In this document: piece by piece, positions 1 through 64,000 of the stretch | How positions within the stretch are numbered: the first letter of the stretch is position 1 | Layout of the letters: each line of letters begins with the position of its first letter | NCBI RefSeq assembly: GCF_002844595.1 | Contig: NZ_PJNW01000002.1 | Span: forward strand, 558,001-622,000 | Direction of reading: 5' to 3' | DNA length: 64,000 nucleotides | Origin: Pleomorphomonas diazotrophica | GTDB taxonomy: Bacteria > Pseudomonadota > Alphaproteobacteria > Rhizobiales > Pleomorphomonadaceae | Notes under the pieces: model-generated | What the model saw: only the letters and a program-made list of their open reading frames with translations | What the model was told of the DNA's origin: nothing | The model's database searches: none | Made by a program: the position numbers and the translations under genes

Positions 1-878
1 GCCGCCGTCACTGACGGCAGGTCCCGTTCGGCCAGCTGCGTCAGAATGGTGGCCCGGTCTTTGGCCGAACCCGAGAGGTAGGCGTCGGCCAGCGGCTTGT
101 CGGCTTTCAACTGGAACAGCGCGCGCGTGGTGAGCAGCGTATCAAGTCCGAGTACCCCGGCGATCCGATCGGCCCCGACCACACGGATCAGCGTGTCGGT
201 CGCCGTGTTGTCGCTGCGAGCGATCATCTCGGCTGCCAGCGTGTGCAGGGTGAGGGGCGAGGCGGCTGGATAGAGGCGGAGTTGGCCCGATGGCAGCGAG
301 CGGTCGGTCGCCTCGAGCGTCACCACGTCGTCCCAGCGGCGGCGTCCCGCCGCGATATCCTCGGTGAGAACCTTCAGCACGCCGAGCTTGAACGCCGAGC
401 CGACGGCAAGCGGTCGTTCGGCGTCGCGTTCGTGGCGGATAACTCCGTCCGTCTCGATCAGATAGGAGACGGTGTCGGCGAGGCCGCCGAGCTTTTCCAG
501 CGTTTCGTCAAGGGAGGCGGTCAGGGCGACGGGCGGCTCGAACAGCAGCCCGTCGATCAGGCCGTCGTCATCCAGGGTGACCTTGGTGGGAATGGAATGG
601 GTGCCGGTCTCGACGGCATAGTCCTCGCCGTCCTGGATGATCGTTCGTGGTTCCCCAAGCGAGCTGGTGAGCTGTTTTACGATCTGTGCCACCTGATCGG
701 CGGGCACCTCGGCAAGAAAGGACTTCGAGAACAGGATGCTCGCTTGATCGGGCGAGCGAAACAGTTGCTCAAGGCGAGCGAGTTCCGCCTCACCGGCCAT
801 GGCGCCAGTCATTTGACTCACCTGCGCGGCCATGTGGATCAGAAGCGAGGCCGCTAACGCTCGGATGTGGAATTGCAT
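1..878 (-). CDS. Serine hydrolase, class A beta-lactamase fold (C-terminus beyond window)
   Basis: Reading leftwards from the ATG at 876-878, the frame stays open for 292 codons to the edge. The first ~100 residues look like a DUF3887-type cap region. After that come an SxxK-type active site (VGSAFKLG), an SDN-type motif (ARSDNTATD) and surrounding sequence typical of class A beta-lactamase-related penicillin-recognising enzymes. The KTG motif would lie beyond the window. An in-frame stop nine bases upstream makes this the most distal possible ATG. The N-terminus is only weakly signal-like. The family includes beta-lactamases, peptidases and esterases, and nothing here shows the substrate. 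It is divergent from the TfoX-domain gene. Confidence 0.8.
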   Translation of the reverse strand, partial: MQFHIRALAASLLIHMAAQVSQMTGAMAGEAELARLEQLFRSPDQASILFSKSFLAEVPADQVAQIVKQLTSSLGEPRTIIQDGEDYAVETGTHSIPTKVTLDDDGLIDGLLFEPPVALTASLDETLEKLGGLADTVSYLIETDGVIRHERDAERPLAVGSAFKLGVLKVLTEDIAAGRRRWDDVVTLEATDRSLPSGQLRLYPAASPLTLHTLAAEMIARSDNTATDTLIRVVGADRIAGVLGLDTLLTTRALFQLKADKPLADAYLSGSAKDRATILTQLAERDLPSVTA

Positions 879-998
879 GGCAGCAATTTACGCCTGTATG
901 CCGGCGGTGCAAGTCGTCCACGGCTTTTTTGGCGTGATGGCTGGACGTGCCGGTTTGTTCGCTTTATGTTCCTATCGATCATATTTGCGGGGATGGCG

Positions 999-1394
999 AT
1001 GGCGGACGACGGTTTCAGGGAGTATCTGCGCGAACTGATGGAGCCGCTCGGCGGCGTTACCTTCCGCAAGATGTTCGGCGGGCTCTCCATCTATCAAGAC
1101 GGCATGGTGTTCGCGTTGGAGATCGAGGGCAGCCTCTACTTCAAGGTTGATGACGAAACGCGCGGTCGGTTCGTTGCCGAGGACTGCCCACAGTTCGAGT
1201 ATACCACCAAGGACGGCCGGACGGCGCAGATGCCCTATTGGCGCGCGCCCGAGCGGCTTTACGACGAACCGGACGAGTTCCTCGACTGGTGTCGCGCCGC
1301 GGTCGGCGTTGCCCGTCGCAGCGAGGCGACCAAGGCCGAGGAAAAGGCGCGCAAGGTGAGCCGCAAGCGCAAGACGACGGCCGATACCGATTGA
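999..1394 (+). CDS. TfoX/Sxy N-terminal domain protein
   Basis: A 131-residue protein starting MADDGFREYL. The first ~100 residues are a TfoX_N domain: a helical start, then RKMFGGLSIY, FALEIEGSLYFKVD and the Y/W-rich MPYWRAPERLYD. The tail is Lys/Arg-rich (about residues 105-131). The ATG at 999 is chosen because GGGG at 989-992 sits six bases in front of it. An ATG at 993 and an upstream in-frame extension are possible but lack spacing and conservation. Gammaproteobacterial Sxy/TfoX activates competence genes, but stand-alone TfoX_N proteins in alphaproteobacteria have no established role, so none is assigned. Confidence 0.8.
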   Translation: MADDGFREYLRELMEPLGGVTFRKMFGGLSIYQDGMVFALEIEGSLYFKVDDETRGRFVAEDCPQFEYTTKDGRTAQMPYWRAPERLYDEPDEFLDWCRAAVGVARRSEATKAEEKARKVSRKRKTTADTD

Positions 1395-1502
1395 TACACT
1401 TCGGCACCGTCTTGAGAGGATCGGGACGCGGCGAAGCGATAGAAGAAAGAAGAGCCAAAGGACTGGCTTCCTTAAGTTTTCTTTCTTTGTCGAGTTTTCG
1501 CC

Positions 1503-2027
1503 ATGTCCGCCAAAGACACCCTGTTCCGCTATGCCACGCCGCTGACCACCTGGCTGTTCCTGATCTCTCTGGTCTCCGGCGTCGCTCTCTTTCTCGGCGT
1601 CGGCACGCAGTATTTCCGTGAAATGCACGAGATACTGTCGCTGTTCCTGATCGTCCCCTTCGGGTTGCACGTCTGGCGCAACTGGCGGACGCTCATGAGC
1701 TATTTCCGTCACCCGGCCATGTGGATCTCGACCGTCGTCTGCCTCGCGGCCGCCGGCGCCTTCGTCTACGAGGGGGCTAGCGCCTCCACCGACAATCCCC
1801 GCGCCGTCATCTTCGGGGCTCTCGGCAATGCTTCGGTGACGGCGCTCGCCGCGCTTGCCCACACCGACGAAGCGACGGTGACCCAACGGCTCAAGGCGAT
1901 CGGCGTCGAGGTCACCTCGGCCGAGGATACGGTGGCGGGGCTCGCCAGGGCGTCGGGTCACGATAGTTTTGAGCTGTTGGGCGTCGCACTGGCGTCGGCC
2001 TCGGCGGCCGGCCAGCCCGCGCCCTGA
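1503..2027 (+). CDS. DUF4405 membrane protein (cytochrome b561-like)
   Basis: A 174-residue protein with three hydrophobic segments at about residues 14-34, 44-60 and 74-92, then a soluble C-terminal part. The segments FREMHEILSLF and PFGLHVWRNW place two histidines in successive helices, as in the DUF4405 / cytochrome b561-like family where such histidines may bind haem. The C-terminal ~80 residues look like a small helical (DUF4405-associated or DUF2254-unlike) appendix that I do not recognise. The gene stands alone behind a 100-base gap and is followed by a strong terminator. A role in membrane electron transfer is inferred, not shown. Confidence 0.7.
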   Translation: MSAKDTLFRYATPLTTWLFLISLVSGVALFLGVGTQYFREMHEILSLFLIVPFGLHVWRNWRTLMSYFRHPAMWISTVVCLAAAGAFVYEGASASTDNPRAVIFGALGNASVTALAALAHTDEATVTQRLKAIGVEVTSAEDTVAGLARASGHDSFELLGVALASASAAGQPAP

Positions 2028-2053
2028 GCCCGGCAAAGCCGGCAAAGTCGACC

Positions 2054-2086
2054 AAAGGGGAGGTTCGTCACGAATCCTCCCTTTTT
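2054..2086 (+). terminator. Rho-independent terminator after the DUF4405 gene
   Basis: The arms AAAGGGGAGG (2054-2063) and CCTCCCTTTT (2076-2085) pair, with TTCGT/ACGAA extending the helix inward. A T-run at 2082-2086 follows the stem. Confidence 0.75.
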
Positions 2087-2162
2087 GCTTTGTGCCCGCG
2101 GGGAAGTTTGCTATGGAGACCCCGCTTCGAGCATCGGAGGCGATGGTCGGCGCGGTTGGGTC

Positions 2163-2247
2163 GCGGGCGTGGTGGAATTGGTAGACACGCTGGATTTAGG
2201 TTCCAGTGGCGAAAGCCGTGGGGGTTCAAGTCCCTTCGCCCGCACCA
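2163..2247 (+). tRNA. tRNA-Leu(UAG)
   Basis: An 85-base tRNA. The acceptor stem is GCGGGCG (2163-2169) with CGCCCGC (2237-2243), then discriminator A and an encoded CCA (2245-2247). The anticodon stem CTGGA/TCCAG encloses TTTAGGT, giving anticodon TAG at 2197-2199. The long variable arm and the TTCAAGT T-loop fit a class II leucine tRNA. Confidence 0.95.
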
Positions 2248-2417
2248 GATCGGCCCGCCGTGATCGAGGGTGATGCGGTCGGTGTCAGGTACGCCTCCGT
2301 GGCGTCCCGCCGGTGGTGAAGACAGAATTGAACCGCTTCTTCGGACAGGCTCGGCTGGGGAAACCGCCGGAACGGTCCGTGAGGCGTTCTCGGGATCAGA
2401 GACGAAAGAAAACATCC

Positions 2418-3767
2418 ATGCAGGTGACTGAAACCTCGACCGAAGGCCTGAAGCGCGAGCTCAAGATCGTCATCACGGCCTCCGAACTCGCTGAAAAGCT
2501 CGACGCCTACCTCGAGGACCTCAAGGGGCGCGCCCAGATCCGCGGCTTCCGTCCGGGCAAGGTTCCCAAGGCTCACCTCAAGAAGCTCTACGGCAAGTCG
2601 GCCATGGCCGAGATCGTCAACACGGTGATCGGCGAGACCTCGAACAAGGCCCTCGAAGAGCGCTCCGAGAAGGCGGCCATGCAGCCGCAGATCAAGCTTT
2701 CCGACGAAGACGCCGAGAAGATCCTGTCGGGTGACCTCGATCTCGCCTACGACCTCTCCTACGAGATCGTGCCGGAGTTCGAGCTGGCGCCGGTCGACGG
2801 CATCGCCATCGAGCGTCCGGTCGTTGAGGTGGCTGATTCGGAAGTCGAAGAGCGCCTGACCCAGATCGCCGAGGGTGCTCGCTCCTACGTTGCCCGCGAG
2901 GAAGGCGCCGCTGCCCAGAATGGCGACCGCCTGACCATCTCCTACCTCGGCAAGATCGACGGCGAGCCCTTCGAAGGCGGCGCTGACGACCGCGCTGCCA
3001 TCTTCCTCGGACAGGGCCGCTTCATTCCCGGCTTCGAGGAGCAGCTGATCGGCCTCAAGGTCGGCGACAAGAAGGTCATCGAAGTGACCTTCCCCGAGGA
3101 CTATCAGGCCAAGCATCTGGCCGGTAAGCCCGCCACCTTCGATATCGAAGTGTTCGAGGTCGCCGCTCCGGGCGAACTGAAGCTCGATGACGACTGGGCC
3201 AAGACGCTCGGCATGGACAGCCTCGACGCGCTGAAGGACATCGTCAAGCAGCAGATCGAATCTCAGAACGGCGGCCAGACCCGCCAGAAGGTGAAGCGTC
3301 AGCTTCTGGACGCCCTCGACGCGCAGTACTCCTTCGAGCTGCCGGCGACGCTGGTGGAGCAGGAGTTCAACGCCATCTGGGGTCAGGTCGAGGCCGAGAT
3401 GAAGGCTGCCGGCAAGACCTTCGAGGATGAGGACACCACCGAGGAGAAGGCCCGCGCCGACTATCGCAAGATCGCCGAGCGTCGCGTCCGTCTCGGTCTC
3501 GTGCTGTCGAAGTTCGGCGAGCGCGAAAAGGTTCAGGTCAACGAGCAGGAACTGCAGCGCGCGCTGATCGAGCGGGCCCGCCAGTTCCCCGGCCAGGAGA
3601 AGGCCGTGTTCGACTTCTATCGCCGCGACGCCAATGCGCTTGCCTCGCTGCAGGCGCCGGTGTTCGAGGAGAAGGTGGTCGACGTGCTGCTCGGGCTGAT
3701 CAAGGTCACCGACAAGACCGTCACCAAGGAAGAGCTGTTCAAGGACGACGAAGAGCCGGCCGTCTGA
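2418..3767 (+). CDS. tig: Trigger factor, ribosome-associated chaperone and prolyl isomerase
   Basis: 449 residues, normal for the family. The order is an N-terminal ribosome-binding domain (about 1-145; signature region IRGFRPGKVPKAHLKK at ~40-55), an FKBP-like prolyl isomerase domain (about 155-245; GDRLTISYLGKIDGEPFEGG and FIPGFEEQLIGLKVGDKK) and a helical C-terminal chaperone domain. Trigger factor binds beside ribosomal protein L23 and shields nascent chains. The start MQVTETSTEG matches family N-termini, so the 35-codon in-frame extension upstream is not counted. The gene precedes clpP, clpX and lon in the same direction, a conserved proteostasis neighbourhood, but it has its own terminator. 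Confidence 0.97.
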   Translation: MQVTETSTEGLKRELKIVITASELAEKLDAYLEDLKGRAQIRGFRPGKVPKAHLKKLYGKSAMAEIVNTVIGETSNKALEERSEKAAMQPQIKLSDEDAEKILSGDLDLAYDLSYEIVPEFELAPVDGIAIERPVVEVADSEVEERLTQIAEGARSYVAREEGAAAQNGDRLTISYLGKIDGEPFEGGADDRAAIFLGQGRFIPGFEEQLIGLKVGDKKVIEVTFPEDYQAKHLAGKPATFDIEVFEVAAPGELKLDDDWAKTLGMDSLDALKDIVKQQIESQNGGQTRQKVKRQLLDALDAQYSFELPATLVEQEFNAIWGQVEAEMKAAGKTFEDEDTTEEKARADYRKIAERRVRLGLVLSKFGEREKVQVNEQELQRALIERARQFPGQEKAVFDFYRRDANALASLQAPVFEEKVVDVLLGLIKVTDKTVTKEELFKDDEEPAV

Positions 3768-3801
3768 CCGGTCAGGCAGCTATTGTCACCATGAATACCG
3801 C

Positions 3802-3831
3802 GGCCGGGGCGGCGACGCCCCGGCCCGTTGC
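3802..3831 (+). terminator. Strong hairpin after tig
   Basis: A perfect 10-bp stem, GGCCGGGGCG (3802-3811) with CGCCCCGGCC (3816-3825), closed by the tetraloop GCGA. Only a weak T-rich tail (cgttgcgttt) follows, so it may be a pause or processing hairpin rather than a full terminator. Confidence 0.65.
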
Positions 3832-4107
3832 GTTTCATGGCGGTCAGCCCTGCATGTGGTTCCGACCGCTTGCAGAGTTTGCCGGCGATGCATAAGTGGC
3901 TTTTATGGGGAGGTTCCCCGAAGGCCGAAGGGGCATGGAAGGCCGTACACCATGCACCGAAAATTCAGCGGCTTTGGTGTAGCCAAGTGTCCGCTTGGGA
4001 TGTAACGATCACGGCAAGAGTGATTTGCAGGCGACGCCACCGCCACTCCGCAAGGCCCCGAAAGGGGATAGGAAGGCCGGTTCGTCCGTCGAACGCCGAG
4101 GGAACGT
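3832..4107 (+). other. Gene-free region upstream of clpP
   Basis: With the tig hairpin this makes a 340-base gap. It should hold the clpP promoter. A weak candidate is CTTGCA at 3869-3874 with ATAAGT at 3892-3897, 17 bases apart, but the match is too poor to annotate. No coding signal was seen. Confidence 0.4.
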
Positions 4108-4734
4108 ATGAAGGATCCTGTCGATTTCACCATGAGCACGCTGGTCCCGATGGTCGTCGAGCAGACGAACCGTGGCGAGCGCGCCTATGACATTTTCTCG
4201 CGCCTCCTCAAGGAGCGGATCATCTTCATCACCGGCGGAATCGACGACGGTGTCGCGACGCTGGTCAGCGCCCAGCTTCTGTTCCTGGAGTCGGAGAACC
4301 CCAACAAGGAGATCTCCCTCTATATCAATTCTCCCGGCGGTTATGTGACGGCGGGCCTCGCCATCTACGACACAATGCAGTTCATCCGCCCGAAGGTGGC
4401 GACGCTCTGCATCGGCCAGGCGGCGTCCATGGGCTCGCTGCTGCTCTGCGCCGGCGAGCCGGGCATGCGCTTCTCGCTGCCCAACGCGCGCATCATGGTG
4501 CACCAGCCGTCGGGCGGATTCCGTGGTCAGGCGGCTGACATCATGCTGCACGCTCAGGAGATCCTGAAGCTGAAGCGCCGCCTCAACCAGATCTACGTCC
4601 AGCATACTGGCCGCGATCTTGCAGCGGTCGAAGAGGCGCTGGAGCGCGACAACTTCATGGATGCCGAAGCGGCCAAGGCATTCGGCCTTGTGGACGACGT
4701 CATCCAGAAGCGGGCGGTTCCCGAACTGCCCTGA
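4108..4734 (+). CDS. clpP: ATP-dependent Clp protease, proteolytic subunit
   Basis: 208 residues, standard length. The triad is visible as Ser107 (GQAASMGS), His132 (MVHQPSGG) and Asp181 (ERDNFM). The substrate-channel segment [20 protein letters not shown] is intact. ClpP forms the tetradecameric chamber that degrades proteins unfolded by ClpX or ClpA. It is followed 203 bases later by clpX, the usual order. The start ATG gives the [20 protein letters not shown]-terminus of the alphaproteobacterial type; the initial residues are probably a short propeptide removed by self-processing, as known for the family. Confidence 0.98.
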
Positions 4735-4937
4735 GGAAAGAGGTTTGCCGGCGCCGGAGGCGGCGGCGCTTTGAGATCGGTACGTTAAAGCTATCTTGAG
4801 TCCTTGGGGCGCAGCATGCGCGAATGGCGGTTTCGGCGGATTCGGCCATTGGTGAGGGTTCGAGAGGGAAGGTTCGGTCCGGTGCTTGCCCAAGGGCGGG
4901 GCGGCGGACCGTCCGTCAACCGAGCGGGAATGATTGG

Positions 4938-6200
<1,263 letters not shown>

Positions 6201-6210
6201 TAGTCTCCAT

Positions 6211-6240
6211 GGGCGGCGATTGATTTGCCGCCCTTCTTCC
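6211..6240 (+). terminator. Terminator after clpX
   Basis: The stem GGGCGGC (6211-6217) pairs with GCCGCCC (6227-6233) across a nine-base loop, followed by ttcttcc. This separates clpX from lon. Confidence 0.65.
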
Positions 6241-6299
6241 CGGCCAAAAGGGGTCGGGAGCGTCGTGCGTCGGGGCCAATGACGCTTTCGTGTCAAGGT

Positions 6300-6328
6300 C
6301 TTGAAAGCACAGTCGCCGCGATCCATGT
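6300..6328 (+). promoter_or_regulatory. Candidate sigma-32 (RpoH) promoter of lon
   Basis: CTTGAA at 6300-6305 and CCATGT at 6323-6328 are separated by exactly 17 bases. This resembles the heat-shock sigma factor consensus (CTTGAA, then a CCCAT-like -10 element). It sits about 225 bases upstream of the lon ATG in a 350-base gap after the clpX terminator. The lon genes of proteobacteria are classic RpoH targets. The call rests on one motif match and no transcription start is known. The rest of the gap (6330-6540) shows nothing recognisable. Confidence 0.5.
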
Positions 6329-6554
6329 ATCCGCTTACGCGGCGGCAACGGAAACGGGAAAGGCGCCCGGCCTCGCGCCCATGACGGGGCGAACCGGACG
6401 GCCACGCAGCGGATCACCCACTCCGATCCTCTCCCCCGTTGCCGGAACCAGGGCCATCCGATGATCCAGTCGGCAGCCCTTGCCGTAAACCGCGTGCGAC
6501 GGACGTCGGCGCCGAAAGGCCAAGCCGGCGGGCCACCAGAAAGGAAACCACTCC

Positions 6555-8987
6555 ATGGCCGCATCCACCTCCGCGACCGGCGCCGAACGGGACGTCTTCC
6601 CCGTCCTGCCGCTTCGTGACATCGTCGTTTTCCCGCACATGATCGTGCCGCTGTTCGTGGGCCGCGAGAAGTCCATCCGCGCCCTCGAAGAAGTGATGAC
6701 GGCCGACAAGCAGATCCTCCTGGCGACGCAGCGCAACGCCTCCGACGATGATCCTGCCTCAGGCGACATCTATACCGTCGGCACGCTCGCGACTGTGCTT
6801 CAGCTCCTCAAGTTGCCCGACGGCACGGTGAAGGTGCTGGTCGAAGGCGCCCGCCGGGCCGAAGTGATCAATTTCATCGACCGCTCCGACTACTTCGAGG
6901 CCGAGGTGCGCCCGCTCGATGAGGTGGAGAGCGACCGCGTCGAGGTCGAGGCGCTGGCCCGCTCCGTGCTGGTCGAGTTCGACAACTATGTCAAGCTGAA
7001 CAAGAAGGTGTCTCCCGAGGTGCTCGGCACCATCAAGGAGATCGACGACTACGCCAAGCTCGCCGACACCATCGCCAGCCATCTCGCCGTCAAGATCTCC
7101 GAGAAGCAGGAAGTTCTGTCTCTGAAGTCGGTGGTCGAGCGGCTCGAGCGCGTGCTGGGCCTGATGGAGAGCGAGATTTCCGTTCTGCAGGTGGAAAAGC
7201 GCATCCGCAGCCGCGTCAAGCGGCAGATGGAGAAGACCCAGCGCGAGTACTATCTCAACGAGCAGATGAAGGCGATCCAGAAGGAGCTCGGCGACGGCGA
7301 GGAAGGCAAGGACGAGCTTGCCGAACTCGAGGAGCGCATCAAGCGCACCAAGCTCTCCAAGGAAGCGCGCGAAAAGGCAACGGCCGAGCTGAAGAAGCTC
7401 AGGCAGATGTCTCCCATGTCGGCCGAAGCCACCGTGGTGCGCAACTACCTCGACTGGATTCTCGGCATTCCCTGGAAGGCTCGCTCCAAGACCCGTGACG
7501 ACCTCGCCTATGCCGAAGCGGTGCTGAACGAGGACCATTTCGGCCTCGACAAGGTCAAGGAACGCATCATCGAGTATCTGGCGGTGCAGAGCCGGGCCAA
7601 CAAGCTGAAGGGGCCGATCATCTGCCTCGTCGGTCCGCCGGGCGTCGGCAAGACCTCGCTCGCCAAGTCGATCGCCAAGGCGACCGGCCGTGAATATGTG
7701 CGCATGTCGCTGGGCGGCGTGCGGGACGAGGCGGAAATCCGCGGTCACCGCCGTACCTATATCGGCTCGATGCCCGGCAAGGTCATCCAGTCGATGAAGA
7801 AGGCGAAGAAGTCCAACCCGCTCTTCCTGCTCGACGAGATCGACAAGATGGGCATGGATTTCCGCGGCGATCCGTCGTCGGCCCTGCTGGAGGTTCTCGA
7901 CCCCGAGCAGAACCACACCTTCATGGACCACTACCTTGAGGTCGAGTACGACCTCTCGGACGTGATGTTCGTGACGACCGCCAACACGCTGAATATCCCC
8001 GGCCCGCTGATGGACCGCATGGAGATCATCCGCATCGCCGGCTATACCGAGGACGAGAAGGTCGAGATCGCCAAAAGGCACCTGCTGCCGAAGTCGATCG
8101 CCGACCATGGTCTTCGCGCGGGCGAGTATGAGATCACCGACGATGCCATTCGCGCGGTGATCCGGCAGTACACCCGGGAAGCCGGCGTGCGTAACCTCGA
8201 CCGAGAGATGATGTCGCTCGCCCGCAAGGCGGTGACCGAGCTTCAGAAGTCGAAGGGCGCGTTGAAGTCGGTCACGGTGACGCCGGAGAAGGTCGAGCAG
8301 TATCTCGGCGTGCCGCGCTTCCGGCATGGAGAGGCCGAGGGTACCGATCAGGTCGGCGTCGTCACGGGTCTTGCGTGGACCGAGGTCGGCGGCGAGCTGC
8401 TCACCATCGAAAGCGTGCGTCTGCCCGGAAAAGGCCGCATGACGGTGACCGGCAACCTGAAGGACGTGATGAAGGAATCGATCTCGGCGGCGGCGTCCTA
8501 CGTCCGCTCGCGCGCTATCGATTTCGGTATCGAACCGCCGCTGTTCGACAAGCGTGACATCCACGTGCACGTTCCGGAAGGCGCTACGCCGAAGGATGGT
8601 CCGTCGGCCGGTATCGCCATGGTGACCTCCATCGTGTCGGTGATGACCGGCGTGCCGGTGCGCCACGACGTTGCCATGACCGGTGAGATCACGCTGCGCG
8701 GCCGCGTGCTGCCCATCGGCGGTCTCAAGGAGAAGCTGCTCGCCGCTCATCGCGGTGGCATCAAGACGGTGCTGATCCCCGACGAGAACGCCAAGGACCT
8801 CGCCGACATTCCGGAGAACGTCCGGAACGGCATGGAAGTCATTCCGGTGGCCCACATGGACGATGTGCTGAAGGTGGCTTTGGTGAAGCCGCTGGAGCCG
8901 ATCGCATGGGACGAATCGAAGGAAGCGACGTCTGCGCCGGTCGCCGAAGGCGATGCCGGGGATCTAGCGCCGATTACCGCCCATTGA
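6555..8987 (+). CDS. lon: ATP-dependent Lon protease (LonA type)
   Basis: 810 residues, full length for LonA. It has an N-terminal substrate-binding LAN domain (about 12-205), a coiled linker, an AAA+ module with Walker A GPPGVGKT at 360-367 and Walker [11 protein letters not shown], and a C-terminal protease domain with the Ser-Lys dyad Ser684 ([10 protein letters not shown]) and Lys727 ([10 protein letters not shown]). Lon degrades misfolded and specific regulatory proteins in the cytoplasm. AAGGAAA about eight bases before the ATG supports the start. It follows a candidate heat-shock promoter and ends at a clear terminator, so it appears monocistronic, with hupB next. Confidence 0.98.
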
Positions 8988-9019
8988 ACCAACGTGGGAC
9001 ACTTGTCCAGCAAATTTCC

Positions 9020-9049
9020 GACCCGGGCCCCCAAAGCCCGGGTCTTTTT
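9020..9049 (+). terminator. Rho-independent terminator after lon
   Basis: A nine-base-pair stem, GACCCGGGC (9020-9028) with GCCCGGGTC (9036-9044), is followed directly by TTTTT (9045-9049). Confidence 0.9.
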
Positions 9050-9190
9050 CGTTTTCGGTCAAAAAATCGCGCATAAGCCGTCTTTCCGCACTTGATTTTC
9101 CCCGGAAATCCGGGAAACGTGCCGCCGGGGTGACGGGCTAACTACAAGATGGCAGTCCGCTACCGACAGAGTCAGACAAAGGGACACGAC

Positions 9191-9466
9191 ATGAACAAGA
9201 ACGATCTGGTCACGCAGGTCGCCGAGAAGGCGTCGCTCAACAAGGCGCAGGCCGGTGCCGCCGTCGACGCGGTCTTCGCGACGATCACCGAGGCGCTCAA
9301 GGCGGGCGACGAAGTTCGCATCGTCGGCTTCGGCAACTTCGTTGTGACCGAGCGCGCCGCTTCCGAGGGCCGCAACCCGCAGACGGGCGAGCCGCTCAAG
9401 ATCGCTGCTTCCAAGCAGCCGAAGTTCCGCGTGGGCAAGGGCCTCAAGGACGCGGTCAACGGCTGA
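9191..9466 (+). CDS. hupB: HU-family nucleoid DNA-binding protein
   Basis: 91 residues, standard for HU. It begins MNKNDLVTQVAEKASLNKAQ (helical dimerisation part) and contains the beta-arm signature VGFGNFVVTERAASEGRNPQTGE with the conserved NPQTG and an intercalating proline. HU dimers bend and compact DNA. The ATG at 9191 with AAGGGA in front is preferred over a 14-codon upstream extension. It follows lon as in most alphaproteobacteria and ends at its own terminator. Confidence 0.96.
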   Translation: MNKNDLVTQVAEKASLNKAQAGAAVDAVFATITEALKAGDEVRIVGFGNFVVTERAASEGRNPQTGEPLKIAASKQPKFRVGKGLKDAVNG

Positions 9467-9522
9467 CCTCCGAGTCGGCCCGGCCGGCAACCGGATCGGG
9501 ACCGACGCTAGTGACTTTGAAC

Positions 9523-9552
9523 GGCGCGGCCGGCGACGGTCGCGCCCTTTTT
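9523..9552 (+). terminator. Rho-independent terminator after hupB
   Basis: GGCGCGGCC (9523-9531) pairs with GGTCGCGCC (9538-9546), including one G-T pair, and TTTTT follows at 9548-9552. Confidence 0.85.
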
Positions 9553-9636
9553 GCTTTTGTCCTGCGTCCACATCGCGTCAGGCCATCGATCTTGCAATCG
9601 GCTGGCCGAGTGGGTAGAGCAGGGGGCCGGTTCGCC

Positions 9637-9689
9637 CTGGAGCATTCGTCGACCAACTGAAGCATTTGGTCGCCCAGCGAATGCTCCAG
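9637..9689. repeat. Nested palindromic element A
   Basis: The outer arms CTGGAGCATTCG (9637-9648) and CGAATGCTCCAG (9678-9689) are perfectly complementary over 12 bp. Inside them, CGACCAA (9650-9656) pairs with TTGGTCG (9666-9672). It shares the GAGCA...TGCTC outer theme with elements B, C and D in this window and lies between hupB and tRNA-Val. Confidence 0.8.
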
Positions 9690-9698
9690 TTCATTGCT

Positions 9699-9749
9699 GG
9701 AGCAGCCGCTTTTCGATCAGGTTGAGAAAACCTGATCGGCGGGTGCTCT
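9699..9749. repeat. Nested palindromic element B
   Basis: It lies ten bases from element A. The outer arms GGAGCAGCCG (9699-9708) and CGGGTGCTCT (9740-9749) pair with one mismatch and one G-T pair. The inner arms CGATCAGGTT (9714-9723) and AACCTGATCG (9729-9738) are perfect, with loop GAGAA. The inner sequence differs from A while the architecture is the same. Confidence 0.8.
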
Positions 9750-9765
9750 GGCGGCGGGCCAGGGC

Positions 9766-9841
9766 GGGCGGTTAGCTCAGTTGGTAGAGCGCCAGTTTTA
9801 CACACTGGATGTCGGCGGTTCGAGACCGTCACCGCCCACCA
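9766..9841 (+). tRNA. tRNA-Val(UAC)
   Basis: 76 bases. The acceptor arms GGGCGGT (9766-9772) and ACCGCCC (9831-9837) are followed by A and an encoded CCA (9839-9841). The anticodon stem CCAGT/ACTGG encloses TTTACAC, giving anticodon TAC (9799-9801). The D-arm GCTCAGTTGGTAGAGC and T-arm GGTTCGAGACC are typical. Confidence 0.95.
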
Positions 9842-9943
9842 TCGTTCTTTCAAGAAATCGAGCGTTGGAGGTTTTCCCCGACGTCGCTGCTCGGCACGAG
9901 CGACATCGAGACGCGCAGAAGGGCCCTGGCGGGCCTCACATGC

Positions 9944-12454
9944 TTAGGCGGCCGAGATGGCGGAGCCGCCTTCCGCAAACATCCGGGAGACTTCTTCGGC
10001 CGGCACGGGCATGCCCAGCAGGAAGCCCTGGACGGTGTCGCAGCCTTCGGCGCGCAGGCGCTCGAACTGCTGCTCGCTCTCCACGCCCTCGGCGGTGGTG
10101 GCGATATTGAGATTGGACGACAGGCTGGCGACGGCCCGGACGATGGCCAGCGATTCCTGGTCGCCTTCGCCGAGGTCGGCCACGAAGGATCGGTCGATCT
10201 TGATCCGGTCGAAATGGAACTGGCGCAGGTAGCCGAGGCTGGAATAGCCGGTGCCGAAGTCGTCCATGGCGATGCGCACGCCGATCTCATGCAGCCGCTG
10301 CAGGATGGCGAGGGTCATCGAGGTGTCGGCAATCAGCACGCGCTCGGTGATCTCGATCTCCAACCGATGGGCTTCGAGGCCGGAGGCGGCCAGCGCCGCC
10401 AGGACCTGATCGGCGAAGGTGCGCTCGCGGAACTGAACCGGGGAGACGTTGACGGCTATGCTGATATGGCCGGGCCAACTCGCCGCGTCGCGGCAGGCCT
10501 GTTCCAAGACCCACTGGCCCATCGGCACGATCAGGCCCACTTCCTCGGCCAGCCAGATGAACTCGTTGGGTGCGACGATGCCGCGCGTCGGGTGGTTCCA
10601 GCGCAACAACGCCTCGAAGCCGATGATCTCGCGATTGTCCATGCTGAACATCGGCTGGTAGTGGAGGCAAAGCTCCTCCGAGATCAGGGCGCGGCGAAGT
10701 TCCAGTTCCAACAGGCGGCGCGTCTGAGAGCGCAGGCTCATCTCGTCGCGGAAGAAGCGATAGACGCCGCGACCGTCGGCCTTGGCCGTATAGAGGGCCA
10801 TGTCGGCGTTCTTGAGCAGGGTATCGGCATTGCTGCCGTCCAACGGGGCGATGGCGATGCCGACGCTGGCGCCGATGATGATCTGCTGGCCGTCGATCTC
10901 ATAGGGCTCGCCGACGATTCGGACGATGCGCCGGGCAAGATCGGTGGCGGCTTCCGGCTGTTGGACCGGGCCGAGCTGAATGATGGCGAACTCGTCGCCA
11001 CCGAAGCGCGCGGCGATGTCATTCTGGCTGATGCAAGACCGCAGGCGGTCGGCCACAGCCTGCAACAGCGCGTCGCCGACAGGATGGCCGAGGGTGTCAT
11101 TGACGTTCTTGAAGCGGTCGAGATCGATGCAGAGAACGGCGATGCGTTCCTTGTCGCTGATCTCCGACAGCGCGTCTTCAAGGCTGTCGCGGAACAGCAG
11201 GCGGTTGCCGAGATCGGTCAGCGCGTCGTGGCGCGCCATATGGCGGATCTTCTCCTCGACGCGCCGGCGGGCCGTGATGTCTTCGTGAATCGCGATCCAG
11301 CCGCCACCGGCGATGTTCTGAATGCCCAACGACAGGATGCGATCGTCGCTGGTCTCGTAAACGAAATGGGTGGTCCCGGAATGGCTGGAGCGGGCTTCGG
11401 CCAGCACTTCGGCGACCGGGACGTAGATGCCGCCATGCCGGAAGGCATCGGCGAAGATCTCATGGTGGGTGCGGCCGCGCAGCGTGTCCTCCGGCGCCAA
11501 GCCATACATGTCGCAATAAATCCGGTTACAGATGATCAGCCGGTCGGAGGCGTCGAACATCGAGAGACCGACCGGCATGTTGGCGACGGCTGCCCTCAGG
11601 CGCTCCCATTCCCGCTCGGCATTGCGGGCGAACTCACGGCTGTGGATCAGCGCGTCGCGATAGCCGGCCAGGGCGAACAGAAGCACGCCGATTTCGTCGC
11701 GTCGGGGGCTCGGTTCCGGGATGGGAGTCGTATGGTCGCCGATCGTCAGGCGCCGCATGGCGTGGGCGACATTGCGGAGCGGGCCGGATACGTTGCGCTG
11801 AACCCAGAAAACCGCTCCGAGAGCCGCCAGACTGGCGATCACCAAGGCGATCAGAGATTGGGTAACAGCCCGCGACACGGCCGTGGAGGCCCGTGCAGCG
11901 GCGTCTTCGGATCGCGCCTTGGCATAGGCGATGAGGTTCTCCAGTTCGTTCACCGCCGCCTGATACTGAAGACGCGTCGTGCCGTTGGCATACTCGGTCG
12001 CCTGTTCCAGCTCGCCGCTGTCGATCGCGTCGTTCACCTGATCGAGCGAGGCGAGATAGATCTCCCAGGCATGGGAGAAGATGGCAAACAGCCTTGCCTC
12101 CTCGGGCGAGCTGATGGTCGCCTTGAAGCTGGCAGAGGCCGTGTTGAGGTCGAGGCGCGTCTCGTTGAGGCTGGCATCGATCTCGGCAAGATTGCGGTAG
12201 TCGATGACTTGCAGACGCCGCATGACGACCAGATTGTGCTGCAAGGCGAGACGACGCAACTTCTCCAGAAGCTCCACCTGGGGAAGCCTGACTTCGCGGA
12301 TCTCGGTGGTGACCCTGTTGACCGAGATGATCTGGGCAACACCCAGTCCGCTGACGGCGGCAATCAGCAACATGACAAAAACGATCGCACCGGACAGCTT
12401 GGCCCGGATGCTGGCGTTTCTCATGATACCGATCGGCTCGTCGTGCCAACTCAT
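9944..12454 (-). CDS. Membrane GGDEF-EAL cyclic-di-GMP protein with HAMP and PAS domains
   Basis: 836 residues from the ATG at 12452-12454, which has GGGGAG about ten bases upstream (an ATG at 12424 is the alternative). Two membrane helices (about 18-43 and 200-219) flank a ~155-residue helical periplasmic domain like the four-helix-bundle sensors of chemoreceptors. HAMP (about 220-275), PAS (about 285-395), GGDEF (485-489 intact, FGGDEFA) and EAL (614-616 intact, GFEALLRW, with IDRSF and AEGVES) follow. Both catalytic domains look active. The position of the inhibitory RxxD site five residues before GGDEF reads SQND, so product feedback inhibition is probably lost. The signal sensed is unknown. 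Confidence 0.92.
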   Translation of the reverse strand: MSWHDEPIGIMRNASIRAKLSGAIVFVMLLIAAVSGLGVAQIISVNRVTTEIREVRLPQVELLEKLRRLALQHNLVVMRRLQVIDYRNLAEIDASLNETRLDLNTASASFKATISSPEEARLFAIFSHAWEIYLASLDQVNDAIDSGELEQATEYANGTTRLQYQAAVNELENLIAYAKARSEDAAARASTAVSRAVTQSLIALVIASLAALGAVFWVQRNVSGPLRNVAHAMRRLTIGDHTTPIPEPSPRRDEIGVLLFALAGYRDALIHSREFARNAEREWERLRAAVANMPVGLSMFDASDRLIICNRIYCDMYGLAPEDTLRGRTHHEIFADAFRHGGIYVPVAEVLAEARSSHSGTTHFVYETSDDRILSLGIQNIAGGGWIAIHEDITARRRVEEKIRHMARHDALTDLGNRLLFRDSLEDALSEISDKERIAVLCIDLDRFKNVNDTLGHPVGDALLQAVADRLRSCISQNDIAARFGGDEFAIIQLGPVQQPEAATDLARRIVRIVGEPYEIDGQQIIIGASVGIAIAPLDGSNADTLLKNADMALYTAKADGRGVYRFFRDEMSLRSQTRRLLELELRRALISEELCLHYQPMFSMDNREIIGFEALLRWNHPTRGIVAPNEFIWLAEEVGLIVPMGQWVLEQACRDAASWPGHISIAVNVSPVQFRERTFADQVLAALAASGLEAHRLEIEITERVLIADTSMTLAILQRLHEIGVRIAMDDFGTGYSSLGYLRQFHFDRIKIDRSFVADLGEGDQESLAIVRAVASLSSNLNIATTAEGVESEQQFERLRAEGCDTVQGFLLGMPVPAEEVSRMFAEGGSAISAA

Positions 12455-12625
12455 CTGTCTTGGCTTCTCCCCGTGCGTCCCTGGCGCTCCCGACCCCGGC
12501 CCGCTACCTAAGATTGATACCCAGATCACCGCCAACTCGTTGCTCCGTCTGCTCCCTCAAGCTCGGTCCGGGCTGATCCTCCGTGCCCGCCGGGCTTCGT
12601 GGGCAAACCGCCTTAACTGTCAGTC

Positions 12626-13663
12626 TCAGCGAAGATAACTGAAACGCTTCCAGAACCCATAGTCGTTACGAAACCGCACATAGGACTCGTAAATCTGCTT
12701 GAATCTCGGGTTGGCGGCCATCTCCTCCTCGGCCACCTTGCCCCAGGCAGCCTCGAAGGTGAGGAGGAGATCCGGTGACCAGCGGCGGAGCTTGATGCCT
12801 CGCTTCTTGATTTCCTCAAGGGCCTCGGTCTGCATTGTTTCGGCTCGGCCGAGACTGTCGCGCATCACCGCCGCGCAGACGGTTTCGATCGTCTCCTGCT
12901 GCTTTCCGGTGAGCCCGTCCCACGTCGCGTCGTTGAAGTAGAGCTCGTAGAGTGTCGACGGCTGATGCCAGCCCGGAAAATAGTAGTATTTTGCGACGCT
13001 CTGAAGGCCGAGGGCCAAATCCATCGACGGCAATGAGTATTCCGCCGCCTCGATCTCCCCCCTCTTGATCGCGTCGACGATTTCGCCTGGCGACTTCTGT
13101 ATCACATCGGCGCCGAGCCGGGCGAGCACGCGGCCTCCTAGGCCAAAAAAACGGATACGAAGGCCCTTCAGATCGTTGATGGTGCGGATTTCCTTGGAAA
13201 ACCATCCGGCGCCCTCGGGCGGGAGCACCATGCAGGGCACGTTGTGGACGGAGTATTTCGCAAACAGCTCGCGCGACAGGGTGAGGCCGCCCCCCTCGAA
13301 CAGCCAAGCCATGTACTCGATGGTGTCTGGTCCGAAGGGAATGGCGCTCAGAAGCTCGAAGGCGCTGTCGTGAGCTGCGAACTGACCTGCGGTCGACCAG
13401 GCGGCGGCGATCTCGCCGGTGGTCACCCTGTTTACCGTGTCCGACGCCGGAGCGAGATTGCCCGGCACGTGAAACACGAGCTGGACCTCGCCACCGGTCA
13501 GGCTATCGACCTGTTCGCTCAGTCGGCCCACGGCCTCGGAGAATAGCGGCAGCGACAGCGGGAACGTACTGGCGACGTGAATCACCTTCGCGTCGCCCGC
13601 AAATGCAGACGTCACGAGGCTGGCAGTCAATGCCAGTCCGGCGATCGCCGACAGTCTGATCAT
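12626..13663 (-). CDS. TRAP-type (DctP family) substrate-binding protein, orphan
   Basis: 345 residues. A signal peptide of about 22 residues (MIRLSAIAGLALTASLVTSAFA) directs it to the periplasm. The body matches DctP/TAXI-like TRAP binding proteins, including the conserved block INDLKGLRIRFFGLGGRVL, whose arginine normally binds a carboxylate. GGGGGAACGG lies before the ATG at 13661-13663; an upstream start seven codons earlier lacks this. No DctQ or DctM membrane genes are adjacent. It lies 171 bases upstream of the GGDEF-EAL gene on the same strand, so it may serve a distant transporter or feed a sensor. The substrate is not predictable. Confidence 0.85.
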   Translation of the reverse strand: MIRLSAIAGLALTASLVTSAFAGDAKVIHVASTFPLSLPLFSEAVGRLSEQVDSLTGGEVQLVFHVPGNLAPASDTVNRVTTGEIAAAWSTAGQFAAHDSAFELLSAIPFGPDTIEYMAWLFEGGGLTLSRELFAKYSVHNVPCMVLPPEGAGWFSKEIRTINDLKGLRIRFFGLGGRVLARLGADVIQKSPGEIVDAIKRGEIEAAEYSLPSMDLALGLQSVAKYYYFPGWHQPSTLYELYFNDATWDGLTGKQQETIETVCAAVMRDSLGRAETMQTEALEEIKKRGIKLRRWSPDLLLTFEAAWGKVAEEEMAANPRFKQIYESYVRFRNDYGFWKRFSYLR

Positions 13664-14105
13664 CCGTTCCCCCGAAGCGCACAACCACCCGCAACCCTAG
13701 GGGTCAACATATGCGAGCAATGCTAGATAACGGTTAACTTGCGAAACGTGGGGCCGCACCTTGTTCCGATAAAAACAGGAAACCCTGCTTCGCCCGGAAA
13801 AGCAACTCCATTTGAACTTCGTCCCCAGCGCGTATCTTTGTCGTTGGCGGTGCTGACGGGTCTAGTCTCGAAATTTGCCAATTCAATCAGAGATGCATGA
13901 TTTCTACCTGTAGAACTTCTTGAATTGAGAAACTTGCCTAATGACGGGGAAACGAGGGCTGTTAAGTCTGCATAGGTCGAGCGCTTAACTTGACCGAGGG
14001 GGGCTCGAAATGCGCATCCCGGCAATTTGATAGAAGACTAAAAAACCTGCCTCGCATGCGATCCTGAAATCGAGTATCAGTCGGTGCCCGCCTTGCAGAG
14101 GCCAT
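13664..14105. other. Gene-free region with short palindromes
   Basis: A 442-base, relatively AT-rich gap between divergent genes. It contains TTCTAC-CT-GTAGAA at 13902-13915, overlapped by AATCA (13885-13889) and TGATT (13898-13902). These could be operators for ccdA or the TRAP gene. A 100-codon minus-strand open frame here has no recognisable features and is not called. Confidence 0.4.
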
Positions 14106-14846
14106 ATGGACGCGAACGTAACACTGATTGCAGCTTTCGGCGCCGGACTGCTCTCCTTCGTGAGCCCCTGCGTGCTGCCGCTCGTTCCGCCATATCTCGG
14201 CTTCCTGACCGGAGCGTCGATCGAAGAGCTGACCGGTGAGGAAATGACCCGGCTGGCTGCCAAGCGACGGGCGGCCGAAGTTGCACTTTCGTTCATCCTC
14301 GGATTCACCTGCGTCTTTGTGACGCTGGGGGCGACGGCCTCGGTCTTCGGCCAGATTCTTCGTCAGTGGTCCGAGGTTCTCGGAGTTCTGGCCGGCCTGT
14401 TCATTATCGTGATGGGCCTGCATTTTCTTGGCTTGTTCCGGGTGGCATTGTTCTATCGCGAAGCGCGATTCCACGATTTCCGCGTCAGGGCGGGTCTCGG
14501 CGGCGCGTTTCTGCTCGGCCTTGCCTTTGCCTTCGGCTGGACCCCCTGCATCGGTCCGGTGCTCGCCACCATTCTGTCGGTGGCCGGCAGCCGCGATACC
14601 GTCGGCGACGGGGCGCTGCTGCTGGCCGTCTATTCTCTGGGACTTGGCGTCCCGTTTCTGATTGCCGCATTGTTTGCGGCCCGTTTCGTGCTGTTCATGC
14701 GTCGGTTCCGCCGCCATTTTCCCCTGGTGGAGCGAGCTATGGGCGGCGTGCTGGTTGTTACCGGCGCGCTGTTCCTGTCAGGCGGCATGCAGCGCGCGTC
14801 GTTCTGGCTTCTGGAAAACTTCCCGGCTCTCTCCACCATCGGCTGA
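14106..14846 (+). CDS. ccdA: CcdA-type cytochrome c biogenesis / thiol-reduction membrane protein
   Basis: 246 residues with six hydrophobic helices. The two conserved redox cysteines lie in matching motifs in helices 1 and 4: FVSPCVLPLVPPYL (~18-31) and WTPCIGPVL (~145-153). CcdA passes electrons from cytoplasmic thioredoxin across the membrane to keep periplasmic thioredoxin-like proteins and apocytochrome c reduced. No cytochrome c maturation gene is adjacent. The start ATG at 14106 directly precedes the first helix. Confidence 0.93.
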   Translation: MDANVTLIAAFGAGLLSFVSPCVLPLVPPYLGFLTGASIEELTGEEMTRLAAKRRAAEVALSFILGFTCVFVTLGATASVFGQILRQWSEVLGVLAGLFIIVMGLHFLGLFRVALFYREARFHDFRVRAGLGGAFLLGLAFAFGWTPCIGPVLATILSVAGSRDTVGDGALLLAVYSLGLGVPFLIAALFAARFVLFMRRFRRHFPLVERAMGGVLVVTGALFLSGGMQRASFWLLENFPALSTIG

Positions 14847-15018
14847 AACCGCGGCGGGCCGGGTAGGGCGGCCACAGCGGCGGCTTTTTGGCGAGATCGG
14901 TCGACGACCGGCCAAAAGCCACTTCCCCCTCCGCCCGGAATTGATCTAGAAGCACAGACCCGCCTGCCGGCGCGGGGCGAAAACCGCCGGCTTCCACGAC
15001 CACACTGAGGTCAACCCC

Positions 15019-16248
15019 ATGAGCAACAACGAGTTCCACAAGATCAAGCGCCTCCCGCCGTATGTCTTCGAGCAGGTCAACCGGCTCAAGGCTGCCGCGC
15101 GAGCTTCGGGCGCAGATATTGTCGACCTTGGCATGGGCAATCCCGACCTGCCGACGGCGCGCTACGTGGTCGACAAGCTGATCGAAACGGTGCAGCGGCC
15201 GGACACCCACGGCTATTCGGCGTCGCGGGGAATCAACGGCCTCAGGAAGGCGCAGGCGGCCTATTACGCCCGCCGTTTCGGCGTGAAGCTCAACCCCGAC
15301 ACGCAGATCGTGGCGACGCTGGGCTCCAAGGAAGGCTTCGCCAACATGGCGCAGGCCATCACCGCGCCGGGCGATGTCATTCTCTGCCCCAATCCGTCCT
15401 ATCCGATCCACGCCTTCGGCTTCCTGATGGTCGGCGGCGTCATCCGGTCGGTTCCGGTCACGCCGGGGCCGGAGTTCTTCCACGCGCTCGAGCGCGCAGT
15501 GACCCACTCCATCCCGAAGCCGCTCGCCCTCATCCTTTGCTATCCGTCGAACCCGACGGCCGAGGTGGTCGAGCTCGACTTCTACAAGGACGTGGTGGCC
15601 TTCGCCCGCAAGCACGAGGTGTTCGTGCTCTCCGATCTCGCTTACTCGGAGATCTATTTCGACGGCGTTCCGCCGCCGTCGGTGCTGGAAGTGCCGGGCG
15701 CCATGGACGTCTGCGTCGAGTTCACCTCGATGTCCAAAACCTTCTCCATGGCCGGCTGGCGCATGGGATTTGCCGTGGGCAATGAGCGGTTGATCGCCGC
15801 GCTGTCGCGCGTCAAGTCCTATCTCGATTATGGTGCCTTCACGCCGATCCAGGTGGCGGCGACAGCCGCGCTCAACGATCCCGAAGCCGACGCTCATATC
15901 GAAGACGTGCGCCAGACCTACAAGCGCCGCCGCGACGTGATGGTGGAGAGCTTTGGCCGGGCGGGCTGGGAGATCCCGGTGCCGCGCGCCTCGATGTTCG
16001 CTTGGGCGCCATTGCCGGAGCGGTTCAAGTCGCTGGGCAGCCTGGAGTTTTCCAAGCTACTGATCGAGAAGGCCGAGGTGGCCGTCGCGCCCGGCATCGG
16101 CTTCGGCGAGCAGGGCGACGACTACGTCCGCATCGCTCTCGTGGAGAACGAACAGCGCATTCGCCAGGCCGCACGCGGGCTCCGTCGATTCTTCGACACG
16201 GCCGACGAAACCATGCATAACTACGCCCCGGTCGGCCGCGACCGCTGA
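15019..16248 (+). CDS. Class I/II PLP aminotransferase (AlaC / LL-DAP aminotransferase-like)
   Basis: 409 residues, COG0436 type. The PLP lysine is Lys240 in SMSKTFSMAGWRMGF. Asp206 and Tyr209 (VLSDLAYSEI) contact the cofactor, and NPDLPT, GSKEGF and CYPSNPT are the other fold-type I blocks. Members next to homoserine dehydrogenase in alphaproteobacteria are usually annotated as LL-diaminopimelate aminotransferase but resemble the alanine/glutamate aminotransferase AlaC. The substrate cannot be fixed from sequence. It is followed 88 bases later by hom on the same strand, so cotranscription in amino acid synthesis is likely. Confidence 0.9.
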   Translation: MSNNEFHKIKRLPPYVFEQVNRLKAAARASGADIVDLGMGNPDLPTARYVVDKLIETVQRPDTHGYSASRGINGLRKAQAAYYARRFGVKLNPDTQIVATLGSKEGFANMAQAITAPGDVILCPNPSYPIHAFGFLMVGGVIRSVPVTPGPEFFHALERAVTHSIPKPLALILCYPSNPTAEVVELDFYKDVVAFARKHEVFVLSDLAYSEIYFDGVPPPSVLEVPGAMDVCVEFTSMSKTFSMAGWRMGFAVGNERLIAALSRVKSYLDYGAFTPIQVAATAALNDPEADAHIEDVRQTYKRRRDVMVESFGRAGWEIPVPRASMFAWAPLPERFKSLGSLEFSKLLIEKAEVAVAPGIGFGEQGDDYVRIALVENEQRIRQAARGLRRFFDTADETMHNYAPVGRDR

Positions 16249-16336
16249 CCCCGCACCTTAAAAAACGGACATGGCCTTTCCGGTGAACTCGCTTCTCCGG
16301 AAAGGCTCTGCAGACAGAGAGTTTCGGAAAAGCACC

Positions 16337-17653
16337 ATGGGTAAACCGCTTCGCCTCGGCATCGCCGGTCTCGGGACCGTCGGCGCATCCGTCGTTCGCA
16401 TCGTTCAGTCCAACCTCAGCTCGCTGACGCTGAGAGCGGGACGGCCGGTGACGATCACGGCCGTGTCGGCGCGCGACCGCAAGCGCGACCGGGGCATCAA
16501 TGTCGACGGTTTTGCCTGGTACGACGATCCGGTGGCCATGGTCGCCGATCCGAACGTCGATGTGGTGATCGAACTGATCGGCGGCGCGTCCGGTGCCGCC
16601 GAGGCCGTGGTGCGCGCCGCGCTTGCTGCCGGCAAGCCGGTGATCACGGCCAACAAGGCGCTGCTCGCCCGGCACGGCGTCGAACTTGCCCGTCTCGCCG
16701 AGGCGGCGGGCCTGTCCATCGGCTTCGAGGCGGCGGTGGCCGGTGGCATTCCGGTGATCAAGACGCTGAAGGAGAGCCTTGCCGGCAACACCGTGACCGG
16801 CATCGTCGGCATCCTGAACGGCACCTGCAACTACATCCTGACCCGGATGGAAAAGGAGCAGCTGTCGTTCGAGACCTGCCTCGCCGAGGCACAGCGGCTT
16901 GGCTATGCCGAAGCCGACCCGACCTTCGACGTCGGCGGCTTCGATACCGCGCACAAGCTCGCCATCCTGACCAGCCTCGCCTTCGGCACGGAGATCGATG
17001 CCGACGCCATCTATGTCGAGGGTATCACCTCGATCTCGCTCGAAGACATCAAGGCGGCCGACGAGCTGGGCTATCGCATCAAGCTTTTGGGCGTTGCGCG
17101 GCGGACCGACAGCGGCATCGAAGCGCGGGTCAACCCCGCCATGGTGCCGAAGAAATCGGTGGTGGCGCAGACCTCCGGCGTGCTCAACGCTGTAGCCTTC
17201 GATGGCGACGCGTTGGGCGAGGTGGTCCTCGTCGGGCCGGGCGCTGGCGGCAGCGCCACGGCGTCGTCGGTCATCGCCGATATCGTCGACGCGGCGCGTG
17301 GCCACCGCACTCCGGTGTTTGGACTGCCGGTGAACGAGCTCATGCTCTACCAGAAGGCCGAGATACAGGCGCACAAGGGCGGCTACTACGTGCGCCTCTC
17401 AGTCTATGATCGGCCGGGCGCCTTCGCCGGGATCGCCAAGAGCATGGCCGACCGCGACATATCCCTGGAGTCGATCGTTCAGCATCGCCGCTCGAACGAC
17501 GATGAGGCGCCCGGCCACACCGGTGCGCCGCAGCCGGTGGTGCTCATCACCTATGCTACGCGTGAGACGGAGATCCGGGCCGCGCTTGAGGCGATCGAGG
17601 CGGCCGGCCACATCGCCGAGAAGCCGACGCTGATCCGCATCGAAAGTCTGTAA
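16337..17653 (+). CDS. hom: Homoserine dehydrogenase
   Basis: 438 residues. It has an N-terminal NAD(P)-binding Rossmann domain (LGIAGLGTVGASVV at ~6-19), a catalytic domain with ITANKALLARHG, GGIPVIKTL and the signature block around NGTCNYILTRM, and a C-terminal ACT domain (about 350-435; SVYDRPGAFAGIAKSM). It reduces aspartate semialdehyde to homoserine on the way to threonine, methionine and isoleucine; ACT domains in this family mediate threonine inhibition. The ATG at 16337 has GGAAAAG upstream and is preferred over a 22-codon extension. Confidence 0.97.
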   Translation: MGKPLRLGIAGLGTVGASVVRIVQSNLSSLTLRAGRPVTITAVSARDRKRDRGINVDGFAWYDDPVAMVADPNVDVVIELIGGASGAAEAVVRAALAAGKPVITANKALLARHGVELARLAEAAGLSIGFEAAVAGGIPVIKTLKESLAGNTVTGIVGILNGTCNYILTRMEKEQLSFETCLAEAQRLGYAEADPTFDVGGFDTAHKLAILTSLAFGTEIDADAIYVEGITSISLEDIKAADELGYRIKLLGVARRTDSGIEARVNPAMVPKKSVVAQTSGVLNAVAFDGDALGEVVLVGPGAGGSATASSVIADIVDAARGHRTPVFGLPVNELMLYQKAEIQAHKGGYYVRLSVYDRPGAFAGIAKSMADRDISLESIVQHRRSNDDEAPGHTGAPQPVVLITYATRETEIRAALEAIEAAGHIAEKPTLIRIESL

Positions 17654-17976
17654 GGCGACCCTGTCGGTCCTCGGGGTATTTCCAGGTCCGACTTGGGGAA
17701 TGCTGCTATCGACTTTTTGCATGTCTGATGGTCGAACTGACGATGGTTCGGGTAAATGGCGGTATTTCGCCAGTATCCGTGATGCCGCGCGCTTGCGGCA
17801 TGGTTAACTCATCGACGGAACATCCGTATTGCGTCCTATGGCGCATTGACCTCTATCGTTCGTTCTTCATACCTCGCTAAGGTATCGACCGGGTTTTCTC
17901 CCCGTTCGCGCAGCCAAAAGACCTCCCTTGGCTGCAGCGACGAACTTGGTTGGCTGTCCGAACCGCGGGTTGTTTC
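17654..17976. other. Gene-free region between hom and glpX
   Basis: 323 bases. A seven-bp hairpin ATGCCGC (17782-17788) with GCGGCAT (17795-17801) may end the hom transcript, although no T-run follows. The glpX promoter should also lie here but no clear box was found. Confidence 0.35.
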
Positions 17977-18963
17977 ATGTCGCAAAAATTCTCCAATTCT
18001 CTCGACCGTATTCTGACCCTGGAGATTGTTCGGGTTACCGAACGCACGGCCATGGCCGCCGCCCGCCAGCGCGGCCACGGCGACGAGCGCGCCGCCGACC
18101 AGGCGGCCGTGGATGCCATGCGCGCCGAGCTCAACCAACTGCCGGTTCATGGCACCATCATGATCGGTGAGGGCGAGCGTGACGAAGCGCCGATGCTCTA
18201 CATCGGCGAGGAGGTCGGTAGCGGCAAAGGACCGCGTGTCGACATCGCGGTCGACCCGCTCGAAGGCACAACCATGTGTGCCAAGAACCAGACAAACTCG
18301 CTGGCCTGCATTGCCATCGCCGAACAGGGCGGTTTGCTGAACGCCCCCGACGTCTACATGGACAAGATCGCCATCGGTCCCGGCTTCCCGCCCGGCCTCG
18401 TCGATCTCGACGCCACGCCGACCGATAACATCCGCGCCCTGGCCAAGGCCAAGGGCGTGCCGGTGTCGGCGATCACCTGCTGCATTCTCGATCGGCCGCG
18501 CCATGCCCGGCTGATCGACGAGGTGCGCGGTCTCGGCGCCTCCATTCGCCTCATTGGCGATGGCGATATCGCCGGCATCATCCAGACGACCGATCCGGAA
18601 GAGACCAGCATCGACATCTATCTCGGCGTAGGTGGCGCGCCCGAGGGCGTGCTGGCCGCAGCGGCACTCCGCTGCCTCGGCGGCCAGATGCAGGGTCGGC
18701 TGATGATCAACCGCCCTGAGCACATCGAGCGCGCCCGGCGCATGGGCATCGAGGACATCGCCAAGAAGTACAGCATGGAGGACATGGCGCAGGGCGACGT
18801 GCTGTTTGCCGCCACCGGCGTCACCAAGGGCAACCTGCTCGACGGCGTGCGCTTCAAGGGCGGCAAGATCATCACGGACACCGTGGTGATGCGGTCGTGG
18901 ACCGGTACCGTCCGTCGCATCAAGGCCGAGCATATCGACCGCGACAAGATCGGCGTCGTCTGA
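17977..18963 (+). CDS. glpX: Fructose-1,6-bisphosphatase class II
   Basis: 328 residues. Diagnostic segments are MIGEGERDEAPMLY (acidic metal site), VDIAVDPLEGTT (the DPxxGT lithium-sensitive phosphatase motif), GDGDIAG, and GVGGAPEGVLAAAAL. The enzyme hydrolyses fructose-1,6-bisphosphate in gluconeogenesis; some alphaproteobacterial GlpX proteins also act on sedoheptulose-1,7-bisphosphate. The ATG at 17977 (MSQKFSNSLDR) fits family starts; an in-frame TTG 27 bases upstream is possible. It is followed by a strong palindromic terminator shared with a convergent gene. Confidence 0.96.
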   Translation: MSQKFSNSLDRILTLEIVRVTERTAMAAARQRGHGDERAADQAAVDAMRAELNQLPVHGTIMIGEGERDEAPMLYIGEEVGSGKGPRVDIAVDPLEGTTMCAKNQTNSLACIAIAEQGGLLNAPDVYMDKIAIGPGFPPGLVDLDATPTDNIRALAKAKGVPVSAITCCILDRPRHARLIDEVRGLGASIRLIGDGDIAGIIQTTDPEETSIDIYLGVGGAPEGVLAAAALRCLGGQMQGRLMINRPEHIERARRMGIEDIAKKYSMEDMAQGDVLFAATGVTKGNLLDGVRFKGGKIITDTVVMRSWTGTVRRIKAEHIDRDKIGVV

Positions 18964-18987
18964 CGCGTCGCTCGTCATGAAGAGAGA

Positions 18988-19015
18988 AAGGGGCGCCCCG
19001 ATCGGGGCGCCCCTT
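18988..19015. terminator. Bidirectional terminator between glpX and the DsbA-family gene
   Basis: A perfect 12-bp hairpin, AAGGGGCGCCCC (18988-18999) with GGGGCGCCCCTT (19004-19015), closed by GATC. It lies between convergent genes, but T-runs are short on both strands. Confidence 0.75.
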
Positions 19016-19036
19016 CGTCGTTTCTGACCTTTGTCG

Positions 19037-19696
19037 TCAGGCCTTTGTCGCATCCAGTTCCGCGGCGATCCGGCGCAAAGCGTCGACCAGCACTTCCGAG
19101 GTCTGTGCGCCGGAGATGGCAAACTTGTTCTCGACGATGACCGTCGGTACGCCGGTGATTCCGATCCGGCCGGCATGGGCGATTTCAGCCTTCACCGCGT
19201 CGAGGTCCACGCCATCCTCGAGCTTCATGGTCACTTCGTCGCCGTCGAGGCCGACCTCTTCGGCAGCGGCGATCAGCGTGTCCGCCTTGGTGAGATCGGC
19301 GCCTTCCTCGAAGAACAGGGAGAACAATCGCTCCAGCATGGGGTCGCCGAGGCCTTCCGCTGCCGCCCAGCGAATGAGGCGATGGGCGTCGAGCGTGTTG
19401 GGAGACCTTTCGATGAGGTCGAACGCATAGGTGATGCCGACGTCGGCGCCGAGGCTGAAAAGACGGGCGTGCGCCTCGTCCAGCGCGTCGGCACTGCCGA
19501 ACTTGCCGATGACGTACTCCTCGCGCTCAATGCCTTCCTCGGGGATGGTGGGATCGAGCTGAAACGGCCGATAGCGAACCTCGATGTCGAGATCGTCGAG
19601 TTCGGCGATCGCGGCGTCGAGCCGGCGCTTGCCGAGGAAACACCAGGGGCAGACTACATCGACGATGACGTCGAGATGGAGTTTGGGCTTCTGCAT
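19037..19696 (-). CDS. DsbA-family 2-hydroxychromene isomerase/FrnE-like oxidoreductase
   Basis: 219 residues with no signal peptide, so it should be cytoplasmic. The thioredoxin-fold redox motif CPWC lies near the N-terminus (VDVVCPWCFLGKRRLD, ~14-29). A helical insertion and the cis-proline segment GITGVPTVIVENKFAISGAQ complete the FrnE/DsbA fold. FrnE proteins are linked to disulphide exchange and oxidative stress in other bacteria. It is divergent from a LysR regulator 149 bases away, which makes it a candidate target of that regulator. Confidence 0.9.
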   Translation of the reverse strand: MQKPKLHLDVIVDVVCPWCFLGKRRLDAAIAELDDLDIEVRYRPFQLDPTIPEEGIEREEYVIGKFGSADALDEAHARLFSLGADVGITYAFDLIERSPNTLDAHRLIRWAAAEGLGDPMLERLFSLFFEEGADLTKADTLIAAAEEVGLDGDEVTMKLEDGVDLDAVKAEIAHAGRIGITGVPTVIVENKFAISGAQTSEVLVDALRRIAAELDATKA

Positions 19697-19810
19697 GAGG
19701 ACTCCTGGGTGATCGCCCGGTTGGGCGGCGTTTGGGCCATCCTACCACCGATTACGGACGAGGGCGGACACGGACTCGACCAATGTTCCATGGCAGAGGA
19801 ACGCATTGCC

Positions 19811-19832
19811 CCGTTACATAACGGCCGGTTAT
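19811..19832. promoter_or_regulatory. Candidate LysR-type operator between divergent genes
   Basis: Two interlocked inverted repeats: CCGTTA-CA-TAACGG (arms 19811-19816 and 19819-19824) and ATAAC-GGCCG-GTTAT (19818-19832). The second contains T-N11-A, the usual LysR-family box. It is 13 bases before the GTG of the LysR gene and 115 bases from the start of the divergent DsbA-family gene, a classic position for autoregulation and divergent control. Confidence 0.5.
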
Positions 19833-19844
19833 AGAGGGCCCGAC

Positions 19845-20774
19845 GTGATCGAGAACCGCATCAAACATAGGCACCTGAGTTCCTTTGTGGAAGTCGCCCG
19901 CTTGAAAAGCATTGGCAAGGCGGCGATCTCGCTGTCCATCAGCCAGCCGGCGGTGTCGAAGACCATCCGCGAACTGGAGGAAATCCTCGGCGTCGAACTG
20001 TTCGACCGCAGCCACCGATCCGTGGTTCTTTCCTATTATGGCGAGGTGTTCCTGCGCTTTGCTGGGGCTTCCATCGCCGCGCTGCGCCAGGGCGTCGAAT
20101 CGGTGGAACTGGCGCTGCAGCAGGGGGCATCGATCGTTCGTGTCGGCGCGCTCGCCTCGGCCTCGGCGCGCGTCCTGCCGGATGCGGTCAGCCGGTTTCT
20201 CGGCGCCAGCGTCGGAACGACCCCACAAATCATAACCGCCGACAACGTCTCCATCCTCAACCAGCTCAAAGCTGGAGAGCTCGATTTCGCACTGGGGCGC
20301 ATGGGCTCGCCGGCCGATATGGTGGGTCTTGCCTTCGAGCATCTCTATACCGAGCGCGTGGCGGTGGTGGCGCGGCGGGATCACCCGCTGTTCGCCCAAG
20401 GTTCCGGGCTGGGTCGGTTGTTCGACTATGTGGTGCTCGTCCCGCCGCCGGGTTCGATTATCCATGATCATGCCGTGGAGCTGTTGATTAGGCTGGCCGC
20501 CGGCCCGCAGCTTCGGCGCATCGATACGGTGTCGACGGTGTTCGGCCGATCCTTCACAACCGCCAGCGATGCCATCTGGATCGCTCACTATGGCGAGGTG
20601 GCCGGCGACATTGCCGCCGGTACGCTGCGGGAACTGCCGGTCGATACGTCCGATACCTTCGGGCCGCTCGGGCTTGTTGTCTGGTCGGGGGCGCCGCTTT
20701 CGCTGGGCGCCGAGTTGATGATGGCGGCCATCCGAGAGGTGGCCGCCGAGGTGAGGGCGGAAGGCGAGCGCTGA
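19845..20774 (+). CDS. LysR-family transcriptional regulator (PcaQ-like)
   Basis: 309 residues from a GTG at 19845 with GAGGG six bases upstream. An N-terminal winged helix (RIKHRHLSSFVEVARLKSIG; recognition segment ISQPAVSKTIRELEEILGVELF, split here over residues ~30-55) is followed by a periplasmic-binding-like effector domain (about 90-300). The sequence around HLSSFVEVAR and SHRSVVLSYYGEVF resembles the PcaQ/GbpR branch, which often senses aromatic-acid or sugar metabolites. No pca genes are nearby, so the effector is unknown. It probably regulates itself through the palindromes just upstream. It runs convergently into recG with only seven bases between stops. Confidence 0.88.
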   Translation: MIENRIKHRHLSSFVEVARLKSIGKAAISLSISQPAVSKTIRELEEILGVELFDRSHRSVVLSYYGEVFLRFAGASIAALRQGVESVELALQQGASIVRVGALASASARVLPDAVSRFLGASVGTTPQIITADNVSILNQLKAGELDFALGRMGSPADMVGLAFEHLYTERVAVVARRDHPLFAQGSGLGRLFDYVVLVPPPGSIIHDHAVELLIRLAAGPQLRRIDTVSTVFGRSFTTASDAIWIAHYGEVAGDIAAGTLRELPVDTSDTFGPLGLVVWSGAPLSLGAELMMAAIREVAAEVRAEGER

Positions 20775-20781
20775 TCGGCGC

Positions 20782-22893
20782 TCAGCCGGCGCGGATCAAT
20801 CGTACCGCCTCGTCGCGGCCGAACAGATAGAGCAGCAGTCGCAGCGCTTCTCCACGTGGGCCGGCGAGACCGGCGTCGCGGGCGAGCAGCAGGGCAGCGT
20901 CGTCGCGAGCGGTTTCCATCAGCGCCCCGTGGTGCTCGGCGCGCACGAAGCGGAAGCCGGGCATGCCGCTCTGTCGCGTGCCAAGCAACTCGCCACCGCC
21001 CCGGAGCTTCAGATCCTCCTCGGCGATGCGGAAGCCGTCCTCGGTGTCGCGCATCACGTTCAGCCGCGCCTTGGCCGTTTCCCCCAGCGGTCCCTTGTAG
21101 AGCAGCACGCAGGCTGACGACTTGTCGCCGCGTCCGACCCGGCCGCGCAGCTGGTGCAGTTGGGCGAGGCCGAAGCGTTCGGCGTGTTCGATCACCATGA
21201 TGGTAGCGTCCGGAACATCGACGCCCACCTCGATCACCGTGGTGGCCACCAGAATATGCGCCTCACCGGCCTTGAAGCGGGCCATGGCGGCGTCCTTCTC
21301 GGCCGCCTTCATGCGGCCGTGGACCAGGGCCACGTCGTCGCCGAAGTGTTGCCGGAGGTCGGCGTAGCGTTCCTCGGCGGCGGCAAGGTCGATGCTCTCG
21401 CTTTCCTCGACCAGGGGGCACACCCAGTAGACCTTGGCGCCTTCCAGGCGGATGGCCGAGCCGATGCGCCCGACGATCTCGCCGATGCGCTCCTGCGGCA
21501 CGGTGACGGTGGCGATCGGCTTGCGGCCGGCCGGCTTCTCGGTGAGGCGCGAGACGTCCATGTCGCCGAAATAGGCGAGCATGAGCGTCCTGGGGATGGG
21601 GGTCGCCGTCATGACGAGGAGGTCGGTGGTCGAACCCTTGGCCGACAGCGCCAAGCGCTGGTGGACGCCGAAGCGATGTTGCTCGTCGACGACGGCCAGC
21701 GTCAGGTTGCTGAACTCGACCGTCGACTGGAACAGGGCGTGAGTGCCGACGACGATGTCCACGTCGCCCGCGGCGATCCGCTCCAGCGTTTCGCGCCGGC
21801 CTTTCCCTTTGTCGGCGCCGGTCAGAAGCGCCAGCCGCAGGCCGGCCGCCTCGGCAAGGCCCGACATGGAACGGGCGTGCTGGCGGGCCAGCAGCTCGGT
21901 CGGCGCCATCACCGCCACCTGACCGCCGGCCTCGACGGCGGCGGCGGCGGCAAATAGAGCCACCATGGTCTTTCCCGAACCGACATCGCCCTGAATGAGC
22001 CGCACCATGCGCGAAGGGGCGGAGAGGTCGGCGACCGCGTCGGCGATGGCCGATTCCTGCGACGCCGTCAGATGAAAGGGCAGGGCGGCGCGGAGACGGC
22101 GGGCGATGTCGCCGGTTGGCAGGCGCGGCCGGCTCGTGACGCCCTTGAGCTGCCGGCGGACCAGGGCGAGGGCCAACTGATTGGCGAGCAACTCGTCATA
22201 GGCGAGGCGCGTCAGCGCCGGGCTTGGCTGATCGGTGGTATCCGGTTCTTCGGGTTTATGGAGGTGTCGCAGCGCCTCTGCGAAGGTTGGCCAGCCTTCG
22301 CGGCGGCGATGGGCTTCGTCGAGCCATTCCGGCAGGGATGGAAGACGGCTGAGCGCTGCATCGGCAAGGCGGGCGATCAGACGGCCGCCGACGCCTTCCG
22401 TCATCGGGTAGACGGGTTCGATCCGAGGCAGCTTGTCGGCCTCCGCCTCCAGGACCACGTGGTCGGGATGGCTCATCTGTAGCGTGCCGTTGAACCGTTC
22501 GACGCGCCCGGACACGAGCACGGTTTCGCCCAGCGGATACAGCTTTTCCAGCCAGCCCTTGTCGGCGCGGAAGTAGGTGATGGTCAGTTCACCGCTCTCG
22601 TCATGGACGGAGATGCGGTAGGGCGCCCGCGATTGCGGTGGTGTCGGGCGATGGCGATCGACGTGGACCCGCAGCGTGACGATCGCGCCTTCGGGCGCCG
22701 ATTCGACCAGTGCCTCGTGGCTGCGGTCGATCAGACCGGTTGGGATATGGAAGAGAAGATCGAGCACCACGGCGCCACGCGCCGCTTCGCCGGCTGGGCC
22801 CACCAGTTTCTCGAGCTTGGGCGCCGTGCGCGGCCCGACGCCGGGAAGCGAGGTCAACGGCTGGAACAACGGGTTGAGGAGATCGGGACGCAT
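20782..22893 (-). CDS. recG: ATP-dependent DNA helicase RecG
   Basis: 703 residues, standard length. It has an N-terminal wedge/OB-fold (about 1-180), then two RecA-like motor domains with Walker A QGDVGSGKTMVAL, the DEQH box VVDEQHRFGVHQR, TATPIPRTL (motif III), and HQLRGRVGRGD (motif VI). RecG remodels stalled forks and branches Holliday junctions. It is alone on its strand and its upstream region holds palindromic element D. Confidence 0.97.
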   Translation of the reverse strand: MRPDLLNPLFQPLTSLPGVGPRTAPKLEKLVGPAGEAARGAVVLDLLFHIPTGLIDRSHEALVESAPEGAIVTLRVHVDRHRPTPPQSRAPYRISVHDESGELTITYFRADKGWLEKLYPLGETVLVSGRVERFNGTLQMSHPDHVVLEAEADKLPRIEPVYPMTEGVGGRLIARLADAALSRLPSLPEWLDEAHRRREGWPTFAEALRHLHKPEEPDTTDQPSPALTRLAYDELLANQLALALVRRQLKGVTSRPRLPTGDIARRLRAALPFHLTASQESAIADAVADLSAPSRMVRLIQGDVGSGKTMVALFAAAAAVEAGGQVAVMAPTELLARQHARSMSGLAEAAGLRLALLTGADKGKGRRETLERIAAGDVDIVVGTHALFQSTVEFSNLTLAVVDEQHRFGVHQRLALSAKGSTTDLLVMTATPIPRTLMLAYFGDMDVSRLTEKPAGRKPIATVTVPQERIGEIVGRIGSAIRLEGAKVYWVCPLVEESESIDLAAAEERYADLRQHFGDDVALVHGRMKAAEKDAAMARFKAGEAHILVATTVIEVGVDVPDATIMVIEHAERFGLAQLHQLRGRVGRGDKSSACVLLYKGPLGETAKARLNVMRDTEDGFRIAEEDLKLRGGGELLGTRQSGMPGFRFVRAEHHGALMETARDDAALLLARDAGLAGPRGEALRLLLYLFGRDEAVRLIRAG

Positions 22894-22906
22894 GGGGGGA
22901 TGCTAG

Positions 22907-22992
22907 AGCATCCGCCCGAAAAGTTGCAGACTTTTCGGATCGGCGGATGCTGATAGGGGCGCGCATCCGCCCGAAAAGTTGCAGACTTTTCG
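22907..22992. repeat. Nested palindromic element D with a partial tandem copy
   Basis: The outer arms AGCATCCGCC (22907-22916) and GGCGGATGCT (22942-22951) are perfect, as are the inner arms CGAAAAGT (22917-22924) and ACTTTTCG (22930-22937). The 30 bases 22908-22937 recur exactly at 22963-22992, where the right outer arm is missing. The TAGAGCAT...CGAAAAGT theme resembles a palindromic repeat widespread between genes of Hyphomicrobiales. The surrounding gap (22894-23231) shows no gene. Confidence 0.8.
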
Positions 22993-23231
22993 AATGGTCG
23001 CTGGGGCTGGTTCCAGCCAAAAAAAGGACGCCCGAAGGCGCCCAAGAATCTGGCCGGCGAAAAAGCCGACGGCTGTCAAACGCCATAGGTCAAATTTACG
23101 GTTGAGCGGCTGAATGGGTGCCGCAACCGCAGCTTTCCTATCTTCCGCATATAAGAGTTTTGTGACGACCGGCGCCCAGCGCCTACCAGCCCGACCGTTG
23201 CCGCTGCTCGACAGGGACGGAGCAAGCGGCT

Positions 23232-24062
23232 ATGTCGGAACAATCCATTGTCTTTTTGCGTTCAGATACAATGATCGTCGACAGCCACTGCCACCTCGAC
23301 TTTCCCGATTTCGCCGGCGAAACCAACGCGCTCATAGCGCGGGCGGCGGCGGCCGATGTCGGGCTCATGGTGACGATCGGCACCCGTGTGCGCGACTTCG
23401 CCAAGGTCCTGGCGATCGCCGAGGCGCACCCTGAGGTCTATTGCACGGTGGGGACCCATCCGCACGAGGCGGAGAAGGAAGCGCATGTCGGCGTCGACGA
23501 GCTGGTGACATTGGCCTCCCACCCGAAGGTCATCGGGATCGGTGAGGCCGGGCTCGATTACTACTACGATTCCTCGCCTCGCGACGTTCAGAGTGCGGTC
23601 TTTCGCCGGCATATCGACGCGGCACGGCGCACCGGCCTGCCGCTCTGCATTCATTCGCGTGACGCCGATGACGATATGGCGTCTATTCTGGAGGAGGAAA
23701 CGGCGAAGGGCGCCTTCCCGATCCTGTTGCATTGCTTCTCGTCCGGTCGCGAGCTGATGGAGCGGGCGGTGGCGCTGGGTGCCTTCGTGTCCTTCTCCGG
23801 CATCCTGACCTTCAAGCGGTCCGACGATCTCAGGGACATCGCCAAGGATGTGCCAGCCGATCGCCTGCTGGTCGAGACCGACGCGCCCTATCTGGCGCCG
23901 CTGCCCTGGCGCGGCAAGCGCAACGAGCCGGCCTATGTCGCGCATACGGCCAAAGTGCTCGCCGAGGTGAAGGGCGTCACGCCGGCCGAGATGGCCGAGA
24001 CGACGACGGCCAACTTCGCCCGGCTGTTCGCCAAGGTGCCGCGCGAGGTCTTCGCGTCATGA
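23232..24062 (+). CDS. tatD: TatD-family metal-dependent DNase
   Basis: 276 residues. The amidohydrolase-fold motifs are DSHCHLDF (residues ~17-24), GIGEAGLDYYY, IHSRDADDD, LHCFSSG and VETDAPYLAP. TatD enzymes are Mg-dependent 3'-5' nucleases linked to DNA repair and turnover. The start at 23232 (GGAG ten bases upstream) is chosen over the internal ATG at 23271, which lacks a ribosome site, though the latter is closer to the usual N-terminus. Its stop overlaps the next start (ATGA), so the two genes are translationally coupled. Confidence 0.93.
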   Translation: MSEQSIVFLRSDTMIVDSHCHLDFPDFAGETNALIARAAAADVGLMVTIGTRVRDFAKVLAIAEAHPEVYCTVGTHPHEAEKEAHVGVDELVTLASHPKVIGIGEAGLDYYYDSSPRDVQSAVFRRHIDAARRTGLPLCIHSRDADDDMASILEEETAKGAFPILLHCFSSGRELMERAVALGAFVSFSGILTFKRSDDLRDIAKDVPADRLLVETDAPYLAPLPWRGKRNEPAYVAHTAKVLAEVKGVTPAEMAETTTANFARLFAKVPREVFAS

Positions 24063-24886
24063 CCGAACGCTTGCGCTTTACGATTCTCGGCTGCGGTGCC
24101 TCGCCCGGCGTACCGCGCATCGGCAACGATTGGGGCGCCTGCGATCCCAACGAGCCGCGCAACCGACGTCTCCGGTCGTCGCTGATGGTCGAGCGGATCG
24201 GTGAGGATGGCGGGATCACCCGCATCATCGTCGACACCGGCCCGGATTTTCGCGAGCAGGTGCTGCGGGCCGGGGTGGGCGAGGCCGACGCCGTGCTCTA
24301 CACCCACTCGCATGCCGACCATATCCACGGCATCGACGAGCTCAGGCAGTTCTTCCACAACAGCGGCCACCGCGTTCCGGTGTATGCCGACGAAACGACA
24401 ACGGCCCGGCTCAAGGATGCCTTCGGCTATTGTTTCGAGACACCGCTGGGCTCTGGCTATCCGCCCATCGTCGCCGAGCATCGCGTCGATGTGGGCGTGC
24501 CCTTCTCCATCGGAGGCAAGGGCGGACCGATCGAGGTGATGCCTTACACGCAGATGCATGGCGACATCCACACCATCGGCTATCGCTTCGGGGGGCTCGC
24601 CTATTCCTCCGATGTCAGCGCCATGCCCGATGAAAGCTGGCGGCTTATCGAGGGGGTAGACGTGTTTGTCGTCGATGCGCTCCGTTATCGGCCGCATGTC
24701 AGCCACTTCTCGGTGGATCAGGCGATCGAGGCTGGTCATCGCGTCGGCGCGAAGCTGATCGTGCTCACCCATATGCATCACGACCTCGATTACAGAACCT
24801 TGGCCTCCGATCTTCCGGACGGGGTTATGCCATCCTACGACGGCATGGTGATCGAGAATGGCTCGGTGATCGACGTCTCCGCTTGA
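24059..24886 (+). CDS. PhnP-like metallo-beta-lactamase phosphodiesterase
   Basis: 275 residues. It begins MTERLRFTILGCGASPGVPR. The metal-binding motif is THSHADHIHG (~81-90), and further ligands are in MHGDIHTIG, YSSDVSAM and LTHMHHDLDY. It belongs to the PhnP / RNase Z-like cyclic phosphodiesterase group. The ATG overlaps the tatD stop by four bases, an arrangement conserved in this order. PhnP hydrolyses 2',3'- or 1,2-cyclic phosphates in phosphonate use, but there are no phn genes here, so a nucleotide or RNA substrate is equally possible. Confidence 0.88.
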   Translation: MTERLRFTILGCGASPGVPRIGNDWGACDPNEPRNRRLRSSLMVERIGEDGGITRIIVDTGPDFREQVLRAGVGEADAVLYTHSHADHIHGIDELRQFFHNSGHRVPVYADETTTARLKDAFGYCFETPLGSGYPPIVAEHRVDVGVPFSIGGKGGPIEVMPYTQMHGDIHTIGYRFGGLAYSSDVSAMPDESWRLIEGVDVFVVDALRYRPHVSHFSVDQAIEAGHRVGAKLIVLTHMHHDLDYRTLASDLPDGVMPSYDGMVIENGSVIDVSA

Positions 24887-25130
24887 CGCGAGGTTGGTGA
24901 CGTTACGGAAGGTTGCGGCCGATGCCGCGCTTTTGCCATGCCCAGACCCAATTGAAGCGATCATGAAGAAAGAATGGCGCGATTCCGAGCGCCGTGCATG
25001 GCTGACTTGCGCCGTCGGTCTTGGTTCGACTACGACGAAAGTATATATGAAGTGTCGTGACGATGAGCTGAGCGTCCAGACCGGGCGATCACGCTATCGC
25101 CGATCCGTATCGTTGAGAAAAGAGAGAGTC

Positions 25131-25292
25131 ATGTTCGGTCCGCTGAAGAAGGTCGCCCGCGTCTTGCACGTTCCCACTGTCGAGGAGCGCGAGTTGCGGT
25201 ACCTGAGCGCTGCCGGCGACCGGATCGAGCTCGAGTACCGTCAGCGCGAGATCGATCGCGGACTGTTCCGGCGGGGCCCCTACGGCCTTTGA
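25131..25292 (+). CDS. DUF3563 small basic protein, copy 1
   Basis: 53 residues: MFGPLKKVARVL, then ERELRYLSAAGDRIELEYRQ and REIDRGLFRRGPYGL. The YL-x4-DR-(I/V)-(D/E)-LE-x-RQRE-(I/V)-DRG core is the DUF3563 signature. The in-frame extension upstream to 24894 is not conserved in the two neighbouring copies, so the ATG at 25131, with AGAGAGAG in front, is used. It is the first of three tandem paralogues and has its own terminator. The family function is unknown; the amphipathic, Arg-rich helix could bind RNA or membranes, which is speculation. Confidence 0.8.
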   Translation: MFGPLKKVARVLHVPTVEERELRYLSAAGDRIELEYRQREIDRGLFRRGPYGL

Positions 25293-25332
25293 TTGGACGG
25301 TTCGGTCCGCAGGACTGGAACCGGCAAGATGG

Positions 25333-25369
25333 AAAGCGCTCCAAAGCCCTGACAGGCCGGAGCGCTTTT
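25333..25369 (+). terminator. Terminator after DUF3563 copy 1
   Basis: The arms AAAGCGCTCC (25333-25342) and GGAGCGCTTT (25359-25368) form a 10-bp stem ending in TTTT. The rest of the gap up to 25589 holds the presumed promoter of copy 2 and nothing else recognisable. Confidence 0.8.
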
Positions 25370-25589
25370 GTCATATCTGGGAGGCCGATGTTTGTTTCTT
25401 TCACGGGTGAAAGTTTATCTGAAGACCATCGATAGTTCTTCTTAAGATCGGCTTTCGCGTGGCGCATGGCGGCGTTGCGATATCCGCGCTGGTACTATCA
25501 GCAAAAATAGCTAGGTTTGACTTGCAAGAGCAAGAAACGAACGCCGGAACGAAGATGATCCCGGCGGCACCCAGAGAAAGGATGCAGCT

Positions 25590-25745
25590 ATGTTTGCCAA
25601 CCTGAAGAAGGCCTTCCGCTCCGTCAGCACCTCCGAACGCGAGGCAGCCTATCTTAATGAGGCTGGTGACCGCATCGATCTCGAGCTTCGCCAGCGTGAA
25701 GTTGATCGTGGCCTGTTCCGCCGGAACCGCAACCTCGGGCTCTGA
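25590..25745 (+). CDS. DUF3563 small basic protein, copy 2
   Basis: 51 residues: MFANLKKAFRSVSTSERE, AAYLNEAGDRIDLELRQ and REVDRGLFRRNRNLGL. It shares the spacing and core of copy 1 and copy 3, which supports reality despite the short length. GAAAGGA lies about ten bases before the ATG. The inverted repeat CTTGC-AAGA-GCAAG about 55 bases upstream could be an operator. It is separated by 297 bases from copy 1 and 463 from copy 3. Confidence 0.8.
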   Translation: MFANLKKAFRSVSTSEREAAYLNEAGDRIDLELRQREVDRGLFRRNRNLGL

Positions 25746-26208
25746 TTTAACGCTTTGATATGATATAGAAATCGCCGACGTTTAGACACGCCGGCGATGG
25801 GTGAAACTAAAAGGGAGGATCAGGCGAACCCCAGGGCCTGGGTCCTCCAAGGCGGATTTCCTGACCGACTGACGAGCGCCCGCATGGCTTGATTGCCCGG
25901 GCGCTTTTGTCGTTCTGCCGGCAGGCGCCACGTCACATGCTCCCGGCGCTTGGTGCGACCGTTCGAGACCTTGCGGGCGTTAACTGCTCGTTAAGTTTTT
26001 CTGCGCTTGGCGAAGTGGAATGAAGTTCCTCTGAAAGCCAGCGAAAGAAAATCTGTTGAGACCAATTCGCAGGATGCATGAGCGGCATGCAACATTCGAT
26101 CTGGTCCAAAGTACAGAATGCATTATCTTCATAAGCGTCAGGACAGAGGAACGGATCGCTGGGTCCTGAAGAAAAACCGGCGGTTCGTGGATCGAAAAGG
26201 AAGATAAA
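25746..26208. other. Long spacer between DUF3563 copies 2 and 3
   Basis: 463 bases, AT-richer than the genes around it. It holds a weak hairpin (25771-25777 with 25792-25798), the terminator at 25875-25908, and then ~300 bases with no recognisable gene in front of copy 3. The length is unusual for a leader of a 51-codon gene, so an sRNA or complex promoter is possible. Confidence 0.4.
25875..25908 (+). terminator. Terminator after DUF3563 copy 2
   Basis: AGCGCCCG (25875-25882) pairs with CGGGCGCT (25898-25905), followed by TTTT. The end GGGCGCTTTTGTC resembles the copy 1 terminator (GAGCGCTTTTGTC), which hints that gene and terminator were duplicated together. Confidence 0.75.
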
Positions 26209-26364
26209 ATGTTCACTCAGCTTCGCAAGGCCGCCCGCGCCCTTCGCCCCGCCACCGCCGCCGAACGTGAAGTCGCCTACCTCAACGAGGCCACCGACCG
26301 CATCGACCTCGAGTATCGTCAGCGCGCCGTCGACCGTGGGATGTTCCGCAATGCCGGCTTCTGA
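26209..26364 (+). CDS. DUF3563 small basic protein, copy 3
   Basis: 51 residues: MFTQLRKAARALRPATAAER, EVAYLNEATDRIDLEYRQ and RAVDRGMFRNAGF. It is aligned with copies 1 and 2 through the whole length. AAAAGGAAGA is placed just before the ATG. The last residues diverge most, and the glutamate of RQRE is replaced by alanine (RQRA). It is terminated by the hairpin at 26460-26485. Confidence 0.8.
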   Translation: MFTQLRKAARALRPATAAEREVAYLNEATDRIDLEYRQRAVDRGMFRNAGF

Positions 26365-26459
26365 TCGCCGCCACATCGATCCCGTCATAGGGATCGCTCG
26401 CCAGTTGCCCCGGACCACGAGCCGCAGGCTCGAAGACGGTCCGGCCCCGAGAGGATTGT

Positions 26460-26485
26460 GAAACCCGGCCCTCGTGCCGGGTTTC
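26460..26485 (+). terminator. Terminator after DUF3563 copy 3
   Basis: GAAACCCGGC (26460-26469) and GCCGGGTTTC (26476-26485) form a perfect 10-bp stem with a six-base loop. Because A and T flank both sides it may also act on the convergent mazG transcript. Confidence 0.8.
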
Positions 26486-26510
26486 TCGCATTTGAGGGGC
26501 TCTCGAACCG

Positions 26511-27344
26511 TCAGCCCTCGGCCTTGGCGTCCTGCCAGAGCGCTTCCATTTCCTCGAGCGTCGCCTCTGCCGGTCGTCGTCCTGCTTCCTCAAGCTTCCG
26601 CTCGATATAGGAAAAGCGCTTCCTGAACTTCTCGTTGGTTGCCCGCACCGCCGCCTCCGGATCGATGTCGAGATGACGGCCCAGATTGGCGAGTGCGAAC
26701 AACACGTCGCCGAGTTCGGCCTCGATGGCGGTACGCGCCTCGGCCTTCTCGCTTTCCTCCCGGTCGGCCCGATCCATCTCCGCTTCCAGTTCGTCGAGTT
26801 CCTCGCGAATCTTGGCGAGCACTGCGCGCGGGTCGTTCCAGTCGAATCCGACCGTTCCGGCCCTCTGTTGCAACTTGACGGCCCTCAGCATGGGCGGCAT
26901 GGCGATCGACACGGTGTCCAAGAGACCCTTTGGCAATTCGCCGCCGTGACGCGCCGCCTTCTCGGCCTTTTCCTCAGCCTTGATCTTCTCCCACAGGCCC
27001 TTGACGAGATGGGGCGTGCGCGCCTCTTCCGGCCCGAAGACATGGGGATGGCGACGGATCATCTTGCGGGTCACGGCTTCCACCACGTCGGGGAAGGCGA
27101 AGGCGCCTTCCTCCTCGGCCATGCGGGCGTGGAAGACCACTTGCAACAGAAGATCGCCCAACTCATCGCAGATATCATGCCGGTCGCCACGGGCGATTGC
27201 CTCGGCGACCTCGTAGGCCTCCTCGATCGTATAGGGGGCGATGGTCTCGAAGGTCTGCTGCAGGTCCCAGGCACATCCTGCCTCGGGGTCGCGCAGCCGA
27301 GCCATGATGTCGATCAGGACGGATATGTCGCGGCCGGGCTGCAT
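26511..27344 (-). CDS. mazG: Nucleoside triphosphate pyrophosphohydrolase MazG
   Basis: 277 residues with two MazG repeats. Both carry the acidic Mg site: EEAYEVAEAI with DELGDLLLQ in the first (~41-66), and EELDELEAEMD with ELGDVLFAL in the second (~181-218). It hydrolyses NTPs to NMP and pyrophosphate, cleaning damaged nucleotides and, in E. coli, lowering ppGpp. The motif WDLQQTFETIAPYTIEEAYE, read in parts, fits the family N-terminus. Confidence 0.95.
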   Translation of the reverse strand: MQPGRDISVLIDIMARLRDPEAGCAWDLQQTFETIAPYTIEEAYEVAEAIARGDRHDICDELGDLLLQVVFHARMAEEEGAFAFPDVVEAVTRKMIRRHPHVFGPEEARTPHLVKGLWEKIKAEEKAEKAARHGGELPKGLLDTVSIAMPPMLRAVKLQQRAGTVGFDWNDPRAVLAKIREELDELEAEMDRADREESEKAEARTAIEAELGDVLFALANLGRHLDIDPEAAVRATNEKFRKRFSYIERKLEEAGRRPAEATLEEMEALWQDAKAEG

Positions 27345-27430
27345 GGCGGGACTCCTTGGCTGTGCGGAAGGCGGCGCGAGACTTCGCGCGGCAAGACGCG
27401 CAAGTCAACGCCTCACGCAAACTTGCCGCC

Positions 27431-28141
27431 TCAGGCGGTGAGATGGGGCGCCAGAAAGGCTGGAAGCTCTCCGATGTCGGCGAGACAGGCGTCGGCGATC
27501 GGTTCGAGCGTCGCCACGTCGCCGGTACCGCTCAGGACGCCGATGACCAGACCTGCGCCGGCGTTGCGCCCCATGTCGATGTCATGGCTGTTGTCGCCGA
27601 CGACGGCGATTTCCGACGGTTGAAGATCGAGCGCGGCAGCAAAAGCCTGGACCATGCCGGGACCGGGCTTCACGCCATACCCGCTGTCGTAACCGGCAAT
27701 GAAGGCAATGTGCAGGGCGAGGCCTAGGTGATCCAGCATAAGCCGGATGGACGCTTCATTGTCGGAAGAGGCGATGCCTAGCGTCAGACCCATCGCTCGG
27801 AGAGCCGAGAAGCAGGCGTCGAGGTTGCCGATCGGCACCGAACCGGTGGCCGAAGCGGTGAACAAGGCGTCGAGCCGGCGGGAAAGATCCTGAAGGGGAA
27901 GAGGACTTCCCGCTTCCACCCAAGCCTCGGCAATCTCGATGGTGTGGGCGGCGGCAAGCAGGCTGCCGGGCCTTGTCACCATGCTGGTGCTATCCATGCC
28001 GCCGAGGGCGAGAAATCGCTCAGCCAAGGCGCGATCTCCGGCCGCCGCCAGCTCGGCGGCGGCGAGATTGATAGGTCCCCAGGTGAGGTGGTAGTCGAGA
28101 AGGGTTCCATCCTTGTCGAACAGAACGGCCCGAATCGGCAT
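27431..28141 (-). CDS. HAD-superfamily phosphatase (phosphoglycolate phosphatase-like)
   Basis: 236 residues. HAD motif I is LFDKDGTLLDY, motif II is ASSDNEAS, the motif III lysine lies in GYGVKPGP, and motif IV is VVGDNSHDIDMG. An alpha-helical cap lies between motifs I and II, as in Gph-type enzymes that remove phosphate from phosphoglycolate or similar small metabolites. The substrate is not defined. It is divergent from a second HAD gene whose start is 89 bases away. Confidence 0.88.
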   Translation of the reverse strand: MPIRAVLFDKDGTLLDYHLTWGPINLAAAELAAAGDRALAERFLALGGMDSTSMVTRPGSLLAAAHTIEIAEAWVEAGSPLPLQDLSRRLDALFTASATGSVPIGNLDACFSALRAMGLTLGIASSDNEASIRLMLDHLGLALHIAFIAGYDSGYGVKPGPGMVQAFAAALDLQPSEIAVVGDNSHDIDMGRNAGAGLVIGVLSGTGDVATLEPIADACLADIGELPAFLAPHLTA

Positions 28142-28229
28142 ATCGGATCCTTGCGGATTACAGCGGATCGCTCTCCTTAATCGGAGCGTGCCGCGTCGGC
28201 AATCGAGACTTCGAGCGGAGAACGGAGAG

Positions 28230-28946
28230 ATGGTTCAAGCTGCAGTCACCACTCTTGGCTTCGATGCCGACGATACGCTTTGGCAGAACGAGCAGTTCTT
28301 TCGTTACACCGAGGGGCGCTTTCTCGACCTCCTCACCGACTTCGGCGATCGGGCGACCTTGTCGAGCCGATTGTTCGCCGTCGAGAAGCGCAACATTCCC
28401 GTCTACGGTTTTGGCATCAAGGGTTTCGTGCTGTCGATGATGGAGACGGCGCTGGAGGTGAGCGACGGCCGGCTGGATCAGTCGGTGATCTCGGGCATAT
28501 TGGCCATGGGACGGGAGATGCTGGGTCATCCCGTCGAACTGCTGCCGGAGGTGCGTGAGACCTTGGAGGCGCTGGCGGATCGCTATCCGCTCGTTCTCAT
28601 CACCAAGGGTGACCTGTTCGACCAGGAACGCAAGCTCACCGCATCGGGCCTCGCCGATCTGTTTCACGCCGTGGAGATCGTCTCCGAGAAATCCGCTTCC
28701 ACCTATGCTCGCGTGTTTGCCGCCCGTGGCGATGGGGCGGACAAAGGGCTGATGGTCGGCAACTCCTTGCGTTCCGACATCTTGCCGGCGCTCGAGGCCG
28801 GAGCCTATGCCGTGCATATTCCGCACGATCTGACCTGGACCTACGAGCACGTCGACGAGACGGTCGAACACCCACGCCTCTTCATCGAGCAGAACATTCG
28901 GAAAGTCGTGGACGTAGTTGAAAAGATTAACGGAAATTGCGCTTGA
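28230..28946 (+). CDS. HAD-superfamily hydrolase (YjjG/nucleotidase-like)
   Basis: 238 residues starting MVQAAVTTLGFDADDTLWQNE, where D12-x-D14-D15 is HAD motif I with the FDADDTLW variant. Motif II is LITKGD, the motif III lysine is in VSEKSAS, and motif IV is VGNSLRSDILPALEAG. CGGAGAG before the ATG at 28230 supports the start; the longer open frame overlaps the divergent gene. Phosphatases of this subtype often act on nucleotides, but that is inference. Confidence 0.87.
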   Translation: MVQAAVTTLGFDADDTLWQNEQFFRYTEGRFLDLLTDFGDRATLSSRLFAVEKRNIPVYGFGIKGFVLSMMETALEVSDGRLDQSVISGILAMGREMLGHPVELLPEVRETLEALADRYPLVLITKGDLFDQERKLTASGLADLFHAVEIVSEKSASTYARVFAARGDGADKGLMVGNSLRSDILPALEAGAYAVHIPHDLTWTYEHVDETVEHPRLFIEQNIRKVVDVVEKINGNCA

Positions 28947-29137
28947 CTCAGACTTTGATTCCCAAACTTCATATGGTGATTCCGGTGCTTCTCGCGGATG
29001 CACTTCACTTCGTGCACTGATTCAAGCAGCCCGGCTATCGGTCCGCGCTTTCGCGTAAGTATACCAAAGTCGCGCTTTTGCCTTTGCCAAACGCCGTACC
29101 CGTGGTAGAGACCACCGCCAACTTCATTCGGTGATGA

Positions 29138-30721
<1,584 letters not shown>

Positions 30722-30835
30722 GGTCTGGGATCAGGGCCATATTGCCGCATTCAAGACGGCCGCAGGGCTTGCTCCCGGCGGCCGACTGTTTATATGTCTG
30801 CAACAAGATTGGACGGGCAACCGAAGGATATCGCT

Positions 30836-32152
30836 ATGAGAGACGGCGGCAGGATCGCGGCGGCGATCGAGGTGCTGGGGGATGTCGAGCGCACGCGGCG
30901 TCCGGTGCAGGATGCGCTGAAGGACTGGGGGCTCACCCACCGTTTCGCCGGCTCCAAGGATCGCAGCGCCATCGGCAACCTGGTGTTCGATGTGTTGCGC
31001 CGCAAGGCATCGCTCGCCGCCATCATGGGCTCCGACAGTCCGCGGGCGCTAGCGCTGGCCGCCGCGGTGCGCCTCTGGGGTCGCAACGTATCTTCCCTGG
31101 ACGCACTCTTCGCAGAGGACAAGTTTGCGCCTGCTTCGCTCACTGACGATGAGCGCGTCGCGCTGTCCTCGGGTACCGTCCCCGCCGATGCCCCGGATTG
31201 GACGAAGGGCGACTATCCCGAATGGCTGGCCAGCTCTCTGGACCGCGCCTTCGGGGATCGCGTGGTGGAGGAGGGCGAGGCGTTGGCCGGCCGGGCCGAC
31301 GTCGACCTGCGCGTCAACACGCTGAAGAGCGAGCGCGAACAGGTGCTGGCCGGCCTCGACCACCTCAAGGCCGTGACGTGCCGCTGGTCCCCCGTGGGCA
31401 TTCGTATTCCGGCGGTCGACGGTGATCTCCGGCCGGGTCACGTCTCCTCCGATCTCGCCTACAAGAAGGGCTGGTTCGAGGTTCAGGACGAGGGCAGCCA
31501 GCTCGCTGCGCTGATCGCCGCGACCGGTGGCGGCCGGCAGGTGATCGACCTGTGCGCCGGGGCCGGCGGCAAGACGCTGGCGCTATCGGCCGCGCTCGGC
31601 AACCACGGCCAGATCTACGCCTATGACAGCGACAAGCGCCGGTTCGGCGATATTCTCGACCGTATCGATCGCTCCGGCAGCCGCAACATCCAGATCCGCG
31701 AGCCGCGCCGCGACCAGGATGTGCTCGGCGACCTCGCCGGCAAGAGCGATCTCGTGCTGGTCGATGCTCCGTGCACGGGCTCGGGCACCTGGCGCCGGCG
31801 GCCCGATGCCAAGTGGCGGCTTGCTCCGGGTGCGCTTGACATCCGCCTCAAGGAACAGGCGGCGGTGCTCGACAACGCGGTGCGGCTGGTCAAAACAGGC
31901 GGCCGTATCGTCTACATCACCTGCTCGGTGCTGCCCGAGGAGAACGAGGCGCAGATCTCTGCCTTTTTGAGCCGCACGCCGGCGTTCGCCCTGGGCGATG
32001 CGGCCGCCGCATTCAGGGCGGTGACCGGCCAGGACGCGCCAGAGCTGACCCGTCTCCGCCTCGATGGACGGGACGGATCCATGCTGCGGCTCACGCCGGC
32101 GCTTACCGGCACGGACGGCTTCTTCGTCGCCATCCTGAACCGGACAGCTTGA
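30836..32152 (+). CDS. RsmB/NOP2-family RNA (cytosine-5) methyltransferase
   Basis: 438 residues. An N-terminal NusB-like helical part (to ~135) is followed by a Rossmann-fold methyltransferase: SAM motif IDLCAGAGGKTLAL, motif IV with a catalytic-cycle cysteine DAPCTGSGTWRRRPD, and motif VI with the nucleophile YITCSVLPEENE. It methylates C5 of cytosine in rRNA (RsmB-type, 16S C967) or tRNA. The ATG at 30836 has AAGGA eight bases upstream; an earlier in-frame ATG at 30794 has none. Convergent with the MFS gene, nine bases apart. Confidence 0.92.
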   Translation: MRDGGRIAAAIEVLGDVERTRRPVQDALKDWGLTHRFAGSKDRSAIGNLVFDVLRRKASLAAIMGSDSPRALALAAAVRLWGRNVSSLDALFAEDKFAPASLTDDERVALSSGTVPADAPDWTKGDYPEWLASSLDRAFGDRVVEEGEALAGRADVDLRVNTLKSEREQVLAGLDHLKAVTCRWSPVGIRIPAVDGDLRPGHVSSDLAYKKGWFEVQDEGSQLAALIAATGGGRQVIDLCAGAGGKTLALSAALGNHGQIYAYDSDKRRFGDILDRIDRSGSRNIQIREPRRDQDVLGDLAGKSDLVLVDAPCTGSGTWRRRPDAKWRLAPGALDIRLKEQAAVLDNAVRLVKTGGRIVYITCSVLPEENEAQISAFLSRTPAFALGDAAAAFRAVTGQDAPELTRLRLDGRDGSMLRLTPALTGTDGFFVAILNRTA

Positions 32153-32161
32153 CAGCGCGCT

Positions 32162-33334
32162 CTAGGCGCGGGCCGGTTCGGCCTCCTCCGGTGCCTTTCG
32201 GTCGCCGGGGCGAAGCGAGCCGGTTAGCATCAGGCTGACGAACAGAACCGGAATGAGGAACATCAGGCCGACGCGAATGCCGAGGAATTCGGCCAGACCA
32301 CCAATCACCAGCGGACCGGCCAGGAAGCCGAGCACGTAGATCGCCGAGAGGATGGCGACATTGCCGGCTGCCGTACCCGGTATCGAGGTGACAGCGGTCA
32401 CCGCCATCGGGAAGGCGGTGGAAATGCCGAGGCCGATCATGCCGAAGGCGACGGCGCCCACCCAGAAGTTGGTGGCGACCGAAAGCAGCACGGCGCCGCC
32501 CAGGGCGATGGACACCGAGAGCCGACCCAGCATCACCATGCCCAAGCGCTGACGCAACGCGTCGCCCATGAAGCGGCCGGCCGACAGCAGCGCCGCGAAG
32601 ACGGCGTAGCCATAGCCGAGCATCGACGTCGGTGTGCCCGTCTCGTCGCGCAGGAAAATGCCCGACCAATCGCCCATAGCGCCCTCGGTGACGGCGAAGC
32701 CGATGCTGAAAATGCAGACCAAAAGCAAGGCCTTGGGTGGAATGGTGAAGAAGGAGGGCATCGGCGCTTCTTCGGCTTTCGTTTCCTTGACCGGTTCCGC
32801 CGGCAACTGGAGCCCGGCCCAGACGGCGATCGGCAGTATGACGGCCACGGAGAGCACCAGCGCCTCGGTCACCGACAAACCGAAGGTGGCCAGTGTCGCG
32901 CCGACGAAACTGCCCACACCGATGCCGACGCTCCAGCAGCCGTGGCAGGTGCTCATGATCAGCCGGCCGGCTTCTTCCTCGATGCGCGCCGCCTCGACGT
33001 TCATGGCGAGCTCGGCCAGCGCCAGCAGGGCACCGCAGGAAGCAAGGATGAGAAACAGCGAGGGAATGTTGAAGGCGAGCCCCGGCAGGGTCAGGATCAG
33101 CAGCATGCCCGCGAAGGTGGCGATCAAGAGGTTGCGGGCGCCGACCACGTGGCAGATGCGACCGGCAAACGGCAGGATCAGAAGGTTGGCGATCGGCATG
33201 CCCAGGAGGGCGAGTGCAAGCTCCGCCGGGCTGAGGCCGAGGCCCGCCTGCACTTCCGGAATGCGCGAGAGCCAGTTGCCGAAGACAAGCGGCTCCAGCA
33301 GGAAAATCAGCATGATCAGGCGAACTTGGGTCAT
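32162..33334 (-). CDS. Major facilitator superfamily transporter
   Basis: 390 residues with about 12 hydrophobic helices and a hydrophilic central loop (about 185-205, ETKAEEAPM). The N-terminal half contains RIPEVQAGLGLSP and the loop-2 like FAGRICHVVGARNLL; the second half has GRFMGDALRQRLG. The overall pattern resembles FucP/YbjJ-type inner-membrane MFS proteins whose substrates are mostly unassigned. No neighbouring metabolic gene indicates the cargo. Confidence 0.88.
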   Translation of the reverse strand: MTQVRLIMLIFLLEPLVFGNWLSRIPEVQAGLGLSPAELALALLGMPIANLLILPFAGRICHVVGARNLLIATFAGMLLILTLPGLAFNIPSLFLILASCGALLALAELAMNVEAARIEEEAGRLIMSTCHGCWSVGIGVGSFVGATLATFGLSVTEALVLSVAVILPIAVWAGLQLPAEPVKETKAEEAPMPSFFTIPPKALLLVCIFSIGFAVTEGAMGDWSGIFLRDETGTPTSMLGYGYAVFAALLSAGRFMGDALRQRLGMVMLGRLSVSIALGGAVLLSVATNFWVGAVAFGMIGLGISTAFPMAVTAVTSIPGTAAGNVAILSAIYVLGFLAGPLVIGGLAEFLGIRVGLMFLIPVLFVSLMLTGSLRPGDRKAPEEAEPARA

Positions 33335-33507
33335 CGGATCACCGAACGGATGGAGATGGAGCGCAGAATCGATTCAAACCAAGATTTAGCGCCAACTTCC
33401 GGCCCATGCCAGATGAGAAAGCGCCATGGACCTCGTTGCCGCAGTATTAGGAAAGGTGGGAGTCAGGATCTGTCAGGATGATGGCCGCACGACACGGGTG
33501 GGCGCTG

Positions 33508-34299
33508 TCAATCGATGGCTATGATGACGTGCCCGGCATCGAACAGCGCAAAGGCGGGGTTACCTTCCGCAAGCGCCAGCGCCTCGGCGGAGCGGGCGGT
33601 GATGGAAGCGGCGAGCGATTTGCCGCCGCCAATGTCAAGCACCACTTCCGCATTGACCGTGCCCGTCTCGATGCGTGCGATGCGGCCGGCGATGCGGTTG
33701 GCAACGGAGACGGTCGGCGGTTTCGTTCCCGGAGCGATCATCACAAAGGGCGCCTTGATCAGAACGATCGCCTCGCGACCGACAATGAGACCGAGATCCT
33801 TGAGGCTGCTGGCCGTGACGGTGGCGTGGATGGTGGTCTCGTCCGAGACGGCCAACGCGACGTCGGCGTTGAGCGCGTCGGCGTCGATGGAGACGATGGT
33901 GCCGCGGAGAACGTTGCGCGCCGATGTCCGCATGAAATACCCCGAGAAGAGGTTGAGAGGAGAAATGCCGCTGCCGGCGAGGTCAGGCTCGATCAGGCGA
34001 ACCACGCGGGCCATCTCCGCCTCCATCCGGCGATAGGCCTCGATCACCTTGGCACCGGCCGGCGTGAGGGTCGCACCGCCGCCCGCCCGGCCACCCGTGC
34101 GGGTATCCAGCATCGGCAGGCCGAACAGGTTGGCCAGAGCGTCGAGCCAGTCCCAGGCTGCCTTGTATGTAATGCCGACAGCCTTGGCTCCGGCCGAGAT
34201 GCTGCCCTCGCGAGCTACCGCCTCCAGGAGGCGGATGCGATCGCCGTTGACCGACGTCGGACCGTCGCTTCTGAGGGTGATCGAGGCATTGATCGGCAT
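33508..34299 (-). CDS. modE: Molybdate-responsive regulator ModE
   Basis: 263 residues. An N-terminal winged helix of the LysR type (RIRLLEAVAREGSISAGAKAVGI, over ~22-45; ITYKAAWDWLDALANLF) is followed by two Mop/TOBE repeats (about 130-195 and 200-262; SARNVLRGTIVSID and ANRIAGRIARIE). These bind molybdate or tungstate and control DNA binding. AAGGA precedes the ATG at 34297-34299; the 16-codon extension lacks support. No modABC genes are adjacent, so its targets must lie elsewhere. Confidence 0.9.
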   Translation of the reverse strand: MPINASITLRSDGPTSVNGDRIRLLEAVAREGSISAGAKAVGITYKAAWDWLDALANLFGLPMLDTRTGGRAGGGATLTPAGAKVIEAYRRMEAEMARVVRLIEPDLAGSGISPLNLFSGYFMRTSARNVLRGTIVSIDADALNADVALAVSDETTIHATVTASSLKDLGLIVGREAIVLIKAPFVMIAPGTKPPTVSVANRIAGRIARIETGTVNAEVVLDIGGGKSLAASITARSAEALALAEGNPAFALFDAGHVIIAID

Positions 34300-34389
34300 G
34301 CGGTTCGTCCTTGGCTGCGGGGTCGCCTGCGTCAACAGTCGGCCCACAGCCTTTCTATGCCGGTGCGGCGGCGAGGGGAACTCCTCAAG

Positions 34390-35982
34390 TCATTCGGCGG
34401 CAAGGGCGTCCCGAAGCCGCCGAATGACCTTCGCGCGGGTTCTCTCATCGGCCGCCTTGCCGATCTCCGCCTGGATGTCGAGCAGGAGGCTCTGATAATC
34501 GTTGTGCCAGTCGGTGTGACCGACTTGCGCCGGAGCGAGGCGCGGCCTCCTCGCGCTATCCAGGATCTCGACGGCGGCGGCGTGGCCAAGGCGGAACGAG
34601 GCGTCGAGGCGCGGGTCGACGAGGCGCTCGCGAGGCAGGCTGTCGGCGAGCCGCGCTCTGAGGCCGCCGATCGCCTTCTCCTCGCCATGCACCATGAACA
34701 CGGTGCCGGCCACCGGCAGGCGCTTCTTGAGCCAGGTGGCAAGCTCCGGTCCGTCGGCATGGCCGCTGTAAAGGTCGAGCTTGCGGATCCGGGCACGAAC
34801 GTCGATCTGCTCTCCCTTCATGCGGACGATGGGAGCGCCGTCGGCAAGCAGCCGTCCAAGCGTGCCCGCGGCCTGATAACCGACCAGCAGCACCGTCGCT
34901 TCCGGCCGCCACAGCCAGTTGCGAAGCCTGTGGCGGATGCGTCCGGCTTCGCACATGCCCGACGCCGAGATGACGATGTGGAAGCCGTGCATTTGGTCGA
35001 GGGCCATCGACTGTTCGACGCTCTCGGTGAAACGAACATGCGGCGAGGCGAAGGCGCGCAACAGCAGGTCGCCATTGTCGAGGCTGCGGGCGTAGGAGCG
35101 AAAGATCTGGCTGGCCCGATTGGCGAGCGGTGAGTCGATGATGACGGGGCAGGGCGGCAGTTCGCCGGTCTCGAAGAGATGGACGAGATCGGCCAGAAGC
35201 TCCTGCGTGCGTTCCACGGCGAATGAGGGGATCAGCAGGGCGCCGTCGGGGTTGATCGCCGCCTTCACCTCGGCGCGCAATGCCGCCCGGCGCCTGGCCT
35301 CGGTCACTTCCTGCCGGTCGGTGTCGCCATAGGTCGATTCCATGACCACGTGATCCCAGCCGGTGGGGGCCTCCGGCTCCGGCTGCAACAGCTTGTTGTC
35401 CGGCCCGAGGTCGCCCGAGAACAGAATGCGTACCGGCCGCTCACCGCCGGCCGCCTCCATCTCGACCGACGCCGAACCGAGCAGATGGCCAGCGTTCCAC
35501 AGCCGGAAACGGATGCCCGGCGCCGCCTCGTGCCACTCGCCAAGCCGCATGGCGCGCATCCGTTTCACCGTTTCCATGGCGTCGAGCAGCGTATAGATGG
35601 GCGTGACTTCCTGCCGTCCGCGCCGCTTATTGCGGCGGTTGAGCTGTTCCACCTCCATCTCCTGGATGTGGGCGGAATCGGGCAGCATCACCTTGCAAAG
35701 GTCGACGGTTGGGGCTGTTGCGAAGATCGGACCGGTGAAGCCGTCCTTGACCAGCTTTGGAAGGAGACCGGAATGATCGATGTGGGCGTGGGTCAGGATC
35801 AAGGCGTCGATGGCGCGAGGGTCGAAGGGAAAGGCGCGATAGTTGAGCTCTTTTTCCGTCTTTGAGCCCTGGAACATGCCGCAGTCGATCAAGACGCGAT
35901 GCCCGCCGGATTCGACCATGTGGCAGGAGCCGGTAACGGTTTCGGCGGCGCCGTGGAACGTGATGACGGGCTGGCTGGACAT
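34390..35982 (-). CDS. MBL-fold beta-CASP ribonuclease (CPSF/Ysh1-like)
   Basis: 530 residues. The metallo-beta-lactamase core has LILTHAHIDHSGLLPKL (zinc site) and WNAGHLLGSAS, FSGDLGPDN and ESTYGD. The beta-CASP domain follows, then ISASGMCEAGRIRHRL (motif B region), YSGHADGPEL and VHGEEKAIGGL. Such proteins process or degrade RNA in bacteria and archaea. The ATG at 35980-35982 with GAGG five bases before is used; a GTG two codons upstream is possible. The C-terminal ~60 residues beyond the fold are helical and Arg-rich. Confidence 0.92.
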   Translation of the reverse strand: MSSQPVITFHGAAETVTGSCHMVESGGHRVLIDCGMFQGSKTEKELNYRAFPFDPRAIDALILTHAHIDHSGLLPKLVKDGFTGPIFATAPTVDLCKVMLPDSAHIQEMEVEQLNRRNKRRGRQEVTPIYTLLDAMETVKRMRAMRLGEWHEAAPGIRFRLWNAGHLLGSASVEMEAAGGERPVRILFSGDLGPDNKLLQPEPEAPTGWDHVVMESTYGDTDRQEVTEARRRAALRAEVKAAINPDGALLIPSFAVERTQELLADLVHLFETGELPPCPVIIDSPLANRASQIFRSYARSLDNGDLLLRAFASPHVRFTESVEQSMALDQMHGFHIVISASGMCEAGRIRHRLRNWLWRPEATVLLVGYQAAGTLGRLLADGAPIVRMKGEQIDVRARIRKLDLYSGHADGPELATWLKKRLPVAGTVFMVHGEEKAIGGLRARLADSLPRERLVDPRLDASFRLGHAAAVEILDSARRPRLAPAQVGHTDWHNDYQSLLLDIQAEIGKAADERTRAKVIRRLRDALAAE

Positions 35983-36161
35983 CTGCACCTCGGAAGAACA
36001 GCCGGACGATGCGCCGGCATTTCCTTCATACTGGTGGCTTGGGCGGACTTGGCAAGGCGGCTTAAGGCCAAGTTTGGTCCGTTAGGCTTTACGGAGCCTT
36101 AGCCTCCGCATGTGAGAATGGAAACATGTCGCGGACTTCCCATCCGCGCGAGGAGGACGAC

Positions 36162-37169
36162 ATGGCGACCGCCACCCCAACCGACCGTGACGCAGCGGAG
36201 CCCGCGGCCGCGCCGGCGCGACCCGACCGCATCGCCCATCTTCCGTTTCCGCTCTTCTCGGCTCCCATGGGGATCGGTGGCCTTGGCCTTGCCTGGCGCG
36301 AGGCAACGGCCCATTTCGGCGTGCCGGCCTTTCCCGGTGAAGCGCTGCTGTCGGTGGCGGCACTGATCTGGGTTTTGCTCACCCTTTTGCATATCTGGCG
36401 GGAGATCCGCCATCCGCGCGCCCTTTTCGCCGATCTTGGCCAACCGGCCCGCGCTGCCTTTGCCGGCGCCTTCACCATCGGGCTGATGATGATATCGGCC
36501 ATGCTGATTCCGACGCAGCCCGCCGCTGCCCTCTGGGCGTGGACGGTCGCCGTGTCGCTGCATGTTCTTGTGGCGCTTTTCACGGTGCGCGGGCTGATGC
36601 TGACGCCGCGTCATGACCCGATGTCGCTGATGCCGCCAACCTTGATCCCGCTGGTCGGCATGCTGCTGGCGCCGGTGTTCGGCGTCAGGCTTGGCCTCGT
36701 CATGCCTTCATGGCTGCTGTTCGGCATCGGCATGATCTTCTGGCTGACCGTGCAGCCGCTACTGTTCCAGCGCATCGCCGCCGGTCCGGTCTTTCCGGAA
36801 AAGCTGAAGCCAACGCTGGTGATCTTCCTGGCGCCGCCCTCCGTCGCCTTCCTGTCGCTGGTGGCACTCGAAGGCAAGGTCGACTGGCCGGCGCTGGCTC
36901 TGTTCGGCTACGCCTCCTTCCTCGCGGTCGTGTTCCTCACCATCCTGCCGCGCTTCCTGAGAGCCCCGCTGGCACTGTCGTGGTGGAGCTATACCTTCCC
37001 CGCCGCGGCCTTCACGGTGGCGCTGTTCACCCTGGTGAGGGCCTATCCCTTCCCCTTTGCCGACTGGTTGTTGTGGGCGCAACTCGCCATTACCTCGCTT
37101 CTGGTGCTGGTGGTCGTGCTGGCGACGCTGCTTGGATTGGCCAATGGAAAGCTGCTCGTTTCGGACTGA
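36162..37169 (+). CDS. SLAC1/TehA-type (TDT family) anion channel-like membrane protein
   Basis: 335 residues with ten predicted hydrophobic helices. The first helix includes FPLFSAPMGIGGLGLAWREA, the TDT-family signature (P-x-G-x-x-G-L-x-x-xW). Helix 9 carries WWSYTFPAAAFTVA, also typical. TehA and SLAC1 relatives pass anions such as chloride or nitrate, or C4-acids. AGGAGGA sits six bases before the ATG, an unusually strong ribosome site and a perfect complement to the loop motif of the RNA array at 42885-43235. Confidence 0.9.
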   Translation: MATATPTDRDAAEPAAAPARPDRIAHLPFPLFSAPMGIGGLGLAWREATAHFGVPAFPGEALLSVAALIWVLLTLLHIWREIRHPRALFADLGQPARAAFAGAFTIGLMMISAMLIPTQPAAALWAWTVAVSLHVLVALFTVRGLMLTPRHDPMSLMPPTLIPLVGMLLAPVFGVRLGLVMPSWLLFGIGMIFWLTVQPLLFQRIAAGPVFPEKLKPTLVIFLAPPSVAFLSLVALEGKVDWPALALFGYASFLAVVFLTILPRFLRAPLALSWWSYTFPAAAFTVALFTLVRAYPFPFADWLLWAQLAITSLLVLVVVLATLLGLANGKLLVSD

Positions 37170-37256
37170 GCTGCCATGCTCCTAGATTCGGCCGTTGCCT
37201 CTAGGTAATTGAACGGATATGGCTGCGGGAGCCGACAGGCCTTTCCGGAGCCCCTC

Positions 37257-38204
37257 ATGGTCAAGTCCATCATCATCGATACAGATCCGTCGCCCGACGA
37301 TGCCGTTGCCTTCCTGATGGCTCTCGGTTCGCCCGACGATCTGGAGCTCTTGGCGATCACCACGGTCGGCGGAAACGTGCCGCTTTACTACACGACCCGC
37401 AACGCACTGAAGGCGCTGGAAATCGTGGGACGGGCAGGCGAGGTGCCCGTCTATGCCGGCGCCGCGGGCCCGATGGTGCGTGTGCTTGAGACGGCCGAGT
37501 ATGTGCATGGGGCGACCGGTTTCGAGGGCTATGATCTGCCCGACCCGGTGGCCACGGCGGCCGATGGCTTCGCGCCCGACAAGATCGTCGAGCTCGTGAT
37601 GTCGCGGCCGGAGAAGACGGTAACGCTCTGCTGTCTCGCGCCGCTCACCAATATCGCCTTGGCCATGGCGAGAGAGCCGCGGCTTGCTTCCCGCCTCGAA
37701 GGCATCGTGCTGATGGGCGGCGCGCGTTCGGAGGGCGGTAACGTCACTCCGGCGGCGGAGTACAACATCTATGTCGACCCTGAGGCGGCGAAGAAGGTGT
37801 TCGAGTGCGGCGCACCCATCGTCATGATCCCGCTCGACTGCACCCACACGGCACTCACCAAGAAGCCCCGCCTCGACAAGCTGCGTGCCATGGGCGGGCC
37901 GCACATGGAGGCCTTCTACCACCTTCTCGAATGGAACAAGCGCTTCGACGAAAAGGCCTGGGGCATGGACGGTGGGCCGCTGCACGACCCGACCGTCACG
38001 GCTTATCTCCTGAAGCCCGAGCTGTTCCGGGGGCGCCTCGTCAACGTCGAGATCTCCTGCGATGAGCTGACGCGCGGCATGACCGTCGTCGACTGGCATT
38101 CGGTGACGAGCCGGCCGAAGAATGCGCTGGTGCTGACCGAGGTCGATGCCGACGGCTATTTCGACCTCGTCATCGAACGGCTTTACGCCGCGCGCAAGGC
38201 CTGA
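37257..38204 (+). CDS. Inosine/uridine-preferring nucleoside hydrolase
   Basis: 315 residues. The Ca-binding N-terminal motif IIDTDPSPDDAVAFLMAL matches the nucleoside hydrolase signature DTDPGxDDA with serine in place of glycine. Further blocks are CCLAPLTNIALA, EYNIYVDPEAA, MIPLDCTH and PLHDPTVTAYLL (last Ca ligand Asp). It splits ribonucleosides into base and ribose for salvage. The ATG at 37257 gives the normal start. No base-uptake gene is adjacent. Confidence 0.93.
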   Translation: MVKSIIIDTDPSPDDAVAFLMALGSPDDLELLAITTVGGNVPLYYTTRNALKALEIVGRAGEVPVYAGAAGPMVRVLETAEYVHGATGFEGYDLPDPVATAADGFAPDKIVELVMSRPEKTVTLCCLAPLTNIALAMAREPRLASRLEGIVLMGGARSEGGNVTPAAEYNIYVDPEAAKKVFECGAPIVMIPLDCTHTALTKKPRLDKLRAMGGPHMEAFYHLLEWNKRFDEKAWGMDGGPLHDPTVTAYLLKPELFRGRLVNVEISCDELTRGMTVVDWHSVTSRPKNALVLTEVDADGYFDLVIERLYAARKA

Positions 38205-38228
38205 AGAAGTCTTCAGCCCTTGCCGTCG

Positions 38229-38774
38229 TCAAGCTGTGGTGCGGCCAGCGATCCGCCGGATCAGCGCCAGTGCGTCTCCAGTCGGCTTGCGCTCGACGCG
38301 CCGATACTCCCGCCCGTCGGGCGTACGCATGACGAGACCGGCATCGATCATCGCACGGCGGATCAATGCGTGGTCGCCGAAGCGATGGTTGTTGCGAATG
38401 ATCAGGCTGACATCGAACTCGCTGTAGACGGCTCCGGCCTCAAGGCGCGACCAGAGCACCCAAAGCGCCAGGCTCTGGTGGCCATAGCGCGACGGCCAGC
38501 GCAGGAGCTGTCCGTCGGCATCGAAGTGGCCCGACACCCGCTCGACCAGAGCGTGGTCGATGGGTTCCGGCGCGGGTGTTGGTTCGGCAAGGCGTTCCTC
38601 CGCCAGGGAGGCAGCGCGGAAGTGTTGAAAGTTGCGATAGCCGGAAGCGCGCGCCAGCATGTTGAGGAGCTGAACGTGACCGGGCTTGCCGTCGAAGACG
38701 GCGAGTTCCCGTCCGAGGGTTTTTGCGAGGGCCGAAATGTCGGGCGCTGTCAGCGGCAGGATGTCTCTGGACAT
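38229..38774 (-). CDS. DUF2087 protein with an extra N-terminal domain
   Basis: 181 residues. The C-terminal ~105 residues form a DUF2087 domain (LVERVSGHFDADGQLLRWPS to DGREYRRVERKPTG), a winged-helix-like fold. The first ~60 residues hold a separate helical module with the motif MLARASGYRNFQHFRA, seen in assorted small bacterial proteins of unknown role. The two are joined by a Pro/Glu linker (EEPLAEPTPAPEP-like, ~60-72). DUF2087 proteins are suspected transcription regulators. It is convergent with the nucleoside hydrolase gene. Confidence 0.8.
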   Translation of the reverse strand: MSRDILPLTAPDISALAKTLGRELAVFDGKPGHVQLLNMLARASGYRNFQHFRAASLAEERLAEPTPAPEPIDHALVERVSGHFDADGQLLRWPSRYGHQSLALWVLWSRLEAGAVYSEFDVSLIIRNNHRFGDHALIRRAMIDAGLVMRTPDGREYRRVERKPTGDALALIRRIAGRTTA

Positions 38775-38934
38775 GGTTTATCCCTGAGCGTGCCGATCAT
38801 TGCTGATTGTCGCTGGTCGCTGGCTTGCGGCGGGGCACGGGAGGGTGTCCGTCGACTTCCGATAGGAACTGGCAGGTTTAGCTTCCCCGAATGGGGACAG
38901 CGACGCCTTGGTGAACTGCCGACCGGACCTTTCT

Positions 38935-41283
38935 CTAGCTCTGATCGCTCTCGGAAACAAGCAGGGCGTCGAGCGTCTCCGAGCGTAGATTTTGCCGCTT
39001 CACGACCGAAACCTTGCTTTCTTCGATCATCAGGCGGGCCATCTCGTCGGCGTCCGCCGGCCGGCCGAGGGCATAACCTTGCAGCGTCTGGCAGCCGAGT
39101 TCGGTGAGAATATGTGCCTGCTCCAGCGTTTCGACTCCCTCGGCGACAACACCGATACCCTGCGTTCGCCCGATCTCGACGATCGACCGGATGAGCTGAC
39201 GCTGGGCCGACGAGGTGGAGACCGCAGCCGTCAGCTGGCTTGCGATCTTGAGGCGCGTTGGCTGCAAGCGCATCAGGCTGACGATCGAGGCGTAGCCGGT
39301 GCCGAAGTCATCGATCTCGATGTCGATCCCGAGGTCCTTGATGCCGCGAATGTTGTCGCAGACGACCTCGTCGCTTTCGTCGAGATAAATCGCCTCAGTC
39401 AGCTCGAAAGACAGCGTCCCCGGCTCGATCGCCATCGCCCTGAGCATGTCGGCAAGGCGTTCGTCGCGAAGGCGGCCCATCGAGACATTCACGGCGATTC
39501 TCGGCACCCGCAGGCCGGCGGAACACCAGCGCCGGCGATGGGCGAGAGCGGTTTCCAGCACCATGTGATCGAGCGTTGGCAGGGCATTGATGTCCTCCGC
39601 CACCTCCATGAAGCGTGCAGGGACGAGCAGTCCTTCCGTCGGATGATTCCACCGGAGCAACGCCTCAAGCCCGACCAGCTCGCGCGTCGAGGCATCGAAC
39701 TGCTGCTGGTAATGGGCGGTGAACTGATTTTCCTCAATGCCGGTCAGGATTTCGTCGGCCAGTCGCTTGGCGCTGACGACTTGCGCCTCCAGAGCTCTCG
39801 TAAAGAACTCGAAGCGATTGCGGCCGAGTTTCTTGGCTCGATAGAGAGCGATATCGGCGTCGATCAGCAGCTTGGACGATTGATCGCTGCGAAGATCGCC
39901 ACAGGCAATGCCAATGGAAAGACCGCTGCGGCACCGAACTTCCCCAAGATCGATCGGGTGGCGGAACCCGGCGATCAGGTTGTCGGCCAAAGTGCGGGCC
40001 AACTCTTCAGGCTCCTCGCTGATGCAGACGGCGACGAACTCGTCGCCGCCGATGCGGGCCACCATGTCATCTGGCCGGAACACCGCGCGCATGAGGTCGG
40101 CGGCATGCTGGAGGAGGCGGTCACCCGCCGCGTGGCCGTAGGTGTCGTTGACTTGCTTGAAACGATCGAGGTCGATGTGAAGAGCAGCGATCCGGGCCTT
40201 GCCCCTCGGTGCGCCGGTGTCCAGACGGCCGAGATGGTCCATGAGATGACGGCGGTTGGGCAGCCCCGTCAGCTCATCATGCAGCGATGTGTGCCGTGCG
40301 CGACGATTGGCCTCCTCGAGCTGAATATTGCGGGCCTCGGCCAGCCTCTTGGCTTCGCTGAGCTCATCGAGGTTTCGCCGCCGCTCCGCATAAAGATGGC
40401 CGGTAATCAGGATCGGGAGAACCACCAGCGCACCGATGAGGGCGATCATCAGGCGGAAGCTGACGGTGTTGGGTGGCGCCGGCCAGCCGCCTTTCGGCGT
40501 GGCCGCGAGTTGCCAGGTGCCGCCGGGGATGTTGATCGTGGCGGTAAGCGGACTTCGGGCCAGCACGTCTTCCAAGCCGAAGAAAATCTCGCCGGCTGCT
40601 CCCTTGCCATCCCGTCCGCGTATGGTGAGGTCGAGAGTGAAATCGGCGGCGGTAATGCCGCTGTTGGCATAGAGGCGCTCGATGTCGATGACCGCCGAGA
40701 CGATCCCCCAGAACACGGGCGGTCCGGCAGGCCGGTCGATAAAGACGGGAAAGCGCCCGACAATGCCGACGCCGCCCTGAACCAGCTCAATCGGGCCAGC
40801 AAGGACGAGCTGGCCCGTTTCCCTGGCGCGCAGAACGGCATCTCGCTGGCTGGGCGTCTTTGTATAATCGAGGCCAATCACCTTCTCGTTGCCGATGAGG
40901 GGATGGACCATTCGGACGATCATGTCCGGCGCGGCGGCGATCAGACGAAGATCGGAGCCGGCTGCCAGCAGATGCTCGACAAGCGCGCCAAACTCCGCGC
41001 TGTCGAGGTCCGGACGCGTGGCCAAAGCCGCCACGATGCCGCGACCGATCTGGATATCGCGGTTGATGTTGCCCTCTAGGCGTGCCCGGATGACAGACAG
41101 GCGATCGGCGACAGCGGCGCGGGAGTGTTGCTCGAATATCTGGTGGTTTTGGTAGTCGGCGAGCAGGCCAAGCAGCCCGACGGCAATGAGGGCGATCAAT
41201 GCTGGCAGACTGGCGGGACGGAGAACCCATCCGTTCAAACGGCGCAAAACCCGCAGCAAGCCACCAAGAGCCATCGTCTGCAT
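38935..41283 (-). CDS. Membrane CHASE-GGDEF-EAL cyclic-di-GMP protein
   Basis: 782 residues. A membrane helix (about 25-45), a periplasmic CHASE sensor (about 75-255, with IVRMVHPLIGNEKVIGLDY) and a second helix (about 275-297) precede a coiled linker, GGDEF (412-416 intact) and EAL (539-541 intact). The feedback-inhibition site RxxD is present (Arg403 to Asp406), five residues before GGDEF. In the EAL domain the usual KID motif reads Lys678-Ile-Ala680, so a normally acidic or conserved position after the catalytic lysine is lost; NVS, ELTEA, DDFGTGYAS and AEGVET are intact. It may act mainly as a cyclase. Confidence 0.92.
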   Translation of the reverse strand: MQTMALGGLLRVLRRLNGWVLRPASLPALIALIAVGLLGLLADYQNHQIFEQHSRAAVADRLSVIRARLEGNINRDIQIGRGIVAALATRPDLDSAEFGALVEHLLAAGSDLRLIAAAPDMIVRMVHPLIGNEKVIGLDYTKTPSQRDAVLRARETGQLVLAGPIELVQGGVGIVGRFPVFIDRPAGPPVFWGIVSAVIDIERLYANSGITAADFTLDLTIRGRDGKGAAGEIFFGLEDVLARSPLTATINIPGGTWQLAATPKGGWPAPPNTVSFRLMIALIGALVVLPILITGHLYAERRRNLDELSEAKRLAEARNIQLEEANRRARHTSLHDELTGLPNRRHLMDHLGRLDTGAPRGKARIAALHIDLDRFKQVNDTYGHAAGDRLLQHAADLMRAVFRPDDMVARIGGDEFVAVCISEEPEELARTLADNLIAGFRHPIDLGEVRCRSGLSIGIACGDLRSDQSSKLLIDADIALYRAKKLGRNRFEFFTRALEAQVVSAKRLADEILTGIEENQFTAHYQQQFDASTRELVGLEALLRWNHPTEGLLVPARFMEVAEDINALPTLDHMVLETALAHRRRWCSAGLRVPRIAVNVSMGRLRDERLADMLRAMAIEPGTLSFELTEAIYLDESDEVVCDNIRGIKDLGIDIEIDDFGTGYASIVSLMRLQPTRLKIASQLTAAVSTSSAQRQLIRSIVEIGRTQGIGVVAEGVETLEQAHILTELGCQTLQGYALGRPADADEMARLMIEESKVSVVKRQNLRSETLDALLVSESDQS

Positions 41284-41399
41284 TCCAGAAGAGGACGCTG
41301 TCTCTCTATAAGCCAGATTTTCCTTTTGTAATTATTACTGGGGAAACAAATACTTCCTCTGGTTGATGAGCTCTCGGTCCCACTCGGATTTTCTCTATG

Positions 41400-42791
41400 T
41401 CAGCCAAGCCAAACAGCAAGATCGGCGAGCGCGCGGCGACAGATCGCCTGACGCTTGGCAATGGTCTTCTCGTTGCCGCGCAGCCGTCGGTCTGGTTCGC
41501 GCGGTATCTCGACTGGCGGGAAAAGCCCGAAGTTGACGTTCATCGGTTGAAAGGAGCGGGGCGCGCCTTCGGTTTCCGCCGAAATATGCCCGCCGGTGAT
41601 GTGGCCGAGCAGGGCGCCGAGCGCGGTGGTCGGCGGCGGAGGAACGGCTGCGTTGCCGAGTCGCTCGGCGGCAGCAAACCGACCGGCCAGAAGTCCGATC
41701 GATGCCGACTCGACATAGCCCTCGCAGCCTGTCACCTGGCCAGCAAACCGGAGGCGCGGCGCGGCCTTGAGGCGAAGCACCGGGTCGAGCAGACGCGGGC
41801 TGTCGAGATAGGTATTGCGGTGAAGGCCACCGAGCCTGGCAAACTCGGCCCGCTCGAGCCCTGGGATCATTCTGAAAATGTCGACCTGAGCGCCGTATTT
41901 CAGCTTCGTCTGGAAGCCCACCATGTTGTAGAGCGTACCGAGCGCGTTGTCCTGGCGTAGCTGGACGATGGCGTAGGACTTTACGGTGGGATTGCGCGGA
42001 TTGGTGAGGCCGACCGGCTTCATCGGCCCGTGGCGTAGCGTCTCCCGGCCACGCTCAGCCATCACCTCGATCGGCAGGCAACCGTCAAAATAGGGCGTCT
42101 TCTCGAAATCCTTGAACTCGGTCTTGTCGCCCGCGAGCAGCGCATCGATGAAGGCCTCGTACTCGTCGCGGTCCAGCGGGCAGTTGATGTAGTCGGCGCC
42201 GGTGCCGCCAGGGCCGGGCTTGTCATAGCGGGACTGGAACCAGGCCTTGTCCATGTCGATGCTGTCGAAATGGACGATGGGCGCGATGGCGTCGAAGAAG
42301 GCGAGCGATGCGGCGCCGGTGGTCGCCCGGATGGCGTCGGCAAGTGCCGGAGAGGTAAGCGGGCCGGTCGAGACGATCGCATCGCCCCAATCCTCGGGCG
42401 GAAGGCCGTCCACTTCCCCCTCGGCGACGGTCACGAGCGGATGGGCGCGCAGCGTGGCGGTGATCTTGTCGGAGAAGCCGTCGCGATCGACGGCCAGTGC
42501 GCCGCCGGCGGGAACCTTGTTGGCATCCGCGGAGGCCATGATGAGCGAACCGGCGCGGCGCATTTCCTCGTGTAGCAGGCCGACCGCATTGTTCTCATGG
42601 TCGTCGGACCGGAAGGAGTTGGAACAGACCAGTTCGGCGAAGCCGCCGGTCTTGTGGGCTTCCGTGCCGCGCTTGGGACGCATTTCGTGAAGAACGACCG
42701 GAATGCCGCGCGAGACAAGCTGCCAGGCTGCTTCCGAACCGGCCAAGCCGGCGCCGACGATGTGAATGGGGGCGTGGGGCTGATTGGTCAT
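41400..42791 (-). CDS. trmFO: Methylenetetrahydrofolate-tRNA (uracil-54-C5) methyltransferase
   Basis: 463 residues. The FAD-binding motif is [17 protein letters not shown] at the N-terminus, and conserved blocks include [21 protein letters not shown] (folate/FAD region, in parts), CSNSFRSDD and [20 protein letters not shown]. The enzyme makes ribothymidine at position 54 of tRNAs using methylene-THF. It lies 94 bases downstream of the last hairpin of the CcsR-type array on the same strand; no strong ribosome site precedes the ATG, so read-through from the array is possible. Confidence 0.95.
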
Positions 42792-42869
42792 GGCGGGGGG
42801 ATAGCATGTCCGCCGGGCACATGCAGCGTTTTTCCTGAGTTGCGCCCTATGAGCACACAGATCCGGAAA

Positions 42870-42914
42870 GCCTCAAAATGCAAACGCCCACCGGGGGAGG
42901 AGATCCGGTGGGCG
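42870..42914 (-). terminator. Last array hairpin acting as terminator
   Basis: On the minus strand the 10-bp stem 42905-42914 with 42885-42894 is the most GC-rich of the array and is followed immediately by TTTGCATTTTG. It can end the DUF1127-array transcript before trmFO while still presenting the conserved loop. Confidence 0.6.
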
Positions 42915-43235
42915 CCGCAATTTTCTGTAGACGGCATGGGAGGAGGTATGCCGCTACAGCTAGCCTGCGATGCGGGAGGAGGAGCATCGCAGGAGGGTCG
43001 CAGCAAGGGAGGAGGATTGCTGCAACCAAACCGACGTTGCCCAGGGAGGAGGAAGGGCAGGTCGGTACTCACAAATCCGGCGAAATGGTCCTGGGAGGAG
43101 GACGGACCATCGTCGCCTAACGGAAAGATGGGGGAGGAGGACCATCTTTCCAAGACACCGGCCGGAGGGAGGAGGAACCGGCAGGGTGTCTATCAGGGTC
43201 GCCGCGGAACTGGGAGGAGGAAAGTTCGGCAGGCG
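42885..43235 (-). ncRNA. CcsR/cuckoo-type array of nine hairpins with anti-Shine-Dalgarno loops
   Basis: On the minus strand nine successive hairpins each present CUCCUCCC in the loop (usually UCCUCCUCCC). In transcript order they span about 43200-43235, 43154-43190, 43122-43151, 43085-43110, 43031-43065, 42996-43027, 42964-42993, 42925-42959 and 42885-42914. Loop cores begin (plus strand) at 43212, 43167, 43132, 43093, 43044, 43007, 42974, 42938 and 42895, a spacing of 33-49 bases. Stems of 5-10 bp are perfectly paired but unrelated in sequence, so structure and loop are conserved, not primary sequence. The array begins 17 bases after a DUF1127 gene, as in the Rhodobacter sphaeroides ccaF1-CcsR1-4 locus, where the RNAs are cut from the mRNA and modulate metabolism under stress. 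The strand is chosen from this and the terminator-like last hairpin. Confidence 0.85.
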
Positions 43236-43252
43236 AGCCTAATCTCGTGGGT

Positions 43253-43411
43253 TCAGAGCGTCGCCTTGCGGGCGACGTTGGAGATCTCACCGCGGGAGAT
43301 GCCCAGGTCGGCAAGCTCGCGGGCGCTCAGACGGGAGAGCTCGCGGTAGGTCTCCTGGTACTTGCGGTAGCTGCGGAGCTTGTTGACAACGGTGTCCAGC
43401 ATTTCATTCAT
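43253..43411 (-). CDS. DUF1127 small protein (CcaF1-like), leader gene of the RNA array
   Basis: 52 residues from the ATG at 43409-43411: an amphipathic N-terminal helix (MNEMLDTVVNKLRSYRKYQE) and the DUF1127 core YRELSRLSARELADLGIS followed by RGEISNVARKATL. Arg-rich DUF1127 proteins are RNA-binding; CcaF1 of Rhodobacter sphaeroides aids maturation of CcsR RNAs encoded on its own transcript. The start is uncertain: ATG at 43402 and a TTG at 43474 are in frame and no site has a good ribosome-binding sequence. The stop is 17 bases before the first hairpin. Confidence 0.85.
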   Translation of the reverse strand: MNEMLDTVVNKLRSYRKYQETYRELSRLSARELADLGISRGEISNVARKATL

Positions 43412-44113
43412 CCATTCGGGTTGTGAGGCGCTGCGCTCTTCAGTCTGGTGTCTGCTGCGCTTCGCTCTCGACAAGGAGACAATTAGGCGATCGAGGCATG
43501 CGAGGCTAGAGGGGGCTATGCATGTCAGGAATGCAGTTTTCGCGCGGCAGCATTTGTCGCGCTAAAAGTTAACGCTGTCGGCGTCCGATTGCGGCTGAAA
43601 TACGACTTTCGACGGAGGGTGTGGCGCATATTTGCCGCTATTTCATGTTTTTGAGTGACAATTTGATGTGATTACATCAGGAACGAGCTATTGCTGCGAT
43701 GCAGCACAAACGTTGCCTAAAACCTCCCCAAAGAAATTTTGAAAGGCGGCCGCGGTTATGAATGCCCCTGTCGGGTTTGGAACGGCTCGAAAATAGATAC
43801 GTAGATCCAGATAGGCGCCTGAATCGGTTTTGGCTGATGGTACGCGGTTCTGGTTGTTCCAGTTGAATCGTTTTCACCACTCCGCACCAACCCTATGGAC
43901 GATCATCCGAAAATGACAGCGTTGTCATGGACAATGCTGCTGCATCTCCTGGGGTGGTGCCATACGGACGCGGTGGTCCTCGGCTTTGCCGTCCATATGA
44001 CCCGCCGCTACCGGGATGTGAGTGACTGCCGGGTCGCTATGCGACAAGCGGACCTCGGGCAGGCGTTTGGCTGATGTCCTGTCGACTGGCCTTGCGAGCG
44101 GACGGCTGCTCGG
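43412..44113. other. Gene-free region upstream of the DUF1127 gene
   Basis: About 700 bases, clearly AT-richer than the flanks, with no convincing gene. It must contain the promoter for the DUF1127-array transcript. A 16-bp inverted repeat, TGATGT-GATT-ACATCA, lies at 43664-43679. Short open frames (such as 43677-43880 minus) lack ribosome sites and family resemblance. Confidence 0.45.
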
Positions 44114-44689
44114 TCACGGCTCGACCGAAACGCGGACAACGGATGGCCCATATTGCCGGACCAGGGCGAACAGGATCTTGGCATTGTCCGGATGCAGGCG
44201 AACGCAGCCATGCGAGGCGGGCTTGCCGAGACGCTTTATATGGGGGGTGGCGTGGATCGCGTACCCCTCATGGAAGAAGATGGAATGTGGCATCGGCGCG
44301 TTGTCGTATTTCCGCGACCGCCACATCACATGCATGCGGTAGGGCGTCCAGAATCCGGTCGGTGTGATGTAGCCGCGTCCGGCTGTGGACACCTTCCACT
44401 CATGAACGACCTTGCCGTGAACCAGTACGGTCATGGTTTGCGAGGAAATGTCGACGCGCACCATGACTTTGGGGCCGAGCGCCTGCCGGCTGGCGGGACC
44501 GGCGCCGAGCGCCTCGGCGATGTCGGCGGCGGGCGGCAGCGTCATTGCGAGTTCGCTGGCTCGGTCAGGCGACAATGACGGCCGCATGGAGATGTCGCCA
44601 AGGCTTGGAGTGTCGTCCGTCGCTGCGCGGGCGGGCGCGGCGATGGTCAGGCAAAGGGACAATCCCAACAGGGCGAAGGCGCGATACAT
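44114..44689 (-). CDS. L,D-transpeptidase (YkuD domain), exported
   Basis: 191 residues. A signal peptide (MYRAFALLGLSLCLTIAAPARA) is followed by a ~60-residue linker and a YkuD catalytic domain (about 85-190). The active-site block is IHATPH...SHGCVRLHPDNA, with the nucleophilic cysteine and the histidine both present. These enzymes cross-link peptidoglycan 3-3 or attach lipoproteins to it. GGGGGATG lies before the ATG at 44687-44689; the nine-codon extension lacks this. Confidence 0.92.
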   Translation of the reverse strand: MYRAFALLGLSLCLTIAAPARAATDDTPSLGDISMRPSLSPDRASELAMTLPPAADIAEALGAGPASRQALGPKVMVRVDISSQTMTVLVHGKVVHEWKVSTAGRGYITPTGFWTPYRMHVMWRSRKYDNAPMPHSIFFHEGYAIHATPHIKRLGKPASHGCVRLHPDNAKILFALVRQYGPSVVRVSVEP

Positions 44690-44869
44690 GACATCCCCCG
44701 TAAAGATGCGGATCAATATTGCACGCAGGCGTTAATTGATTATGGTCATTGGCGTCTTTGGGAGAGATATCGCTTTTTAGCCGATTTTTCCGAAGTGGCG
44801 GCTGGCCCGGGCGACAGTCGGAGTGCGACAGGCGGCCGGTCAGCACCTCGACTGTTCAGGGAGCCGGGA

Positions 44870-45445
44870 ATGTCCATTTTCCTTGTTGGCCTCGTTCTCT
44901 TCGTCGGCATCCACTCCATCTATATCCTTGCACCCGGCATTCGCGAGGCGGCGATTGCCCGCGTCGGCTACAATCCGTGGCGGGGCATCTATTCGCTTGT
45001 GGCGCTTACCGGGCTCATCCTCACGATCTACGGTTACGGTCTCGCCCGACAGGATCCGGTGCTGCTGTTCGAGCCGCCGTCGTGGGCGCGCGTCTTTTCC
45101 TTCGTGCTGATGGCCGTGGCGCTGCCGCTGCTTGTGGCCTCCTTCTTTCCCGTTCCGACGCGGATCGGCCGCTTCGTGCGTCACCCGATGCTGATGTCGG
45201 TGACGCTCTGGTCCGTGGCACATGCGCTAGCAATCGGCACGCTCGCCGGCGTGCTGCTCAGCGCGGTCTTTTTCATATGGACGCTGGCCGCCCGCTTCTC
45301 GCTGATCGCCCGGCCAATGACCGCGGCGACGACGGCCACTCCAGAACCGCTGAACGACTGGATCGCCGTGGCGGTGGGCCTTGCCGTGTGGGCGGCGCTG
45401 ATGTTCCTGCTGCACGACTGGCTGATCGGCATGCCGCTCTTGTGA
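44870..45445 (+). CDS. NnrU family membrane protein
   Basis: 191 residues with about six hydrophobic helices. Family landmarks are FVGIHSIYIL in helix 1, GYNPWRGIYSLVALTG, and the histidine-containing RFVRHPMLMSVTLWSVAHALAIG (in parts ~115-135), which in this family may bind haem. NnrU occurs with nitrite/nitric oxide reductase genes in denitrifiers, and its relatives include carotenoid isomerases, but no denitrification genes are present here. A short GGGAA precedes the ATG. Confidence 0.88.
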   Translation: MSIFLVGLVLFVGIHSIYILAPGIREAAIARVGYNPWRGIYSLVALTGLILTIYGYGLARQDPVLLFEPPSWARVFSFVLMAVALPLLVASFFPVPTRIGRFVRHPMLMSVTLWSVAHALAIGTLAGVLLSAVFFIWTLAARFSLIARPMTAATTATPEPLNDWIAVAVGLAVWAALMFLLHDWLIGMPLL

Positions 45446-45575
45446 CGGGCTCTGTGCGGTCCGCATGAAGAGGTGGCGTCGCCGTAAAAAAGGCTGTAAA
45501 CGGCGTCGATGAGTTGCGCCGGCCGGAGCCGGTGCGAGCCGTGCCCCGGGGCGGCGTCCGATAGTTGGGTAGAAG

Positions 45576-46247
45576 ATGTCTGATATTTTCGACGAAGTCG
45601 GTGAAGACCTGCGCCGCGACCGGCTGACCGGCCTGTGGAAGCGTTACGGCTGGGTGCTTTATGTGGCGGCCGCTCTCATCGTCATCGGCACCGCCGCCTG
45701 GCGCGGTTATGATTACTGGGCGACCAGCCGCGCCAATGCGGCGGGTGATGCCTACGCGCAGGTGTTGGCCTCGACCAAGCCTGGCGATCACAAGGCGCTG
45801 GCCGAGGCGCTCGCCGCCTATGCCGGCGGCGCGCCGGCCCAGTACCAGATACTTGCGCGCTTCCGTGCCGCCTCCGAACATGCGGCGATGGGCGAAACGG
45901 ACAATGCGCTTGCCGCCTTCGAAGATCTGTCCAAGGCGTCGGGTGTCGATCAGGCCGTCCGCGATCTTGCGGCCATTCGCGCCGCGCTGATCGCCGTCGA
46001 CCGCGAGAACCTTGATCAGATCAAGTCGCGTGTCTCGGGCTACAACAACGACATTTCCCCCTGGCGTCATGCGGCGCGCGAAATCATCGCGCTGGCCGCC
46101 GTCCGCGCGGAAGATTGGAAATCGGTGGGCGAGGAGGCTCGCAAGCTGACCGACGATCCGACCACGCCCTCGGCAGCGCGCAGTCGTGCCCGCCTTCTGC
46201 GCGACCTCGCGATTTCCGAGGCCGGCGATACCGGAGCTGCCGGATGA
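45576..46247 (+). CDS. YfgM-like tetratricopeptide membrane protein
   Basis: 223 residues. A cytoplasmic N-terminus (MSDIFDEVGEDLRRDRLTGLW) precedes one membrane helix (about 23-42), and the rest is a helical repeat domain exposed to the periplasm (DUF2133/TPR_21). The YfgM family partners with the SecYEG translocon and chaperones outer-membrane precursors. It overlaps bamB by four bases (ATGA), an arrangement conserved across proteobacteria that supports a role in envelope protein biogenesis. Confidence 0.9.
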   Translation: MSDIFDEVGEDLRRDRLTGLWKRYGWVLYVAAALIVIGTAAWRGYDYWATSRANAAGDAYAQVLASTKPGDHKALAEALAAYAGGAPAQYQILARFRAASEHAAMGETDNALAAFEDLSKASGVDQAVRDLAAIRAALIAVDRENLDQIKSRVSGYNNDISPWRHAAREIIALAAVRAEDWKSVGEEARKLTDDPTTPSAARSRARLLRDLAISEAGDTGAAG

Positions 46248-47617
46248 CAGCTTTTCCACGCCTTTCCCACGCGGTTCTCGCACTGGTCGTCGCCGCGACG
46301 CTCGGCGGCTGCGGCTCGGATTCGGCGATGGATTCGCTCTCCAACCTCAACCCGTTCAAGAAGGACCAGCCGGTCATCCAGGATAATCGCACGTCGATCC
46401 TGGCGGTGTCCGATCCGACGCGCGGCATCACCAATGGTCGGGCGAACATCGGCGCGGCGACGGCGCTCACCGCGTGGTCGCAACCCGGCGGCACGGCGAC
46501 CAACGACCCGGGCAACGTGGCAGGTGCCCTGCAAGGCGTTCACTATTGGTCGATCAAGGGCGGCAAGTCCGGCTTCGGCAATGGCATGATGGGGCTGTCG
46601 ACCAGCAAGGGACGCGGCATCTCGGCCCGTCCCGTGGCGGCTGATGGTGTCGTCTACGTCTATGACGCGGTCGGTGTCGTTTCGGGTTTCAAGGTGGCCA
46701 ACAGCGGTGCCACCTGGCATGTCGGCGCCTATCCCCAGGGGGCGCGGGACTCTGTCGGCGGCGGTGGAGTCGCCGTCTCGGGCGGCCGTGTCTATGTCGC
46801 GACAGGCTACGGCGAGCTTCTCTCGATCGAAACCGCGACCAGTTCGATCCTGTGGCGGGTGAAGCTTGACGCGCCGGCCCGCTCGGCGCCGGCCGTCGGC
46901 AGCGGCAAGGTGGTCGTCACCGCCCAGTCCGGCGTTGTGCAGGCCTTCGATGCGACGACCGGTGCAACCGGCTGGCGCGCCTCGACGGAGGTTTCCGGTG
47001 CGGCGCTGGCTGGAGCCGGTAGCGCGGCTATCTCCGCCGATACGGTGGTCGTGGCCGGATCGACCGGTCAGATCCAGGCGTTCGATCTTGCCACCGGCAG
47101 CGTCAAGTGGCAGGCGTCGATCACCGGCAACAGCTCGATCTCTGCGATCACCGGCCTGCGCGATGCGTCGGCGAGCCCGGTGATCCACGGCGATGCCGTC
47201 TATGCTACGGGCATCGGCGGTGCGCTGGTGGCCCTCGATCTCAAGACCGGCGACGTCCGCTGGCAGCAGCCCATCGGAAGCGCCGAGACGCCGGTCATTT
47301 CCGGCGGCAGCCTGTTCCTGATCGACCTCGAGAACCGCATGATCGCGGTCGATCTCAAGACCGGCAAGGTAATCTGGGCCCAGACGCTGCCGCTCAGGCC
47401 GTCGTCGAGCCGCAAGGGGTCCTGGGCCGGACCGGTGATGGCCGCCGGCAAGCTGTGGGCCACCTCCAACGACGGTCGCATCGCCTCGGTGGATGCCGTG
47501 TCCGGTGCACTCGGTGTCACCACAGAGATCGGCTTCAGCGGCGCCATCGCCCCCATTCTGAACTCCGGCAAGATGATGGTTCTGGCCGGGGACGGTACGC
47601 TCATCGCCGTGAACTGA
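46244..47617 (+). CDS. bamB: BamB, outer-membrane assembly lipoprotein
   Basis: 457 residues. A lipoprotein signal ends in the lipobox-like LGGCGS (Cys ~23), anchoring it to the outer membrane. The rest is an eight-bladed PQQ-type beta-propeller with repeated W/GD-x-T/V-x-x-LD-like strands such as DLKTGDVRWQQPIG and DLKTGKVIWAQTLPL. BamB is a non-essential part of the BAM complex that inserts beta-barrels. It is translationally coupled to the YfgM-like gene and followed 82 bases later by der, as in many proteobacteria. Confidence 0.93.
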   Translation: MTAFPRLSHAVLALVVAATLGGCGSDSAMDSLSNLNPFKKDQPVIQDNRTSILAVSDPTRGITNGRANIGAATALTAWSQPGGTATNDPGNVAGALQGVHYWSIKGGKSGFGNGMMGLSTSKGRGISARPVAADGVVYVYDAVGVVSGFKVANSGATWHVGAYPQGARDSVGGGGVAVSGGRVYVATGYGELLSIETATSSILWRVKLDAPARSAPAVGSGKVVVTAQSGVVQAFDATTGATGWRASTEVSGAALAGAGSAAISADTVVVAGSTGQIQAFDLATGSVKWQASITGNSSISAITGLRDASASPVIHGDAVYATGIGGALVALDLKTGDVRWQQPIGSAETPVISGGSLFLIDLENRMIAVDLKTGKVIWAQTLPLRPSSSRKGSWAGPVMAAGKLWATSNDGRIASVDAVSGALGVTTEIGFSGAIAPILNSGKMMVLAGDGTLIAVN

Positions 47618-47699
47618 TCGCGGCGCCATAGGATAACGGACGGGCGGCGGCGGATCGGCTGATCCGGCGCCGCAACGTCTATTGAAGGAAGTTTCGACC

Positions 47700-49106
47700 A
47701 TGCCCGCGCAACCGACCGTCGCCCTCGTCGGCCGTCCGAATGTCGGCAAGTCCACCCTGTTCAATCGCCTCGTCGGCAAGAAGCTGGCGCTGGTCGACGA
47801 TACGCCCGGCGTGACGCGCGACCGCCGCGTCGGCAACGGCCGGCTCGGCGATCTCACGTTCCAGGTCATCGATACCGCCGGCCTTGAGGAGGCCAATCCG
47901 GACTCGCTTGAAGGCCGCATGCGCGCCCAGACCGAGACGGCGATCCGCGATGCCGACGCGATTCTGTTCCTCTACGACGCTCGGGCCGGCATCACGCCGC
48001 TCGACAAGCATTTCTCCGACATGATCCGCCGCATGGATCGCGAAGTGATCCTGGTCGCCAACAAGGCGGAGGCACGCGGCGTCGAAGCGGGGCTGATGGA
48101 GGCCTACGAGCTCGGTCTCGGCGAGGCGATCGCCGTCTCGGCCGAGCATGGCCAGGGCATGGCCGACCTCTACGACGCATTGCGCGAGGCACTTGAGGGG
48201 CGTCTCGGTTTTGCAGAGCCTGACAGCGAAGAGGCCGTCGTCAACCTCGACGTCGATGAAGAGGGCAACTTCGTTCAGCCGCAGGAACAGCGGCCACTGC
48301 GAGTTACCGTCACCGGCCGACCCAATGCCGGCAAGTCGACGTTGATCAACCGGATGATCGGCGAAGACAGGCTGCTCACCGGACCGGAGGCCGGCATCAC
48401 CCGCGATTCCATCTCGGTCGACTGGGTCTGGCGCGATCGCGAAGTGAAGCTGTTCGACACTGCCGGCCTCCGCCGCAAGGCGCGCGTGCAGGAGAAGCTG
48501 GAAAAGCTGTCGGTGGCCGACGCGCTCCGGGCCATCAAGTTCGCCGAGGTCGTGGTCGTCCTGCTCGACGCCACCATCCCCTTCGAGAAGCAGGACTTGC
48601 ACATCGTCGACCTGATCGTTCGCGAGGGCAGGGCGCTGGTGATTGGCCTCAACAAGTGGGATCTCGTCGAGGACCGCGCCGCCAAGCTCAGAGAGCTCCG
48701 CGAGGAGTGCGAACGACTGCTGCCGCAGGTGCGCGGCGTCGAACTGGTGACGCTGTCCGGCATCAACGGCCAGGGCATCGACAAGCTGATGCAGGCCGTG
48801 GTGCGTGCCTATGATGTGTGGAACACCCGCATTTCTACCGGCCGGCTCAATCGCTGGCTGACCGGCCTCATTGAGCATCATCCGCCGCCGGCCGTCGCCG
48901 GCCGTCGCCTGAAAATCCGCTACATCACCCAGGCCAAGACGCGGCCGCCGATGTTCATTATCTTCGGCTCGCGGCCCGAGGCCATGCCGGAAAGCTACAT
49001 GCGTTATCTTTCCAATGGTCTCCGCGAGACCTTCGACATGCCGGGTACGCCGATCCGCGTGCAGATGCGCTCTGGCGGCGATAATCCCTACGACAAGAAG
49101 GATTGA
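47700..49106 (+). CDS. der: Ribosome-assembly GTPase Der (EngA)
   Basis: 468 residues with two tandem G domains and a KH-like C-terminal domain. The first P-loop is GRPNVGKST (~11-19) with DTAGLEEA and NKAE; the second is GRPNAGKST (~203-211) with [11 protein letters not shown] and NKWD. A charged linker (about 165-190) separates them. Der binds the 50S subunit and is essential in ribosome maturation. The ATG at 47700 has AAGGAAG upstream; an in-frame TTG at 47682 is less likely. Confidence 0.97.
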
Positions 49107-49469
49107 TCGGCGCGCGACGCCATGGGGAGCTCGATGGGGCTGGACGTCTCGCCTGCGAGCGCGGCAAGCCGTTATTCGGGCCCGAGGGGAGCAAAGAACA
49201 GACGAGGCTCTTCTTGGGCCGTTCCCGGCCACCAAAAAGCCCGAATAATCTGTTGATGTGAAAAGGTAAATTTGCTCGAGACGATGGCTGTTGACGGGGG
49301 CTGCTCGCCATGGCCTCCGCTGCCAGAATCGGCTAGAACGAAGCATATCCGGAAGCCCCGGCCGAGAAGGACGATGTGTTGTCCCGCCGGACGGTAAAAT
49401 CGCAAAGACAATCCCGCCGCCTTGAGGTCATTCGGCCATGTGGCGGAGTAGTTCAGGAAGTTGAAGCCA
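49107..49469. other. Gene-free leader region of gyrA
   Basis: 363 bases. TTATTCGGGC (49172-49181) and GCCCGAATAA (49239-49248) form a perfect 10-bp inverted repeat 57 bases apart, with GAGC/GCTC and GGCCC/GGGCC pairs between them, so a structured RNA or a der terminator is possible. The gyrA promoter should lie after it. No gene was found. Confidence 0.4.
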
Positions 49470-52214
<2,745 letters not shown>

Positions 52215-52244
52215 TTTCGGCGTCGTCACATCGTAAAAAAGTCA

Positions 52245-52276
52245 GGGCGCAAGACGGTGGCCAACGTCTTGCGCCC
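52245..52276. terminator. Terminator after gyrA
   Basis: GGGCGCAAGACG (52245-52256) pairs perfectly with CGTCTTGCGCCC (52265-52276), loop of eight. The T-run (TTTTTT) lies on the minus-strand side (52236-52241), so it is most efficient for minus-strand transcripts, and may work in both directions. Confidence 0.75.
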
Positions 52277-52313
52277 TTGCCGCATTTTCACAGAGGCTTG
52301 TGAGAGCCCAGCC

Positions 52314-52354
52314 TAGAGCGCTGCTCGATCTGATAGAATCAGATCGGCGCTCTA
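52314..52354. repeat. Nested palindromic element C
   Basis: Outer arms TAGAGCGC (52314-52321) and GCGCTCTA (52347-52354) and inner arms CGATCTGAT (52326-52334) and ATCAGATCG (52338-52346) are all perfect. It has the same two-level layout as elements A, B and D and lies beyond the gyrA terminator. Confidence 0.8.
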
Positions 52355-52421
52355 AGCTCTTGTTTGTTAAGCATCATCTTATCGATCCTCGTTTCACTCC
52401 GGTCGAATGATGCCCTGGTCT

Positions 52422-52670
52422 TCACTCAACGACGGTCAGGCCGGCCGCCACGGTGATGACCGTGACGCCGGTGCTGCTGTGCGCCTCCCTGGCGCAGACC
52501 TTCAAGCCGTCAACCGTTTCGACGGCGCAGTGACCGATATCCGAGACTTGGTCGCCCCGGCTGACTTCTGGGTAGATGGGCTCCGTCGCGCCGATCGACA
52601 GAACGGCAGCGGAAAGCCCGGCCATGACAAGGGCCATCTTTCTCAAACGCGATACACGATGCTGCGTCAT
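52422..52670 (-). CDS. Small exported hypothetical protein
   Basis: 82 residues. A basic start and hydrophobic run (MTQHRVSRLRKMALVMAG, then LSAAVLSIGA) look like a signal peptide with cleavage near residue 28. The mature ~55 residues hold two cysteines (GHCAVETVDGLKVCAREA), perhaps a disulphide. AAGGCGGA lies before the ATG. No family is recognised; it is called because signal peptide, ribosome site and codon use agree. Confidence 0.5.
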   Translation of the reverse strand: MTQHRVSRLRKMALVMAGLSAAVLSIGATEPIYPEVSRGDQVSDIGHCAVETVDGLKVCAREAHSSTGVTVITVAAGLTVVE

Positions 52671-52894
52671 GCCAGTCCGCCTTCCGATGCGAGACCTACT
52701 GTGGATGTTGAGTTTCGGGTTGGGATCGTTACGCGGCAGTTAACGTGATCCGGACGATTAGACGCATCGGGGTTAATGCTTAACGAGCGGTAAACGCGAC
52801 CAAAAGCCTAGGGGACGCGGGCTGTCGTCGGGCGATCATTCCGGCAGGCGCGTCGGAGTTGTTAACCGCCGGCGAAACGGCTATTCAGATGGCC

Positions 52895-53392
52895 ATGACG
52901 ACAGCCCTTTATGCCGGCTCCTTCGATCCGGTCACCTATGGCCATCTCGACGTTATCGAGCGCGCTTCGCGTCTGTTCGACAGGCTTGTGGTGGCCATCG
53001 GCGTCCATCACGACAAGAAGAGCGAGTTCGATGCCCACGAGCGCGAGGCCATGTTGCGCGAGCTGGTAGGCCCGGTTGCGGAGCGGACAGGTGGCTCGAT
53101 TGAGGTCGTCACCTTCACCTGTCTTGTTGTCGACATTGCGCGCCGGCATGAGGCACGGGTGATCGTGCGCGGTATTCGCAACAGCTCCGATCTCGACGTC
53201 GAGGTGGGCATGGCAGGCATGAACGCCGCCATGGCGCCGGAGATCGACACGATTTACTTCGGGGCCTCTTCGGGCGTGCGCCACGTGGCATCGAGTCTCG
53301 TCAAGCAGATCGCCCGACTGGGTGGCGACGTCGCCGCCTTTGTTCCGCCGCAGGTGGCGGAGAAACTCCGCGCCCGCTATCCGGCCGACTGA
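52895..53392 (+). CDS. coaD: Phosphopantetheine adenylyltransferase
   Basis: 165 residues. The nucleotidyltransferase motif is YAGSFDPVTYGHLD (~6-19), and SSGVRHVASSLVKQI is the second active-site signature. It joins ATP and 4'-phosphopantetheine in CoA synthesis. The ATG at 52895 gives the usual short start; an ATG two codons earlier is equally near a ribosome site. It follows gyrA and precedes two cyclophilin genes, as in relatives. Confidence 0.95.
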   Translation: MTTALYAGSFDPVTYGHLDVIERASRLFDRLVVAIGVHHDKKSEFDAHEREAMLRELVGPVAERTGGSIEVVTFTCLVVDIARRHEARVIVRGIRNSSDLDVEVGMAGMNAAMAPEIDTIYFGASSGVRHVASSLVKQIARLGGDVAAFVPPQVAEKLRARYPAD

Positions 53393-53435
53393 ACGGCCTC
53401 CACAACAAGACAAACAGCAAAACAGGGAGATCGCT

Positions 53436-53969
53436 GTGATCCGCAGGACCTTTCTCGCGGCGCTCGCCGCCACCGGCATCATGCTGGCGAGCGGAGCTAA
53501 CGCCGCCTCGCCCGACAACACGCTGATTCTCGAGACCAGCAAGGGCAAGGTGACCATCGAACTCCGACCCGACCTCGCGCCCAAGCATGTCGCTCAGATC
53601 AAGACACTGGTCGGCAAGCACTTCTACGACGGCATCATCTTCCACCGGGTGATCGAGGGCTTCATGGCCCAGACCGGCGATCCCACCGGCACAGGCATGG
53701 GCGGTTCCGACCTGCCCGACATTCCGGCCGAGTTCTCCAAGGCGCATTTCGGGCGTGGAGCCGTCGGCATGGCGCGCGCCCAGGATCCCGACAGCGCCAA
53801 CTCGCAGTTCTTCATCATGTTCGACGACGGCAGCTTCCTCGACGGCCAGTATACCGTCTGGGGGCAGGTGACGGACGGCATGGACGTGGTCGACAAGATC
53901 AACCGCGGCGAGCCGCCGGCCAATCCGGACAAGATCGTCAAGGCGCGCCTCGCATCCGATCCGAACTGA
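53436..53969 (+). CDS. Periplasmic cyclophilin-type peptidyl-prolyl isomerase
   Basis: 177 residues from a GTG at 53436 with GGGAGA in front. A signal peptide of ~23 residues (RRTFLAALAATGIMLASGANA) precedes the cyclophilin domain: FYDGIIFHRVIEGFMAQTGD, ANSQFFIMFDD and YTVWGQV. It catalyses proline cis-trans isomerisation in exported proteins. It is the first of a tandem pair 67 bases apart; the second lacks the signal peptide. Confidence 0.93.
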   Translation: MIRRTFLAALAATGIMLASGANAASPDNTLILETSKGKVTIELRPDLAPKHVAQIKTLVGKHFYDGIIFHRVIEGFMAQTGDPTGTGMGGSDLPDIPAEFSKAHFGRGAVGMARAQDPDSANSQFFIMFDDGSFLDGQYTVWGQVTDGMDVVDKINRGEPPANPDKIVKARLASDPN

Positions 53970-54036
53970 CCGATCGAACTTCCCGGCCGGCCGTGATAAG
54001 AGCACTGCCGGCAACCAGACCCGAAAGGAGGCCCGC

Positions 54037-54513
54037 GTGGCCGATATCAAGGATCCCGAGAACACGCTCGTCATGGAAACCAGCAAGGGCACCGTCGTCA
54101 TCGAGATGCGGCCTGACCTTGCCCCCAACCACGTGGCTCACATCAAGAAGCTGGTGCGCGAGAAGTTCTACGACGGCATCGTCTTCCACCGGGTGATTGA
54201 CGGCTTCATGGCCCAGACCGGTTGTCCGCATGGCACGGGTACCGGCGGCTCGAGCTACCCCGATCTGAAGCAGGAGTTCAACGCCGAACCGCATGTGCGC
54301 GGCACGGTGTCGATGGCTCGCGCCATGAACCCCAATTCGGCCAACTCGCAGTTCTTCATCTGCTTCGATGACGCCCGCTTCCTGGACAAGCAGTACACGG
54401 TCTGGGGCAAGGTCATCGAGGGCATGGAGAACGTCGACAAGATCAAGCGCGGCGAGCCGGTGCGCGATCCCGACAAGATTATCTCCGTTGTGGTGGCGGC
54501 CGACGCGGCCTGA
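54037..54513 (+). CDS. Cytoplasmic cyclophilin-type peptidyl-prolyl isomerase
   Basis: 158 residues from a GTG at 54037 with AAAGGAGG seven bases upstream, an unusually strong ribosome site. The domain is a full cyclophilin (FYDGIVFHRVIDGFMAQTGC, SANSQFFICFDDARF, YTVWGKV) with no signal peptide. It is about 70% alike to its upstream neighbour across the domain by eye, consistent with duplication and divergence in localisation. Confidence 0.93.
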   Translation: MADIKDPENTLVMETSKGTVVIEMRPDLAPNHVAHIKKLVREKFYDGIVFHRVIDGFMAQTGCPHGTGTGGSSYPDLKQEFNAEPHVRGTVSMARAMNPNSANSQFFICFDDARFLDKQYTVWGKVIEGMENVDKIKRGEPVRDPDKIISVVVAADAA

Positions 54514-54534
54514 TCGCCGTTTCGCTGCCTGAAT

Positions 54535-54570
54535 AAAAGGCCCGCGCCGGCATGCCGACGCGGGCCTTTT
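54535..54570. terminator. Bidirectional terminator between the cyclophilin and pit genes
   Basis: AAAAGGCCCGCG (54535-54546) and CGCGGGCCTTTT (54559-54570) pair over 12 bp. Both strands have U-rich tails, fitting convergent genes. Confidence 0.9.
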
Positions 54571-54589
54571 CGTGTTGGGATGCCTTCCG

Positions 54590-55591
54590 TCAGACGAACA
54601 GGTCGACCAGCCAGTAGGAACAGGCGGCGATGGCCGCGCCGGCCGGCAGCGTGATGATCCAGGCGATGACGATGTTGCCGGCAATGCCCCAGCGCACGGC
54701 CGACACGCGCCGCGCGGCACCGACGCCGACGATGGCGCCGGTAATCGTATGGGTGGTCGACACGGGTATGCCGAAGTGCGTGGCGATGAACAGGGTGATG
54801 GCGCCACCGGTCTCGGCACAGAAGCCCTGCATCGGGTTGAGGCGGGTTATCTTGGAGCCCATGGTATGGACGATGCGCCAGCCTCCCATTAGCGTGCCGA
54901 GCGCCATGGCCGACTGGCAGGCGATCACCACCCAGAAGGGCACGTGGAACTCGCCGCCGAGATAGCCTTGCGAGTAGAGCAGCACGGCGATGATGCCCAT
55001 GGTCTTCTGCGCGTCGTTGCCGCCATGGCCCAGCGAGTAGAGCGATGCGGAGACGAACTGCAGATGCCGGAAGGTCTTGTCGACGGCATATGGCGTGCGC
55101 TTCACGAAGGTCCATGACACCGCGAGCACCAGCATCAGGGCCAGGAAGAAGCCGAAGGCCGGAGACAGGAAGATGGCGCCCGCCGTCTTGAGAAGGCCCG
55201 ACCAGACGATGGAGCTGAAGCCGGTCTTGGCAAGTCCGGCGCCGACCAGGCCGCCGACGAGGGCGTGCGAGGAGGACGAGGGAATGCCGGCAAGCCAGGT
55301 GACCACATTCCAGGTGATGGCGCCGATCAGGGCGGCAAAGACCACGTGGGGCGTGACGATCGACGGGTCGATGATGCCCTTGCCGAGCGTCGTCGCCACA
55401 TGCAGGCCGAAGAACAGAAACGCGATGAAGTTGAAGAACGCGGCCCAGAACACCGCATATTGCGGTCTGAGCACCCTGGTCGACACGATGGTGGCGATGG
55501 AATTGGCGGCATCGTGCAGTCCGTTCAGGAAGTCGAACAGCAGCGCGATGCCGATCAGGCCGGCCAGCAGCGGAAAGGCGAGCGTCTCCAT
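54590..55591 (-). CDS. pit: Low-affinity inorganic phosphate transporter (Pit family)
   Basis: 333 residues with ~10 helices. The signature regions are FDFLNGLHDAANSIATIVSTR (in parts at ~20-40) and the matching repeat SLGHGGNDAQKTMGIIAV (~185-205), which bind phosphate or metal-phosphate. It imports phosphate with protons. Its start overlaps the stop of the upstream DUF47 gene by one base (TGATG), so they are coupled, the usual Pit-accessory arrangement. Confidence 0.95.
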   Translation of the reverse strand: METLAFPLLAGLIGIALLFDFLNGLHDAANSIATIVSTRVLRPQYAVFWAAFFNFIAFLFFGLHVATTLGKGIIDPSIVTPHVVFAALIGAITWNVVTWLAGIPSSSSHALVGGLVGAGLAKTGFSSIVWSGLLKTAGAIFLSPAFGFFLALMLVLAVSWTFVKRTPYAVDKTFRHLQFVSASLYSLGHGGNDAQKTMGIIAVLLYSQGYLGGEFHVPFWVVIACQSAMALGTLMGGWRIVHTMGSKITRLNPMQGFCAETGGAITLFIATHFGIPVSTTHTITGAIVGVGAARRVSAVRWGIAGNIVIAWIITLPAGAAIAACSYWLVDLFV

Positions 55592-56232
55592 CAGACGTTC
55601 TCGATCACGATGCCGCTGATCTCCTTGGCGACATCCTCGAAGCGGTCGAGCACCTTCTCGAGCTCACCGTAGATCTGGCTGCCGATGATGTAACCCATGG
55701 CATTGCCGGTTCCATGGCGTCGGTAGAGATCCTTGAGACCATTCTCGTGCAGGAAGTCGGAGTGCCCCTCGACCCGCGTCACCTCTTCCGACAAGGCGGT
55801 CAGGCGGGGGGCGTTGGTCCCGACGCTTTTCAGCAGCGGGATCGCCTCGGCGACCAGCTTGGACGCTTGGACGATATCGAGCCCCATGTCACGCATGCCG
55901 GGGTCGAAGGCATGCTGCTCGAACAACAGGATGGTCTTCACCACGCGATGCATGGTGTCGATGGTGTCGTCCATCGACTGGATGAGATCCTTGATGTCGT
56001 TGCGGTCGAAGGGGGTGATGAAGCTCCGCCGGACTGCCAGCAGAACCTCACGGGTAATGCCATCGGCCTTGTCTTCGAGCGCGACGATTTCGGCGATGCG
56101 AGCATCGCGATCATCGCCGGACAGTAGGGCGTTCAGCGAATGGGCGGCGCTGACGACGGTTTCGGAGTGCTGGGCGAACAGGTCGAAGAACTGCTCTTCG
56201 TGCGGAAGGAGCTTGCGGAACCACTCGAGCAT
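55591..56232 (-). CDS. DUF47 PhoU-like accessory protein of Pit
   Basis: 213 residues, all-helical. The start MLEWFRKLLPHEEQFFDLFAQ, the helix with ALEDKADGITREVL (E/D-rich metal-binding, in parts at ~50-65) and FDRNDIKDLIQSMDDTIDTM are typical of DUF47 (PhoU-like). It is thought to modulate Pit transport. It is translated with pit from overlapping codons. Confidence 0.93.
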   Translation of the reverse strand: MLEWFRKLLPHEEQFFDLFAQHSETVVSAAHSLNALLSGDDRDARIAEIVALEDKADGITREVLLAVRRSFITPFDRNDIKDLIQSMDDTIDTMHRVVKTILLFEQHAFDPGMRDMGLDIVQASKLVAEAIPLLKSVGTNAPRLTALSEEVTRVEGHSDFLHENGLKDLYRRHGTGNAMGYIIGSQIYGELEKVLDRFEDVAKEISGIVIENV

Positions 56233-56507
56233 GGTTGGTCCTTGTTTTCTGGACTTTTCGGCACGCGGTTTAGCCGATGAACCAAGCCGGCGCTAGTCGC
56301 AGTTATCCAAAAGGGGCCTTTTTTAGGCGGATATCCTTTCAGCCCCGCGTGCGCGGACGGGCAGGGCTGCATTCCGGGCAGTTGGTGAGCAACGATGAAA
56401 GCGACGAGACGGTTGCATGGTCATCATCACTGCCATCTGCGATGGGGCTTGGCGCTGCTTCCGCCCGTGACCGTTGCCTTTCGCCGCGACCGTGCCTATG
56501 CAGGAGC

Positions 56508-57605
56508 ATGCAAGTTTCAGCCTTCGATTTCGATCTGCCGTCCGACCGAATTGCCCTGCGTCCCGCCGTTCCACGCGATGCATCGCGCCTGCTGGTGGTG
56601 CGGCCGGGCGAGCCCTTAGAGGACCGGCATGCGCGCGATCTCGCCGATCTCCTGCGGCCGGGCGACGCGCTGGTGTTCAACGATACCAAGGTCATTCCCG
56701 CCCACCTCGAAGGGCGGCGCGACCGGGAGGGCGCCGAGCCGGCCCGCTTCTCGGCCACGCTGCACATGCGTGAGGCTCCGGATCGCTGGCGGGCTTTCGT
56801 CAAAGGCGCTCGTAAGCTGCGCGCGGGGGACCGCGTGGCTTTTGCCGGCGCCGATCCGAGCGTGGCTCCGCTTGGCGCCGTGGTGACCGAGAAAGGTGAG
56901 GATGGCGAAATCACCCTGGCCTTCGATCGCGCCGGACCGGACCTCGATCTGGCGCTGATGGCGGTCGGCCATATTCCGCTGCCGCCCTATATCGCGGCGC
57001 GCCGTCCCGAGGACGAGCACGACCGGGCCGACTACCAGACGGTCTATGCGCGCGAGAGTGGCGCCGTTGCAGCGCCGACGGCGGGGCTTCACTTCACGCC
57101 GGAGCTCTTCGGTCGCCTTGAGGCACGCGGCATCGACCGGCACTTTGTGACGCTGCACGTCGGCGCCGGCACTTTCCTGCCCATGAAGGTCGACGACACC
57201 GAAGACCACAAGATGCATTCGGAGATCGGTTCCGTTTCATCGGAGACCGCCGAGGCGCTCAACACCGTTCGCGCTCGCGGGGGCAGGGTGGTGGCGGTGG
57301 GAACGACGTCGCTGCGCCTTCTGGAAAGTGCTGCCGGCGAAGATGGCCTCGTCCGGCCGTTCGCAGGTCCGACCGACATCTTCATCACGCCGGGCTACCG
57401 CTTCCGCGCCGTCGACCTCCTGATGACCAACTTCCACCTGCCGAAGTCGACGCTGTTCATGCTGGTGTCGGCCTTTTCCGGCCTCGACACCATGCGCGCC
57501 GCCTACGCCCATGCGATTGCCAGCGGCTACCGCTTCTATTCCTATGGGGACACGTCGCTGCTGCATCCGTCGCCGGAGAGCCGGTTGACTGCCCAAGCGA
57601 GCTAG
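56508..57605 (+). CDS. queA: tRNA preQ1(34) S-adenosylmethionine ribosyltransferase-isomerase
   Basis: 365 residues. Family blocks are [15 protein letters not shown] at the start, [40 protein letters not shown] and [17 protein letters not shown]. It adds the epoxycyclopentane ring of queuosine at wobble position 34 using the ribosyl part of SAM. The ATG at 56508 is chosen by family alignment; the nearby AGGAG is only one or two bases away, so initiation may use another codon. tgt, its usual partner, is not next to it here. Confidence 0.94.
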
Positions 57606-57700
57606 CCCACCCCAGCCTAGGTAACGTCGTCCTGCCGGGTCGGCTCCGGTCGCCATCTCTCGCAGGACGCCGAACGACGCTTGCCGCGCGCCTTAGGCGG

Positions 57701-58411
57701 TCAGTAGCGGCGCATTAGCGCCACGAGGCGGCCCTGAATGCGGACGCGGTCCGGCCCGAAGATGCGTGTCTCATAGGCCGGGTTGGCAGCTTCGAGGGCC
57801 ACCGAGGCGCCCTTGCGCCGCAGACGCTTCAGCGTCGCCTCTTCGTCGTCCACCAGCGCCACGATGATATCGCCGGAGTCGGCGGTGTCGGACTTCTTGA
57901 TGACGACCGTGTCCCCATCCAGGATGCCGGCCTCGATCATCGAGTCGCCACGCACCTCAAGGGCGTAATGTTCGCCGCCGGCCACGAGGTCGATCGGCAC
58001 ATGCAGGATATGCGACTGGTTCTGGATGGCCGCGATCGGCACACCGGCGGCGATCCGCCCCATAACAGGCACCGGCACCGTGTCGCGGCTGTCGAGAGAG
58101 GGTGGAGGACTGGCCGGCGGTGCTTTGCGGCCGCCATCGCCTTCGATGACTGCCGGCGCGAAGCCCTTGCGGGCGCGGCCGATGCCAGGCTGCATGGTCT
58201 CCGGCAGTTTGATGACTTCCAACGCCCGCGCCCGGTTGGGCAGGCGGCGGATGAAGCCGCGTTCTTCCAGCGCGGTAATGAGACGGTGAATGCCCGACTT
58301 CGACTTGAGATCCAGCGCGTCCTTCATTTCGTCGAAGGACGGCGGCACGCCCGATTCCTTCAGACGCTCATGAATGAACATCAGGAGTTCGAGCTGTTTG
58401 CGCGTGAGCAT
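57701..58411 (-). CDS. lexA: LexA repressor, SOS regulator
   Basis: 236 residues. An N-terminal winged helix (about 1-65) is joined by a Gly/Pro-rich linker (80-110) to the protease domain. The self-cleavage bond is Ala122-Gly123 ([10 protein letters not shown]), the nucleophile Ser157 (RGDSMIE) and general base Lys195 (EATLKRL). RecA-coated DNA triggers self-cleavage. The linker is longer than in enteric LexA, as typical for alphaproteobacteria. It carries an SOS box 80-95 bases upstream of its start. Confidence 0.97.
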
Positions 58412-58490
58412 TTTCTGGTCCCCGCTGGTCGGCCGGCGCGCTGGTTGCGCCGAAACGCGATTCGGTACAAATCACGAACAGAGTTAACAT

Positions 58491-58505
58491 GTTCCGTGTG
58501 TGTTC
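58491..58505. promoter_or_regulatory. LexA (SOS) box, autoregulatory
   Basis: GTTC (58491-58494), exactly seven bases, GTTC (58502-58505), which is the direct-repeat SOS box of alphaproteobacteria. It lies about 80 bases upstream of the lexA ATG in reverse orientation, so LexA should repress its own gene. Confidence 0.85.
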
Positions 58506-58644
58506 CGCAATGGGGGATTGTCCGCTCAGGTTAGGGATTGACCGAAAAGACAAGCATTTCCGCCGTTCGTCCAAGTAAACGCCGGTTGCCCGCATCGAAG
58601 GCGCCAAGAAGTTGCGACCTCATGCAACGCCAGCCGGACCGAAG

Positions 58645-58818
58645 TCAGGCAAGTGAGTTCCTGACGGCATCAATGACGTCCGGCGCATAGAGCTTGCAAA
58701 CTCCGCGCTTGCCGACCGGCTCGATCTTCAAGGTTTCGATGGCCTTCTTCACCTTGGTGTCGGAGACGCCGATCTCCTTGGCAATGACACCAACGGTAAC
58801 GGTCGCTTGGTCGGTCAA
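58645..58818 (-). CDS. Small helix-turn-helix protein
   Basis: 57 residues from a TTG at 58816-58818 with GGGGG six bases before. The reading is TDQATVTVGVIAKEIGVSD, then TKVKKAIETLKIEPVGKRG and VCKLYAPDVIDAVRNSLA. VGVIAKEIGVSDTKVKKA resembles a MerR-like helix-turn-helix, and the rest is a short wing and helix. It lies 233 bases upstream of lexA on the same strand, beyond the SOS box. No ATG in frame was found, and an unrelated upstream extension cannot be excluded. Confidence 0.5.
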   Translation of the reverse strand: MTDQATVTVGVIAKEIGVSDTKVKKAIETLKIEPVGKRGVCKLYAPDVIDAVRNSLA

Positions 58819-59473
58819 GATGGGCCCCCGGCGCAGCGGAGTCTCACGCGAGAAAAAGGGTATGCAGCCACGCCTGCCGGGTCAATGGCGCCTGTCGGGA
58901 TTGCCCTCCGGGCGAATGCTTAGGCTGGCTGCCGCCATCGCCTCGTCCGGTGGCGGTCGGGGACGGGCTTTGATTTCCGTCACGGAGTGTTCGACAAAGG
59001 TCGAAGCTCTCGGTCCCTTAAGAGTTTCGTCCATGGAGTTCATGGATGCAGCCATTCCCGCGTGGACATCCGCCACCTAGGCTCTTTCCCGTCGCACACA
59101 ATCGTCCCTGCTGGCAGGGCGAATGGTGCGGCGCGACCGGTTCGGCCGGCGGTGGGATGGCCGCCGGGAGGAAGCGTGGGGCCGACAGGACGACGGGACG
59201 AGAGACGCGCGGTAATCTGGGAAAGGGCCTGGGCCGGTTCATCCGGGATCGTCGGTACATCCGGCCTCGATCATCGCCCCTTTCATCCTCGGTCCTCCGC
59301 ATGCCTGGCCGCCTCACGTCCGCAGTTGCGGAAGGTTCGAGTTGGCCTGCGCTGGCGGGGCAAGGAATCGTCCATGATGGGGCTTCCGCCGGTTCCGCCG
59401 AAGGGTCGCTTGGAGTAGCGAAAGGCGCGCCGGGTTGGCGAGCGATCGTTGAAGAGAAAATGGAGGAAACGCC
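58819..59473. other. Gene-free region upstream of araF
   Basis: About 650 bases with no convincing gene. It should carry the promoter of the sugar transporter operon. A 64-codon minus-strand open frame (58882-59076) was judged not convincing. No strong palindrome or terminator was recognised. Confidence 0.4.
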
Positions 59474-60460
59474 ATGCTTCGCATTCTGAAGAGCTTCGCT
59501 GCCGTCGGCATCGCCATCGGCGCGCTGACAGCCGCGGCCCATGCGGCCGATATCAAGATCGGCTTCGTAGTCAAGCAGCCGGAGGAGCCCTGGTTCCAGG
59601 ACGAGTGGAAGTTCGCCGATATCGCCGCCAAGGAAAAAGGCTTCACGCTCGTGAAGATCGGCGCCGAGGACGGCGAGAAGGTGCAGTCGGCAATCGACAA
59701 TCTGGGCGCTCAGGGCGCGCAGGGCTTCATCATCTGCACCCCGGACGTCAAGCTCGGCCCGGGCATTGTCGCCAAGGCGGAAGCCAACGGCCTCAAGCTG
59801 ATGACGGTCGACGATCGCCTGGTCAATGCCGACGGTTCGCCGATCGAGGCCGTGCCCCATATGGGTATCTCGGCGCTGAAGATCGGTGAGGCCGTGGGTG
59901 CTGCCATCGCCGACGAGATCAAGAAGCGTGGCTGGGATATGGCCAGCGTTGGCGCCATCCGCGTCTCCTATGACCAGCTCCCGACTGCCGTCGACCGCGT
60001 CGAAGGCGCCATCTCCTCGCTGAAGGCGGCCGGCTTCCCCGAAGCCAACATCTTCGACGCGCCGCAGGCCAAGACCGACACCGAAGCTGCCCTCAACGCC
60101 GCCACGGTGGTGCTCAACAAGCATGCCGACGTGAAGCATTGGGTGGCCTTCGGCCTCAACGACGAGGCGGTGCTCGGCGCCGTTCGCGCCTCCGAGACCG
60201 TCGGCATCACGCCGGACAACTTCATCGGCGTCGGCATCGGCGGCGCGGATTCGGCGATCAACGAGTTCAAGAAGCCCGCCGCCACCGGCTTCTTCGGCAC
60301 CGTGATCATCTCGCCGAAGCGCCACGGCTACGAGACCGCGCTCAACATGTATGAGTGGGTTGCCAACGACAAGGCGCCGCCGGCCCTGACGCTGACCGCC
60401 GGTGAGCTTGCGCTGCGCGACACCTATGTCGAAGTCCGCAAGAACCTTGGCATCGAATAA
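59474..60460 (+). CDS. araF: Sugar ABC transporter periplasmic binding protein, AraF-like
   Basis: 328 residues with a 24-residue signal peptide (MLRILKSFAAVGIAIGAL...AHA). The body is a type I periplasmic binding protein: IKIGFVVKQPEEPWFQDEW, GFIICTPDVKLG, TVDDRL, GVGIGGADSAINEF. The KQPEEPWFQDEW opening is characteristic of L-arabinose-binding AraF. GGAGGA at 59462-59467 precedes the ATG. It heads the operon with araG and araH. Confidence 0.9.
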   Translation: MLRILKSFAAVGIAIGALTAAAHAADIKIGFVVKQPEEPWFQDEWKFADIAAKEKGFTLVKIGAEDGEKVQSAIDNLGAQGAQGFIICTPDVKLGPGIVAKAEANGLKLMTVDDRLVNADGSPIEAVPHMGISALKIGEAVGAAIADEIKKRGWDMASVGAIRVSYDQLPTAVDRVEGAISSLKAAGFPEANIFDAPQAKTDTEAALNAATVVLNKHADVKHWVAFGLNDEAVLGAVRASETVGITPDNFIGVGIGGADSAINEFKKPAATGFFGTVIISPKRHGYETALNMYEWVANDKAPPALTLTAGELALRDTYVEVRKNLGIE

Positions 60461-60531
60461 GACTAAGACCGCTAGCACGTGAAATGGAGCCGGCGACGCA
60501 AGTTGCCGGCTCCCCAGCAAGGCGCGAGGAC

Positions 60532-62052
60532 ATGGCCGACTTTCTGAGCTTCTCCCACATTTCCAAGACCTATCCGGGCGTCAAGGCGCTGTCGGATGTC
60601 TCCTTCGGGGTGGGGAAGGGCTCCGTTCACGGGCTGATCGGCGAGAACGGTGCCGGCAAGTCCACCCTCATTCGCATTCTCTCGGGCGACACGGCCGCCG
60701 ACAGCGGCGAGATTTCCATCGACGGATCTGCTCAGCACTTTTCCTCCACCCGCGATGCTTTCGCGGCCGGCGTGGTCGTAGTGCATCAGGAGCTTCAGCT
60801 GGTGCCCGAGCTCACGGTGGCGGAAAACCTCAGGCTCGGCCGTTTTCCCAACCGGGCGGGCATCATCGACTTCCGTGCATTGAAGGCCGAGGTGAACCGT
60901 CGCCTCAAGGACATCGGCCTTACGGTCGACGCGGACACCAAGGTATCCAAGCTATCGCTCGGCGAGCGGCAGATGATCGAGATCGCCAAGGCGATCATGC
61001 TCGACGCCCGCGTCATCGCGCTCGACGAGCCGACATCGTCGTTGTCGTCGCAGGAGAGCGAGGTTCTGTTCAGGATCATCGGCGAGCTGCGCGCCGCCGG
61101 CAAGGTGATCATCTACATCTCGCATCGTCTCGATGAGATCTTCCGCCTCTGCGACGGTTGCACGGTGCTACGCGACGGCAAGCTCGCCGCCCATCATCCA
61201 TCGATGGCCGACGTGACGCGCGACAGCCTTGTCGCCGAGATGGTCGGCCGTGAGATTTCCGACATCTGGGGCTGGCGCGGTCGGACGGCCGGTGAGGTAC
61301 GGCTGAAGGTGGAAGGCATCACCGGATCGAAGCTGCCGCACCCGATCGGCTTCGAAGCGAGGGCCGGCGAGATCGTCGGCTTCTTCGGACTGGTCGGTTC
61401 GGGCCGGTCCGAGCTGATGCGCCTCGTCTACGGCGCCGATCCCCGTCATTCCGGCAGGGTGATCATAGACGGCGGCGAAAGCGCAGGCAGCAACCCGCGT
61501 CGCTCCATCCGCGAAGGTCTGGTGCTCTGTTCGGAGGACCGCAAGTTCGATGGCATCGTCCAGGGGCTATCGGTCGGCGAGAATATCGTGATCTCCGCCC
61601 GCCGGCACTTCTCGCCCTTTGGCGTGCTGAGCCTGAAGCGCGAGGCCGACACGGCCGCCGAGTTCATCAAGCAACTGAGGATCCGTACGCCCTCGGCCAA
61701 GCAGGACATCGTCAACCTCTCCGGCGGCAATCAGCAGAAGGTGCTGCTCGCCCGCTGGCTGGCCGAGAGCGGTGTCAAGGTGCTGATCGTCGACGAGCCG
61801 ACGCGCGGCATCGACGTGGGCGCCAAGGCCGAGATCTACGAGCTGCTCTACGAGCTTGCAGAAAAGGGGCTGGCCATCGTCGTCGTCTCCAGCGAGCTGC
61901 CGGAGGTGATGGGCATTTCCGATCGCATCGTCGTCATGTGCGAGGGGCGGATCGCCGCCCGCTATGAACGCGCCGATTTCAATGAACACGCCATTCTCGC
62001 CTCGGCCCTGCCGGACCGGACGGCTGGCGAGCCGAACAAGAAAGCATCGTGA
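60532..62052 (+). CDS. araG: Sugar ABC transporter ATPase, AraG-like
   Basis: 506 residues with two fused ABC domains. In the first, Walker A is GENGAGKST, signature LSLGERQMIE, Walker B VIALDEPTSS. In the second, Walker A is degenerate (GLVGSGRSE), the signature is LSGGNQQKV and Walker B VLIVDEPTRG, as usual for sugar ATPases of the AraG/RbsA/XylG class. The ATG at 60532 with GAGGAC before it fits. It ends overlapping the permease start. Confidence 0.93.
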   Translation: MADFLSFSHISKTYPGVKALSDVSFGVGKGSVHGLIGENGAGKSTLIRILSGDTAADSGEISIDGSAQHFSSTRDAFAAGVVVVHQELQLVPELTVAENLRLGRFPNRAGIIDFRALKAEVNRRLKDIGLTVDADTKVSKLSLGERQMIEIAKAIMLDARVIALDEPTSSLSSQESEVLFRIIGELRAAGKVIIYISHRLDEIFRLCDGCTVLRDGKLAAHHPSMADVTRDSLVAEMVGREISDIWGWRGRTAGEVRLKVEGITGSKLPHPIGFEARAGEIVGFFGLVGSGRSELMRLVYGADPRHSGRVIIDGGESAGSNPRRSIREGLVLCSEDRKFDGIVQGLSVGENIVISARRHFSPFGVLSLKREADTAAEFIKQLRIRTPSAKQDIVNLSGGNQQKVLLARWLAESGVKVLIVDEPTRGIDVGAKAEIYELLYELAEKGLAIVVVSSELPEVMGISDRIVVMCEGRIAARYERADFNEHAILASALPDRTAGEPNKKAS

Positions 62053-62999
62053 TGGCCTTCCTGAAACGTCTCCTGCTGGGTGAGCAGGGCCTCCTCGTCA
62101 TCTTCGTCATCGCCTTCGCGGCCGTTTCGATCTTCGTGCCGAGCTTCCTCACCGAGCGGAACATGCTCGGCCTGTTCCAGTCGGTGGTGACCATCGGCAT
62201 CGTTGCCTGCACGATGATGTTCTGCCTGGCGTCGCGCGATTTCGATCTGTCCGTCGGTTCCATCGTCGCCTTCACCGGCATGGTGGCGGTGATGGCCTCC
62301 AACGCCTCCGGCTCGATCGTCGTCGGCCTGATCGCGGCTCTCGCCTGTGGCACCTTCGTCGGCTTCGTCAACGGCACCATCATCGCCAAGCTCAAGATCA
62401 ACGCGCTGATCACCACGCTCGCCACCATGCAGATTGTCCGCGGCCTAGCCCTGATCTCGTCGGACGGCCGGGCGGTCGGCATCAACGATCCGGGCTTCTA
62501 TCAGCTGGCGCTGTCGCGTTTCCTCGGCATTCCCACGCCGATCTGGATCATGCTCATCCTGTTCTGCGTGTTCGGCTTCGTGCTCAACCGGTCGGTGTTC
62601 GGCCGCAACACGCTGGCCATCGGCGGCAATCCCGAGGCGTCGCGTCTCGCCGGCGTCAACGTCGACGGCATGCGCATCTGGATCTTCACCATTCAGGGCC
62701 TCGTCTGCGCGGTCGCCGGCATTCTCCTCGCCTCGCGCATCACGTCAGGACAGCCCAACGCGGCGACCGGACTCGAACTCTCGGCCATCTCGGCCTGCGT
62801 GCTCGGCGGCGTGTCGCTGGCCGGCGGCCGGGCGGCAATGACGGGCGTCATCGTCGGCGTGCTGATCCTCGGCATTGCCGAGAACGCCATGAACCTCCTC
62901 AATATCCAGGCCTTCTACCAATACCTGGTGCGCGGCCTTATCCTGCTGCTCGCCGTGCTGCTCGACAACGTGCGCAGCACCGGTCTCGGCCGGAAGTAA
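62052..62999 (+). CDS. araH: Sugar ABC transporter permease, AraH-like
   Basis: 315 residues with about 9-10 helices. It contains the permease loop family motif GVNVDGMRIWIFTIQGLVCAV (in parts), GGNPEASRLAG, SACVLGGVSLAGGRA. The ATG overlaps the araG stop by one base (TGATG); a GTG one codon earlier also fits. With AraF and AraG it forms a complete importer, probably for L-arabinose. Confidence 0.93.
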   Translation: MAFLKRLLLGEQGLLVIFVIAFAAVSIFVPSFLTERNMLGLFQSVVTIGIVACTMMFCLASRDFDLSVGSIVAFTGMVAVMASNASGSIVVGLIAALACGTFVGFVNGTIIAKLKINALITTLATMQIVRGLALISSDGRAVGINDPGFYQLALSRFLGIPTPIWIMLILFCVFGFVLNRSVFGRNTLAIGGNPEASRLAGVNVDGMRIWIFTIQGLVCAVAGILLASRITSGQPNAATGLELSAISACVLGGVSLAGGRAAMTGVIVGVLILGIAENAMNLLNIQAFYQYLVRGLILLLAVLLDNVRSTGLGRK

Positions 63000-63030
63000 C
63001 GGGCATCAGCCGCACCTAGCCTTCGATCGG

Positions 63031-63056
63031 CGCCCGGACGGGAAACCATCCGGGCG
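63031..63056 (+). terminator. Terminator after araFGH
   Basis: CGCCCGGA (63031-63038) pairs with TCCGGGCG (63049-63056), followed by TTGGCGTTTGG. It lies between convergent genes. Confidence 0.6.
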
Positions 63057-63081
63057 TTGGCGTTTGGCGGGCTGCGACCGC

Positions 63082-63828
63082 CTAGGTGTCGAGAGCGCTC
63101 AGGCCGGCGAGGCGTCGCAGACTTTCCGTTTCGGCGGGAACTCCCTCCGCCAGACGGGCGGCGGCCGTTGGCGGCAACCAAGCCATGATGTCGGCGACAG
63201 CCGTTCCGGTCAGGCCAGAATAGGCATCGACGTAGTCGGTCGCGAGCGCTCCATCCACACCATGTATGAGGACATAGCTGCGGCAGACATCCGCCGCCGG
63301 GTGCCCGCAGCTGGCGTCCAACCAGTCGAGAATGGTGACCTGATCGGCCGTGCCGTGGATATTCCATGGGTGAAAATCGCCGTGACACAGGCTTTCGCCC
63401 TCCGGCAGGGCGTCGAGCTGGCGCAGAAGGCGGTCGCGGGATACCGGCTCGATATGGTCGGTTCTCCTGATGTTAGTCGACAGCCTCGTCTTGAGAGAAG
63501 GGAGGCCACTGCCCGGTTTCTGATGAAGCTGGCAATGCAGACGTGCCATCTCTTCAATGCATTTGGAGCGAGCGTCTGTCACCATTTGCTCAGCGAAGCT
63601 TCGGCCACTTGCGCGGTCCATGACCAAGCCCCAGCGACCGTCGTGGTCGTCGACCGAGTGCACCCGCGGCGTTGGCAGGTCGAGGCGCTCGACAAGGGCG
63701 AGATTGGCGGCCTCCCTGAAGGCCGCTGCCTTCGATGCACCGGACCGGAAGAGCTTCAGGACCCGCTCGCCATACTCGAAGACCTCGGCATCTTTGCCCG
63801 ACCCCACTCTGCAGCCGATCTCATTCAT
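63082..63828 (-). CDS. Aminoglycoside phosphotransferase-fold kinase
   Basis: 248 residues from the ATG at 63826-63828 with GGAG six bases before. The kinase-like fold is shown by VEYGERVLKLF-type N-lobe (residues ~15-30), the catalytic loop CHGDFHPWNIHG (~150-161) and the metal motif ILDWLDA. This family includes antibiotic kinases, choline/ethanolamine kinases and fructosamine-like sugar kinases. It is convergent with araFGH, so a sugar-kinase role is possible but unproven; no resistance role is implied. Confidence 0.85.
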   Translation of the reverse strand: MNEIGCRVGSGKDAEVFEYGERVLKLFRSGASKAAAFREAANLALVERLDLPTPRVHSVDDHDGRWGLVMDRASGRSFAEQMVTDARSKCIEEMARLHCQLHQKPGSGLPSLKTRLSTNIRRTDHIEPVSRDRLLRQLDALPEGESLCHGDFHPWNIHGTADQVTILDWLDASCGHPAADVCRSYVLIHGVDGALATDYVDAYSGLTGTAVADIMAWLPPTAAARLAEGVPAETESLRRLAGLSALDT

Positions 63829-63921
63829 GGCGCTCTCCAACGGCGCGGAGCGCGGGTCTCCGAAGCAAAACAACCGCGCTTGGCAGCGGACCTGAACTCG
63901 CGCCGGCCAGCTCCGTCCGCA

Positions 63922-64000
63922 CTATACGTCGGGGTGCCGTTCGCGTCGTCCGAAAGCGGCGAGGCAAATGGCGCCGACGATGCCGGAGGCGACCGATCCC
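63922..64000 (-). CDS. C-terminal fragment of an unidentified, probably membrane, protein
   Basis: Only the last 25 codons before a TAG (63922-63924) are inside the window: GSVASGIVGAICLAAFGRRE then RHPDV. The hydrophobic run followed by Arg-rich residues looks like the last helix of a transporter or of a GlsB/YeaQ-type protein. It cannot be identified from this. Confidence 0.4.
   Translation of the reverse strand, partial: GSVASGIVGAICLAAFGRRERHPDV

Follow-up and report, generated by a model that had tools for sequence, protein, structure and literature searches.

We have found that the minus strand of the window, by which we mean the whole 64-kb stretch of DNA that was analysed, carries nine consecutive predicted hairpins at 42879-43241, with CUCCUCCC in every loop (Table 1). 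This confirms the original prediction of nine hairpins with anti-Shine-Dalgarno (anti-SD) loops, the extent of which we correct from 42885-43235 to these coordinates on the minus strand. A search of both strands of the whole window for CTCCTCCC/GGGAGGAG finds the nine array copies only, and the plus-strand GGGAGGAG 8-mers start at 42895, 42938, 42974, 43007, 43044, 43093, 43132, 43167 and 43212. The loops lie 33-49 nt apart from start to start, as had been predicted, and all nine fall within 325 nt. When segments are folded with the loop constrained to be unpaired, the hairpins have 10-16 pairs and energies of -17.5 to -28.0 kcal/mol; all nine stems are paired, but their earlier description as fully paired was too strong, small bulges or mismatches being present in six of them (HP1, HP2, HP4, HP5, HP8 and HP9). 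Besides the linker listed in Table 1, the array has seven others, of 0-5 nt. The 4.5-Mb genome from which the window comes contains 50 copies of CCTCCTCCC, 8 of which lie inside the array's 0.3-kb stretch (8 rather than nine because the ninth loop is TCTCCTCCC), and the array is the sole cluster of this motif in that genome. Direct repeats inside the array are short (20-25 nt, at a minimum length of 14) and only 67-90% identical, which fits the earlier view that the array did not arise by recent tandem duplication, an origin that we reject for this locus.

A gene for a DUF1127 small protein lies directly upstream on the same strand, as is characteristic of the CIN1 arrangement and in agreement with the predicted DUF1127 linkage. 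Its final codon is 36 nt ahead of the first loop, and HP1 begins 11 nt past its stop codon; in all 12 complete arrays of the genus the distance from last codon to first loop is 33-36 nt. The start codon of the gene is uncertain (ATG 43411 or 43402), and a longer mechanical open reading frame (ORF) reaches 43474. Further upstream, about 50 nt of sequence have been conserved among 12 genus members and can still be recognised in three genomes that belong to two other genera; this block is probably a promoter or control region. A scan for sigma-70-like promoters found no site at the locus; an RpoH promoter would be expected of a CIN1/CcsR locus. HP9, which is followed by a U-run, is probably an intrinsic terminator with an anti-SD loop. 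It is absent from our terminator scan, which accepts loops of 3-8 only and which gave a single terminator-like site at the locus, on the plus strand at 43621. The mechanical ORF list also contains a long plus-strand ORF (42597-43349) that overlaps the array; a coding reading of this ORF is made less likely by the pairing of the stems and the near-invariance of the loops. Downstream of the array is a GidA-family gene (PF01134), which we take to be TrmFO-like.

We note several other features of the surroundings. A palindrome, TGCTGCGATGCAGCA, is found upstream of the DUF1127 gene at 43692-43706, and genus members have variants of it in the corresponding position; it could be a regulator site. 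Some 400 nt upstream of the DUF1127 gene, CTGAATCGGTTTT (43819-43831) is present in most of 12 aligned genus members, in an intergenic region that is otherwise variable. On the minus strand at 38870-38925, just downstream of a CHASE/GGDEF/EAL gene, there is a match to the Rfam COG3860 RNA (RF02940; 70.9 bits against a cut-off of 42.5).

Table 1. Features of the array and its upstream region, in minus-strand order
Feature	Position	Strand	Pairs	Loop or sequence	Remarks
Conserved upstream block	43504..43553	-		ATGCTGC..GACATG (43521-43553); CCCTCTAGCC (43504-43513)	
DUF1127 small protein gene (CcaF1-type)	43253..43411	-			PF06568, E 4.6e-14
HP1	43194..43241	-	16	UUCCUCCUCCC	
HP2	43153..43191	-	12	UUCCUCCUCCCU	
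HP3	43121..43152	-	11	UCCUCCUCCC	
HP4	43079..43117	-	13	GUCCUCCUCCCA	
HP4/HP5 linker	43067..43078	-		GGAUUUGUGAGU	Longest unpaired linker, 12 nt
HP5	43030..43066	-	11	UUCCUCCUCCCU	
HP6	42996..43027	-	11	UCCUCCUCCC	
HP7	42964..42993	-	10	UCCUCCUCCC	Hairpin 1 of ar14 match
HP8	42925..42959	-	12	ACCUCCUCCC	Hairpin 2 of ar14 match
HP9	42879..42919	-	15	AUCUCCUCCC	Followed by UUUU

Conservation of fold, loops and strand

The array is complete in 12 of 14 genomes of the genus (the window's own and 13 relatives), and each of the 12 has nine loops at near-identical spacing. Of the two remaining assemblies, G010 (89% complete) has a contig without HP1-4 and the end of HP9, and in G011 (86% complete) the contig ends inside the array. 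In the G010 locus the end of the DUF1127 gene is missing as well, and a halved HP9 stands beside the GidA-family gene, through either a real deletion or an assembly error. Among other genera of the family, we count 8 loops in G014, 8 and 9 in two members of one genus (G018 and G019, respectively), 4 each in G016 and G017, and at least three motif copies in G015. The variation in loop number that the original prediction had looked for among related genomes is thus found in other genera (4, 8 and 9), but not among the 12 complete arrays of the genus, where the number is constant at nine. The loops themselves are retained almost without change: nine close relatives keep 72 of the 72 loop positions of the window, and the two divergent members of the genus, G006 and G007, keep 67 and 71 of 72, respectively, in a MAFFT alignment whose shifts may contribute to these losses.

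We examined covariation in an alignment of those 12 genus members in which the array is complete, G010 and G011 being excluded and five arrays from other genera not being counted. With the structure derived from the window, 95.3% of 1326 cells are paired, a figure that is favoured by taking the structure from one of the aligned sequences. Two-sided change is found at 31 of 111 pairs, compared with 6.6 +/- 2.0 in shuffled alignments (0 of 500 reach 31) and 2-11 in slid controls, and none of the nine hairpins is without such a pair (HP2 has just one). Most of the two-sided cells, as scored against the window's Watson-Crick pairs, come from G006 and G007 (25 of 38), in which MAFFT may misplace stem bases and which have 44 non-pairing cells of other kinds. 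Stems that covary and loops that are kept, rather than lost, across relatives support the claim of the original prediction that selection acts on both fold and loop.

The pattern of changes also bears on the strand. For the nine close relatives, we counted 8 two-sided Watson-Crick changes, 10 G-U, 1 A-C and 4 others as distinct changes from a Watson-Crick pair. The 10:1 ratio of G-U to A-C (p = 0.006) is as expected for an RNA read from the minus strand and favours that RNA as the maintained one, in line with the sense assigned originally. G006 and G007, with 10 G-U against 7 A-C and 42 other non-pairs, are unhelpful for this test.

Array size among related loci

The original prediction held that the array appears larger and tighter than the known locus, a claim that we find to be weak. 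We ran a pattern scan of public genomes and counted hairpin arrays in the 120 stretches among the matches listed. At least 8 loci among these matches have arrays of 7 or more hairpins, and at 8 of 8 a DUF1127 gene lies 18-24 nt upstream; their titles give Rhodobacterales or Rhodobacteraceae, or the genera Paracoccus, Falsirhodobacter, Tabrizicola and Loktanella, which we take to belong to the Rhodobacterales. Motif-only counts on longer stretches gave 12 loops each in Paracoccus kondratievae (L199) and Tabrizicola (L201), 10 in Falsirhodobacter (L200) and 23 in Loktanella atrilutea (L197), and the named Rhodobacterales arrays among the matches listed span 9 to 23 loops. A further locus of the same class, L196, packs eight loops into 374 nt. 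Given Rhodobacterales arrays of up to 23 loops, nine loops in 325 nt are therefore large but ordinary, and we reject a record size for the array, with 12 loops in Paracoccus and 23 in Loktanella. Of 385 genomes drawn evenly from the class, 47 have at least one loop pair, mostly one or two pairs; many of these are chance matches, given that the backwards control has hits in a number of genomes as well.

The Loktanella array (L197:919-1876) has its 23 anti-SD loops in 958 nt, and one loop-to-loop stretch recurs near-identically four times, each step measuring 173-178 nt and corresponding to a block of four hairpins. To judge from these repeats, duplication of whole blocks can enlarge an array, in contrast to what is seen in the window. 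A tandem-repeat search (TRF) of another locus, L144, which is cut off inside its array, gave no tandem rows. Genomes of Rhizobium, Sinorhizobium, Phyllobacterium and Mesorhizobium (L061, L078, L049 and L066, respectively) each have several short arrays, located at different loci, unlike the window's genome, in which the motif clusters at one locus only.

Proposed processing and targets, and known relatives

We consider it highly probable that the locus is of the CIN1 type, with the DUF1127 gene and nine anti-SD hairpins on one transcript that is processed to small RNAs (sRNAs) that block ribosome-binding sites. A promoter upstream of the DUF1127 gene would give a single minus-strand transcript comprising the DUF1127 mRNA and the nine hairpins, with transcription probably ending at HP9. 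The 3' UTR would then most likely be cut by RNase E, aided by the DUF1127 protein, to yield stable multi-hairpin sRNAs. We propose the HP4/HP5 linker as the likeliest site of this cut, which would leave an HP1-4 RNA and an HP5-9 RNA, the latter containing HP7-9 as an ar14 unit. In all 12 complete arrays of the genus, and also in G019, the widest spacing between loops is the one that follows loop 4; this does not hold for G014, G016, G017 or G018. Every loop could pair with a ribosome-binding site of the GGGAGGA type and so block translation, and since the loops would be redundant in action, we propose that the binding capacity of a transcript is set by how many loops it has. The original prediction had also entertained titration of the ribosome's own anti-SD partners. 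We do not favour this idea, because the loops themselves resemble the 16S anti-SD and would thus bind the SD sites of mRNAs, not the anti-SD of the ribosome (a search of the window's genome for 16S rRNA gave no match).

The complement of the loop is in excess before start codons. In the window's genome GGGAGGA-N4-10-ATG occurs 87 times, compared with 17 for a backwards control, and AAGGAGG occurs 79 times at 4-10 nt before ATG, compared with 20 for its control. ORFs of at least 100 aa lie behind 70 of the 87 GGGAGGA sites and behind 41 of the 77 AAGGAGG sites recovered, so that 17 of 87 (ORF below 100 aa) and 38 of 79 (36 short, 2 not recovered) were dropped. We truncated the 70 and 41 proteins to 300 aa and scanned each group as a set, for which the 25 most frequent families were listed; 55 of the 70 and 25 of the 41 were also scanned one by one, the remainder being shorter than about 205 aa. 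Solute-binding proteins make up 17 of the 70 GGGAGGA-led proteins (Peripla_BP_4 6, SBP_bac_1/8 6, SBP_bac_5 3, DctP 2) and 3 of the 41 AAGGAGG-led ones (p = 0.020 one-sided, 0.039 two-sided); these counts supersede an earlier one from the set scan (16 of 70 solute-binding, p = 0.03, and 21 of 70 ABC/TRAP, p = 0.053, both one-sided). The GGGAGGA-led set also has 3 ABC permeases, 2 ABC ATPases and 4 FGGY sugar kinases, and the AAGGAGG-led set 2 ABC permeases, 1 ABC ATPase and 1 FGGY kinase. All ABC/TRAP parts together number 22 of 70 and 6 of 41 (p = 0.038 one-sided, 0.069 two-sided), and FGGY kinases 4 of 70 and 1 of 41 (p = 0.65 two-sided). The enrichment is modest, the protein names were known before it was tested, and a strong SD may be no more than a mark of highly expressed uptake genes. 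Nevertheless, it fits the targets of NfeR1, the ar14 RNA of Sinorhizobium: its redundant anti-SD loops pair with ribosome-binding sites and silence mRNAs, and two tested targets encode periplasmic parts of ABC transporters (PMC10746234). Likely targets in the window's genome would be mRNAs of solute-binding proteins together with other uptake mRNAs, and the most likely function of the locus is to supply processed sRNAs, made with the DUF1127 protein, that block the ribosome-binding sites of these mRNAs.

Other readings of the locus have to be weighed against this one. The plus strand might give rise to the functional RNA, with GGGAGGA hairpin loops acting as a sponge for CsrA in the manner of CsrB or RsmY; there are GGA repeats in the plus-strand loops, and we take these to resemble CsrA sites. 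Yet a search of the window's genome for CsrA (PF02599) gave no match, the 10:1 asymmetry in close relatives points to the minus strand, and the DUF1127 gene, the HP9 U-run and all Rfam matches of the array are on that strand too, which makes a CsrB-like RNA so improbable that we reject it. The hairpins could also serve mainly as a stability or processing element in the 3' UTR of the DUF1127 mRNA, with an RNA-binding DUF1127 protein acting on the loops in cis. The short distance from the DUF1127 stop codon to HP1 (11 nt) would suit such a role, as would the at least 8 loci with 7 or more hairpins among the matches listed, where the first loop follows the last DUF1127 codon by 18-24 nt. We nonetheless think it very unlikely: stability needs no near-invariant 8-nt loops complementary to the SD, many relatives with 3 hairpins are without a same-strand DUF1127 gene within the stretch examined, and the loops of NfeR1 work in trans (PMC10746234).

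A further reading, already contained in the original prediction, is that the nine-loop RNA stays uncut and acts as a multivalent sponge that binds many mRNAs at once or buffers free SD sites, its loop number being tuned by selection. With seven of eight linkers at 0-5 nt the array offers few obvious cut sites, its loop number does not vary among the 12 complete arrays of the genus, and an array as long as 23 loops occurs elsewhere. We regard this reading as unlikely, given that the relatives that have been studied are processed (CcsR by RNase E; PMC10253847), that a 12-nt linker separates HP4 and HP5, and that loop numbers in five genomes elsewhere in the family are 8, 8, 9, 4 and 4, with both 8 and 9 occurring within one genus. 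We are just as doubtful that the loop count per DUF1127-linked transcript (4 to 23) is a heritable dose setting, carried by a long and partly uncut multivalent RNA. If it were, loop count would fix how strongly the translation of uptake genes is held back across the Alphaproteobacteria, and the window's genus would be frozen at nine individually maintained hairpins. Because the array length is constant in the genus and different elsewhere in the family, one can test how loop number affects translational repression, and the locus offers a clean case for comparative work on a group of sRNAs that is known but has been little studied.

The cuckoo RNA family and the CIN1 locus are reportedly the subject of work by Reinkensmeier and Giegerich (2015). 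Our results support the predicted membership of the array in the CcsR/cuckoo/ar14 group. The Rfam ar14 model (RF02344) matches HP7-HP9 (42879..42999, minus strand) with 79.6 bits against a cut-off of 58.8; the window's genome has three ar14 matches, two of them above the cut-off and all within the array, and every Rfam match in the array is on the minus strand. The covariance search suggested in the original prediction thus succeeded with ar14 but not with CcsR1 (RF02791), which scores 27.9-32.3 bits at three places, below its cut-off of 65.3. Relatives in the genus also have ar14 matches above the cut-off (L022, L026 and L162), and the arrays of two relatives from other genera (L021 and L163) have no Rfam match above cut-off. 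Cuckoo RNAs are recognised by hairpins that lie side by side, carry CCUCCUCCC-type loops and have unconserved stems, and all of these features are present here. The locus is a CIN1-type cuckoo/CcsR/ar14 sRNA array, conserved and structurally selected; it is not a new kind of system but a well-conserved and fairly large member of a known alphaproteobacterial sRNA family. A proposal of 2011 (PMC3927594) already envisaged a family with a variable number of hairpin modules and blocking of ribosome-binding sites.

The array resembles each of its known relatives in part. Like ar14/NfeR1, it has in HP7-HP9 a run of three hairpins whose loops carry CCUCCUCCC and whose stems vary, but NfeR1 is described as having three hairpins and its own promoter (PMC10746234), whereas here six hairpins precede this unit and a DUF1127 gene lies directly upstream. 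The published CcsR1-4/ccaF1 locus of Rhodobacter sphaeroides likewise has a DUF1127 gene followed by CCUCCUCCC hairpins; according to PMC10253847, it is one transcript, as we presume for the window, its RNAs are processed by RNase E with CcaF1, and an array just after the DUF1127 gene is the CIN1 arrangement of CcsR-like RNAs. Compared by description, the array of the window differs from that locus in its CcsR1 score below the cut-off and in its nine loops 33-49 nt apart. A layout that is probably closer to CcsR1-4 is seen in L196, whose 8 loops form four pairs 65-68 nt apart, to judge from the CcsR1 model, which has two hairpins, and from the R. sphaeroides RNA, which is reported to have two stem loops (PMC3927594). 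Above-cut-off Rfam matches to ar14 are found in L197 and L199, and none in L196, L200 or L201. With the cuckoo/CIN1 RNAs the array shares a conserved loop motif, non-conserved helices and the association with DUF1127 (PMC10253847 among the sources); these RNAs are described as having 2-4 hairpins each, whereas the window carries nine in one array, as do other large arrays. That an ar14 unit ends a long DUF1127-linked array suggests that the RNAs named separately as ar14, CcsR and cuckoo form a single modular family.
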